From NCBI RefSeq assembly GCF_037975245.1, contig NC_092568.1, forward strand, positions 15,328,501 through 15,392,500: 64,000 nt of DNA. The letters run 5' to 3'. Source of the stretch: Apostichopus japonicus (lineage: Eukaryota; Echinodermata; Holothuroidea; Aspidochirotida; Stichopodidae). The position numbers and the translations under genes were made by a program. This document shows positions 1-64,000 of the stretch, piece after piece (within the stretch, counting starts at the first letter, position 1; every line of letters starts with the position of its first letter). A model generated the notes under the pieces. It searched no databases and had not been told where the DNA came from. It saw only the letters and a program-made list of their open reading frames with translations.

Positions 1-1450
1 GGTATGGAGAGGCATATCTGTATTCAAACTATAGGGCCTACTGGGTGTGGTTTGTTGGCATGCAGTACATTCTGTATTAAAGTACTTTTGTGGTTAGTGC
101 AACATAAAAGGGTCAAAAGATAACATTAATCCTGCAATACAGCAAGTAATGGAACTGGAGGCTGGCCAATTGGCACGGCCTGTCATCATGCCATGGATTG
201 GTACTGCTTTTGGTGGATAACACCTGTGTACTGTATGTATGTTGCATAAATGTAGAAATTAGAAAAACGTTTATGAAAATAATTCAATAAGTAGTCCGTT
301 TAGGCTGGGGTTAAATCAGCCTCAAAAATTCAGTAAAAACCCAGAAATTGCTTCATTAAGAATCAAATTGAATCTTCTAATTCTATAGATGCAGGGTTCC
401 CAGCCTTACCTGGAAAAGTCATGGAATTTAAATAAGATGCTTTCAATCCTGGAAAAGTCATAGAATTTGAGGCAAAATGCTTCAAAACCTGGAAAAATCA
501 TGGAATTTGATTAGCCAAAGAGACAACGTTTCATTTTATATCCAAACACGGAAGAATTGAGTGGCTATGGTGGCTTTTTAGTGTGGTTGTGTTACACGAA
601 CTAAAGCATCTCAGCACTAAAAAGCCAAAAGGGAGTAGCGCCCCTTGCCTCCAGAGCTGTTTCTCCTATTACAGTACATGATAATGTGGCCTAAGCTAAC
701 ATTATTGTGTAAAAGGAGAAGTACTAAGTGTACCCCCAAATAAGAATTCCAAAAACAGCACTAAAATGATTGTCCTGCAAATTGTTTTGTATATTTTTGA
801 CTAAGTTCTTTACGTCGGATGCAAGGATTCAACCACAATTTGCTGACAGGTTTCATTTGAAGGCTAGGGCTCACTCTGAAAACCCCAGACTGAATGGAAC
901 TTCATATGCATAACAAGTTTAGAGAATTAAAAATGTATGAATAAAATGATATGCCCAAAAAAGAAAGCCACTGTGAATTATGCAATATCAACTTAGCAGA
1001 TTCATGACACATATTATTTTGTCAAATCTACAAGGTTAACCTGATCAAGTTGGTAAACCTTAGTTAGGGCAAGTAAATGGTAGAATATCTTAGGAAGATC
1101 TCACACTTGGTTAGCTTTCCATGGATCAAAGAATGCCAATATTGAACGTTACAACATTGATTGTGAAAATGACCATACACATGTGTTGCTTAGTGTCTTC
1201 CTGTTGTTAGTCAATACAAGTCCTCTCCTTTTAGTCGCCTCTTATGCCATGCAGAGAAAAATACATGGCACTTCTATACCTTAGAGGGATCCATCCTCTC
1301 TGAGCTATGAGGATGTTCCATTCTTGGCTGCTATTTATGCCTGGAAAACCACAACTACACAAACTGCACTGCACAGTATGTATTTATATCGTTACAAAAT
1401 TACAAATCACATTTACTTACCCATTAATAAGGAGATATCTCTTTTATCAG
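1..1450. other. AT-rich non-coding stretch
   Basis: No convincing exon is visible on either strand. The only structure is the short tandem repeat listed at 409-512. The short open frames here lack splice context or protein-like composition. This may be intron or 5' flank of the exons that begin at 1451. Confidence 0.5.
409..512. repeat. Tandem repeat, about 40-bp unit, 2.6 copies
   Basis: Three successive blocks begin CCTGGAAAA at 409, 448 and 488, each followed by rTCATrGAATTT. Spacing is 39 and 40 bp, and the third copy is cut short. Confidence 0.8.
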
Positions 1451-2958
1451 GAGACCAACACAGTTGAAGAGGTGGCAGATGAAATTGGATCGCCATCACC
1501 CTGCATCGTTGTTTTTGGTAAGTGAGCATTTTTAAGCAAATCACCGGAATAATGATCAGGTCTGAGTGTGGTTTACCTTTGAAAAAATGTATCTTAATCT
1601 TCCTTTTCATGTTTTCAGAGTCAGATATATGCCAACTGACTACAAATTTGCCGACTGTCTCATGCCAAAGGCTCCAAACAGTTACTATAAAACTACAACT
1701 CTATTGTCCTCGTTAGAGGCCACGGAATAATACAGTGAATATTTGGCCCAAAGATCCGTTTGCAAAATTCGGCGCTTGAGAACCCACTTGTTTTATTGGG
1801 AAAATCATGTGGACATCTTTTTTTTTTGGTAGGTCCTACACTGCTGGCAGGAAGGCATTTCGGGATTGTTGTAGACAAGGTCCCAGTCAACAACCACAAG
1901 ATCAATGATTTTGCCATTTCCCTGGGGATGCTCTTTGCTAGTTTCTATGCATTCAACATATCCTGCAAAGGGTGCAGTGACCATGGAGTTCATTCAACGG
2001 TGAGTATTGCAACTGATTGTCAGGTGGAGAGTGGTAGTACCCGTTTTTCAGCTTTCTTCTATCTTAGCATTCAGCACCAAAGACATCAGACCTTCTTAGA
2101 ATGTGGTTTGTGCACATAATGGACCCCCTTGCCCCATGCTGGTTGAGCTAGTCTGTCAACAATTGCCTTTTTGGCCCCAGATAGTTATTCATTGATGGAT
2201 GTTGACCAAACTTGGACACAATGTTCATTGACCCTTGGACATCTTTGATCTTGTGAAAGTCAAGGTCAAAGGTCATTAAAGGGGCACAATAGGTCATTGT
2301 GTGAAAAATTACAAAATGCATCTCCTACAAAGAGCATTCGGTTTCATTGAGACTTTGTCATAATGTACATTGGGTGGTGCTCCTTTTAGCTTGTCCGTAA
2401 ATTTTTAATGCAACGTCATATAATGCCGTTTGAGTTAAAACAGTAAAATTTGGTGAAAAGAAGTATAGGCCCCCAAACGGTCATATTTTGATGGATGTTG
2501 ACCAAACTTGGCCACTGTTCATTGACCCCTGGGACATCTTTGACCTTGTGAAGGTCAAAGGTCATTAAAGGGGCACAATAGGCTCCAAAATGCATCTTCT
2601 CCTACAAATAGCATTTGATTTTCTTGAAACTTTGTCATAATGTCCCTTAGGTGGTGCTCCTTTCAGCTTGTTCGTCGATTTTGAATGGAACATCATATAA
2701 TGCTGTTAAATTGAAATCCCAAATCAGCTGCTGGAAATAACTTTGGTGCACAGCCTACCCCCCCCCCCTACAACTCTTGCAAAAGTCATCAGTCATTTGA
2801 TTACATTGTAATGCATGCTTTCCTGTTCATCCCACAGGTGCTTTGTTGGACTTAATCCGAACACCTCTGCTAAAAGTAAGCTGAAGTCTGCAGTGCATCC
2901 GAAGGTGGTCACTCTGTTGGGGCAGATGAAAGACTTCGAAAGCGAGTGGGACCTGTAG
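1451..2958 (+). pseudogene. C-terminal exons of a SAM-associated (SAMD3-like) protein
   Basis: Three exons with good splice sites are seen. Exon A is 1451-1517 (cag before, gtaagt after) and contains PSPCIVVFG. Exon B is 1833-1999 and contains RHFGIVVDKVP and LGMLFASFYAFNI. Exon C is 2838-2958 and ends LLGQMKDFESEW-DL-stop (TAG 2956-2958). Phases agree: A ends with one base that B completes to Gly, and B ends in CG that C completes to Arg-Cys-Phe. Inside B the frame changes by one base near 1960, between FNI and the segment reading AKGAVTMEFIQR, so the copy is broken or holds a sequence error. The order (CIVV, hydrophobic VVDK segment, FYAFN, EFIQR) resembles the C-terminal half of the SAM-domain 3-like proteins that are multicopy in fish and invertebrates; that match is from memory. 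An AATAAA lies at 3289. The 5' exons are not seen upstream. Confidence 0.6.
2192..2703. repeat. Tandem duplication of about 296 bp
   Basis: The block starting GATGGATGTTGACCAAACTT at about 2193 recurs at about 2489. Both copies continue with an imperfect GACCTTGTGAAGGTCAAAGG and ATTAAAGGGGCACAATAGG. The duplication sits in the intron between exons B and C of the SAM-associated gene. Confidence 0.8.
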
Positions 2959-5555
2959 GACAGGTTGACGTGTTGGTCCTTAGTACGGTTGTACAGTTTT
3001 TCTGCAAAAGCTACTTAAGTAGGCGGTGGAATAGTAGTACGTATGTGACAAAATTATTAAGGACATGACAGAGGTTCTGTGCCAGTTGCAGAATGACAAA
3101 CTTGATTGAACTGCTGTTTACTCGATGTGTCTCAAAGAGATTTCACTAAGAACATTTAGGTAACTAATCTAAGTCTGTTTCATTGCCTTACTTTTTTGTT
3201 ACTGTACCGGACACTCAATAGGTCTGTCTGGTTAGGTGTTATGTTTTTTTACATGTCTCATATGATCATTGTTGATAACTTGCCACCGAATAAAAATTTG
3301 TAAGCCATCGGCATCACCATTTTCTGTACAAATTGTATGGCAATATGACCCTTTCTTTCTTTGAAGAAAAGTTTATAGTGTTCGTAGGTGGCAATATGAT
3401 TCTTTCTGTATTGGGTGAAATGGATGTCTGTGATTGCCTGTCATTGGGTTTCCTATCTTTTGTGCCATGGGTGCCAAAGTTTGTTCCCTGCAACCATGTC
3501 TCAGTAGTAGATTCCTTTTCCAATAGTTTGATCTAGAACATCTGTCTTCACCTTGAGGCTGGAGTTTAATCCGCAGGGAGGATTGTAAATTTGTCTATCT
3601 GGAGAAATCCCTGTTCAGATCACAACAAAGACTCTAATAGTGGGGGCTGCGACAATTAATATTGGTCAGTTTGTACATGTTGCTTAGCATAAATAATGGG
3701 CATCATTTGCTAAACCAGACTGTTACAAATTTATATAGGCATAAAACCATGTCTAATGCTAACCCTGGCAGGTTGCTTACTAACCATACCATCCTATTTT
3801 AAAGGGCTGTGGTGTTTTTTTCTGAGATAAACATAAAATAGCCTAGAATTGTTTTACACATGTATGTAAAGCAATGAATTGATTCACTCAAACAATGTGC
3901 AGTAGCAAGCGATCATATCAATGGCTTAAAGCACTTTAAATTGTGCCAGAGAGACTTGTGCTTTGCAATGGTGGCATGGTGCCCTATTTCCCCTCTTCAA
4001 CCTCCCAAAAGAAATAATGGTAGTTCCTATTACGTCATTTCTGTGCTGGTTTTGGTGCTGCTCATATTTATGTTATGAAAAATGTTTCCTGGAAGTTAAC
4101 AGCAGGTGTCTAAGGTCTTGTGTGACTGCACCTGCAGCCTTGGGTAGACCCCCCCCCCACCCCCAGTTTCCTCTGAAGAAAATGGAATCTGGGTTATAAA
4201 CTGGTTGCTGTCAGGGAAATCCTAATACGACATTGAGAAAACGACTTTGAAGTAATGCCAATTTTCTTTCAATGGATTTTCTTTGAGTCAGGTGATGTTC
4301 ACATTTTTTAAAGGAGATTTACTGACCTGATAAATTTAAAAGTTTTCAGTTATTTGTTTATGCCAGATACTTAATAAAGAAGTTCAGTAAACTGGGTGGT
4401 ATTTTAAAAACTTTAGCTTTTGATGTTAATTTTTTATTTGTTATGTGACAGTTTAATCTTTGAAAAGGTCTTTAAAAGCTCCATTACACTTCTTAAATGC
4501 AATTTGTTGTTCAAATTGCAATATTTTTCATAGAAAGCCTACAATTTTACTCAGCTTTGTCGCCGATATCTCTTTGGAATTGAGATAGATAGTTCAAACA
4601 GTAGTTTGGCTATATCAACAAATTGTTATGGTCATAACTCTCGTTCTCTTCTACGGAAGAAGTTGGACACTACTAGTGCATGGTAATGGATGATTAAATA
4701 TTCGCAGCAGTGTCTGATGTCCACTGTTCATGTTTTTGATTCCTTGATTTCAGTTTGAGGTATCTATAAAGTCAAGGATGGATGGAAGAAGGTTGTACAA
4801 CAGAGATTAAAGTTCGGAAACCTTGCTAACATGATAAGTCTAGAATGATCTGTCTGATCAAGCGTAAATTATTAAGCGTGTAGCTTTTTTATGGGAAGAA
4901 GAGAAACCTATTGTTTCTGGGGTAATTTTTTGACCAAAAATGTTTTTTTTTTCTTTTAAACAACCAAATTTTAGCTTCTACCATGCTAACTTTTCCAGGT
5001 CTGGACAGGTGAGGACATACTTGGTATGTAATTTTCCTGTGATGAGCACTTCACCCCTGTTGTTTTGGGGTTAGGTTAAACGTTATCTAGTTAACAGTCA
5101 TGAAAACTTGTAAACGGAAGTCCAGAATGCTTGGTACAATCAAGTTAAAATTGATTGTATAGCTTGCTTATGGAAGAATATGCACATTAATGTTGTTGGT
5201 GTGGACTGACATTTTCAGTTAAAAGGGAAAATAGTGACATACTTCTTCATGAGTAGAACATGAATGTCAAAGGTCATCTGAGGTCAACAAAGATAAATGT
5301 AGTCAAGGAATCACTAAGCCTTTAGCTCCCTGGTTTAACTAATTGTTGTTAACAGATCTATGAGCTCCCATTTAATCATCCCTGTAACATGTAAGCCATG
5401 AAACTATGGACAGCTCATGTGACTGGAGTAAGAAGCAAAAAGTACAAAATGATCATTTTTTTCATTTTTTCACATTTGCGTCGTTTTGAGTGTTAGAGGA
5501 ATAAAACTTGAACTGTCATGTATATTTTTGTTTTTGTTCTCTCTTTGTAAGGTTA
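2959..5555. other. Non-coding stretch with a polyadenylation signal
   Basis: AATAAA at 3289-3294 is a plausible end signal for the exons that finish at 2958. A short local duplication (GGCAATATGAyyCTTTCT) occurs at 3341 and 3390. A C-rich run lies at 4150-4160. I see no coding exon. Confidence 0.45.
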
Positions 5556-5559
5556 CGGA

Positions 5560-6710
5560 AGTTTACAGTAACCATATTCAAAATATTTGCACCTGACGGT
5601 TAAAAGCTAAAATGGTTTTTAAATTTACTGTGAGAATCTGTGAAATAAATACACCTGGCACGATGGAAACAATCTTTAAAATATTGACACGTGGTAATAC
5701 CTGTAGAAAGGTTGAAGTGTCTTTTAAATTTACAGTGTAAAATCTTTAATATATTTAAAATCTTTAAGCTACAGCTGTAGCAGTAAAAAAAGCTGAAATG
5801 GTTTGTAACTTTACAGAAACAGTCATGAAAATAATGACACCTGTCAATAAAATACTGAATTGTCTTGTAAATTTACAGTGACAAGTCTTCAGTATATGTC
5901 AAATTATGGCACCTGACAGTAAAAATCTGTAATGGTATGTAAATTTACTGTGAAAATCTTTAAAATGAAAACACCTTGCAGTAACAAAGCTGAATTGTCA
6001 TGTAAATTTACAGTGACAAATCTTCAATATACTTTTAAAAAACTTGCACCTGACAGTAAAAAAGCTGAAATGGTTTGTAAATTTACTGTGCAAATCTTTA
6101 AAAGGAAAATAACTGACAGTAAAAAAGCTGAAATGGTTTATAAATTTACAGAAACATTCTTGAAAATAATAACATCTGGTAATAAAAAGGATGAAGCGTC
6201 TTGTAAATTTACAGTGAAAAATCTTTAAAATAATAACACCTGACCGTAAACAAACAAAAGTGGTTTGTAAATTGACATTCACAATCTTTAATTTATACAT
6301 GAGATCCTGTAGAATAACACCAACGAAATGTTTTGAAATACAGAGTAAAGTTATTTTACATTTCAAATCCGCAATTCTATGTAAATTATTAGTCAAAAAA
6401 CAGTAGGTACCTGTTGAATATCACTACCTGACAGTAAATAAACGTAAAAAGTGTGTAAATTAACGTTAACAATTTACAGAATTACTGTAATTTTACAACT
6501 CCAAACAGTTTGTGCAAAAAACAGAAAGGGCTGTAAAATTATTTTACAGTAACTTTCTGTAATTTGAAAAACAAAATGGATTGTAAAATAAACAGTTTTT
6601 AAATGTAAAATTATTAAAACAGATGTTCTGTTAAATTACAGGATTTGTTTGGAAACTGCGTTACCAAACAAAAAAAGTAATTTATCAGAATTTTTTTTAA
6701 CAGTGTACCT
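5560..6710. repeat. Iterated-motif block built on GTAAATTTACAGT
   Basis: The palindromic core GTAAATTTAC, or the half-motif TTTACAGT, recurs roughly every 60-85 bp, with linkers such as ACCTGACAGTAAAAAAGCTG. An open frame at 5932-6228 exists only because the repeat period is often a multiple of three; it reads as repeats of CKFTV and SKKAE and is not a gene. The right edge near 6704 (AACAGTGTACC) reads on the other strand as TACACTGTTAAAAAAAATTC, which looks like a transposon terminus. No matching left terminus was found, so the element may be truncated. Confidence 0.65.
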
Positions 6711-9700
6711 ACAAACCTTTTCTGCTACACCCCTTTTTTATCATCATTGAACAACCATTCCAATTGTTATTCTGCTTGCATACAGTGCTTTCTCAATTGA
6801 CTTGAATTGTGATCAATCATAACATTGAGTTGCTTTTTATAGTTATTGGGATCATTTGCTTGATCCTATGAAGTTTTACAGTACCTAAAGGAGTAAACAT
6901 CTAAGAATGTCTGCAAAGGTAAAATACTAACTGTATCCAAGGACAGTATTTAACTTATCCCAATATGAGGTTCAACTGCATTATACCATACTGCAGCTTT
7001 AAACAACTACATACACATAAACCTGCAAAACCAAGAAATATGCCTCCTCCCAACCCATTGCCTTCTCAGGTATGCACAGTATGCCTTCATTATTAGCAAT
7101 CATGGCTGGTGAAAGACATATAAATTGATAAACTAAATTATTATTTTCATTTGGAATGTCCAGCCAAATCAGTCTCCATGTGATTACTGTCATGTCTTTC
7201 TGCTACTACTGCTCCATGAAACTTTCTCTATGAGGCTTCTTATGCCCTTCAGCATGTCTCTTGACATAAATAAAATGAAAAGATAAAAAGTTTCAACACA
7301 ATATGCATGAAAATATGAGTGTAATGTCAGGTATTTTGTGTGAAGTATTTGCCAGTTTTGCACACTTTTGGCAAAAGTTTTGCTCACTGCCATAGGTAAA
7401 ATTATTGAATTTCTTCTCATACAATGTCTGAAAATTTTGCCAACAGATGATTGAACGAACACCGGCCCAGTGACTAAACGGAGAGGATGAACATTTCTAG
7501 TTGCCAGAGAAATGCTTGTGGTTGCAATTGTGACCTTGCAGAGGAAATTGCATCCAACTTTCACAAAAATCCATCACAAAAAGAGTTTCCAGAGCACTTA
7601 AACAACTATAGATAAATGTAATACAGCTAATCCATTAAAACCACACTCAAGTTGTGAAATTTTAACCCTAAATATGTATAGCTATTTTAATACTACTGAT
7701 AAGTTACCACTGTAAATGGTCATATACAGTGTACCAAAAGATTGAGTGATTTGCAAACCCTGAAACTGGCATGTTGTATGATATGCTGCAGGTTTCCTGT
7801 AAACAAGGCTCTACTTGATTCATAAATAAGTACTCGACCACATCATGTGTCAAGGTGAAAGAAAAAGACATAATTTTATAGAATTCCTAAATACAAACGC
7901 TGCTAGCACAGACATGGTGAACACACTTACTACCTTGATCTATTACATGTTAATATGAGTAGGAAGCTAATTGTATTATGCCAATTTTGAGCTGTCTACA
8001 TAACTTAGTTCAATCTTTTGTCAAGCAATCCCACTTGCCTCAAACACGAGACTGCAGGGTTTAAAGTTGGTAAAGGATGGCTAAGCCAAAGGCTGTCATA
8101 CAGTTGCAGTGCTATGAGGGGTTTTCACACTGCCCATTCAGCAGTTACTTCAAAAATGTACTGTAGAAAGATGAATAACAGATGGATAACAGCTAGATAG
8201 ATTGACAGAGTGAAGATGCTGAGTCACAATATATCAAGTGGCATAGCTGGTTCGAGCTAAAAGTTACATTCCAATATGGGGGAGTCTTTCAAATATCCAG
8301 TTGCTCAGACTTACACCAGTATTTTACATACACTGTGCTTGCTCTCCATTAACCAGGTGCCACTCCATTAAATAACAACATTTCGCTCCAGAGTCTTTGT
8401 CCATAGGAGGCATCCATCATGGACATACTGTTATTTATCATGATGGCAACTTTCATAGACCAGTCATGGAACCATGCAAAATATTTTGTGTGTCTTTGAG
8501 TGCAGCTTTACTTTCCAATGTTTTTGGTTGTGCTTCTACTGCTACTACTACTATCCTACTATCCTATTTTATCAGCATGTTAACGATCATTGACATCTAC
8601 TGCAGGGTGTGTTGTCAGGAAACCATCTTTGGAAAGATTAAGGCCAGACTAGATAGTCATGCTTTTGAATGACATATGAAGTTCTCTTGGATCTCATGCT
8701 GATCACCTGTCACAATTTTATTAAAATAGCTCAATACCCTGTCCAAACAAGGATTTCAATCACTGCAGTTTACAAAGTCATTACAAACTGAGGGCTGCCA
8801 ATTTCATCCGCAAAAGTCCATGAAATACGTACAGTATAGCCTAGTGCTTAAGAACATGTGGAGTGAGTACTTGGTAATAATATTATATTTTTCAAAATTG
8901 CAGACAATACGCTGCACATTGTTATACAGTGCACATATAGGACAAACAATGGGGCATTAGACATATTGTGAATCGCCTTTGGGTAAGCACGACACACCTC
9001 CCCCTTGGATCCACCAGTACAAAGCTAAGTATTGATCCTAGGCCCTAGGGTACTAATAATTATTAAAATACCAGAGTGAATTGCCGTGCATGACACTGGC
9101 AGTACAGTTTGCAGGCCTAAGTAACGCTAACACAGTTACATTCCTAAAATACAGTTACGCCTAGTGGTAGTAGTATAGTAAAAGCTTCATAATTGACCCA
9201 GCCCCGTAATTGACGCATCTTCAATTATTACTAGCAACGATACAGCAGGCCACCTAAACTTTTTGCAGTCAATTACATATTTCATGAGTTTGAATCCATG
9301 TTAGCTATTTGCTGACCAAATTGTGGTATTTTTTAAGCTTTTAACAATAACACCTTCCCCCCAGTTTTGCACATTTTTTTAGCATTTGGAAATCTTACAC
9401 CCTAAAAGTAACCAACAATACCTATGATAAAACCTCTCTCTGGGACCTGACCTGTCTGAGCTTAGAGGCTCAGAGTATAACAATCAGCATCTAAAGTCAA
9501 TGGATGTATAATAAGGCCTACAGTACAGTTAGCTTATCGAAGGATGTGTCAATTTAGGGGTATGAAAGAACTTGACACGGCAGACATTTTGTGGTCAAAT
9601 TCTGCTCAATTGTACGGTGCATAAGCACAGAATCTTAAATATTTTGAGATCATAACATTTCTGAGGAACTACACATATGAAAAACACACACAGTTGAGTG

Positions 9701-9825
9701 ATTTGGTTTTTTCCTTGATAGACATCGTTGATCAAATCCTTAAGTGCGTCAATTATGAACCCACCATGCTACTACTAGTAGAACTACAGTAGTTAATACT
9801 ATGCCGACTACTAATTATAGGTAGG
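6711..9825. other. Non-coding stretch
   Basis: No exon chain, transposon motif or repeat array is recognisable. The longest open frame (7190-7564, minus) lacks splice context and resembles no family I know. Confidence 0.4.
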
Positions 9826-10019
9826 CTATATCGAAATTCGGACTTCTCCATCACTTTTGAAGCGCCCGAATCGACCGCTCGCCATTTCTCTATTTCGATG
9901 CTCCTTCAACTTGACTATACACGCTTGAAGTCGGGCTGGAAGTCGCCATTCTTCTCGTATACGCTTTGCACTTTGTTTACATCTATGGGCGCAGACATCT
10001 TGATTAGGGGTGCTTGGCA

Positions 10020-10200
10020 GCGATTGGCTGAAACCCAAACCTTCTTTAAGATCTATTTTGATTGGTGCTAACATCCTGTGACACCGTCACCCTCCTACAG
10101 TAACACGCATTGGCTATGGTCAAAGGGTACTGAGGGTGATCTTTGAGCTGTGCTCCCTGAGAGTAAGTGACAAGATGGCCGCGATGTGAACGATGTAGTA
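10020..10200. promoter_or_regulatory. Promoter-like block with three ATTGG boxes and a YY1-like site
   Basis: ATTGG (inverted CCAAT, the NF-Y core) occurs at 10023, 10061 and 10109, spaced 38 and 48 bp. AAGATGGCCGC at 10172 is close to the YY1 consensus AAnATGGCnGC, usually found at or just after start sites. The surrounding 9840-10250 stretch is more GC-rich than its neighbours. It could drive a minus-strand first exon (an open frame runs 10074-9826) or belong to a decayed element. This is inference only. Confidence 0.35.
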
Positions 10201-10609
10201 CCGTCGTTGACAAAAGATCTGTGACTGGCCGTCCCAGATAATTTTGATCTCGGAAACAGTGCTCTAATGGATAACAATTACATAAGGAAACTTTTGTTGG
10301 TATTTGTATTTATGTTCACGGAGTAAACAGTTTACACGACCAAATTTTATCTGTGCGTGGTGAAGGGCCCTTGACGTAGGTGTAAATTTACGGTAAGTCT
10401 CACCATTCTGTTTTCGATAAAACCTTCTCTTACTTTCATATATGGAAAGGTAAGTCATTCCCCGTCCTATTTAATATTTATTTAGCGAAAAACAGTTCAG
10501 AAACTTCGAGAATTTTACACTCGCACTCTGTTCTCTGTGTACAGCATTTCGCGGGTAAAATTTAAATATTTAAAAATCGTGACGTAACAAATCTTTGAAA
10601 ATATTGAGG

Positions 10610-11040
10610 GTCGCGAGGTCAGCTTTCCGACTGACTTAGGTGCCGTGCAATGCAGACAGAAGAAGTTATACGATGCCCAACAATGCGGTCAGCCTTTTTT
10701 ATTATGCCGCTGGGGATAAAAGTGGGTTGCATGTTCCAGCAAGAAAGACTGGAAGAGGTCCTAAACTACAAAGTTTCTGGCAATGGCCATGTTCGATGAC
10801 CAAAACACTTTCCGGTGCAGTTTATCATATCAAGAGACTGGATACGGGAAAGCAACATCTGGTGCACTACAATAAACTAAAACCATGCTATTCTCACCCA
10901 CCGACGTCAGCTTCTCTGATTTCATTCTCCATGAGCTACATGAACTTGATGTTGACCGATATCATGGTCAAGAACACATCCCTGTTACTAACGATTTAAA
11001 TTCGGATGTTATGCAATCCACTAGAAAGCGGCCTAGATGA
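10610..11040 (+). pseudogene. Ty3/gypsy integrase C-terminal remnant
   Basis: The open frame 10640-10999 includes HVPARKTGRGPKLQSFWQ followed by TKTLSGAVYHIKR and VHYNKLKPCY. This matches the end of Ty3/gypsy Pol: the chromodomain-like GPY/F region (KLxxxWxGPxxV, then a short beta segment) and the terminal HxxxLKP motif. The usual GP after W-Q is changed to WP. The frame is lost near 10990, and the basic tail STRKRPR-stop is in another frame (TGA 11038-11040). No protease, reverse transcriptase or catalytic core lies upstream, so this is a scrap. No clear LTR was located. Confidence 0.7.
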
Positions 11041-11860
11041 ATGCCAATTTGAAACAGAGACTATCATATGTATTAAATAAGGGTTTTGTTATATCGGAAG
11101 AATTAATTGCATGTTTCAATTGTTTTGGTTTGAAAAGGTGCCTATACTGTTATTTAATAGAAAAAATAAGAGTAATGTTTCTTATTGTATAGTTTTCGAA
11201 TTTTAGTTGCATGTAAAAATTACATTTTATGTATTTGTATAGACTCGGGACGAGTCTTTGTTTCAGCAACAATTTTTGACGATATATTTGCGATTAACAT
11301 TAACAGTTTTTGACCCCTGAAGTAAATGTCGATACAGGCAGAAATGTGCTATACTCATACTGCTTACCCCGTCAAACTTGTCAACCGGAATGTCATAATT
11401 CATTTTCCCCACAGAAACAGTTCCTTTCAAACAAATCACCAGCAAATGCAGAGTTTTCAAGTGTATGAATACGTTGTTAATAGTTTATATTTCAAACGTA
11501 ACTGATGGCGTGTCGAGTTTACCAGTCTAAGTTTCTAGGTTCTGTTTGTTAGCCTGCAGCAAACATGTTTCACGGTTACATATCGTTACAGTTAACTGTA
11601 GGTTTTCACATTTTACTAAGATAATGTGTAGCATTATGTTCCCCATGTACTGGAACATTGAGACACACCTTACAATGATCACACGGTCACAGTCACAGTG
11701 GTTCTTTCTTGCCCCGACTCTATCCTGGTTGACTTTTCTTTAAAAAAAAAACTTAAATGATTTAAAAGGATGGGAAAAAATTAACTACACATTGATATCG
11801 AGAGGAGCAAGTGAAAATACCTTCTTTGTCATCATTAACGGTATCATAAGGAAGTTAACT

Positions 11861-11954
11861 CGAACTTATGAGTATTCAAGTTAAGGCCTTAGACTCACCT
11901 TCATGTGAAGGTTAGTCTGAGGCCTTAACTTGAATTTGAATACTCATAAGTTCG
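11861..11954. repeat. 94-nt near-perfect hairpin
   Basis: The left arm begins CGAACTTATGAGTATTC and runs into AAGTTAAGGCCTTAGACTC. The right arm reads back as its complement and ends GAATACTCATAAGTTCG. The arms are about 44 nt with only a few mismatches or bulges, and the loop is about 2-4 nt. It could be a foldback micro-transposon or a miRNA-type precursor. Confidence 0.75.
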
Positions 11955-12233
11955 TGACCGTGTGAATTCTTTAAATGAGCATCGTACTATTAAGGGGTAT
12001 ATAAGAAAACAACTTTTCTAATCGAATGATTCATATACCTGTATAGATATTCATATGTACGACAAGGTAAGCTACATCTAGCCCCGACTATCCTGAATGT
12101 TTAGGACTGCATATTTAAGGAGATATACGTTGGTATCGTTCAAATATTATGTAGGTCTATTTTTATTACAACATAGTCAAATATATGATTCACTGTTGGT
12201 TTGTATTTTGAAGACACAATAGCATATGTCATA

Positions 12234-12440
12234 TACACTCTAAAAACTGTTGGGCAAAACTGGTTGAGCAAACAAAGCATTGCTCAATATGAGTAAATAT
12301 TAACCAACAACTGAGTAAAAGAAATTACACAACTGATATGGGTAAACTTTGTTGTGCAAAAATTAAGATGTAGTTTATTGTTACTTTCTGTTGGGCAAAC
12401 AAGCTTGATTTGCCCAATGTTGTGCAAAAACCAGCATTTT
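12234..12440. repeat. Left subterminal arm of TTGGGCAAA motifs
   Basis: TTGGGCAAA, TTGAGCAAA, TTGTGCAAA and the complement TTTGCCCAA recur about eight times in 200 bp just inside the left terminus of the transposon. Confidence 0.7.
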
Positions 12441-12524
12441 TGCGCCATTACTATACTGGTACTCTGCGCGATGTGCATGCATCATGAGTAGATCGTATAT
12501 AGTGAACGTGTTATAACTTACACA

Positions 12525-14825
12525 ATGGCTGACGAATTTGTTAGCGCAGTACTCAAGAGGTGGGAAATGCCAGAGTTATGTGCTACATTTGAAGGTGAGC
12601 GTAAAGAAAAACAATCCTCTGCTTGGTGTGTGCATCGAACACTGCGATCTCTACATATCAGTGGTATCGAATGATCGTTCGTTTTCTCGGTGCTACATGT
12701 AGGCTATACCAGGCATACGTAAAGGCTACTAATACTAATTGTATTTCCAGCATAGTTGTATTACGTTAGGCTAGCTTGTAGCAAGTGTGTAACTAGGCCT
12801 AAGTTACTCACATTGTATTAACGTTGCGAACGCCTGTGTAATGCAGATCCTTGTCAACTTACGGTAAGCTATGCGTATGCACCAGGTCTCTCTAGCCTAT
12901 ATCTTGGCTAGACAACGTTTCATTGTAGCACATTTTCGTTGTAAATCATAAATTGTACTCCCTTTTTTTTCTTTTAAGTTTAATACGGCAAATGACCACA
13001 TGAACCCTTATTAGCTTAACGTTAGACCTAGCCGGTCATAACTTAGGCCTAATGTTAGACTTACACGTACGTTGTTAATGCTAGTAGTAGTACGTACATA
13101 CAGTAGTATCATAATGGACCCTTCGAAGTCCGAACACTTTAGCACTAAAATGATCCAGAATTGTATTTGTACACACTTCTTTTAAAATGATACTATGGAT
13201 GGCAGAAGAAACATTCTCGTTAGAAAAAAGGGCGCTTCATAGGTTTCGTCAAATTGATCCTATTGTATTTGTGCCGTGGTGAAATTATGCATTCGTTAGG
13301 GGTGTCCGAACTTCGAGGGTTTTTCGAACTTCGAAGTAGCCTAAGTTAGGCCTGGCATTTAATGAGTTCTAGGCTATAATAATATTAGTATAGCATAGAA
13401 CATCAGCGCTAGTAATGTTATAGGCCTATAATGCTGTTTGCATATTTTTCTCTTTCCTACAGGTAGAACAGGACTTCGAATTATTACAAAAACCAACTGC
13501 CAACAAATTATACAACAGAGTGGGATATTTCACAATGGACATTTTGTGCTATACAGGCGATCATCCCAAACTGGCCGAACTTTTTGCATTTAGAGAAGAC
13601 GTTGGATGCACTGACTAATGGTAAGCCAAATTTATTGTATAGTCATGGCCTGTGAATTCATAGCTAGCTTCATTCAGAGCTTATGCCATGACAATATAGT
13701 TTCTCTTTCCAGTATGTCTGTAAAGATGGGTCAATATTTGGATTAACCTTCAAAATATGTTTTTGGTGGTTTGTTACTTTTTAAAAATCTATCAAAATCA
13801 ACTGATCTGAAAGGACCAAATCAGCTGGTTAATGTCAAATGGTGGCTTCTGAACGTTTCTGCAAACTTTCTCCAAACATTGCACTCAATATGATTAATTG
13901 GCTACTATTTTATTTGTAGTCGCGTTCGGGTTTGTGTGTGGTTGAAGTGAGACCCAGCCCTGTTATAATATTAACTCAATGATAGTCACTTGGACATGTA
14001 TCAGTGTTGTTTGTAGGTTCCACATAGGGTTTGAATAATTCCTGTTGATTTCTCAACAAGTGAAATGTTTTTTTGTCAGCAGGAGTAATGACTGAAAACC
14101 TCATTATTAGCCTTGTTTACTCATTAATGCTCAATTGAATATAATATTTGGATTAATTCTACTGTCGATAAGCACAAACTTGAAAATGGCCAATGAGATG
14201 GATTCCTTATGTGTATACCTTTCCAATGCTGAGGAAAAGAAATTAGCTTGTTGTGTTGTGTACTCTTCTCAAGATGTTTTATGAGCAGGAAGATTAAACA
14301 TGTTAAAACGTCTAGAAGTTGATTTTTCCAAAAATCTTTGGACAATTGTATTCAGATTTTAGTACGACTGTGTCAATGAAAGGTTAGCACATATTATGGG
14401 CTTTTTCATTTTTTCCCTTCAAAATCTTATACAATTTGGCTTGAAATTAGTGTGTAGGGTAGGTAATTAAGTCTTCTAATACAAATGTGTAGGTCCCCTA
14501 TGAGTACACATGCCACATTAACTTTCATGTTGCTGTTATTAATGTGTATGAGCATAAAGTTGTGGAGCACATTTAGGGCGGTGTAGATCCCTTGAATTTT
14601 ATCCTCAGTCCTTGAAGTTTTATATGGTCAGACTATAGTGTGCCTTATTAATGTTTTTGTCGTTTATACCTGCAAGCATTCTCATTTCTTGCCTTAATCT
14701 CTTTTACAGATGAAAAGAAGAACTTAACTTTCTTTCTGTTGCCATTGCTTTTTCGAGGACGGGCAAAGAAAAGCGGATCTACTACGGTGACTAGTTGCCC
14801 TCAAGCATTCATAGACGATCAGCCA
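12525..14825 (+). pseudogene. 5' exons of a SAM-domain (SAMD3-like) protein inside the TIR element
   Basis: Exon 1 is 12525-12594 with donor gtgagc; it begins ATG and encodes MADEFVSAVLKRWEMPELC, a good match to the first helices of a sterile alpha motif. Exon 2 is 13463-13620 (acag before, gtaagc after). Its 3' end encodes FLHLEKTLDALTN, but its 5' end is readable only in other frames, so it carries at least one frame break. Exon 3 is 14710-14825 (acag before, gtaagc after) and encodes EKKNLTFFLLPLLFRGR, then CPQAFIDDQP. Exon 2 ends in phase 1 and exon 3 supplies the remaining two bases (Asp). Exon 3 ends in phase 0, the phase in which the first exon of the separate copy at 1451 begins. The C-terminal exons are missing here, so this is a 3'-deleted copy. 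The family call rests on remembered motif order. Confidence 0.55.
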
Positions 14826-15841
14826 GTAAGCAAAATCATTTTAAGGTTGCTTTAGTTTCATATATATTTACATATTAAAGGGAAATAGTAACTGTTTGCC
14901 TTGGCAAACTGTACCTACAAAAAATCTGTATTTTTGTTGGGGGGGGGGGGTGGGGGTAGATTTGTTATTGTATACAGTTGTGAAAGGTTGAGGCAGGGTT
15001 GGTATATCAAACAAACATTTAATTTTGTGTGTTTAACAGATCAGGTGCCAGCAGTGTCCCTATGATCACTTATAATTGTGATCTTGAAGCTGCTTTTATT
15101 TCTAGTATGTAGAATCAATGTGGGATGTGTAACCATTTGGCTTTTGTTTGAAAAGATGTTTAAATTTTACAGTTCATCACTCATCTAAGCACAATCAAAA
15201 TGTTAGCAAAATATGCCTTGGCTCCTTGTTATAGCAATTGCAGATACAATGGTGTATCAATATTTTTCGGTTTGTGTGTCCTTGTTTAAAACATAAAATG
15301 GTTAGCTTCAATTGACTATATGTTGGAAATTATCAGTGATATTATATTCACTTATTAAGACCAGAGTTGCTTAAAAGAGACCAACATTAAGCTGTACATG
15401 ATTGTGTGTTGCACCTGTACCTTGTGTAGTTGATGTCAACATACAGGAGGTCTTCTGTGGTCAACACATTTCAAGAACTGAATATAGTAAACAATAGCAA
15501 AATATGGATAGCTAATATTGTCAGCTTTAATATTGTTGATATGTGTTTATCCCCATTGTGAGTTTATGAAATTATTGCTTTGGATGGAAGTCAAAGATCA
15601 TTTAACTAGGTAAATAGAGGTCAAGCACTGAATGCTGTGAGAATTCATACTGGAGGAACAATCTGAAGTCGGCAAAGACCAGAAAAAAATAAAAGTATGA
15701 AAAACATGTATTACTTGTTTGTTCTTTATCATTCTCTGTTTAAGCTTTATAACCTATTAAATAAACCCAGTTGTATGAAAAATGTCACAATCTAATGTTG
15801 GTATTGTATTAGTTAACCAACCACTATTATTTTTAACTAGC

Positions 15842-16120
15842 TGTTGGGCAAGAATCATTGGGTAAAGAAAAATCCATTGGTAAAAGGTTTTACACAACCA
15901 TTGGGCAAATCGTTGACCAACATTGTTGGGTAAAGGCGTTGGGCAAAGGTGTTGGGCAAAGGTGTTGGGTATTTATTTAACCGTTTGCTGGGCAAAATCA
16001 TTAACCAACTTAGTTGGGCACTTTTTTGCCCAATATCAACCAGGAGGCATACGGACCCAACGGTTGTGTAAATAATTGCCCAGGTTGGGCAATAATTTGC
16101 CCAACAATTTTAAGAGTGTA
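15842..16120. repeat. Right subterminal arm of TTGGGCAAA motifs
   Basis: More than ten copies of TTGGGCAAA/TTGGGTAAA and GCCCAA lie in 280 bp, including a head-to-tail run at 15925-15970 with a 15-bp period (AAAGGyGTTGGGCAA). The arm ends in the right terminal inverted repeat. Confidence 0.75.
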
Positions 16121-16125
16121 TCATA

Positions 16126-17275
16126 TAACGCCAGAAACATACATCAAAGACAAAAGTGTCCTATATTTTACATCATTCAGTAACAAATTATGCTGGTTGG
16201 CTAGGATATGCATATAAACGATATTATGAGGGATATAGAGACTGTTCATCGTAAGACACTGAACCCTTTTTCAAACAAAGATTTAAAACTTTAGATTGTC
16301 GTTGTTGGGTAGTATGACATCGACGTTGGCAAGATGGCATATCGAATCACTGTGTTCACATAGTCAACTTAGCTTGTTTGATCAATGTTACAAATTTATA
16401 GTATCCCCCAAGATTCATTCTAGTGAGTATCCTTCATTAGGTACTACGTTCAACATTTAAAAACAACCTTATCAACCAGGCCTACATCAAAATTACGCAT
16501 TGACATGTGAGAGAAAATCTATGAACAGAATGAAGGATACATATTAGGAAGAATTCTTGATGCAATACGTTTCTTGTTTTGTTTTTACTGTGCTCCACTT
16601 AACCGGGGGGCTGGACTTGCCAAACTATAGCTGTCAATGCCCTGCTGAAATACACCATGTCGTGTAAACCGATTGAGTGAACTCATTGCTGATACTGGTC
16701 AGCTGATTATGATGTGTTGAAAACGATAAGGGACAGTCTTTTAAGACAACCATGACACACATTAAACATGATATGTATGTGCGTGTGTTTCCTTCGTAAC
16801 AACACTATGCCTAACCGTATAGAAAAAATACACAAACAAAATATATATTTTCGAGCTTTACGTTTATGCTACAGCAAATGTCTTTTTGATTTTATGTATT
16901 TGGCCACGTTTGATTTTTTGAAATTATGTTAAATCGTTTCAATTTATATCTGAATATATTAATCATAAATTAATTTTCTTACGTATTGCTGTGTTCTCCA
17001 TTTTGCCCTTCAAATTTTTCATTTGTTTGGCAACGCTCTAGCCGAAAATTCCTTATGTTTTTCCCTTATTTACTGCAAATTGCATGATTTCTTTTCGCCT
17101 TGGTTTGTCCCGAGTCGCTACCTATTTCTTTTTCTAGTTACAACTAGTTTTGATTGACGAGATATCTACGCCATGATAAATGTAAAGAGTTACCTGTACC
17201 CTGTTGTAACACATGTGTATAACGCTTGTGTAGAGATCAAAGCGCAGGCCGTTATATTTGTTGAATATGACGTAA
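16126..17275. other. AT-rich non-coding stretch
   Basis: Nothing recognisable is present. There are no splice-framed exons and no repeat arrays. Confidence 0.4.
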
Positions 17276-17284
17276 TCAATCGAT

Positions 17285-17645
17285 TCCCAAATTTGTTCGG
17301 ACCCAAATTTTGCTGGGGGCCTCAAATTTGTTTGACCCACATTATTTCGGACCAAATTATTTTTGGGGGACTATTTCATGAAAAAAAAGGACCAAAGTTT
17401 GTTATGACCCAAATAGTGCTTGTTACCGAAAAATTCCTGTGACCCGAATTTTAATTGTTTGTACTCAAATTTGTTTGGACCTAAATCGTTTTTCTTTTTT
17501 TTCAGAAATCAAAAGTCCGAACAATTTGTGTCCGAAAACCTGTTGGTACAAAAAATGTAGGGGAAAAAAAGTTGGGTCCGAAAAATTGGGTCCAAAAACA
17601 TGTTGGTCAAAAAAAATTAGGAGTCCAAAAATAATTTCGTATTGT
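17285..17645. repeat. Iterated-motif block built on GGACCCAAATTTG
   Basis: GGACCCAAATTT, GACCCAAAT and their complements (AATTGGGTCC, AAAAAGTTGGGTCC) occur about a dozen times. Complementary orientations predominate in the two halves, giving an inverted layout with a centre near 17490. The open frames 17173-17442, 17439-17705 and 17465-17695 are by-products of the repeat. The termini are not defined. Confidence 0.6.
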
Positions 17646-17649
17646 CGGA

Positions 17650-19287
17650 ACATAGAGACGTCGGAACATAGAGAGGTAACCGTCTTTTGGATCATACCAT
17701 TGTAAAGGTTGGTGTCGAGTTAACAACGGTGAAAGGTCGAATAGGTTAAATTCAATAATCTCGTAGATAATATTAGTTTACTAACTTAAAATTGTTTAGC
17801 AATGTGACAAAACAAAGACTTTTATAGATAATACACAATTAAAAAAAATACCTCTCTCAATAGTGGAACATATCGACCGGCGACGAGCGGGACATGATCC
17901 GGTTACAAATATAAGAAAGCGATTTCTCCCGAGACCGTTTACAAACCGTTTACATCTAAAACTTTGCATAACGTATATTACAAGCTTTATTTTGACCTTG
18001 GGTGTTCAAGTTAACCATACATTTTAAGTTTCGACATCATCTGCAACGTCATATGGCGTGTGTACACGCGTGTGTGGGGGGTGTGTACTCGCACACACGC
18101 ACATCTTGTAAACAGTGTTGAAGCAAGGGTTGGAAAAACTTGCCTAGCAATTAATAATTGGATTGGGTTCATTCAAGAATTCGAAGGAAATAGTACCTTG
18201 ACATAAGTTGGCTTATCAATTTGATCAAGGAAGTCAATGAAAAGTTCCCAGTCATTTTGTTGGTCTGTGATATTAGATGTAACATTAAATGCTATAGATT
18301 TTATTTGACATGAACAAAGCCCTTTGTACATTGCACCGCACGATATCTTAGATTGAAGTGTGATTTTAAGCAAATAATAAACTGGCAAAATTCAAATTTT
18401 ATGGTGCAGGTTTTTTACATTAATTATTAATTTTCAAACCACTCGCAACATTATTTGCTTTCAGTAATTGTTACTGAAGGAAGTGAACAATAGGAGGGAG
18501 CAGGGCTGATTTTTTCTTTTTTATAATAGTTGCTATGGGGTAATGGTATACTCCAGTGAGAGATTTGACTGGTTGATTGTATTACTATAGGTTTTTTTTT
18601 TAAATACATCATACAATATGTTATAAAGAAAAATATGCGATATGGAATTATGTATTGTCAGTTTCATTATACTCTTAAGAAAAAATATTGAAAGCTTCAA
18701 AGAGTGTGGTATGTGGGTGGGGGTGGGGCAATGAAATAATTGTACCCTCGTCCTGGCCTGGCTCATATGCCACTGTTCGTTTTGGTCGTCATGATATGTA
18801 TTCAGGACTATTTTCATAAATTAATTGGTCATAAGTAAGAAGTTTGATCGCACTCTCAATGAACACATTTATATTAAAGCCAACTAATCTGTCCAGAAAG
18901 TATGATCATTAACATCGTAAAATAAAAATTAATATTGAGCATATTAATGTTTTGTATCACTAATAGGGTAAAGACAAAATGAAAAAAAAGTGTTGTCATA
19001 TTCGGCACTGATATGTACGATAACCTTCAGTCACACTAGAACTATGACCATCCAACAATGTGATAGTAAAGTAGTGCTTACTTTCTAAAGGCATTTTGTG
19101 TTTGACTGGTTCAGCCCTAAAAGTCAAATGTTAAAGTGGCAGGTTAATAGTCTTATATCAAGGTCAGGGCCTTCTCAGACAACTTACAACAGTTAACTGG
19201 TAGTCACTGTAGTAACCTGTAATGCGTAACAAATAATTATAATAGTATAATTCATAATACGCCTTCCTTATATAGCACAACGCAGAC
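17650..19287. other. Non-coding stretch with a GT/CA-rich patch
   Basis: Bases 18056-18103 are a GTGTGTACACGCG-type alternating purine-pyrimidine patch. No exon or mobile-element motif was seen in the rest. Confidence 0.4.
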
Positions 19288-19291
19288 TTAA

Positions 19292-19455
19292 AGGTCAAGT
19301 GACACGTAACAGATTTCCTTCAAACTTACACAAATTGAAAAGCTACATATCAAAACCATATATTCCAAATTTGGAGTTCCACAATTGTTTCTTTGCTGTT
19401 TTAATTAAGTTAATAACCAAGCTAATTCCGTAAGATAATGACGTCATGGGGGGAA
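19292..19455. repeat. Left extended TIR with CRE-like palindrome
   Basis: The tip matches the right tip over about 18 bp. The inner part holds CGTAAGATAATGACGTCATG followed by a G run. The palindrome ATGACGTCAT is at 19438-19447 and may act as a CRE/ATF site for the plus-strand THAP gene. Confidence 0.55.
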
Positions 19456-19552
19456 CCGCCAGTGTTACCAAAACTAAGTATGCCTAATATGCTAACCGAG
19501 ATCAAAGCCGTAAACAATACGTCACGAACAGTAAACAAAGTATCAGATGAGA

Positions 19553-22279
19553 ATGGGTGCACAACAGTACAAGAAAGTTTCGTGTTCGTCAAACACTGTA
19601 TACAGCGATAGCTTAGTACCAGTGCACTCAGCCAGCCTAGTTGTCTATAAGTAAAGATTGGCTTGGACCTTCGAGCGAATCTTATGTGTGCATTGCGCCC
19701 TTCACCAGTTAAAGTTTCGATTCCTATCGCCTATCCGCGCAACTTGGACTTGGAACACCAACAGCTCGCCGTCTACAAGACAATGCCGTTCCTTCTCTAT
19801 TTGGAGAAAGTATCTTCAAATCTCGAGGAGATATAGAAACAAGTAGACCGGTAGTTGCGAAGCTGGATCGGAAAAGAGTAAGTGTATTTTCTGGCCTAGG
19901 CCTACTACAACAAGGACTAACTTGGTATTATTACTAACTTACAGTAGGCTGATTAATTTCGTTCAGTTAGTTAGGCCCTAAATTAGGTACGGCGACGATA
20001 AAGTTAGGCTTAGACTAGGGCTATAGTAACTTTTATCTGTGGTACATCATGAAAAATCCAGAATAACAAGCATCAGATGTTTACATGTCATTTTGCCCAA
20101 TATTATAACGTGCTCCCACCTATCTATATACTCAGAGTCATAGCTCATATGTTTCACAGTAGATGACATCCTTATATTTTGCCATTTTTGTTGGTAGGGC
20201 TGCAATTTTTGTTACAAGAGAAAACGCTTGTGACAGGTACTGTCAATTATATCAAACTGCTTTCTTATCTGAACTTTCATAACTTCCTTGTTATTTTCTT
20301 CCCCAATTTTCAATACTTAGATTAATCTAGAAGCTGTTCCCCAACCAACTGCAGTGAAAATAAAGGCAGGATTCTGCAGAATGTACATCTCCATCTAAAG
20401 GTAGCATGATCTTATAGACATGTGCTTGATATTACCGAAAAACAGTTGGGAAATGGGGGAGGGGAGGGTGGTGACAGGCATTAAAGATTTAAGTGTCAGT
20501 TTTGAATGGGATACAAGGAATCTCCACCAGTAAAACATCGAGGCATGTATATGGGGGGCAAGCTACCAGACAAAAGGGAGGCAGCAGTATTACGGCCGAA
20601 AGGTCCCCATAAATAGGCTTTAATAGAATGATGGATGGGGAGGGGGGGTGGGGGAGAAAATGTGGTAGAGAAGTGTAAGCTAGGGTAATACAAGGAAGAA
20701 TGGAAAACTTTCATACATCTATAGAGTATTCTATAGCAGAAGTGAGTACAGGGGCAAAAATTTTAGAAACAGTACTCGTTGAAAGCAAAATAGCAATTAA
20801 AACTGCACATCGGGCAGGCAGACTAGGGGATAATATACATTGTATTTTATCCATCATATCCGCCTGCCTGACGAGAGTGGTTGAGGAGGCTATATCTGAT
20901 GGCTTCACAGGAAAATATAAAGGCTACATCTATAGTTACTGAGAGAAGGGAGATTACATTGTAGTTATACTATATGAAACCAAGCTGAAGTCATTTGCAA
21001 TGCTCATGGTGTGAGTGGCCCATATTTTTGCAGCCACATAAAGTAGGAGGATATGCTCTCCTTCAGAAAAGATAAGTGAAACATCTAGGCAGCTGACCCC
21101 TGTCCAAGAGCAGCCTACTGTATGTGTGTGGTATAATAAGCGTTTATTCTAATTTTCAGTGAATGTAACACATGTAGAAGTCCAGTGTTCACTGGTCCCC
21201 CTACCACCATTGAAGTTGCTGACTGGACCAACAGAGACAAGAACACCATCAAAGCAACCAGGGCCATCTCACAGTGGCGATGATGGTCCGTCTGCTGCTG
21301 TGGAATCCACATCGGGATACACCGAAAAACCGCCAGGTAGTCCGGATTACACTCCATCAGTTAACTCATCTGAACATGACAAAGATGACGCTTCAACGTA
21401 ATTTTCAAGATTGATAGTAGATTAGTCTGGAAAATCAATTGGTGCCAAAACTTTCTGGAAAGAGGATCATTATTCATTTTGACACCAACACTGTGGGGCA
21501 GTCTGGAATGTGTGGTGGAGGCCATCAGTCTTTACTTCAATTAGCATATACATACTGTATCTGGTAGAGTTGTCACAGCTGTATGTGAACAAGAAATAAA
21601 GGCACAAACAAGTAGTTGGATTTAACAGAGTATATTATATCTTCACTTGGCTGGATATCTGCTACTGAATACAAATGGTTAAAGTTGCATCTTATACACT
21701 CTTTTACCATGGATTACAAGGGGATGGGACAGGATGTTACTCTGTCCACATGTTTACTTTACTACATAAACAGTGGTTAAGCTACTGAGACATGACCACA
21801 CATCCTGCTGAAGATTACATAATCCATAATATTAGGTGCACAAACAGGTGTAGGGTTTTTGTTGTAATCAGTAAAAAAAATATTGAAATTGTTCAGGCAC
21901 AAGTTGTCAGGTAAAACCTGACCCATGTATCCACACCAATTGAGGTGTACTCAGCTGTCGCCTTAGTTGGGCATCCAAAGACTTGACTGACAACTGTGCC
22001 ATGCCTATTGACCGAAATGGAGTGATTGGAATGCCTCTATCTAAATGGTATGTTTTTATGAACTATTATTATATTATTCTTCATATCTTTACTATTCTAC
22101 AGATTATGTATGGGAACTTCTTGACTGCTTGCAACAACTTCTGTAGAAGTGGAAGTCTGGGAGAGGAGTGTCCTGTTCCTGTCAGAAAAGAGCCCCCACC
22201 ACTTGCAAGCTCCTATGTTCATCCGAACAATGAGGATGCCATAAAACAACACCGAAGCAGATTTCAAAAGCTTTGCTGA
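19553..22279 (+). pseudogene. THAP-domain transposase gene remnant
   Basis: A start-like ATG at 19553 begins MGAQQYKKVSC. At 19652-19877 one frame reads as the second half of a THAP domain: SSESYVCIAPF, then a stop, then SFDSYRLSAQLGL and RRLQDNAVPSLF, the last being the AVPxxF signature. The zinc-binding His expected after the second Cys reads Pro (GCG-CCC), and a TAA interrupts soon after. A donor gtaagt follows at 19878. An exon-like segment at 21160-21401 (ttttcag before) encodes a Pro/Ser-rich acidic linker including GSPDYTPSVN. The last exon-like segment, 22103-22279, ends PPPLASSYVHPNNEDAIKQH plus a few residues and TGA. Between them no DDE core is readable. Role: the THAP domain would bind the TIRs. 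Clearly broken. Confidence 0.6.
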
Positions 22280-23159
22280 AGTACTGTAGTTGATGGCCTC
22301 CCAATTTCTAATTTTGTATCATTGTAGTGGGGAGCAATCGACTCTGTGAATCGTCTGTTCACATGATGTTTCGGCACAGCTGCAGAGCAGTGTTAATTAA
22401 CTGGTCGCTACCAGCCTTTAGGGAAGTTGCTTAAGTTTTACATTAAAGTTTTACTTACATCTGGTTTCCATTGTAACTAACTAAATGATAACATTATATT
22501 TAAAAAAAAGTTCCAATGACAAGTATTCCTCTCTAGAGAGCTTAGACTTCATAAATATAAATTTCATGCTGACTTACTATTTGTATGCAACTTTGGTGTT
22601 TCAAACATGTTGCCAATTTTTTGTTTTTCTCAAAAAGAATTGACAGAAATTTGCTGTTTGTTCCCCGCATGGGATAAAATGTGATTTTTTTTTATCCCAT
22701 TTATGATCAAGTATCCTTGATATTCCATGGATTAATGAACAATTTCAGATTGATTCTCATTACACTTTTATTAAAATGAAAGCCTAAGCTCTCCAGATCC
22801 CATTGACATAGTGGTTTAGGGTACTTTATTCAAACTATTCTTCTATTTTAACCTAGTATATTTGAGATTTCAATCATCCAGATTTTGTTGGCAGGCTACT
22901 AGAAGTGACAGCTTTGCTTACAAGAGAGAATACATACAAAAAATTAACTTGAGTTTTTATTATTTATTACTGTTATGTACTTCCCAAACTTGAAAATGTA
23001 AAATTTCATCCAAGATTGTTGTTAATACCATGAACCAGAAAAATGTAAGCTGGAATTCCAAATGTTCACCATTCAGCCACAAAACAGACAGGACTGAACC
23101 CTGTTTCTATAAAACTTTGCAGAAATGATACTATGACTTGGCATAAACAGTCCACATTC

Positions 23160-24914
23160 TCACAGTCTTGATAATTTAAATCCTTCATACTGTTCAGATG
23201 GTAAAGCTTCTCTAATCCTCCTTACTGCATAGGATGGGAGAACAACACAAATCTCCTTCCCTAAAAACTAATAGCTCATCCGTGCAAGTTGTCTGTATGC
23301 TGTGTGTCTGTATTTCCTGTAAAATAATCATATGAAAACCAGCTATAAAAGATGAAGACACACAAAAGTTTGGTAGCCATCTGGGGACGTCAATTTTAAA
23401 ATAAATATCTATATGATTTCCAGAATTTGCTTGGCCCCTAAATCTGCCTCCCCTAAAGTAAGCCTAGCTATGCCATTTATACAAACTGATCATTGTATCT
23501 CGGGGACTAAAATTTGTAAATGGATCGTGCACAAGCATGGTGGACATTTTTTGTGTGGCATTTGGTTCCATGGCTCAGTGTTAATGACTACTATGTCAGT
23601 CAGCATGATAAGGGTTAACCTCAAGGGCATTACACCAGTTTTTGGACAAAATGACCTAATCAGAAGCAGGTTTTGAATATGGGGCACAAATGTTCTTGAT
23701 CAAACCTATATCTTAATGTTATTCTTTTCACAACGAAACAAAACTTAACTAAGAATACACCCTCTGTATTGTTACATCTTTCAACAGCAGGTCAGAGCAA
23801 TGAATAAAGGTATACAACAAAAATAATGTATTCTATACTTACTCTTGGATCCTGTTTTCCTGTGCACGTCCACCATACTGTTGACGGTACATGTAGTAGG
23901 CTGTCTGAAGAAACAATGGGTTCAGGCACATAGCTTCAAAACCTGGGTGTAAGGTGATGCATGCAGCACCTTCTTCATCCATCACAGTCCAAACTTATCT
24001 ATTTCGCTGCAGCATCTACACTCCCTTGCTGTAGGCATCACAGCACATTGGCCACAATGACACCTGTAAACAATACAAAAGAGTTCAAATAATAAAGAGC
24101 CAATTCAATGACTTCATACCGACCTCAATTATTGGGGCATACTGTACTAACATGTCAAAATAGAAAAGGGGCACCTCTGAAGGGCAATCTACCGTTGAAG
24201 CTCCTTACAAGTACCATCACTAGTAAGGAGGGGGTAGCCTCTTCTTAGAAGTCTTGCCTCTGTTGGGACAATGCTGCAAAGGAAAATAAAACAGGCCGAT
24301 GTTGCCTCGTTTCCAACTCTTTCCCACTCCTGAATCCATTCCCTAGATTGAGAAAATCTGGTTATGAAATTAGCTCAAGCGGAAATGACAAAAAGCTGGT
24401 GTGTGGTGCCACCTCCTCCCTCCCCCCACCCTTTCCCTGATTTGTGGTAACTTCACTAATTTGCCACTACAACTGCTAGGAAATTAATAATAGGCCACCT
24501 CTGAATTTGTTGTGCACTCTTCCAATTGCCTCCTTCAATCTGCTAACCAAATGAAATATGTCTATGTGACATGTTCCTGGGGCATGTGCTGTCACAACTT
24601 TTAAGGAAAATAATAACTTCCTTAACTTAACTCGACCGCACTTTCATGTTAATTTTGCTACCCCATCAACAAATTGGCTAGCTAAGAGTATGAGCAAAGT
24701 TAGGAAACATTTATCGGTTCTAGGCCTACCTAGTGACACAACTATCCTATATACAGTATATTACGCTAGGCGTAACGTTACCGTTGTATTCCGTCAAGAC
24801 GATCAATTTCGACATCGCTGTCCGGTCCCGCTTCCTCTTCGCTGGTCTCCGGTTCGAACATGTAGGGAAAAACTTCCTATCTAAATACTGTGTGTCAATG
24901 CCACCGGCAGCCAT
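23160..24914 (-). pseudogene. P2X7-like cysteine-domain gene (three exons, broken)
   Basis: Exon 1 ends at 24782 (donor gtaacg). One frame from an ATG at 24861 encodes MFEPETSEEEAGPDSDVE, the acidic leader typical of this family; a second possible start, ATG 24914, is in another frame. Exon 2 is 24063-23843 and encodes CHCGQCAVMPTARECRCC, then a one-base deletion, then CITLHPGFEAMCLN and TAYYMYRQQ. Exon 3 is 23316-23160 and encodes YRHTAYRQLARMSY, a TAG where Trp is expected, then LGKEICVVLPSYAVRRIRE and a final TGA. Exon phases agree across both introns. The Cys pattern and the order HPGF, CLN, AYRQ, RRIR match the cytoplasmic C-terminal domain of P2X7 receptors, which also occurs as free proteins in invertebrates. 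There are no channel segments. It lies antisense near the right end of the Kolobok-like element. Function unknown; damage is one frameshift and one nonsense codon. Confidence 0.75.
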
Positions 24915-25309
24915 TTCGCGATATGTATAAGCTATGCTGTGCTGTGTATATATGCGTACTACAGTGCGTGTATAGAAACTGTATGTGGTAGCAATAAGTA
25001 ATAACTTTCGACTTGGTAAACAAATGACGTCATTTGTTTTCGGCTTTCCCTGAACGAGTCAATCTAGCCGATTTTTGCGGAGTTTATGTTGCTTGATAGG
25101 AAGAAAATGCAAGGAATTTATGAAAAAAGAAGTCAATGGATGTTTTGTTCGATGTCTTATGTATCAATTTGTGATTTTTCATCTTAATCCAAATCTTAAC
25201 TTTCTTGTAACAGACTGCTGAAAAAGGTAATATTTTCGAGAAGTTTGAGATTTCTACATACCCAATGCACTGCGCAGAACATATACAGTTTGCACTCTTC
25301 TGCGCTCCC

Positions 25310-25466
25310 CCCCCCCGTGACGTCACTGAATCTATTACGTAAAAGTACTTTTTACCGATTTCTACCCCTTTGGAGACGGAAAAAAATCGCGGTGTTGGGT
25401 TTTTGTTAATGTAAGAATTGTTAAGTTTAATATTATGTAAAGTCAAGTCTACGTGTCGCTTGACCT
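25310..25466. repeat. Right extended TIR with CRE-like palindrome
   Basis: The palindrome GTGACGTCAC at 25317-25326 sits 140 bp from the right tip, mirroring 19438 on the left. On the minus strand it is followed by a run of G, as on the left. Another ATGACGTCAT at 25024 lies about 110 bp upstream of the first exon of the minus-strand gene. Confidence 0.55.
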
Positions 25467-25540
25467 TTAAGTATGTTCAATTCAAACTGTCGGTCCTGGA
25501 GCACTGAAGTGCACCACATCCAAGTGTCCCGGGACGCGTC

Positions 25541-26219
25541 TATTTATCACTCACATGGGGAAAAAATGTTGAATTGTTCACTTCATTCCAACTGAGCATT
25601 TGGAATGGAGTGAACAATTAAACATTTTGCTGAAAAATGTTGAATTGACCAGATACGATAAGTTGTCAATTAAAGATCTTGCAGATATATGTCCAATTGA
25701 GGAGATATGATAAGTTGTCATTTAAACATTTTTCAGAAAATTGTTCAATTGCTAAGTTAAAGCAACTGAGCAATCCAATATATATCTGATATTTGATAAT
25801 ATTTTATCTTGTTAATTATCAACTTATGGGGCAAAGTTTTTCTTATGTTGATGGCGCTTTGATTCTTCCGTAGATTAGCATTGAGTGTCTTACTTGAAGC
25901 TTGCGAACAGGGTCAACCCACCCAATAGCAAAATTAGTACATAAATAAACCGATTGAAGCTGGGGAATTTTGTACAGTAGTTCTTTCAGCCATTTTTTTT
26001 AGAGTATATTCAAAATCATACGCAGTTTTGTATGGTGGAGTATAGGGATCGCGAGATACAATTTCTCAAGTGGCAAGGACAACGTGGTATATATGACTGA
26101 TTAAAGGTCAATTTTGACGGAAATTTATCAATTTTTAGGTCATTCACAATCACAGGAATATATGAATAGGCCTAGGTAAATAAGAGTGCGACATTCGGAA
26201 AATCCGACTGTCGCACTCA
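25541..26219 (+). repeat. Dispersed repeat, copy A (inverted partner at 52071)
   Basis: Bases from TATTTATCACTCACATG to a CGACTGTCGCACTC motif match 52823-52071 read in reverse complement. Shared pieces include TGGGGCAAAGTTTTTCTTATG, an imperfect TGTATGGTGGAGTATA and ATTAAAGGTCAATTTTGAC. No coding potential is seen. One end carries a small hairpin (GAGTGCGACA with TGTCGCACTC). Confidence 0.8.
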
Positions 26220-26253
26220 GATTTTCCAACTATCGTCAGGTTTACCAAGTTGG

Positions 26254-26282
26254 GGGGGGGGGGGGCGGGGGGGGGGGGGTGA
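26254..26282. repeat. Poly-G tract
   Basis: A run of almost pure G, interrupted once by C, lies in 26254-26279. This kind of run is prone to assembly error and to G-quadruplex formation. Confidence 0.85.
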
Positions 26283-27180
26283 GACATAGATACGTCCCTA
26301 ATCATCCGTAATTAAAATAAACATACATATTTGCCAGAATAAATCCAATTATATTCCAGACTATGGTAGCATACGCCCATTAAAAACCCTATTGACTTAC
26401 ACTCTAAATCACAAAAGTAATGTGGTCTCTAAGTCTAGATAGAAGTTTTCACTAGGTAAACGCTACCCATCATCGGATGCGATTTTTTTCCCCAGCGCGC
26501 GGTAAAGGCTAAGATTAGCATACCTCGCTCCCTTTGGCTGGGGTTCGTATACATAACATTCATTACAATATCAACTAGAAGCTGCTGCACTGCATCGCTC
26601 ATCACATACCACATTTCACAAGGCCACTTTGCTACACTCACAAAAAAAGAAAACAGTCTAGCAGCAGAATGTACAATGGTACGCGTTTGAGTAGAGTTAA
26701 TTTATTTATTTGTTGCTGTAAATTTAAAAAGTAAAATCAAACCGAAACAGTTTGAAGATGATACAAAAAAATCACCATATATATCAACGTAAGACAATGT
26801 TTGTGTTCAGTATAACTATAATCCACAGTGGCATTGGTACTACTAACATGCATGACTAAATACTAGGCTTATTATATCATTCTTTATTATATTGATTGAT
26901 TGATTTAATTTATTGTTTTAACACATAGTAATACAAGGTGAACAAGACAATATAACTGCAAATAAGTAAATATGTGAAAGGAAGTAAACTAAGAAACCCT
27001 TGTGGGCTTAATCGAATAGAGTACTCCTATCAAAGAAAATGGAAAACCTTAACACCTAAAAAAAAGAAGAACCCCCCCCAAAAAAAACAGATAACCTTAA
27101 CACATAAGACAAATAACACTACCCCCCAACCACCACCACCTACTCCCACCCCTTACAACGGATACAATCAATAAAAGCTT

Positions 27181-30100
27181 TCATAGTAATTTTTTCAGAT
27201 GTCGCCTGAACGAAGCCACGGAAGTATAAGATTTCAAGTTAATCGGAAGATTGTTCCACAAAGAAATAGAACGATAACGGAGGCTTTGCATGCTCTTTGA
27301 ATTACGACAAAAAGAAGCACGCAAATGACCAGCTTGTCTAGTATTATAATTGTGAATAGAGTGACCAATCGTATAAAAGGTAGCAAAAGAAATTGGAAGC
27401 AGATTGCTCATAGCATGATAAGTAAACGTCAGAACATTTAAAGAAATGAGATCAGTGAACTTGAGCACGTTTAAGGAGGAGAATAAATGACTGGTATTAT
27501 CACGTGGAGCTGAAGACGTCATGTGCCTCACAGCCCGTTTTTGGAGAATGACAAGCTTATTAAGGTTAGTATTGAAGGTACCAGACCAAACTGAAGAGCA
27601 GTACGATAGATGAGGAAATATAATACTATAGTAAATAGATCTCAGAATTTTCCTTGGAAAAATATATTTTAACTTAGATAAAATACCTACACCTCTAGAA
27701 ACTTGTTTACAAACATGATTGATATGGACTTTCCAAGAGAGCTGAGAGTCAATATACACACCAAGAAATTTAATATTATCGACTCTTTTAAGGCAAATAC
27801 CATTCATATATAAATCAGCATTTAATGTTCTAGAGGAGTTTCCAAATACCACATAATTTGTTTTATCAATATTCAAAGACAGTTTGTTAGCAGAAAACCA
27901 ATCATAAAACGCATTTAATTCATTACATATGGTTACTTTAAGAGTTTCTACATTGCTGTCAGAGAAAAAATATTAGTGTCATCAGCAAAAAGGACAATCG
28001 AGCAATTTTTAGAGACGTTGCAAATATCATTTACGTAAATTGTAAAAAGAAGTGGACCTTATATAGACCCTTGAGGAACTCCGCACTTAACTGAACGATT
28101 ATCAGAATTGATTCCAGAAAAAGAAACGTACTGTTGCCTGTTAAACAAATAACTTGAAATGAGAGAAAGAGCTAGACCTCTAATACCGTAATGTGATAAT
28201 TTCCCCAGAAGAATTCCATGATCGATGGTATCGAATGCTTTGGAAAGGTCTAAAAAAACACCAATACAATTATCACCCGAATCAAGAGCACTATGAATTT
28301 TATCCACTGCATTGACCAGAGCAAGTTCTGTAGAGTGGCCAGGGCGAAAACCAAATTGATTTTCATTGAGAATATGAAACTTATCAAAGAAAGCATTGAG
28401 ACGGTTAAAAATAAACCTTTCCAAGATTTTCGATATACAAGGTAGTATAGAAATGGGACGATAATTACTAAATAAATGAACGTCACCCTTTTTAAATATC
28501 GGTATGACTTTGGCAATTTTAAGAATACCAGGAAAAATACCCGAGGTAAATGAGAGGTTGAAAATATAAGTCAGTGGTTTTACAATATAAGGTATTATCA
28601 ATTTAATAATGTTCGGGCGGAAATTTTCGAAACCAGCCGATTTCTTAGTAGCAAAAATTGAATTTGAGACATTAAAAGCTTCACTTTCAGTCACAGGAAA
28701 GAGAAAAATAGTGGAGGGATTGGAATCCCCTAGGTAACTACTGAAATGAACATTAGAATAAATGGAACTGGCTAAGGAAGGACCAAGGTCAACAAAATAA
28801 TTATTAAAAGCATTTGCTATTTTATTAACATCAGTGATTTCATGACCATCCTTAGAATGGAAAACATCGGGAAAATGGTTGGTTTTTCTAGTCTGTAGAG
28901 TGCCATTGATAATATTCCATATTTCTTTCATGTTGTTTTTATTTTCATTAAAAGGATGAAAATAATAATTCCTTTTTGCAATACGGAGAACGTGGTTAAG
29001 CTTATTCAGGAAGCGTGCATAATTGTATTTATTATCTGCGGTAGGCAATTTTATATATGTTTAATAAAGCATATTTTTTGTACGAATAGAATGCAAGATA
29101 CCAGAAGTGATCCAAGGGGAAGGTTTCTTCCTCGTCTTCTTACCCTTAATAAGTTTCATAGGGAAATTTTTATTATAAATTTCACTAAGTGTATTGTGAA
29201 AATTATTGAAAGCATTATTAACATTATCATCATTGAAAACTTCATGCCAGTCCAAACCAGATACTTCCGAAATAAAATTATCAATATTGATATTTGAAAA
29301 ATCTTGAGCATAAAAATCCGTACGATCATGCTTAGTAGGTAAAAAAGAAATATTTAAATGAATCGGAAAATGATCAGTAATGTCAGTGATAAGAACTCCT
29401 GAATAGGAGATCATGACATTATTGTCACCCAAATTGCCGTTAGTCAAGATATTGTCAATAAGTGACGAGGAAGAACTAGAAACCCGGGTAGGTTTGGTGA
29501 TTGTGGGTATGAAACTACAAGAAACTAAAATATTCAAAAAATCCGACGAGTTTGGCCTATTGAAGTCAATATTGAAGTCACCCAACAAATAACAAGGTTT
29601 CTTCTCCTTAGTGATACCATCCAGTGTTTGGTAAATGTAATCATTAAACGAAGTAATATTTCCACTAGGGGGACGGTAGATTATGCCAACGATTATATCT
29701 CCTTTTATGAAGGGAACTCTTATTTCGACAAAAAGGCATTCAGCATGATCATTAAATACTGATATATCATCACGTTGACTGAATGTGTATTTTTAATCAA
29801 TAAATAATCAAATCCCTCCACCCTTCTTGACAGAGCGATGACTCTCAACAAGTGAATAATTATCTAATTTAATGAGTGGAGACAAGTCATCTGTGAACCA
29901 AGTCTTCGTGAAACCTATAATTGTAAAATCGTGTTTAATAGTTGAAAGAAAGTCATTAATCGCACTGAAATTCTTATTGAGACTACGCCTATTTACATGA
30001 AAAATATTGAAATTACTAGTAGGCATCATATTAAGATCATCAGTATTGTAGTACTTACACATATCCGAACGTATATCGCCAAAATAATCCATATACCATT

Positions 30101-30386
30101 CATCATTTACTGAAGTGTCATTTGTTAATGAAGCAACTGTATGCGTACTACAATTCCCCAAACCAGAAGCGAGTTCATTGTCCGTGACGTCAATAAAGGG
30201 AAAATTAGATTGAGAACATGTCCTACAAATCCAGTTGTTTATACTACCATCCTTATGTTGAGTAATGCAGGTATTGTGACTTAAAGCGTGACATAACTGA
30301 CAAATAGTAATACCGTAGTATCCGCTGGAAAAATATCCATTACAAAAAAAAACAATTACTAAAGGACATAGAAAACAAAAATACAC
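27181..30386 (-). pseudogene. LINE ORF2: PHD finger, endonuclease, reverse transcriptase
   Basis: From 30386 down: a PHD-like finger (CFLC, ICQLCHALSH, WICRTC), then the AP endonuclease. FNIFHVNRRSLN is its first strand. The usual Glu of the ETW motif reads Lys (FTKTWF, AAG near 29902). VGIIYRPPSGN, LLGDFNIDFNRP and ITDHFPIHLN follow. The reverse transcriptase has YRPISILPCISKILER, QFGFRPGHST, FLDLSKAFDTIDH, VPQGSI and the catalytic FADD at about 27985-27974. The C-terminal part ends ISLWNNLPINLKSY, FRRHLKKLL, TGA. In-frame stops lie at 29808, 29793, 29061 and 28059, and a one-base loss in a T run at 27965-27970 shifts the frame. The lost Glu alone should abolish nicking. No start codon was chosen with confidence. 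Confidence 0.85.
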
Positions 30387-30668
30387 AAACTAACGACTAT
30401 ACAAAAACAAACAGACGAATATGCAAGCCTTACAAGCCTGCAAGGAAAACATTTCAGAGAACGTAACTTATTGTTATATATGCTGCAGAAATGTTACTCG
30501 ACATCATGAGGATACTCCAGTTCATTGTAATCGGAACAGGTGTATATGGCAACGAAAAGAATCCGGCCACGGTAGGACTCCACAGATACTGTTAAAGCGG
30601 TGTAGTCTCTGTTGCATGAAAAGGTGGTAATAGTTTATGCATCAATATCTCTTGTGTTCCTGATCTTT

Positions 30669-31379
30669 TTAACTCCTGTACTTTTTCCTGCGTCTTTTTT
30701 TGTAGATTGCCAAGATTTTACCGTCTGAGGTCCAAGCACTCTCTATCAAGTCGTGGTTTTGGGTGGCCTTGAGTAGTTGCTGGTTATGGTGGGTGAGGTC
30801 TTCTTTGATGACAATGCCCGAACCTTTCAGCTTACGTCTATTCTTGATAAATGACTTACAATCTTTATGGCTCTGGAACTTGACGATGATTGCCCGAATT
30901 CTGTTTTCAATGAGTGTCCCTACTCTGTGTGCTCTGTCAATAGAGCTGGGGGTAATGTCTACACCAAGCTGGTTTTTTGCTAAGTTTATGAGTAGTTCGG
31001 TCGGCTTTTCGTTGGCATTCTCTTTTATACCAAATACTCGTACGCAATTCTTACGAGAATATTGATCAAGGTCATTCATTTTGTCCGAGTTTTTTTCAAT
31101 TTCAGATTTCATATCAGCGAGATATTTTGTGTGGGTTTTGATATCTTTGAAGGCAGTTTCAAGTTGATTTTCTAGTTCAAAGATCTTGGCTTCCTGTCGT
31201 TCTTGTTCCTCAGACAGTTTACTCAATTTACGGTTAATAGCTTTTTCAATGCAGTTCTGAAGTAGGTTTTTGAAATCTCCGTTTTCAGTCAATTCTTTCA
31301 TAATTTCGCTGACCAGTTCATCAGTTCCAACAGGAGTGGATGTCATTTCCTGTAATTTTGTTCTATTTCGTCGAGCCAT
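30669..31379 (-). CDS. LINE ORF1 protein (coiled coil plus RRM-like domain)
   Basis: The ORF is intact. The start MARRNRTKLQ at 31379 is preferred over the upstream in-frame start at 31409 because MARR-type basic starts are common. About residues 50-105 form a heptad coiled coil (LSKLSEEQERQEAKIFELEN and following), which would trimerise the protein. The next region has DQYSRKNCVRVFGIKE and SIDRAHRVGT, the conserved RRM-like core of L1-type ORF1 proteins, followed by RAIIVKFQSH and a basic tail. Role: RNA-binding chaperone that packages LINE RNA. A 280-bp gap separates it from the first zinc-finger codon of ORF2. It is the only LINE ORF here without a break. Confidence 0.8.
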   Translation of the reverse strand: MARRNRTKLQEMTSTPVGTDELVSEIMKELTENGDFKNLLQNCIEKAINRKLSKLSEEQERQEAKIFELENQLETAFKDIKTHTKYLADMKSEIEKNSDKMNDLDQYSRKNCVRVFGIKENANEKPTELLINLAKNQLGVDITPSSIDRAHRVGTLIENRIRAIIVKFQSHKDCKSFIKNRRKLKGSGIVIKEDLTHHNQQLLKATQNHDLIESAWTSDGKILAIYKKRRRKKYRS

Positions 31380-31859
31380 ATTGATGGGCGATATTTCCGC
31401 AAGGCACAAAAATAATGATCAGGTTACCGTACCTCTTTAAGGTTCGCGGAAAGGGTTCTATATACAAATGAAGTATCATAGGCTGGGCCTAAGCAGGATG
31501 TCAGAACGTCATGCTCAACTTATAAGAAGCGATGTCAGAATTCAACTTACTGGAGAGATTTTCATATGAGAATATTATCCACAGGTAAAATTCATGATAT
31601 ATGTTTCCCTGACTGGCGAAAGGTAAAGAGAACTACATGGTTTCCAGGTATTTTTCTTCCCTTTATTTGATGCTTTATTTGATGTACGTGTATTTGATGT
31701 GCACAAGACTGAACATATTATATTATCTGAAAACCGTGCGAAATGGTCATAATAAACCGTTTCAAAGGGTCATAATTTTGAAAATCAAGTCAATGTCTTT
31801 GCTCAAAACTAGAGTCTATCAGTTTAAAGTTTAAAAGCATCTCAAGCTGTCCAATGGTT

Positions 31860-32123
31860 TTAAGCAGTTTTGAAGCAAGCAAATTTACACAAAGTCTGCG
31901 CAAAAGCAAAGAAAAAACATTTAATATGATCATTAGAGAGTTTAAAAGTTGAAGAATGGTGAGAAATGTCGTCTTTAATTATATAAGTAGTACATGGAAA
32001 AGCTACACTATTTTTGAGTATTACATCGAGACGAGTGGCTGAAGCAGATGTCACTCTGGCTCGCAGAACATGAAAGGGACGAAAAGCATAGGAATTGATG
32101 CGGTTAAGAAATTGACTAAACAT
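31860..32123 (-). pseudogene. LINE endonuclease fragment
   Basis: The open frame includes FLNRINSYAFRPFHVL, RVTSASATRLDVILKN and YIIKDDISHHSST. This is the C-terminal part of a LINE AP-like endonuclease, with the catalytic SDH triad changed to SHH. It differs in sequence from the LINE at 26.9-31.4 kb, so it is a separate insertion. Only about 85 residues remain. Confidence 0.55.
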
Positions 32124-32129
32124 TCAATC

Positions 32130-33700
32130 AGATGAATGCCAACAAACTAAATTAAAATACCAAAATAAGAAACAGCTTAGTTTTAATCTAAACGTGGTGG
32201 ATAATACCTCAAAGGCAAAAACATAAATGACAGAACATGGATAAAACCGAAAGAAGTGTGCGCGTAGACCACATCGCGAGAGCATTGCGGAAAAGCCTTT
32301 ATCGGCTGGGATCCAGGTGCTCGCATGCGAACTTTCCAAAACAGATTTGCAATTACTGAGTTTTCAGCCAATCAGATTACTCTTGACATTAGCACAATCG
32401 TGACCATCGCTTGTAAGTTGGAAGGCATACACTGAATCAGAAGAATGATAAGGTCCACGGGATTAAAAATGTCAAAACATGAATGACTTTATTGACGACA
32501 CTGAAACATGCATGGTACTTAAAGCTGCACATATTAATATTTGTTGTTGATTGACCTGTCAACGTCATGATGTTAGTCTGATGTTTCCTGTCTAAAACTT
32601 TAAAAATGGTACGCGAATAACCAAGGTTTAATTTACACAACTTTGGTCTTGAATTATATGTCGTTTGGCTATATCATATATAGAGGAAGCTATTGAATAA
32701 ACACTATACTAATAGGATGGGTATATCTTAGTTGCAACGAATGGATTCGGGAACCACAAAGTGAAGGTTTCAATGGTGGTGACGTAACATTTCCGACCAA
32801 TAATAATTTCAATCCTGATTGGGAAAAAAATTTGCGGCCCGCCTTCGGGCCCCTGATGGGATCCAGAGGCAAAGCTCCAGGGGCCCCAGCTGCGGACTGA
32901 AAACTAGCAATTTTCAACTTTGCTTCTATTTGGTCCCTGAATTGATATGTCAGTCATCAATATATTCTGACAAAAGCCACATATGACAAGTGATTAGACT
33001 TAAATTAGGAAACACTTATCTATCAAACATCCGGTGTAACTATGGTCCTTTTTCATGATGCTTAACTTTAATAAACCAGCATGCAAAATGAAGTGAGGTT
33101 TCGATGACTTCATTGCACTAGACTTCTGCTTGTTAGTAACCAGAATTAGCCGGCTACATTAGAAATGGCCCGAACAACCATTTTGATACAATAACAGTAT
33201 GGCATGATATATATAGGTCAGCCTACTGTATGCTGTTATACACAACTCCACCAAAAACAATAGGGGTATTGCTCTCAATGTTATGAATCCACACACTAAA
33301 TATGATAATTATAAACGATTTCCATCGTTAGATAGCATGTAAAAGGATTTTCAGAGTATTACCTCTGTAGACCTCAATAAGATTTTATATCACAAGCAAC
33401 AGGTTACTGTTCTCATAACGGCAAATCCATATACCATGCTTGAATAGTATCCATGGTTTCTACCAGGAAAAATCATGATTTAAATGTTTGCAGGCCTCGA
33501 CAAATATTCAAAAGTACTCGATATCAAGTTGGCGACCGTGACTAAAACTCCACTCGCCACTAGGCCTGTGATTGTTCTTCAAGTCTTCATAGTACAGATC
33601 TGCAACATCAGTGCTTTCTATGAACAATGGTTAGGCACTTAGGCAAATACATGGTGTTTGTAATTTTATATTGAAAATTTATTTTTCTGTGCAGTATGAT
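32130..33700. other. Non-coding stretch
   Basis: No exon, array or transposon motif is recognised. A GC-rich patch at 32835-32900 (TTCGGGCCCCTGATGGG and similar) has no clear meaning. Confidence 0.4.
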
Positions 33701-33719
33701 ATTTATACATTTCCCCACC

Positions 33720-33880
33720 AAAATTGAAAGATGAAGAAAGCAAAACACTTCGCAGAATCATAAATAAGCAGCTAGGCCTACTGCAATGTCTCAGACAATT
33801 AAAAATAAAACATCTGCAAAAATACCTACGAAGATAGCTTGGCTTCTGTAACATTAGGGGTCCTATAGTACTTAAAACAA
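33720..33880 (-). repeat. Inverted partner of 35190-35330
   Basis: Reverse-complemented, this stretch matches 35190-35330: both contain CTATCTTCGTAGGTA, TTTGCAGATGTTT and CTGCTTATTTATGATTCTGC. The copies lie about 1.3 kb apart in opposite orientation. Confidence 0.8.
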
Positions 33881-34357
33881 AAATCAGCAATAACAGCAAA
33901 CTTGTTTAAAAACGCCTTAAATTGTTGTATATTTCGCGAATTATGACTGATTGCATGTAAGAAATGCCTTAAGAAATAAACTAGGGGATGTTTGGCCACC
34001 TTAGGTGTTTGGTATGCTGACGCGAAACATTTTGGTTTCGATGATAATCGTAACCTTTGTAGTCATGCAGGCGGATGAGTGTGTGTTCGGGTGTATGTAA
34101 ACGTAGGGGGAAGGGGTGCAGGTGAGTGTGACGCCTTGCTTGCACACAATATCTAAGGAAGGGAAGCTTGGACCGATCTCATATTTCGTGTGTAAGAGAA
34201 TCACATTTAGGAGACATAGCCTATTGTTTTGGTGGAGGTCATTTGGAGTCACCAGAGGCCAAATTGTGTAACCTTATTGCGTAATCTACCGTTTTCCCCA
34301 TCGACCAGCCTAGTAAATAACACGTGCGTTACGCCTCATATTTAATAGGAGGCTGTT

Positions 34358-34910
34358 TTCAATTGGAAATTACCTTTTTGGCATCCGTAGAATCAAATAA
34401 AGTCTCGCGAACGAAGTTTCGTATACTTCAGCACGTCGCTAAGCTGCCTACTTCCGCTAATACATTGCGTGCAAAAAGGTGTACTCTTGTTTACATACAA
34501 CGGTGCTATTGTATGTTTTCCTACTTTTTTCAATTGTCGAGATTCACTGATAAATAAAAACTTCAGGTTTGTATGTAGTTACGTTGGGGAAATGATCAAG
34601 CGCCGTTTGCGAAATTTAAGTGTCGACTAGTTAGATTTTTGAGTACGACCAAACTCAATGCGAATTAATTGTGTCAAACGGTCTTAGTTTGGCACTGGGT
34701 TCACGAGCGATGTCTGGATAGGCATTTGATCTGAAGTTACGTAGTCTCTTCCACCATTTTCAGCATAGCTAGGCTTTAAAAGTAACGTCTGTTTTCGTCA
34801 CATTGATAGTTATGGGACAACTCGAACAAACCTGGCTAGGCCTATTGGCAATTTTATGTCGTCTATGTCAGCAACGGTGGGGTAAAGTTCGGTTCGTTAA
34901 AACAACCACG
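34358..34910 (+). repeat. Dispersed repeat copy with an empty MITE site
   Basis: Matches 47062-47489 plus 48858-48925 (shared GGCATCCGTAGAATC, GCAAAAAGGTGTACT, CAGCATAGCTAGGC, GAACAAACCTGGCTA). The TA at 34837-34838 is the unoccupied target of the MITE found in the other copy. Confidence 0.8.
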
Positions 34911-35189
34911 TTAAGAATACCAGTCAGCAGTAAGGCAATTCCACACTGGCCATCAGTCATAATTCACAAAATATACAATAATTTAAGGAGTTTTGAGACA
35001 AGTTTGCCGTTATTGCTGCTAAGATTTTTTGAAAGATAAATGCTCTCAAAACCCCAGATATTCATTGCGTAAATGATCGCTTTGATTTAGGCAGTGTAAT
35101 GTAGTGACGGGAATATTTTTTCGCCCAACAATCTGCAGCTAAAAGACAATAAAATTAATAATTATTGGGAAATGACTCGCGCACACCTA

Positions 35190-35330
35190 GCTACTTTATA
35201 AACTATATGAGTCCTATATAACAGAAGCAAAACTATCTTCGTAGGTACTTTTGCAGATGTTTATTTTAGTTGTTTGAGACACTACAGTAGGCCTAACTGC
35301 TTATTTATGATTCTGCTTTCACTTTCTTCA
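35190..35330 (+). repeat. Inverted partner of 33720-33880, abutting the Penelope-like fragment
   Basis: Same family as 33720-33880 in the opposite orientation. It ends where the GIY-YIG-like reading frame stops. Confidence 0.75.
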
Positions 35331-36176
35331 ATAGAACCGCTTCTTAAGGGTGGTTTTGGTTTCACCAATATACTGGATGCCTGAAACTCTAGAAGAGATC
35401 AGGTAGATGACATTAGAAGTTGTCCAAGTGATGTGAAACTTAGCCTTGTATGTGAGTTGGATGCTGTTGCTGCTGATGGAATTGGATTCAACAATGTGGT
35501 GGCCGCAGACGATGCATCTTGAAGTACGATCACATTTGAAAGTACCATGCTGAATGGGTTTATGGTTAGAGGTTAGAGATGGAACAGCAGTACGCACAAG
35601 AAGGTCCCTAGGTTGCGTGGACGTCTGTATGCTATAGTGGGTATTTCAATGACGGCTCGTGGAGTCCAGAAAGATGAATGTTGTGGTTGCTAGTAATGAT
35701 TTGCTGCAGATGAGGAAGATTTTGAAAGAAAGAAACAACCACAAGTTGCTTGTCGTCGCAATCTCTTCTCTTTTTGACCTTCACTGCCAAAGTAGATGAT
35801 ATGGATAGGGAGCGGCCTCTCTGAATAACTTCACGCACCTTTCTAGCACTATGGCCCCTGGCAGTAATGTGTTGTTCTTAAACATCTGTACGTCGAATGA
35901 AAGGAGAATTGTTAGAGCAAATGCAATGAAGTGCTTGACTGAAGACAATTCCAGACTTACAGTGGCGGGAATGGCAGCTAGAAGAATGGAGATATACTGG
36001 TGTGTGTCTGTGGGCTTGGTGTTTAAATCAGTAGAAAGAAAACCGTGTTCCTTGCAAAAAGTCACATCGAGGATGTTACCCTGTTGGTGAGAGTAATCAG
36101 AGGTGAATTTAATGGTGCTTTGGAAGGAATATATGTGACTATATTTTGTGTTCATCCTGCTCATTAACCTGTCCAT
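35328..36176 (-). pseudogene. Penelope-like element fragment (RT end plus GIY-YIG-like domain)
   Basis: From 36176 down, the frame reads FQSTIKFTSDYSHQQGNILD, DLNTKPTDTHQYI and similar, the thumb and C-terminal region of Penelope-like reverse transcriptases, in which the TKPTDTHQY motif is highly characteristic. After frame changes, 35838-35632 continues with FFQNLPHLQQIITSNHNIHL. The frame 35597-35328 has RTAVPSLTSNHKPIQHGTFK, a CDRTSRCIVCG zinc-ligand cluster and GIQYIGETKTTLKKRF, the degenerate GIY-YIG nuclease start found in these elements. The palm and fingers of the RT are missing, so the copy is 5'-truncated and has at least two frame breaks. Confidence 0.75.
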
Positions 36177-36183
36177 TTTCTTG

Positions 36184-36214
36184 CTGAAGAAGATCCTGCT
36201 AGGATCGAAACGTC
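36184..36214 (+). ncRNA. Hammerhead-ribozyme-like core, antisense to the Penelope fragment
   Basis: CTGAAGA (36184-36190) is followed by a 6-bp stem, GATCCT (36192-36197) with AGGATC (36201-36206) around the loop GCT, then GAAAC and GTC. This is the order of the hammerhead core: CUGANGA, stem II, GAAA, cleavage GUC. Penelope-like elements are known to carry such motifs in their terminal repeats. Here it lies on the strand opposite to the RT frame, 8 bp upstream of it. Stem III is minimal, and stem I could not be confirmed. Confidence 0.5.
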
Positions 36215-36439
36215 AGGCCCACTTACTTTTACATATTCATAAAACCTAGCAGAGACGTGGTCTCTTTGTAGTCATGCAGTCGGACAAATGTGTGTGCGTG
36301 TGCCCCCTTCGTATCATCATTATGCCATGCCGTATAGAATATATGCTTTTGAGCTTTCCGTTCTATGTCACTATGGTAAGCATGCTCTTCAACACTGATG
36401 TTGGATGTCGTCATATCACTATAGGAAACTTGTGGTGGG

Positions 36440-37590
36440 AGTGTGGTGGGAGTTCTTTTTCAAAGTAATCGATTCATGTCGGTAAAAGCCCTTTTGTTAT
36501 ATACAGTCATTGGCTTTGAAGAATTTTGAATAGCTAAAACCAGGCGCAATAAAATGTGTACTATCAAGGAATAGCAAATTCTTTGATTCACGGCCATGTA
36601 AGTGTTATTTTTTCACAAGAAATTTAATGGGATCGTTCTCCACCAACCACGGACAAAATGTTCTTTTACCAAGTTAATGTCGTACGAACCAGAGTTGAAA
36701 CCTATAACTGGAAGTTTGGATGGATAAGCATTAATTTTGTCTTAGAGGTCTTGTAAATAGTGTTGACGACGCCGGGCATTTTGCTCCAGTGTTTAACATA
36801 ACGCCTCAAATTCTACTTTGTCTGACTGTTTACGTGTTTCTCTCTTCCGGATATACGAACCGTAATGCTCTTTCAAGCGAAAGAAACTTTGTTCTGATAT
36901 TTCCGATAGGTAAGACAATACACTCGCTAGTATTATTTCCGGATCACCATCAGACACGAAACATTGCAGGTCTTCGTGGTCGGGAACATTACTGTATACG
37001 CTCACACTAAGTGGTACTTATTTTGCTTCCCACGCGAGTTTACTTTCTTTTCTAAAGCTTTGACTGTGGCCCCTTTGTGTTATGCCAAACACTTGAAGAG
37101 ACACAGATTGTCATCTTACCTGTGATTATTGTTTCTATGTCCAGGTTCACGGTGGCTGAATTGCTATTGATGAAGTCTGGTAGCCTCGTAGCACCGAGTT
37201 TGGGCGGGCGCGCTAATCGTACATGTTCAACAGATCAGTTGATTTAGGAAGGTTTAAAGGCTTTCTCGGTCGGTGACTAGAACAAGTTCCTTGAAGAATC
37301 GGTTATTACTAGGGGCATAGTAGTTTTGCATCTCACATGTTTCTACATTTCGCAGAAAAACATCCAAATCCAACGTTTATCGTGAAAGCCGTCGTTTGTT
37401 CTTCGAAAAGCTAGTTTGTTAACTGGACGAGTTCTTCAGTGGTCATCATCTGCAGTCGGAAATTAAAGTTCTGTCTCAGTCTTTTCACAGACTGTACAGG
37501 TGTTGATCGTTCCTCTACATCGTGTTTACGCTGGTGTCGTAATAAGGCATCACGTCTTGAGAAGGATCTTTGAAACGTCTTACACACATA
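36440..37590 (-). pseudogene. C2H2 finger plus protein-primed family-B DNA polymerase remnant
   Basis: Near 37585-37515 the minus strand encodes the C-terminal half of a C2H2 zinc finger (KTFQRSFSRRDALLRHQRKH); the first Cys is not clear. From 37005 down, an open frame includes PDHEDLQCFVSDGDPE. At about 36710-36668 it reads IGFNSGSYDINLVK, the exonuclease-II-type motif of protein-primed family-B polymerases. Near 36550-36525 is APGFSYSKF, also typical of this group. The frame is interrupted by TAA at 36793 and 36742 and by at least one shift before 36605. The palm motifs are absent. Such polymerases occur in Polintons/Mavericks, related DNA viruses and other selfish DNA, and the sequence here cannot decide between them. 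Old, inactive copy. Confidence 0.6.
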
Positions 37591-37599
37591 TTCTTACAC

Positions 37600-38180
37600 A
37601 CGCATACACACACCCATACATATTTCACATGCCAAGATGATTACATAGATTCCTTTTACCTTTGGCAAGGAATCAATAAAACCAATGTGGGAGGGGTACC
37701 ACATTTATTTTGATGCCTTTCCCATGGCACAGATCAAGAAAAACTTTTGTGCAACCTCCCCTCCAATAAGCCACCATTGATCTGTCTGTGACCATAAACA
37801 CCATTGTGTCACAGTATGCAAATTGCACATATGTCCAGTTAATTGGTTCCACCAAAATATTTAATAATTTATATATCCCTGTCCTGCCCCAAACACCTCA
37901 TGACATTATTTACTCAACACTTCACTGTCTAGGGATTGTCTGAACACCAGCTTAGTAGTTTATTTACTCTACAAATAATGGTGGATAACAGGATAATTAG
38001 GTAAGGACAGGTTTATCTCCTTGGAGACAAGACCAGTAAGTGGTCATGGTGCATGGCTACTCAGTAAGATAAAATTGTATCTCTTGTATCCCACCCTAGC
38101 ATTCCCCATGGCACAAGCTTATTGGTGTAAATTGGGTCTACTTGGAATTAGTGGTTGACATATTGTATATAAGATAGGAG
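37600..38180. other. Non-coding stretch
   Basis: A CA-rich patch lies at 37580-37620. The open frame 37673-37855 (minus) has no splice context or family resemblance. Confidence 0.4.
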
Positions 38181-38194
38181 AATAACAAAAACTA

Positions 38195-38480
38195 GAGGGT
38201 TCTTGTACCCCATATGGGCAACATACAGATCAAATGTGACCTCTGTAAACAATTGCTTTCTCCAGTTATTGATATAACAAGTTTTTCACACGTTGACCTC
38301 TGTTGACAAGAAATGACCTTGGAACAGCACCAAAAATAATAGGGCTCTTGTACCCAATATTGGCAACATACAAGTCACATACGACCTCCGTAGACATGTT
38401 TGTTACCTCTGTTGACCTTGAAAGGGCACCAAAAACAATAGGTTTCTTGTACTCAATGTGGGAAAGCTACATGCCAAGTA
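38195..38480. repeat. Diverged tandem repeat, unit about 110-150 bp
   Basis: The phrase AATAGGGCTCTTGTACCC and variants recur at about 38196, 38339 and 38438. Each copy is followed by GGCAACATACA or a variant, and the first two by GACCTCyGTA. Units are of unequal length, with about 2.6 copies. Confidence 0.65.
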
Positions 38481-38758
38481 AGACATTCGTGAATGTTGGC
38501 GTTCTTGAGCGATTACGAGCAGGTGCACCTCCACACACACACGCATGTGATCGCATAGATTCCTTTGGCAATTTAGTGTCATTACATGCAATCTGGTGCT
38601 AAATTAGTTATCTTTGGAAGTAAAATTTGTGTCCAAGAATCTATATTATATAAAAATTTCAATGGCTGGGGGTGGGCATGGCTCGACGACCAGCATGACC
38701 ACCTATATCGTTTTGCCAAGGAATGAAACAAATTAACACAGAGCCAAACAAGTCATAC

Positions 38759-41700
38759 CTTCTACCTGTGCAGTTCCTCTTGTGTTTTTTCAGCCTTGTT
38801 TCCGCTATCTCCTTGCCACATTTGAAGCACTCCTGCAATGTATCATCCTCAAGGGCTGCCTCCTCTATCTTCTGAAATGGAAGTAAAGAGCTTGTAAGTC
38901 TGTTTCCTTTATAATTTCTATGATGTGTCCCTCCCATTCTACAGTACCCTGTGTCACTTTCGTCATAAAATTTTCACTCCATATCACCCATGTACTCCCA
39001 AATCAAATCTCTTCAACATTTTGATCACCAACATTTTGATCACTCTTCCTACTTTTTTAGCAAAAATGTCCATTTTGTGATAAGAATTATCATATATAGC
39101 TATTATGAAGCTTCTGATAGGGATGACAGCTATAACAAGTGTATGTCCATAGCAAAAGATTGCTGCTTGTTCTGTCACTGCCATGTACAGATATGGTAAT
39201 AGAAATCTCTGATAGCATTACAATTAGCAGTCATTGTACGGTTTGGTAATTAAGTTTCCAGAATAGTGAACCAACAACTAACTAGGAGACATCGTTTACA
39301 TGAAAACCTTTTGGTTCAAGTCGGTAGCAGTTGAAGTGGGTAGCTATTAGCTGCTACACTAAAATCTTGGTCAAAACTGTTGGGACACTTGGCGTATAAA
39401 CAGAAATAATTCCTGTTATCGCTCTCCAAGTCAATAAGGAAGACGACCAGTATATCGTTTGGGATGAATTACCCCATCCCTGCTCCCCTGTTCAATGTTG
39501 TTTTCCTAAACCCAAAATGTTAAGACGTAAATACAGAATATTTTTCCAACATTGTAGGGGGGAGTGGGGTGTCCCAACGAGTTTTGTCCAAGATTGTAGG
39601 TGCTTTGTACTACTCGCAACATTGATAATTATTTAACTGTTCTTTTTAGACCAGTTCACTGATGCTGATTATCATATCAGATATCAGTTATTGGCCTGCT
39701 ACCAATTATCTAACAGATGGGCAGTCTAACTATTATCAAGGTGAAAGCTTTCTCATCACACCAAAATTATTTTCTTGTTCAATGAAAAAACGTCGGCAGT
39801 GACTTTATAGTACTCACCTCCCCTGAAAGGTCCAATTCGCACTGGATTGGTCTTAGGTAAACCTTAGCCTGGTGAACGATAGCCTTTACATTGCAAACAC
39901 TGTAACCACCACATGAGGGCAGAGGAATCACCTCAAAAATCTTTGTATGGCCTGGAGTGCGCAGGTACTCAAAACCTCCTCCAGCTTTCAATTTGGGGAA
40001 GATGGTGAAGAGGTGCTCCCTCAACTCACTGGCTGTGGTTGATGTATCCAAGGAGACGCTCTTTAGACCGAGGCCTGCTGATGCCAGTATTTTTTTCGTA
40101 AAGTCTGGAGGAATTTTTGTCTGCAAGAGATTAACAATAATGTACCATTAAATGTGTATCCAAAAGTACTTTATATTACAAATAACCCTTGAACACAGAA
40201 AACACACCAGAAACATTTGATGAGATACAAAAATAACTAACACACACACTCATAAAACCATGCACATCTTGTAAACATACACAAATTTACTGTACTGTAC
40301 ACAAAGGGTGAAAAAATAATGAATGGCACTATGTCCCCTTTAACTTTGAGGAGTTCATTTTACCCTTACAGACAGGAATGCGAAATTGTTTTTGATATGT
40401 CATGACTAAGACAAAAATCCTGAACATAACTGAACTTGAGGATTCATATATGAAATGATGATGCCATCATTTTGGACCTCAGGGTCATTTAGGTCATTTT
40501 GAAACAATAATAAGTCCACATTAATATTGTCTGTTCACCCATTTTTGCAATGATAAAATACCCTGTCATATAATCACAATGTTACAATTTGTGAGTGCTT
40601 GCCTTGCTTATTTGGATAAGTGTAAATGGGCCTCGAAGACCGTTGATTTTTCAATCCATGATGTACATGTGTTAAAATATGGTACAAGGTGATTAATTGC
40701 AGACATACTGTAGTTGACTTCTACCGAAATGTCAATTGTGGAAGGTCAAATCTAAAAAAGTATATGATTTGGAATGCTCAAATTTTGCATGACTTTCCTT
40801 CTCAGTTATATTCTGAAAAGGGATCTGACAATTTTATGTCAATTATATGACGATAATGACGATTATATTTCCCTACTAACTGCATTGCTGTCCCAAGTAT
40901 AACATATATATACTCACAGATGAAGGTGAGGCAAGACAAACAAATGTTATTGTGGTCAATGAATTCATTTTCTTCCTCTTCTTCTGGGAATAGGGCTGAA
41001 ACAAATTGGTAACAGCCATGCGAGTTGCATCTGCTGCATGGAGATGAAATAAAACAGATTTGAATTCTACATGATACTGTAACATTACCTTAAAAAATCA
41101 TGTCTTCCAAACAGCCAAATAAATACATTTTGTCAGTACTCATTTTGTACCAATAGTCTATTTGGAATGCATATTGTAGAATATGATAACAAATGTGAAG
41201 GTACATCAAAAAGAATCAAGAAATTGAAAATTATTCTAGTTTTTCATTCAACTGGAAATGAATGTGACAAATGAAAACGTGCTAAGAGATAGTCCTCAAT
41301 TTCGCAGTTTCATATCTTAAGACGGGAAAGAAACAACTCTTCTGAAAAGCCAAATTTGAATAGTTGACATGAAATGGCACATGCTGTACTGTGCTGACGA
41401 GTAAAGTAAGTCTTTTCAGTTACATTTAAGTTTGTGCAATCATATTTACTTCAGGGAATGTATGTTGCAGACAATCAGTAATGAAGAAACATTTTTCTTT
41501 CAAGAAATCACACATGTACAATGTTTTCATGATCCATGATGAGTCTTGCCTGTATATGCCACATGGTTTTTCATTTGATCATAATGAATACTAAGCCCCT
41601 GTATGATCTAACCAGCATGTTGTGGATACTACATGAAGTTCCATGTTGGTCAAACAATGTTTAAAATTCAACCCCAAATGACCTCCAAAATTATTAAGAC

Positions 41701-44161
41701 AAAATGTTGACAAAATGAAAATGTACAAAGTTTCATGTTGATCCAGCAGCATAAATTTACTATGTTGACCTTTTGTCAACATGGCTTGGATGATACTGTA
41801 TGCCACACAAGCTAATTGTATAACTAATGAATCTGAGAAGAATGAGAACTCATACACATAGTCAAGTCTCCCTCTCCGCTAATATTGTAGCTTAGGCACG
41901 TCAAAAAGTGAACATTGGAGCCAGACTGATGAAACACTATGTGCACAATAGTTACTTGATTAACAATAGAACAATACCCGATGTGCTGCTAGTCGCTTCC
42001 TCGATGCTGAGCATGTAGGCTCTACACCTGCTCACTAAAACAGCATGTCTGCCAAATCCTTCTATGCCAAGTAGCTGAAATTGTGCTGCATTCATTAATG
42101 TGGCAGCCTCCGGAGTAACCTGTAAAATTTACAAGAAAAGGTATATATAAGATACAAAAAATATCCAGACAGACATTGAATAAAAAGGAGAGCGATAAAA
42201 AGCAGAGTGCAGCCCACAAATGGCGCAACAGGTGAATGACTGACTGCACACCTGATTGCACATTTCTTTCAAGGCCTACTAAATCTTCCCCCCATTTGTG
42301 TGGTCTCAACGGCTTACCAGAGTTGTCAATGCAGCTCCCACATTGTGGAATACCATACCTCTTGTCATACATAATGCAATCTCTGTGGACATTTTAAAGG
42401 TCCACTTAAGATACCTTTTTAACAACCAAACTAAGAAATGTTTTTGTCCTTCGTATTTGTATACTTTTTATCACTTTGTTAAAATCCAGGGGAGTCATGG
42501 AACAACTGGATGATAGGGTGTAGGCCTATGTGCATGAAGTTTCTGCTCCGCCACACATTTACATAAGAAAATAGGGCAAGAACTTTTTTCTTCCATTGAC
42601 TTTGTACAGGGTCGCTGTTTCAAAACTTTCATTCCCATGGCCTAAATAGGGCCTAGGCCTACAGGTGAAAGCCAATCAGTCCAGAGTTCAATGCACAAGC
42701 ATCAACTGTTTTTTTCTTCTGGGAATTGCCAAACTTTAGCCTAGGTTTTGGGCCTATTATAGGCTTGGCTAGGCCCTACGTGTAAGTTGGGTATGCTATA
42801 TGACCTAAGCTAAAAGTATATTAAACAACGAAGTGATTATTTGCAGGGCAGCCCGGCGAATAATGTACACAGACACCTTATTCGCGGGGCTGTGACGATT
42901 TTGAAAATAGGTTTATTATTAGGTTTTGCTTTTGATACCAGTCAGTTTAGGGGCCTTGAAAAAGCCAACCTTCTGGGCCCAAATAGTCTTAGTCACTTAA
43001 TAAGCTAATTTTTGGAACCCCAGCAGTTCAATTTTAAAAGCTTATTTAAATGGAGCAATATCTTGGAACTCCCCAAAAGCCGACATTGCCTGAAAGCCAA
43101 TATGGTCAAGGGTGTGACACTCCCCCCCCCCCTTCCCACACCTTTACATGCAAATGAGCAGTCACTCTGCCAAAACAATGGTGAAAATGAGGGATGACAT
43201 TTTTTATGTTGGCGGTACTAATGCTAGACTGGTTCAATCTTAAGGCCCTAGGCTCCCAAAACCAATCCTAAAAGCATTAAGATAGGAATCCAAAAGGCCA
43301 ATAAATTCCTCAAAATATAGGGGCTCCCAATTAAGACTCTCAAAAAGATAGATGGTGCCCAAAAGCAAACTCGAATAGCCCCAAAAGTTACTGAGCCCGT
43401 TAACCCAGTCTAAGGCTGCCCTGTGAATAAGGTGTATGTGCATGGCTATGCGCAAGGCAGCCCTGCAAATAAGATGCTTGTGTCCGGCTGTTCGCAGGTC
43501 AGCCCTGTTAATAAGGTGTCTGTGTTCGGCTGTTCGCAGGGCTGCCCTGTGAATAAGATACTTGTGTCCGGCTATTCGCAGGGCTGCCCTGCGAATAAGG
43601 TGTATGTGTCTGGCTATTCGCAGGGCTGCCCTGTGAATAAGCCCCACCATTAAACAAGGTGCCCGAATACTGATGGTTCCCGAATACTGCGGACCTAACA
43701 ATACGTTCCAATATTACCGTAGCAACGTCTTCGTTACTTCGTTTAGTCTTCTTTGCCTTTCGTTCGGTAATCTGATAAGCTACGTTAGTACACTGCAACT
43801 ACTTAATCAGTTGTAGGAACTAGGCCTAAGCTTTGGTTGTTATTTACCCCTAAAATTCTGGTAAAAACAGTCATGTTTTTAAAAGGATATTATCGTAATA
43901 ATACTGTAGGCCTTGTGTAGGTATAGGTACGGTGTGCCTGCTCATAAGCGCTTGTTCCATATATCAAGGCCTAGCCTAGGCCTATAACGTTAAGAGCAGT
44001 AAACGGGGCCCATTTAGCAAACGTAAACTTGCAATGCATTGGTAGGCCTAACCTAGGCTAGGCCCTACCTGTTAAACATGACTCACCCCTTCTCTTTTGA
44101 ATTTGTCGATGATCGGCTGATCATACCCCAATCTGGCGAGGATCGCTTCCATATTGGCCAT
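38759..44161 (-). CDS. SAM-like/zinc-finger protein, five intact exons (3' end not found)
   Basis: Exon 1: 44161-44087, ATG, MANMEAILARLGYDQPIIDK. Exon 2: 42119-41978, VTPEAATLMNAAQFQLLGIE then GRHAVLVSRCRAYM. Together they read as a SAM-like helical domain. Exon 3: 41033-40918, a basic segment (QPYSQKKRKKMNS). Exon 4: 40120-39818, 101 codons, with TASELREHLFTIFPKLKAGG and KVYLRPIQCELDLSGE, a block I recall from invertebrate and fish HECT/G2E3-like proteins. Exon 5: 38871-38759 (or ending 38766), with CFKCGKEIAETRLKKHKRNC, a Cys2-His-Cys finger. All junctions have AG/GT and consistent phases (0, 1, 0, 0), with no stop or frameshift, unlike every other multi-exon unit here. Exon 3 has a tandem CAGCAG acceptor. 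No HECT domain or terminator was found down to 31.5 kb, so the model is incomplete. A LINE scrap sits in intron 1. Confidence 0.7.
42298..42430 (+). pseudogene. LINE reverse-transcriptase C-terminal scrap
   Basis: The reading frame has VVNAAPTLWNTIPLVIHNAI followed by SVDILKVHLRYLF. This matches the extreme C-terminus of CR1/L2-type ORF2 (APxLWNxLPxxIRxAxSVxxFKxxLKxxLF). It lies within an intron of the minus-strand host gene, in the opposite orientation. Only about 45 residues remain. Confidence 0.65.
43414..43640. repeat. 42-bp minisatellite, about 5.4 copies
   Basis: The unit reads GGCTGCCCTGTGAATAAG followed by rTrynTGTGTCCGGCTATTCGCA. The period of 42 is a multiple of three, so both strands stay open (43423-43653 plus, 43240-43701 minus). 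An isolated related copy lies at 42843-42890, partly in inverted orientation (ATTCGCGGGGCTG). Confidence 0.85.
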
Positions 44162-44349
44162 GAACCTATAATACGATACGGCGCGATATACACGGTACGA
44201 TATGGGACGTAATATACAGTAGTCTACCGGTCATATGTGTTCGGAACGTGTTCTATTTCTGTGGTAATTGTGTTTCATTTGATTTCCCCGCTGCAGTTAG
44301 GGCACGTGCGCTCCATGTTCACATATTTTTCAGTGCAGAATAGCGCCTC

Positions 44350-44457
44350 AAAATCAATCGAGACAAACTTGATCGAGGCAACAAACTCGATCGAGGCAAC
44401 AAACTCGATCGAGGCAACAAACTCGATCGAGGCAACAAACTCGATCGAGACAACAAA
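44350..44457. repeat. 18-bp minisatellite, 5-6 copies
   Basis: The unit CTCGATCGAGGCAACAAA occupies 44368-44457 in five copies. The first differs by C to T and the last by G to A. A degenerate sixth copy is at 44350. Each unit holds the palindrome CTCGATCGAG. It abuts the truncated end of the LINE endonuclease fragment. Confidence 0.9.
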
Positions 44458-44489
44458 ATACATTGCCCTTTTGGCGTTCCAAAAAAATT

Positions 44490-45180
44490 TAAATAGCTTC
44501 TAATGATTGTGGGTTTGATAGGAAGTTTATGTACACTTTTAAGCCCAACTTCAACAGCAGTATGATCACTATTTAAAATGTTATCAACAACACACACTTC
44601 AGTAAGTTCTAGGGCGGTAGTAAATACCAAATCAATAACAGTTCCGGCAGAGTGATCATCCAAGGAAGGGCGAGTAATGTAGTGACGAGTTGATCAAAAC
44701 CATAGTCATACATCAAAGCTGCAAGCTCCGCAGAATTCTGACTCGATTCATCAGTCCAATCAATGTTAAAGTCGCCACCCAATACAATCCCGGCATACCT
44801 CGTTGCATCGATTTTGTTCAGGCTTTCATCAAGGCGCATGAAAATATGTTGATCAGCATTAGGAGGCCTATAAACAATACCTATCAACCACTTCCTTTTA
44901 TTAAGAAGAATCTCAATCCATCGCAAATCAACTTCAGTAGATGCAAAACAGGGTTTTTGGATGGGCTCCAAGAATGATGCAATGGCTGCAAGAACACCAC
45001 CACCTCAAGTCCCACGATCTTTCCTGATAATGGTAAAATCTGAGTGAAAGCCGAGTTCACTGGTTTCAAAAGCTTCTGACAGCCAGGTTTCATTGATGCA
45101 AATAAGATAGTAGGAATGGCATGCTAAATGTGCTTGAAGATCATGGGCCTTCAACCGTAAACTACGGGCATTTAGGAAAA
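44490..45180 (-). pseudogene. LINE endonuclease fragment, second family
   Basis: From 45180 down: FLNARSLRLKAHDLQAHL, the catalytic-type motif ICINETWLSEAFE, FTIIRKDRGT, a TGA, then GGGVLAAIASF, WLIGIVYRPPNADQ, LGGDFNIDW, and (after a one-base shift near 44675) HSAGTVIDLVFTT and ILNSDHTAVEVGL. These are the ordered motifs of the LINE AP-like endonuclease, with Glu, Asp/Asn and SDH residues present. The reverse transcriptase is missing: the frame runs into the 18-bp minisatellite. Damage is one nonsense codon and one frameshift. Confidence 0.8.
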
Positions 45181-45533
45181 TACCACTTTGGCCACGATTT
45201 CTATGGTTGATATGCGGCGATAAAATACTAGAGTTATCAAAATCTTCGGTAACTCGAATTTATTGGCCATCGAAAGGAGTAAGCAAGTACACACTTCTGA
45301 CACACCACCAATTGTTAATAAAGTATATGCCATTGAGTATCGGGAAGGTCCAGGACGGATAGAAATCTACTAAAGAAAAGTTCTTGATGTCGGAGGTAAG
45401 CTTAACCTTTTCTCATTGAACTATACTCTCCTATGAATATTGTTTTCATGACGAAATAGGTTTACTGTGACTAGTGGGTCACAGTTTTGCCTAGGCCCTA
45501 CACAGTTCGTGTTTTTAGTGTCACACATGAACT

Positions 45534-45661
45534 GTGCAAGTACTGCAGAATGATATCTCTTCCGTGGAGACCCTGCCTGATAAAGAATTAGAAGAGTTTG
45601 ACCTACAACGGAGGAGGATCAAGCAGCTGGAGAGGGAAAAGGGAAATTTGCAGGCACAAAT
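45534..45661 (+). CDS. Possible coiled-coil exon
   Basis: The frame reads ETLPDKELEEFDLQRRRIKQ then LEREKGNLQAQI, a heptad-rich charged helix, and is followed by a gtgggt donor-like site near 45664. An acceptor-like ag lies upstream near 45520. No partner exons were recognised, so the gene and its function are unknown and it may be a fragment of an element. Confidence 0.3.
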
Positions 45662-46011
45662 TGGTGGGTGGCATTTCTTGTGGTCATGTAATTGCTATAT
45701 GAGCAATTTGTTTTACTGTAATGGTTGTGGTTTCCAACATTTTGGAACCATGACCCATTACTCCCAAAAATTTGGTTCATTATGTACCAAAAGTAATTAA
45801 TTCTCAGGTTGGGCACCACTTATTTTTGTAACAAAGCCCACATGTGGGATTATATGATTTTTTTTAAAAATTTGTTCAGTTTATACTCATCCCTGCAATT
45901 TATAATCTTTGCTCATTTGGAAATCTCGATATATGACCGTTATTGCGAAATTGTTGACGAGACCTCCGTGAACCGGTCAATGGTTCTCTCAATATTATGT
46001 CACCAGATATT

Positions 46012-46033
46012 GTGACGCCCGGATGAGCGTCAC
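46012..46033. other. Small perfect inverted repeat, GTGACGC...GCGTCAC
   Basis: GTGACGC and GCGTCAC are separated by 8 bp. The following kilobase (46.0-46.95 kb) is GC-richer and LTR-like in style, but I could not find paired LTRs. Confidence 0.4.
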
Positions 46034-46359
46034 GTAAACGCCTCCGTACATGTTTGGTATCACTGCTGGAGTAGTTGTCGTACTTGTGTGTATTGTTCTC
46101 TGGGGGTCTGTTTGATCCAATATCATTTATATATATATAGTGAAATGTTGTAGTTTCACGTGCTATTTTATTCCTTTGTTTCCGTCTCCCTTTCAGCCGT
46201 CCACCTCTCGTGACAATAGTCTGGTTCCTCCGTAGCTATCTGGAATGTTCGAGCCACGCGAAGATTCGAGGTTTCGAATCAGTATTTGTATAAGGGCATT
46301 TGTAATTTTGGTTCTCAAGAGTGTGTTATTTTTATTGGTGATAGCCGCTGCTCAGTGAG

Positions 46360-46620
46360 GTCCGTTGGCCTGTTCGTTAAGTAAGTTGTATAGTGATCTT
46401 CCCGCAAGCAGGAACTCGCGAAAGAAGCCATGGAGGCTTATAGACTCGCAAGCTGACCGTAGCCAATCTCTCGGCACACATCCATTTAACGTCCATGTCG
46501 GGAAGTTGTTATTGAACAACACCCTTGCCAGACGACACACATTGCTGTCGGCGGGGAATCGAACCGGGGATCTCATGACTGGGAGACGCCGGCGTTAACC
46601 ACTAGGCTATACACTCTGCC
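46360..46620 (-). mobile_element. tRNA-derived SINE
   Basis: Read on the minus strand from 46620, the head is tRNA-like: GGCAGAGTGTATAGCCTAG, with A-box TAGCCTAGTGG (46609-46599) and B-box GGTTCGATTCC (46565-46555). After the tRNA-like part, the body continues with GTCGTCTGGCAAGGGTG and GACGTTAAATGGATG, which looks like a conserved central domain. The 3' tail is not clear; the end is placed near 46360 by loss of structure. The promoter boxes are intact. Confidence 0.75.
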
Positions 46621-47061
46621 TATAAGTTAAGTGTTCTTTTATAGTTTAGGGAAGTCCGAGTCCTTTTTCTTTTACTATTGTGGGCGTATTTCCCGGTTTG
46701 TCTGAATCCCTTTAAATTATTACTCTAAACCCATTAAAAGTTTGGGAACAGGGTGTTTGCGTCGGACGATATTATCGCTTCACCCTGCGGGATTATTTTT
46801 GTATTTGTGGCTCGAGGGTGGCCTCGTTTCGGGTTGAATTTGCCCCGAGGCAACGCCCCTACGTATTGTAGATTAGAACTCGTAAGTATACGTTTGGCCT
46901 CGGACTTCGCAGGTACGTCTCACTATTATTTACGTAAATTATAAGCTGAGATTTATGTGGATTTGCATTGTTATTAATTCAATATTAGATAACAGGTTAA
47001 GGTGTCAGTTGGACAGTTTATTTCTTTCTCTCATTAACTTCTTTAGTGAATTAATGCCTAT

Positions 47062-47489
47062 TGGCAATTGGAGATGAGCTTATGGGCATCCGTAGAATCT
47101 AAAACTCAAAACTGCAAACTCGAACATATTTGTATTGGCTTCAACGTGCCGCTCGGAAACCTTACTTTGCTTGCAAAAAGGTGTACTTTGTATTACAGCG
47201 GTTCTATTGGACGTTTTCCGTCGTATTTATTTCAGATTGGATGTAGTTCCGTTTTAACCAGGCAGCTTTTATGAAACTAAACAGTTGGTCTTGATAGATT
47301 TTTTACTATGACCAATGCGAAATAATTGTGTAAACGGTCTTAGTTTGGCAGTGAGTTCACGAGCTTTTGTCTGGGTCGGCTTTTGATCTCTTTTTGTAGT
47401 CTCTTTCACCAGTTTCAGCATAGCTAGGCCTTAAAAGTAACGTTCGACTTTCGTCACGTTTATGATTATGGGACTTGAACAAACCTGGC
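47062..47489 (+). repeat. Dispersed repeat copy, interrupted by the MITE (continues 48858-48925)
   Basis: Same family as 34358-34910. The match resumes after the insertion at 48858 (GTCTAGGCAAGCAACGGTTG against GTCTATGTCAGCAACGGTGG), which dates the MITE insertion after the repeat duplicated. Confidence 0.8.
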
Positions 47490-47491
47490 TA

Positions 47492-48855
47492 CCCAGGAAA
47501 AAAAAATTCCATACCCCACTTTTACCACGGTAAAACCGGGGTAAAACCGCGGTAAATTTGTTGTACATTACCACGGTGTTTTGGCCCTATGGACCCGGTT
47601 AACCGCAGTAAATTACCACAAATTTACCATGGTTTTACCTCGCTTTTACCACAATATTACCGCGATTTACCATGGTGTAACCATACTCTACCGCTCTTTT
47701 ACTACACTTTTACCACGCTTTTACCCTAAATTTACCACAGTTTTACCGTTCTTTCACCCCAATTGTACCGTATATTTACCACGCTTTTTCCATAGTTTTA
47801 GCTCAATTTATACCATACTTTAACCACGCTTTAACCGTTCTTTTACCCCAAGTTTACCATGGTTTTACCGTAGATTTACCACGCTCTTACTACAATTATA
47901 CCACAGTTTTATCGTTCTTTTACCCCAATTTTACCGTATTTTTACCACTTTTTTTCCTTAGTTTTACCTCAATTTACCATACTTTTACCAGGCTTTTACC
48001 GCAGTTTACCGTTCTCTTACCCCAATTTTACCATGGTTTTACCGTAGATTTACCACGCTTTTACCTTAGTTTACCATGACTGTACACTATTTGTAGGACA
48101 GTTTTACCTCACATTGAGCATGATTTTGTCCTAATATCAATCAGCATGTACACCATAAATTTCTTTGTATTTCACCCATCAGTCTACTGTTTCATAATTT
48201 GGCTATATATACCTTTACCCTTGTTGTAATGGTTGTATGCCTGTAAGTCCACAGTTGCAGCATGCAACAGTTTTTAATTCATCAAATCCATGGAGGTTTC
48301 ACACACAAGAAAGCTTTGTTGAATTTCAATTACCCTAGCTGGTATGATTCCTGACTCTCTTCTTTTGACATAATTGGTAGTCCAGATTGGACTTTTGATC
48401 TCCCATTGTCCTCTTTTACCCTACTTATACCGGGGTAATACCATGGTAAAACTGCGTTAAATTTACCGCAGTAAATGTACCGCACTTTTACCCTACTTTT
48501 ACCGCGGTATAATACCATGGTAAAACTGCGGTAAACTTACCTTAGTAAATGTACCACACTTTTACCCTACTTTTACCGCAGTAATACCATGGTAAAACTG
48601 CGGTAAATTTACCGTAGTAAATGTACCGCACTTTTACCACGGTAATACCATGGTAATACTATGGTAAAACTGCGGTAAATTTACCGCAGTAAATGTACCG
48701 CACTTTTACCATACTTTTACCGCTGTAATACCATGGTAAAACTGCGTTAAATGTACCGCTGTTGATTTTAACACAATTTTACCACACATTTACCCTATTT
48801 ATTACACATTTACCATAGTTTACCGCGGTAAATTTAGGGTACATTTTTTGCTGGG
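47492..48855. mobile_element. 1.36-kb MITE with TTTACCGCGGTAAA arms, TA target duplication
   Basis: The left terminus is CCCAGGAAAAAAAAATTCC and the right terminus, reverse-complemented, is CCCAGCAAAAAATGTACCC. Both are flanked by TA (47490-47491 and 48856-48857). Comparison with the empty site at 34837 confirms the boundaries. The arms consist of many copies of TTTACC, TTTTACCACGGTAA and the palindrome CCGCGGTAA. A core of about 290 bp (48115-48405) is free of the motif. A TA duplication suggests a mariner/Tc1 or ISL2EU-type source. The open frame 47581-47823 is a by-product. Confidence 0.85.
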
Positions 48856-51085
48856 TAGACCTGTGAGCAAGTTTATGTTGTCTAGGCAAGCAACGGTTGG
48901 GTAGAATAGGGTTCGTTAACAGTAGTAACAAGTAGTACCAGGCCTAGTAATAATATGGTGGATTATTCGCAAGGATGGAGAAATTCTCATTATTCACTGG
49001 GGCTAGGGCCAGCTATCTTTAACAGTATCAGTAAAAGTATGAGGTGTTTAATGCCTTAAAATGATTGTATGCTATTTCTTTATCAATTGCAAAGACAGAT
49101 CGGTACCAGAAAAATTTACAGAAATAACTCCACTACCAAGCACAGCACCTTTTGCCACTGTGGCTGAAACAGTTGATCCCAATATGTGGGAACATTGTTC
49201 AGATGACTCCTCTTGTTATTCCGATTAGGACATTTACCATGAAGAAATTTTCCTGCTGAGCATGAAATGAGCATGAAACGTTTTTTTATTTTCGTTTTTT
49301 TTGCCAACAGATTTTTATGTTAGATGTCCAGCATTTAAGCTTCCAACTTGGCTATCAACAACTATTCCAATATTCTTCATCAAACAGTATCCTTCCCAGC
49401 CAGCAGGCCCAGTTTGGGCCCAATTGGGTTTCACTCGGTTGAATTGGGCCTGGTTGGGCCAGGGCCAGCCCACTCAGTGCCCATTCGGGCACAATACAGT
49501 TTGGCCCTTCTGGTTAACATACTTCAAAACATTATTAAGATGTTCAACACATACTTGTTTTTGCTTTGGAAAGCTTAGGTTCTTCCTTAGGCCACAAATC
49601 CTTGACAACAGTTAATTCATTAACGTAGTGGCCCAATTGGGACAGACTCGGTTTTTGATCAGGTTAGCTCTCATGTATGGCCCACTTCGGGCCCATACGG
49701 GAGCAAGACGGTTTCACCAGGGGCGTTCTGTGACTCTTTTAAGTGGGGGGGTGTACGGACCCAAATTTACCGACCAAAATTGATTGTTAGCTCGAAAAAA
49801 TGAGGCTAGTCTACGAAAAATATGTTAAATTGGTAAGATTGTTAGCCGAAAAACTGACAAGCAAACAAAAAAGAAACAAGGTCATCAGTATATTTGATTT
49901 TACCGACGAACTCACGAACACCCCCACCCCCGTACGGTATGCCTCTGGGTTTCACTCTTTCGGCTGACCTACTTCAATGTATATCTCATTTTCACACTGC
50001 CCTATTGTTAGGACAAAGCCAACTGGCAACACTGATTCCCGAATTAGATGCTTTTTTTGCCGCCAATACATATCGCGCTCCATGCCCTTACGTGATCATT
50101 CTACGGCAATAAAGCTAAATAAATGACCGAGAACGCTTTCCGAAATCCGATATGATTCAACGAAATCCATCTGAAGAATTCAATTCATAATTGATAATTC
50201 AATCATTCACTCGAAAGGAGTTGGTATTCGGTGAGTATTTTTGAACAATTTTTTTTTCTGTTAGTGTGTGACTCATTGGGTGAATTTGTAGCAAGTTTTA
50301 TTTCCTTGCACCCTCATCTCCGGAAGTGTAAACTTTCTGTGACGGGTTTCCTCGTTTGGAAAATACTTTAAGGGACTCACCAGAGGAATACATGCGTCAT
50401 CTTAGCTTGGGACCTCCGCGACATGTGGATTATTACTATTACGAGTACCAGCTGACCTATATTAATATACTTAATTACAGCTCCACACGCATATCTTTAC
50501 TTCGGGAACTTCAACCTTTATTATCTTTATTTGTTCGGACATTGCCCGCTCGTGTTATTTACTGCTCCGCGAGCTCTTGGCCTAACGATCACCTCCTGTC
50601 TGTGTCGCAGGTGATTATTGTTTATCAGCGTAGCCTAGCACGGTTGCTGTTCATGGGATGGTAAGCCTAGGCGCCCTATAGTCTACTACTACTTCGCGCC
50701 ACCTTCTGGAAGTTCCAACCGCGGCTTGGCGTAAAGATTCTCACGCCAACGATCTAAGCTTGGACTGAGCGACGGTGTACTGTGTGTATTTTTTATGTAC
50801 TGGAGGACCGGCTACTTTTCATTTAATTTTACTAGACAGACTGATCCGAATTATTAGATCAGAGGTGTGTGTTTTACAACACCCTTAATCCTATAAGTTA
50901 TAGCATAATCAGGCAACTAGCCTAGACCTGTTGGCATGTCATTCGTGTACTACTCGCGACATCCTATCCTATCGGTCTACATTGACTTAGACTTTTACAG
51001 TTGCAGAGCAATCGCGGTTGGTGTATTATTTGTCTTCATTATAAACTTTTCATAGATAAGTCTCCTTGTTCGTTTTCCAATACAC

Positions 51086-51671
51086 ATGTCTCGTAGTGGA
51101 TCACCACGCATTAATTTTCTGTTTGTAACTGATTCAACGGCATATTCTTTCGATCGCTATCGTAGGCCTGAAGGACCTGTACTTAGCATAGACTTTGTAA
51201 TTAGAAGAGGATCGAGCCACTGTTGCAGACTTGCTTCCGTATACCATAGATGAGCTACGTCGCTATCCTACCAACGACTGGGTCATTCTTCACTTTGCTG
51301 CAGGCATTAACGACCTTACGGAATTCGCCAGCAATTCTTCAGGTCAGAGAGTTCTCCGTCGATCTCTAGTTACTGCTCCTTGGCTAATCTCACGTCTCCA
51401 ACATTTTAAGGACGCTGTTCAACGAGAGCACCCACCCATTATTGTTGCCTTTATTACTCTTCCTACAGCCTCCTTTGTTAAGTTCCAGGAAAGTAGGCAG
51501 CTGTTTTCGCCAATACTCACTACTGAACAACTCAAGGCCTGTCAACACGATCTCGACAATCAATTGGACGCAGTCAACCTATTCATTCGTTGTTTCAATC
51601 ATCAACCGCAAGACAATTTAAACATTTGTAAATATGTATTTTTCATGTTCAAACCAATTTTTGTAGATTAA
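51086..51671 (+). pseudogene. SGNH/GDSL-hydrolase-like ORF (one frameshift)
   Basis: ATG 51086 begins MSRSGSPRINFLFVTDSTAY, where VTDST resembles the GDS block I of SGNH hydrolases. The frame shifts by one base near 51210-51222 and continues as VADLLPYTIDELRR, then WVILHFAAGINDLTEF, resembling the G-x-ND block III. HPPIIVAFITLPTASF follows and is compatible with the next core strand. A clear catalytic Asp-x-x-His block near the C-terminus is not seen. The TAG-like end is at 51669-51671 (TAA region). SGNH esterase domains are known in ORF1 proteins of some retroelements. The source here is unidentified; it lies inside the CCCAGCC-ended element. Confidence 0.4.
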
Positions 51672-52070
51672 AGGGGGTATTTAATCAAACTGTAGTTCCC
51701 CTATCTGATAGAGCATTGAAAATCATATCGGTAGCACTACTTCCATCTTCATAGCATGTTCAGTTACCAAAATATGAGTTTGCAGTTTGTTATTTTATAA
51801 TAGGAGTAGAATGGCCACACCATGTTTTTCATTATCTGACTATTACTAAAAGTGTTATATTTCCCTTTGAAATATAAAGGCATGTTTCCACACGTTCCTT
51901 ACATGTGAAATAAATAATATTGTGTAAACATTATCTAAATACCAAGTGCTGACATAAAATGTTAACATTTTAGAACGGATAGGGTTATAACTCCAATGTT
52001 GATATGACTATGAAAAACAGTATAAAACATAGGAATTGCTACAAAACTAAGGAACTGTTGTCATCAAATA

Positions 52071-52823
52071 TTAGTGTTGCACTCTAATTTTTCGACTGTC
52101 GCACTCTAATTTTCACATATTCTTGTTATTTGTGAGTGACCTAAAATCTTTGGTCAAAATTGACCTTTAATCAGTCATATTTACCACGTTTTCCCTGTCA
52201 TATTGAGAAATTGTATCTCGCGATCCTTATACTCCACCATACAAAACTTTGTATGATTTTGAATACTCTAAAAAAAGGGGCTAGAACTACTGTACAACGT
52301 TCAGCTTCAATTCGGTTAATTTATGTATTAATTTTGCTATTGGGTGGGTAAACCCTGTTCGCTAGCTTCAAGTAAGTTCAGGATATGGCTCTGGTATATA
52401 CAATTGAAACACTCAATGCTAATCTATGGAAGCTTAAAAGTGCCATCAACATAAGAAAAACTTTGCCCCATAAGTTGACATTTTTCAGTAAGTTGTTTAG
52501 TTAACAAGATAACATCTTATAAAATATCAGAAAATGTTGGATTGCTCAGTTGCTTTAACTGAGCAATTGAAATTGAAATTGAAAAATGTTTAATTGACAA
52601 CTTATCATATCTCGACAATTGGAAATTTTGCTGCAAAATGTTCAATTGTTCACTTCATTCCATCTGAGCAATTGAAACATTTTCTGCAAAATGTTTAATT
52701 GACAACTTATCGTATCTCGTCAACTCAACATTTTTCTGCAAAATGTTTAATTGCTCACTTCATTCCAAATTCTCAGTTGGAATGAAGTAAACAATTAAAA
52801 TTGTTTCATGTGAGTGATAAATA
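52071..52823 (-). repeat. Dispersed repeat, copy B (inverted partner of 25541)
   Basis: Reverse complement of copy A with scattered differences. The motif AAAATGTTyAATTG with CACTTCATTCCAA recurs several times at one end (52540-52800), forming its own small internal repeat array. Confidence 0.8.
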
Positions 52824-54240
52824 GCCCCCCCCCCCTCCTCCCAAGGTAAATAATATTAAGCGTGCTAGTAAAAAAGCACTGTATTTTTTGGTAATTCACT
52901 ATGTCGTCGAATATAATTTGTTGGAAAAAAAAGTTTTCCCCTTTGTTACATTATGATTAACATAGCTTTTGTAGTCAGTAGTCTATGTAGCCTTCAAACA
53001 GATAACTATACTCAGTTGCTTACTGGTACAGATGTATCGAAAAATAATTCCGCGTGCGCGTTCAACATGGCAATGTTGATGAGTAGTACAAAGGGGGGGG
53101 GGGGGTACAAGGCAGCAGTCGGAATTTTCTGGCTCCAACAAAACCCACCCAGTTGGAATTTCAGCCACTACACCCCCCCCCCCAATCATCAGGCCTTAGC
53201 TAGGTCCCTGCGTAGAGATGGGATGAATAGCTACTGGCACGATTTTTAAAGCTTTATAACATACATAAATCACATTTTGAGTACACTTGCCCTTGAATGT
53301 GAATTTTTCTGCTTAGTACTAAACCATTCCATTCTTCTTCATTGTGTTGCATCTACATTAAATGGTTATCCACCTTAATTCTTGCTCATCAATGTTCTTT
53401 ATTCTAGAGTACATCTATCCATTTATATGTGTGTGTATTCCAGATTTACTGTAGTAATAGTTTTTATTATGTCATTATCTTGTCATAAAACATTGAAGAT
53501 GTTTATTCTCCCCTTGCCAGAAAAAGTAAAAGTTCAGCTTTCTATCACGATTTTAAATGAGTTCATGTTTTTATTATTCCATTTGATCTAGAGGATACAT
53601 ACTGTTGGCCCTGAGCAACATTCGCATTGCATTTGCAATGCAAAAGTATGTGCAATATATAGCATCTTGCCCTCATCGTTAACATTTGCAGGGTTTGCCT
53701 GGACATTCTTTTCTTTCTCCAAATGCCAAAATGTTCCCTCCAATTAGGATGCATATAGTTACAGTTCTGAGAGTTTCATATTTTGTCTTTAAAATAAAAT
53801 GTGATTATGTAGTTTATGAATTATTGTTTAGTTTCATCGTTGTCTTCTTGAAAAATATATTTCAATGAATGAAGACATGAATACATTTGTTTTTATTTGG
53901 ATTTGTTTCTGAGGCAATTAATATCTGCTGTACCACGACAGTACATGAACGGTTCAAGTGTTATTGATTCAACAACCTACTATAATATGTGGGTCACAAG
54001 TGTAACCAAGCTATATCCAGCTCTTCTCTCGTCCTTTGGATGATGGGGCGACTACAGTTTCACGCTGAGACAAACGTAGAACTTTTACAAACACTTCCTG
54101 CATGCTCCCAGACTGTTATTTTACGTCCCCATCCCATGGTCGTGATTGAAACTTGGCCTTCAGCCACTTTCCTGAATGCTGAGAGGTGGTGAACCTGTAG
54201 ATAACTGAACTATTTTAAGGGACACCGTGAAACAGCTAGG
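52824..54240. other. Non-coding stretch with homopolymer runs
   Basis: C and G runs occur at 52827, 53093 and 53170. No coding exon was recognised. The interior may be part of the CCCAGCC-ended element. Confidence 0.4.
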
Positions 54241-54836
54241 CTTAAAAATTGGACCACACAGTTGGCCCAGTTGGGCCCAGTGTGGGTTTCACTAGGGTCA
54301 AGCTCATTCAACTGGGCCAGAAATGGGTCCCATTTGGGCCCCATGCAGTTAGCCTGATTGGGCACAGTATGGGTTCGGTGTGGGCCAAAACGATTGGGGC
54401 CTAGAATGGGTCCCAGGTAGGCCCAGACAGCTGGCCCGGTTGGTCCCCGAATGGGATTGGTTTGGGCCCCAATCAGTCTCGCCCAACTGGGACCAGTTTG
54501 AGCCACTCGTGGGCCCCAATCTGTTTGGCCCAATTGGGCCCTGTGTGGAACGGAATGACAAATCTGAATGGGCCCCAATTGGGAAGCCCAAATGGGGCCC
54601 ACTTGGCAGCCCGATTGGGCCCCATTTGGGGCCCAGTTATGTTTGCTGGCTGGGTTATTACTGCCATCTCATGTGAATCACTTAAATATACAACAAAGTC
54701 ACACCTTGATAATCCCGAGATTACTATGTCCTTGAACCTGATCGTAAAATAATCGTAAAAAAAATCGTAAATACCCACGAGGATGATTTTTCATGAGGGA
54801 ATACATGTTAGTGTGTCCTTTCTTTAAATAAAAACC

Positions 54837-56262
54837 TTAAGAGGATACAGCTTCCTCGAGAGAAAGTTCTTTCAGAACAAGTGGACACTTTATCTCCAAC
54901 AGTCCAAAGCACTCCTCCATGGATGGATCATACACTTTGCCATCTGGTGTTGCCCCAAGATGCGGCATATCTGGATTTACAAGAAGCCCACTCTCGAAAG
55001 CTCTGAAATCCTTGATATTGTTTGGCACATTCCTTTGCATACACATTCCTCGCAGTTTTCTCATTGGCTTGCCCATGTGAAACCGATCGTATGCTGCCTA
55101 AATTTCGGCTGCAAAATACTGCTTTGAAGAAAGACTCGTTTGGCTCTTTTATTCTCTTATTTACTTTCCCAAAATTGGATGCAGTTAAACGCAGCTTCTC
55201 TGCTCACGCCACTCACAACACATTGTGATTGTTGCACCGTTCTCTTCTCTAAGCTTATAATGGCTTCAAATAAGCTGATTTGAAGCTTATCACGCAGACT
55301 GTCGTCTATATAATAAATGACACATTCCTTTGTATAGCAATAGGTAGATCTGGGAAGCCTTTACATTCATGTGGTTGTTGGACCGTTGACCGATCACCGC
55401 TAAAAACAGCTCAACTTTGGGTCTGCCGTGATCTAATAGATGATAGGAAAGGCAAGAGCCTAATGGTACGGTTCCCAAAGGAGTGTCCACTGTCATGGTT
55501 TGTTCCTGGTCACTCAGCAAGTATGAGAATGGTGGTGCGTACTCTAAATCTCTTAAATAGGATGCTTCGTCTGTAACACCTTTCAGGGATGCAACACATT
55601 TCATCATTGCTGATCTTGGATCATAGAGCTTGCAAAAAACTGGGGCATTTTTTCTCTCCCCAAGTTTCATTTGCTCTGTTTCCGGCATTGCAAAGTGTGT
55701 ACCCATCACAGGCAAAGACTCCACTGACTCTTGTCTCGGATTATGCCACTCCTGTGGCCTACTGGTTTTACTAACATCAATCGGAATTTGTTGCAAATCA
55801 TCAGAATAATCTACCATTTGATAAAGCAATGCAAAAATGTGGTTAAAAATTCCTCCACAACCTGCAATGCATGAGCAATGTGCTGTAATTACCTTTGCTC
55901 TCCCTTTCAAATGATAGAACTTTCAAATTTAATGAATGAGGAGATTCGTTCTTGTTCATGCTGCTGTGGCATCTTTCATACACAATGTGTTCTCCCAGGC
56001 CGTGGCCTACTGACGCTTTGCCTTCTTCCGGTAGCGACTCCAACACTGGAGCAACAAGCACATCGTGTACATACCTCACCTTGAAAAACTTCCAGGATTG
56101 TGTGCCACTGTTTTTAGGAGCTTTGCCAAACCATTCCGACAAAGTTTGGCCGTTGACAATGGGCACACTTCCGATGGATTTAGAATAGTTGAAATCGTGA
56201 TGTAACCAACAAATGCAACAAGAATCATGACCCTTACAACAGTGGCACTCGGCTGACGCCAT
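54837..56262 (-). pseudogene. SWIM zinc finger plus YqaJ-type nuclease gene (broken)
   Basis: ATG 56262 begins MASAECHCCKGHDSCC, a Cys/His-rich start. YVHDVLVA and NESPHSLNLKV follow. After a one-base shift near 55905, the frame has VITAHCSCIAGCGGIFNHIF, a SWIM finger (CxCxnGxnxH), then a long linker to about 55430. Further down, one frame has LTASNFGKVNKRIKE and GQANEKTARNVYAKE; after another shift, FESGLLVNPDMPHLGATPDG and FGLLEIKCP follow. The last two are the YqaJ/lambda-exonuclease core (GATPDG and the E-I-K catalytic strand), ending at TAA near 54838. At least three single-base lesions are present. SWIM plus YqaJ proteins are common in invertebrate genomes, and YqaJ genes are carried by some DNA transposons. 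No TIRs were found around this one. Confidence 0.7.
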
Positions 56263-56289
56263 GTTGTTGCCTTACACCGCACTAGGTTT

Positions 56290-58465
56290 GTTTACATTGT
56301 ATACCCACTATAGGTCACGTGACGCCGGTCACCGATTGTGTCTATTGGCAGCAAGTAACATGAGTGCAATCCTGTTCATAGTTTGCTTGATAATATATTT
56401 GCATATGAAAGGTATCTTTGCATAAATTTATCTTTGTATGTTTTTTATGTTCTACATTTAAAAAATGGTGTATAACGATTCGGAAACTTGTTTAGATCTT
56501 GTATATAGAATGTGGTTTCTCTTATGTTGTACAGCAACCATATCGTGTTTGGTTTGGGTCACAGCATTTAAAATGTGAAAGTCTAAAATTTCTGTCTCGT
56601 GTCCCGTAAGATTATGTAAACAGAACATCTTGTAGGCTACTTCAATTACACAGCAAAATTAAAAGAATCACCATATGCCAATAAAAATGAATTCTGTAGT
56701 AGTTGGATTTGACTAGAAAATCATGAACATCTCCATAGAGGTATTCAAGAACGAGTGGTTCTTTCATGACAATTCAGCTTTGTATTCTTTGTAAACAAGA
56801 CCAAAGCTTTATGAGAAAGCAGTTGTTGGAGCAAGTTTTTTTTTCAAGGGAGTTAAATGCATTCTTTTAATTATTTTTACATATTCCATCCTTCATATTC
56901 TTCTACCATTTTATTATGTTACTCTTACTAGCCTGAAATGGAAACAGACTGTAAATGCTCACAATGAATTTCCAAAGACGTTTAAAACTTAAAATCACAA
57001 TCACAATTGTTCCTTTCAATGTTGCACTTCCACCGAACCTTTCTTAGTATTGTGTATGCCTTGCCCATGACAGACATTTTCAATTCAAGGTATCTTTACT
57101 TTGATGGTTCATTTTTTTATTTGCTTTCATATGCGTTATCACATTCAAATATGTACACATACATATCAAGATTTCATTTGGGGGGGGGGGGGAGGTGGTC
57201 TGTTGTGGGCTGATGAGAGGTGGCAATTTTGTTATCAGAGTTTAACAGTGTTTCAAAGAACAAAAGGTATTCATCAAAAATAAAAGTATAGTTTAAAGAA
57301 GAATATTTTTTTTATTTTTTTGTGTAGAGTTGTAGTCATTTGGCCCATGAAAGTCAATTTTCTTTATCAAAATTTGATACCTGTTAGGCTGTTTTGCTGT
57401 ATTTAATACCCATGAGGAACCGTACCACTCCACCAACCCCTATCCACTGCCGAAACCCCACCCGCCTAACTACCACTACCCCTTCACCACCCCACATCTT
57501 AAACACTTAGCTCCGGCCTTCCTGGTTCACTGAAATCGAAATATCCTTGAGAAGTGCCCTATAGCTACACTGTCCCTAACATGCATGATGGGAAATTTAA
57601 CTTTCCAATTCGAAAAGCTATCATTTGAAAAATAAATCCAAGAAAACGGATTTTTTTTTCTGCATGTGGAAAATCATTCTTGCCCACACGACTTACTCAT
57701 AATTGTCCCAACATTACACCTAGCCAAAATTCGTCTTAAACCCTCGACGCGCTTTCCTGTCGATTACGTCCAAACCAATTACCAAGTTGCGCATATGAAA
57801 TAACCAAGACGATAGAGAGGCCAAATGTCGGAGCTATATTTGCATCATCAGAAATTGAAGCAGCAAGGTAGAATGGAAAAGCGTTTAGTTGATTATGAAA
57901 GGATTTGGGCATATTTTCGTGAAATGTTCACGAATGGATGAGTTTACCAGACCAATATTTCGAGGGTCACGATAACTTGTGGTTTCTGTGTTTCAAAATA
58001 TCTACGTAAGTAAGCTCGTTACTCATTTCAAATTAAACCTGACCTTTCTTCTATATGGTCAAACAGGAGATGTGTTAGGTTTCTTTGAAGTTAACTAGGT
58101 ATTTGATTCTGATGGTTTATCTAAAAGAATTATCGTTTTGAAATTCATGTTCCAGTTTTCTGTTTAGCGGGCAAGATTTAAATATTCGTGACGTCATAAA
58201 TCGGCAAAAATTGTGAGGTAACGGGGTCAGACTCCAAACTGTGTAGAGTATCACTCAAGAAAGAATTGGGCAGTTTCCACTTAACAGCAGCTTCCCAGTG
58301 ACATAAGTCCATTCTCTTTCCAGCTGCACCGGTCTACATAACCACAGCGGTAAATGAATTGACATATTTAGAATATTTGTGTCAACAATTTTGCAATACC
58401 ATTAAAAAGTTCAGTACCATTAAAATTTAGTACAATGGGTTTACATACTCAACTGTTTTCTTCAT
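56290..58465. other. Non-coding stretch
   Basis: Contains a poly-G run (57180-57192) and a CA/C-rich patch (57420-57500). The words GCGGGCAAGATTTAAATATT and CGTGACGTCA near 58170-58195 resemble 10550-10590, suggesting a diverged dispersed repeat. No exon chain was seen. Confidence 0.4.
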
Positions 58466-58471
58466 ACAGAC

Positions 58472-58633
58472 ATTCAGGAAACGCTGAAACAATTGGAAAG
58501 AGTTGTCCGTAAGATGACAAATGTTGAGGCCTGCAAATACCACAACTGCCACAGGAAGTACACGCAATTGTGTCAACTTCGCCGTTTGACCACCTTCAAT
58601 ACAAACCCTCGGATGTTAGTCGAAGTTTTGTAA
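58472..58633 (+). CDS. Exon-like ORF with a Cys/His cluster, function unknown
   Basis: An acceptor (tacag, 58465-58469) precedes a frame reading IQETLKQLERVVRKMTNVE, then CKYHNCHRKYTQLC, then RRLTTFNTNPRMLVEVL and TAA at 58631-58633. The segment looks protein-like (an amphipathic helix and a compact Cys/His cluster) and could be a last exon. No partner exons were identified and the family is not recognised. Confidence 0.35.
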   Translation: MQETLKQLERVVRKMTNVEACKYHNCHRKYTQLCQLRRLTTFNTNPRMLVEVL

Positions 58634-58639
58634 TGAACC

Positions 58640-61600
58640 TCTCAGTTTTGATGCTTAGATGTTACCACAAAAAACTTCATGAAAAGTCGACAATTGTCAA
58701 GTGAATTGAGAAAAGGGTAATTTTTCTTATTAAAACCAAAGTAGTTAAAAATTGGAACAAATCAAACAAATATGTTTGGATTACTTGCAGAAGGAATCTG
58801 TCCAATGATGATGTTGTCTTGGTTAACAGGTGTGTGTAAGATGGTTTGTCTTGTCTTGTCAAAATGAAATGTTATCTCAATATCCTGGTTGTTTAATAGG
58901 TTTCCACGCAGTCACTGCATCTGTTTCCTTAGTTTCCATATGTCTGAACTGTTATTTTACCTTCACCCTTTTCCTCTGTTGTTGAGTTAAAGAATGAATA
59001 TGGGGTTTACCTGCCAACGACAGAAAAACTTGGAGTAGACAAGGCAAAATCCGACACAACAAAGGCCAGGAATCTGATCTGTACGATTTTACACAGGTAG
59101 CATTGTTACAATGCAGCATCAAGGGAAACGTGGCCAGGGGTAAAGGTGCCAGTACAAAATGAGGCTCCGAGGGAAACCACCCTTAGGCCCAGAGGAGGGA
59201 ATGCCATCATTGGTAAGTTTGGAGTTCATTCCCATATTCGGTCTACTTAAAAATGTAGAGATATGACAGAGGAAGCAAATGCTTTTACATGCAATCTCCC
59301 ATCCAAGTCCCCCCCCCCTCCCTCCAAAAAAAGTTGAAAGTGCAAAGGCAGGGTCTCTAGATTCATGTTTATATTAGTCTTAATTACTTTCAAAAGAAGA
59401 ACTTGACTCCTCATTCACCTAAAAGGAGGACATTTTTGTATTTATTTCATATAGTACTGTACAAGGAGAGAACAAAGGTTAAATGGATAGGAATGATTAC
59501 CTCAGATGAAGATAATATACCTTATACACCTCACTGTATGAGTCACGCATCATGTAAGGTTTAAGAGTAGAGGAAACTGATTTTACACAAACCGGAACAG
59601 ATTCTGTATTTTGTAGCAAGTAATAGTGCTTGGCTTGCTATAAATTGTGTTCATCAGACGAATCCATTACTTTTATAAGCAAACATTTTAGAGTGTAGTT
59701 AAGTCAATGTGTAATTCCAAACAGCGCTTGTTATGCAAAGTCCACCAGTAGTTTCTCATGAAGTGCTGATCACAATGGGCCAATTACCAAATTGTTAACT
59801 GCACATGTTTATTTGTAAAACCACGACATAAGGGATTCCATGTTCTTTATACAACAGATTACGTCATCCTTTTATATGCAATGAGCACCAGGCTATCAGA
59901 GTTGCGTGGAACCCTCCTGTCTGTGGCTGATGACGAGGAGACGCAACTGGACTTAGGTTGGTAGGATTTTATTGCACATAATGTAGTTTTCCTTATATAA
60001 ATATTTTGAATGGAGCATTCCAAACACTTCTCTCGCCAATATATGAGGGTGCTATTGTAACCAGAGCATAACATAGTTAATGTTTTGTATAGTTATAGTT
60101 TTCTTTTATTTTCCTACTTTTGTTTTTATTCATTTGATCATTTCCTTTATTTTCTTGTTTTTGTTTTTATTCATTTAACAATGAATAACCTTTACTTGGT
60201 AGATTGAGGATTTCCCTTCATTTTCACTTTTATTGCTAACTTCTGAATGGCAACAGTTAGTGGTCGGGTGGCCCTGTGCGATCTGTCTCTTTCTTAAACT
60301 AAGTAATTGTTTTGTGTGGTCCCATTTTCTAGGAATATATGAATGGCTCCAAGAGTCTATCCCTTTTCAGAACTGTGGGTGAAATAGACAGTTTTATAAC
60401 TTTTTTGGTTAGATAGGAATGTGTTGGTGATAGATGATTATTGTAAATGTACCTTAGGACACCATAAGTTTAGTAATGTGTCTGGTAAATTATTTATTAA
60501 GTATTAATTGACAGCTGGTTGGTCACTGGACCTCAGACACCAGGAAGTGGAGGGCAAGCTGGTTAAGAGTAAGAGGGGAAGTTGAGACAAAGGCTAAATC
60601 ATGAATATTCAATAAACCAACCTTTGTGTTTAATTGGTTTAAGGTGGTCATGTGTGAGCTGCCTTGCACTATTGTTATGGGATGTATTCCTATTATTATG
60701 GGATGTATTCTTATTATTATGGGATGTACTTCTAATTATTATGGGATGGAATGAATAGGGTATGATGGTAGGGGGAAAGTTAAGAAAAGACACTGACGTC
60801 GAGTTTGTAATAGTTAGAGGAGAAGGATTAAGTTTGATATAGAAGGGCACGAGATCATAATTATTTTCTTAGACTAACTTCACCAGTAATAGAAAAGAGG
60901 ACCAGTATTAAATTAATTAGAAGTAAGTAGACACTTTAAGCTATTTACCTATGGAGTTTTTATAGAAGTTTAGTGAATACATCGAGCTTGTTTTACAAAT
61001 GGATATTTTAGTTTAGTAAACACCTGGAACTGTTTTACATGAAGATTTCATATTTAATGAAAGTTCATCACCCGAAGCTGTACCAATGGAGGCAGACCTA
61101 TACTTCATCCTGTGCATGATCTGGCAACCCTATTATTTATGTTGTGATGGAACTATAAATCCCCATTTTAATTATACGTCCTTGTTTGGATCCGGAGTGA
61201 ACCCCTGCAATGACCCAACCCAAGTGATGAACAGCCCCCGCTAGTGACCGAAACTGAGACGCCCCAAGAGGTTATTTCCCCGAGTCGCGAGCTATTCAGA
61301 GAACCACCCTACTCCAGCGACGCCCCCACTAAGTGAACCGCCCTAGAAGTTTCCCAAGGAGACAATTTTGTTTTCAGATTGTATTCGGTCGACCCGCGCC
61401 GCGATTTTGTTATTATTTCGTTGGGACTGATAAGTATTTTTTCCATTAAGTTCAGTGGAGTCGTTATAAGAAGTAAGAGCTCCGAGATATGTAAGTTACA
61501 GCCATTTTTATAATTTTACATTAAGTTTAAGTAACCCCATTGATATAAATACAACGTCCATGTGCATAGTAAACACACCACTTTACCTTAATTTGTTTGT

Positions 61601-62780
61601 TTTGTGTGAGCATTCCGCCTTTTTAAGTTGTCCCCAAGATCTCAGAGTAATCCGGCCCTACCCTCATGGGAAGGTGCCACTCGTCATCTTCCCAAACCTA
61701 AATATATATTTACGTCTGGTCACTGCGTTTTTGGCCGGCTACACTATCATTATGGAAGAAAAGACACGACCAGCTTATTTGTGCACCACTTCAAGATGTT
61801 TCAATGTAATGTGTGCTTCCTAAACATTTGTTTGTATTTGTGTGAAATAGTCAACAAGGTAATCTGTTTTGTTTTATTATAAAGGTGTTAACAGTGTCCT
61901 TGTGTTAGAGTCATCTTTGGCATTATTATTAAACATTGTTTTTACCTTCTAATGTCATTAGATAGGACCTATCTGTCCATACCCAATTCTTCATGGAGAA
62001 GCATGGACAATACATTTCGCATTATTTTTTGTCTTGTTTCATATGATTTTAATACCCCAGAATGTGTGGATTTTATTCCTTGAGACATCCAAAATAGGGT
62101 TAAGGGGTCTTCATTTACTTTCTACTGAAGAAGAGTCTTTCTTTAACATTATCAAACCTGTATATCTTTAGTTATTGTTTTGTTGATTTCTTTCATCTTC
62201 CATACCAAAGGCTCTTTTTATTTTTGTACACTTGCCATTATAAGTCCGTCCTGATAAAATAAGTAAAGAGGGCCCAATGGGGGAAGGGGTGGGGAAAGAC
62301 TGGGCACTTAAAGTAGTTAGTTTAGATTTTCCTTCTTTGTATGAATGCCAGAAGTTTTATTTATTTTTTGCACACTTGCCATAACTAGTCAGTCCTGATG
62401 TTGCACAACAAACTATTCGGTCCTAATGTATTTGTGTGTGTCTTCGATTACATGGTATTAACTAAATTTAATAAACATGTTTACTGGTACATTAATGGTC
62501 TTCTGTAATTTTTCGAGTGGCCAAAATTCTAAAATTATTAGACTAAATAAATTGCATCCAAATTGAACTTCAAATGCTTTAGGTTAAACTTTTAACAATC
62601 CAAAATGTTCAACATAAAATTCAGTTTTGCAGCAAACAGAATCAGTGTAGAGTTGCAGCTGATGAAAATAAACTTGAAATTTCATGTATTATATATAATT
62701 ATATGTATTATGATTGCCATTTACCTTAACCATGTCAAGTTTGACTGCACTATATTAAAACTAGTAAATCATAGATAATT
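58640..62780. other. Non-coding stretch with a small minisatellite
   Basis: Mostly AT-rich and featureless. A duplication of TTTTTGTTTTTATTCATTT occurs at about 60119 and 60160. The GC-richer patch 61180-61400 is LTR-like in style but has no partner. Confidence 0.4.
60677..60750. repeat. 24-bp minisatellite, about 3 copies
   Basis: The unit TTATGGGATGTATTCyTATT recurs at a 24-bp period, with slight degeneration in the last copies. Confidence 0.8.
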
Positions 62781-62784
62781 GTAA

Positions 62785-63085
62785 CCAAAATTAGCCAGAT
62801 AAAATTGTTTATGGGCCATATAGAAATTTATCTGGATTTGCTCTCTATCAATCATATACAGTTTTATCTGGCCCAGTATGGATGCAATAAAATTTAACCA
62901 GATAAAATATTATATGGGTCATATAAAACTTATTTTATATCAAGTTATATCTGCCCAATTTTTTATCTGGCCAGATATAAATTACAGATCTGGAGCAGAT
63001 CTGGCCCAGATTGATATTCCAGATCTGGCCAAGATCTGGATTCTTAAATCTAGCCCAGATTTTGGACTTGCTCAAGCATACAACT
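62785..63085. repeat. Iterated-motif block built on ATCTGGCCAGAT
   Basis: TTTATCTGG, CCAGATAAA, AGATCTGGCCCAGAT and GATCTGGCCAAGATC recur about twelve times. As in the other blocks, the motif is palindromic (AGATCTGGCCAGAT) and appears on both strands. The termini are not defined. The open frame 62878-63087 is a by-product. Confidence 0.6.
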
Positions 63086-63089
63086 GAAA

Positions 63090-64000
63090 AATGTTTCATA
63101 AGCAATTGCTTGGGCTTTTGGGAATGAGATTTAACAACTAACCAAACGTGGTAAAGAATATCATGATTTGTGCACCAATCAGGCCTAGTTATGTGTTAGC
63201 TGTGGAACTGCTGTTCGCCATTTAACATAATGTTTTATTACACAATTCAGAGTGCTCGGGGTGAATTAGCCAATTATGATATCAATGTAATTATAGGCCA
63301 GGAAATAATTGCTTACGCCACACAGACTGAAACGAAAACAAACCAATTTTATTTCTAGGCTTGTTAACAATATGCAGGCTAGAGCTACTGTACCGTGCTG
63401 CGGTTTCGTGTCCAGAAGCCGGTGTGAAAAATAAGTTGCAATATGCGATGTAATGTATAAATAACCTTTCTTAAATGTGACCATCACTGTGCAAATAGAG
63501 GTTAAGCGTTTCCCACGTGTAAACTAACATAGGCCTGTGACAGAAATCATCTTTCCTACGAAACGGCCAGGGCTAACCACAGCCATAGTGTGTATCATAT
63601 ACTGTAAGTTACAGATATTACCTCAGATGCCACTATGAGCTGCCTCGATTTGGGCGGGTTGAGAAGCCCTAGATTGCAACACTTTCCTTCCATTTAGGAA
63701 TGAGAGAGTTCCATTTTCAGCCAGTCTGAAGACTGACTTTGTCTCCGTCAGATCCTTCCGGGTTTTTCTTTTACCACTTGGATAGTTTCTCATCTCTTAG
63801 GATATTAGCTATTTGTCAGACGATTTCTGCGAACTTTTCCATTTTTAGTTATGAATTGACTTACTGATAAATATACAGAAGCCGAATGCGAAAAATCGCT
63901 AATAATACGGATACTGCCAGAGTCCATTACTGATTATTTGTTTACTACTTTAATGTATCTGCTAGCGGACATTGTGTTCGGGGAGACACAATTTATAACA
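63090..64000. other. Non-coding stretch
   Basis: No exon, array or element motif is recognised to the end of the window. Confidence 0.4.

Follow-up and report, generated by a model that had tools for sequence, protein, structure and literature searches.

A degraded Kolobok-type transposon pairing THAP transposase remains with a KolX (P2X7-like) gene in the sea cucumber Apostichopus japonicus

Results and discussion

The window examined, by which is meant the whole 64,000-nucleotide stretch of Apostichopus japonicus DNA that was analysed (NC_092568.1), contains an element of 6,175 bp (19292-25466) that is very probably a copy, non-autonomous and in decay, of a Kolobok DNA transposon of the Kol0 lineage in a sea cucumber or close relative. 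Its ends are matched and flanked by TTAA, its plus strand carries the remains of a THAP transposase gene, and its minus strand carries a gene of the KolX type, i.e. one related to the intracellular ballast domain of the P2X7 receptor. The sequence-only reading of this locus had presumed that such a pairing was undescribed. It is already in print, since the available text of Kojima and Bao (2022; PMC9587614) describes Kol0 Kolobok families that encode two proteins, a transposase and KolX. The element is a degraded further example of that published pairing. Placement within Kol0 is suggested by the KolX gene rather than by a DDD/E tree, because the transposase relative (P0011, below) ends early and the DDD/E core was present in none of the sequences examined.

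Ends of the element

19288..19291, unstranded: left TTAA target-site duplication (sequence read at the end)
19292..19308, plus strand: left terminal inverted repeat, AGGTCAAGTGACACGTA (motif search and TTAA-pair scan)
25450..25466, minus strand: right terminal inverted repeat, AGGTCAAGCGACACGTA (motif search and TTAA-pair scan)
25467..25470, unstranded: right TTAA target-site duplication (sequence read at the end)

The terminal sequence of the element, written as AGGTCAAGYGACACGTA, forms inverted ends of 17 bp that are identical at 16/17 positions, with TTAA outside each. When the window was searched with TTAAAGGTCAAGYGACACGTA and up to three mismatches were permitted, two sites were recovered, at 19288-19308 (+) and 25450-25470 (-), both with 0 mismatches; two sites were obtained in 0/100 shuffled controls. 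Additionally, inverted 17-mers adjoining TTAA and spaced 200-15,000 bp apart were scanned throughout the window, and among the resultant 51,188 pairs the element ends were the sole 16/17 pair, the runner-up (14/17) being situated outside the element. Since the shuffled sequences never reproduced the two sites and the 16/17 pair is unique in the window, the match between the ends is not due to chance, and the matching termini and bilateral TTAA described in the earlier reading are borne out. The TTAA duplication is that of the Kolobok superfamily, and the termini, AGGT...ACCT, conform as 5'-AG...CT-3' to the 5'-RR...YY-3' pattern of Kolobok elements. Exact copies of the element ends were absent from viral contigs.

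Remains of the THAP transposase gene

19653..19877, plus strand: transposase exon, degraded THAP domain (second half), through AVPSLF and further (tblastn with P0011, 81%; frame read)
21225..21395, plus strand: transposase exon, linker after the THAP domain (tblastn with P0011, 83% identity)
22103..22279, plus strand: candidate C-terminal end of the transposase, an open reading frame behind a CAG acceptor with ...HRSRF near its end (reading frame)

With the pieces of the THAP gene as query, a lone match at E<=0.001 was obtained among 1,001 candidates, namely P0011 (A. japonicus BSL78_27577, 320 aa), which carries a THAP domain (PF05485, E=4.2e-16, Pfam). Analysis by tblastn aligned residues 42-118 of this protein with 19653-19880 (81%, E=5e-33) and residues 121-180 with 21225-21395 (83%, E=7e-23), the first of these exons closing at a GTAAGT donor. 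The THAP signature reported earlier for the plus strand is thus real as judged by the 81% match to P0011, although it stands for the second half of the domain only, and the exon is damaged: an in-frame stop is present, and P replaces the zinc-binding His of P0011. It is via this relative that the THAP domain usual in Kolobok transposases, according to the available text of PMC6004289, can be ascribed to the element. The window's own frames gave no Pfam match to THAP, the plus-strand frames gave no Pfam match of any kind, and six-frame scans gave no transposase match, noting that Pfam may hold no model of the Kolobok core.

The remainder of the transposase was sought with the flanking portions of P0011. 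Residues 1-41 were not found in the element by tblastn, and a first THAP exon that had been proposed by eye upstream of 19653 was rejected: the best score within those residues was 15.8 bits, which was exceeded by every one of the best scores (17.3-20.0) from 20 shuffles of P0011 residues 1-60. Similarly, residues 181-320 were not found in the element, the best score being 17.3 bits vs 16.9-25.8 for the bests of 20 shuffled queries. As judged from these comparisons, the window copy is without at least the stretch of transposase covered by P0011 residues 181-320; absence of the catalytic core is confined to what P0011 covers, because this protein is itself short. When P0011 was used as query in a padded search for longer transposases, none was recovered at E<=0.001 among 2,604 candidates, a set for which P0011 itself was too short. 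The open reading frame at 22103-22279 may represent the C-terminal end of the gene, given a possible resemblance to Kolobok transposase C-termini. A sub-threshold DnaJ_CXXCXGXG match in P0011 (E=0.12) was taken as chance.

The KolX gene and its relationship to P2X7

24784..24914, minus strand: KolX exon 1, MAAGGIDTQY..PYMFEPETSEEEAGPDSDVEIDRLDG (tblastn with P0005)
23842..24065, minus strand: KolX exon 2, CHCGQC..MPT..ECRCC..HPGF..CLN (tblastn with P0002, P0005 and P0006)
23163..23315, minus strand: KolX exon 3, KYRHTAYRQL...RRIREALPSEQYEGFKLSRL (tblastn with P0001, 86% identity)

Of 24 candidates compared with the joined KolX exons as query, 10 proteins matched at E<=0.001, 8/10 being from A. 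japonicus. Five of these 10 relatives were scanned against Pfam, and all five matched PF20478 (P2RX7_C) at E<=0.1, three of them above the curated cut-off (best E=7.6e-13). The window itself, in the six-frame scan, gave a weak minus-strand match to the same family that fell under the cut-off (E=0.013). Alignment of the relatives revealed the cysteine clusters CxCGxC and CRCC together with the cysteine of the LPSC motif. The gene is a predicted KolX by virtue of PF20478 in its relatives and the published homology between KolX and the P2X7 ballast domain, and the three-exon P2X7-like gene of the sequence-only reading is supported both by this family match and by tblastn, which places the relatives on three exons. 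An AlphaFold2 model of the relative P0001 was poor (mean pLDDT 43.5). Sub-threshold Pfam matches to CoV_NSP4_C in P0003 (0.059) and Peptidase_S39 in P0007 (0.082) were taken as chance, and a match to DUF5525 in the window frames (E=0.28) was likewise chance-like.

All three exons of the window copy are broken. Exon 1 is below its relatives in length and contains a frame change, its frames running from 24914-24879 and 24882-24784 in the alignment with P0005 (tblastn), and a further frame change is located near 23994 in exon 2. Exon 3 contains one in-frame stop and is missing one conserved cysteine, that of LPSC, which is kept in 4/4 of the relatives that reach the site (8 aligned). This damage bears upon the idea that KolX has been domesticated by the host in the sea cucumber lineage, with selection keeping it independently of the transposon. 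Multiple annotated KolX-type proteins exist in A. japonicus, and the proposed domestication of nanor and origin of P2X7, as presented in the accessible part of PMC9587614, could feasibly be taken as precedents; however, besides the broken exons in the window, truncation or departure from the common frame affects several of the 8 A. japonicus models, and domestication is considered unlikely. Those truncated or broken genes annotated as 'P2X purinoreceptor 7 intracellular domain' may instead be transposon copies, as is suggested here.

According to the available text of PMC9587614, KolX resembles P2X7 residues 476-595, the ballast domain, the fold of which has seven cysteines around two zinc ions, and it is argued there that P2X7, and likely nanor also, derive from KolX. 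In the alignments obtained, the P2X7 ballast and the KolX family have in common CxCGxC, a second cysteine cluster, ACIT, AYR, LPSC and R-IR-FP...Y.GFK, whereas the HPGF...CLN stretch of the KolX family is unmatched in P2X7. The receptor, moreover, has an ion-channel part, of which the KolX family is devoid, being a free protein encoded within a transposon, and the LPSC cysteine that P2X7 shares with the relatives is the one lost from the window copy. A KolX profile matched solved P2X7 chains at E=0.051, with an unrelated Piwi chain at 0.063, and P0003 alone matched them at E=0.32-0.59, with the unrelated Hoefavidin (0.44) among the matches. Sequence matches to solved P2X7 chains being weak, the evidence for a link to P2X7 comes from PF20478 and from the literature.

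Could the element nonetheless be a piggyBac-type transposon with a KolX-like protein? The TTAA duplication is compatible with this, and the available text of PMC9587614 remarks upon KolX-like proteins in piggyBac. The same source uses 5'-RR ends to separate Kolobok from piggyBac, and the 5'-AG...CT-3' ends of the element are of the Kolobok type, as opposed to piggyBac-type termini, which are not 5'-RR; the transposase relative P0011 carries a THAP domain; and piggyBac KolX-like proteins are described there as being without most of the seven cysteines, whereas the window gene keeps CHCGQC and ECRCC. On the basis of the ends and the THAP domain the piggyBac assignment was rejected, and its probability is judged to be very small.

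Recurrence of the gene pair

Whether the pairing extends beyond this locus matters particularly for a different explanation, according to which a cellular P2X7-like gene has been captured by, or nested within, a THAP transposon by chance, and in the window copy alone. The window copy is indeed the single copy that was read as DNA, and ballast genes have been published as short animal genes, transposons being unmentioned in the available portion of that article (PMC7016195). Against this, the A. japonicus genes BSL78_27577 (the THAP protein P0011) and BSL78_27578 (the KolX protein P0007) have consecutive locus tags and lie on contigs of equal size (104,933), and are read as neighbours on one contig. 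Because of these tags and contig sizes the pairing of THAP and KolX probably recurs in A. japonicus. A THAP neighbour is recorded for 1/8 of the A. japonicus KolX proteins, that protein being the one for which neighbours were examined. In addition, the pair scan revealed no second TTAA-flanked end pair with at least 14/17 matches inside the element, and KolX has been published as a Kolobok gene (available text of PMC9587614). Chance capture of a host gene is therefore regarded as highly improbable.

The 8 A. japonicus KolX-type proteins sit on contigs of seven distinct sizes, which fits a dispersed repeat, with the qualification that draft and chromosome assemblies may double-count some loci. 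The earlier reading had offered the transposon as a reason for the large number of P2X7-like genes. Rump et al. (2020; PMC7016195), in the text available, report the ballast domain in animals including sea urchin as short genes numbering <10 per species, with no expansion into large families, which speaks against such abundance. The same article lists an Ixodes protein in which the ballast is joined to a domain printed as TAHP (taken here as THAP).

Proposed mechanism and the state of the window copy

From what is known of the Kolobok family, the THAP domain of an intact element would bind the ends, and the DDD/E domain would excise the element and insert it at TTAA by cut and paste. KolX would, by the same reasoning, be an accessory protein with two zinc ions, encoded on the opposite strand, and probably a zinc-stabilised helper of the transposition complex or of its regulation. 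The window copy would have arisen by insertion at TTAA followed by loss of part of the transposase, leaving what are now two pseudogenes. It is counted as dead because the start of the THAP domain and the post-linker stretch were not found and because of the stop, the lost zinc ligand and the broken KolX exons. It makes neither protein whole, and is mobile, if at all, only in trans, with transposase from another copy. The sequence-only reading was silent on the damage, namely that both genes are broken and that the post-linker transposase stretch was not found.

19439..19446, unstranded: subterminal palindrome, TGACGTCA (palindrome count in window)
25025..25032, unstranded: subterminal palindrome, TGACGTCA (palindrome count in window)
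25318..25325, unstranded: subterminal palindrome, TGACGTCA (palindrome count in window)

The palindrome TGACGTCA, which we take to be CRE-like, occurs at 5 sites across the window vs 0.60 expected, and 3/5 of these lie <=500 bp from the element ends (P=4.5e-05 for five uniformly placed sites, the motif having been picked post hoc). These sites may be promoter (CRE-like) elements of both genes, or subterminal sites for protein binding. It is conceivable, if decidedly unlikely, that KolX is retained in transposase-deficient copies as KolX or the CRE-like TGACGTCA serves mobilisation or expression in trans; were this so, KolX would be a functional partner of the transposase and no mere passenger.

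Comparison with known systems

The closest likeness is to Kol0 Kolobok elements of the Kolobok-1_XT type, as these are described in the available text of PMC9587614. TTAA, 5'-AG...CT-3' ends, remains of a THAP transposase and a second gene of the P2X7-ballast or KolX type occur together in the window element, upholding the proposal that the P2X7-like gene is the second gene of a Kolobok-like transposon. The window copy differs from Kol0 in its degradation and in the loss of part of its transposase. Its two genes are convergent, an order that the accessible text of that source does not state for Kol0. The element lends sea cucumber support to the published view, as far as the available text presents it, that a transposon is a native setting for the P2X7 ballast domain.

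A further likeness is to KolobokP, a Kolobok in which an accessory gene occupies the complementary strand, described in the same available text. In KolobokP the terminal repeats are direct, measuring ~450 or 660 bp, and a His-Me nuclease is present, whereas the longest direct repeat inside the window element is 25 nt. A. japonicus appears in a host table of that article.

Repeats and motifs in and around the transposon

The CRE-like palindrome TGACGTCA occurs five times in the window, and three of these occurrences cluster close to the two ends of the Kolobok transposon:

19439, 25025 and 25318, CRE-like palindromes near both transposon ends

A second inverted pair with TTAA flanks was observed at 33917 and 34983 (14/17 matches, ∼1.1 kb between), which may reflect chance or a short TTAA-type element.

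Repeats and retroelement sequences elsewhere in the window were as follows:

25563-25628, inverted repeat with 32-bp arms, adjoining the next array
25615-25751, tandem array, 52-bp period
28059-29060, minus strand, reverse transcriptase (PF00078, E=1.1e-21, Pfam)
29061-29792, minus strand, endonuclease-like ORF, slightly under Pfam cut-offs
44609-45004, minus strand, second, partial endonuclease-like ORF (PF03372, E=0.00049, under the Pfam cut-off)
47613-48065, tandem array rich in TTTACC/GGTAAA-like units, 11-bp period
48413-48759, tandem array also rich in TTTACC/GGTAAA-like units, 72-bp period
52564-52753, tandem array, 52-bp period

By eye, the two arrays of 52-bp period seem to share one satellite unit, inverted in one array relative to the other; the array at 25615-25751 begins ∼150 bp beyond the right end of the transposon. 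The reverse transcriptase and the endonuclease-like ORF at 29061-29792 belong to a LINE-like retroelement (27181-31418, minus strand) that is split over several reading frames, and the ORFs adjoining them matched no Pfam family at E<=0.001. The ORF at 44609-45004 is probably a further retroelement fragment.
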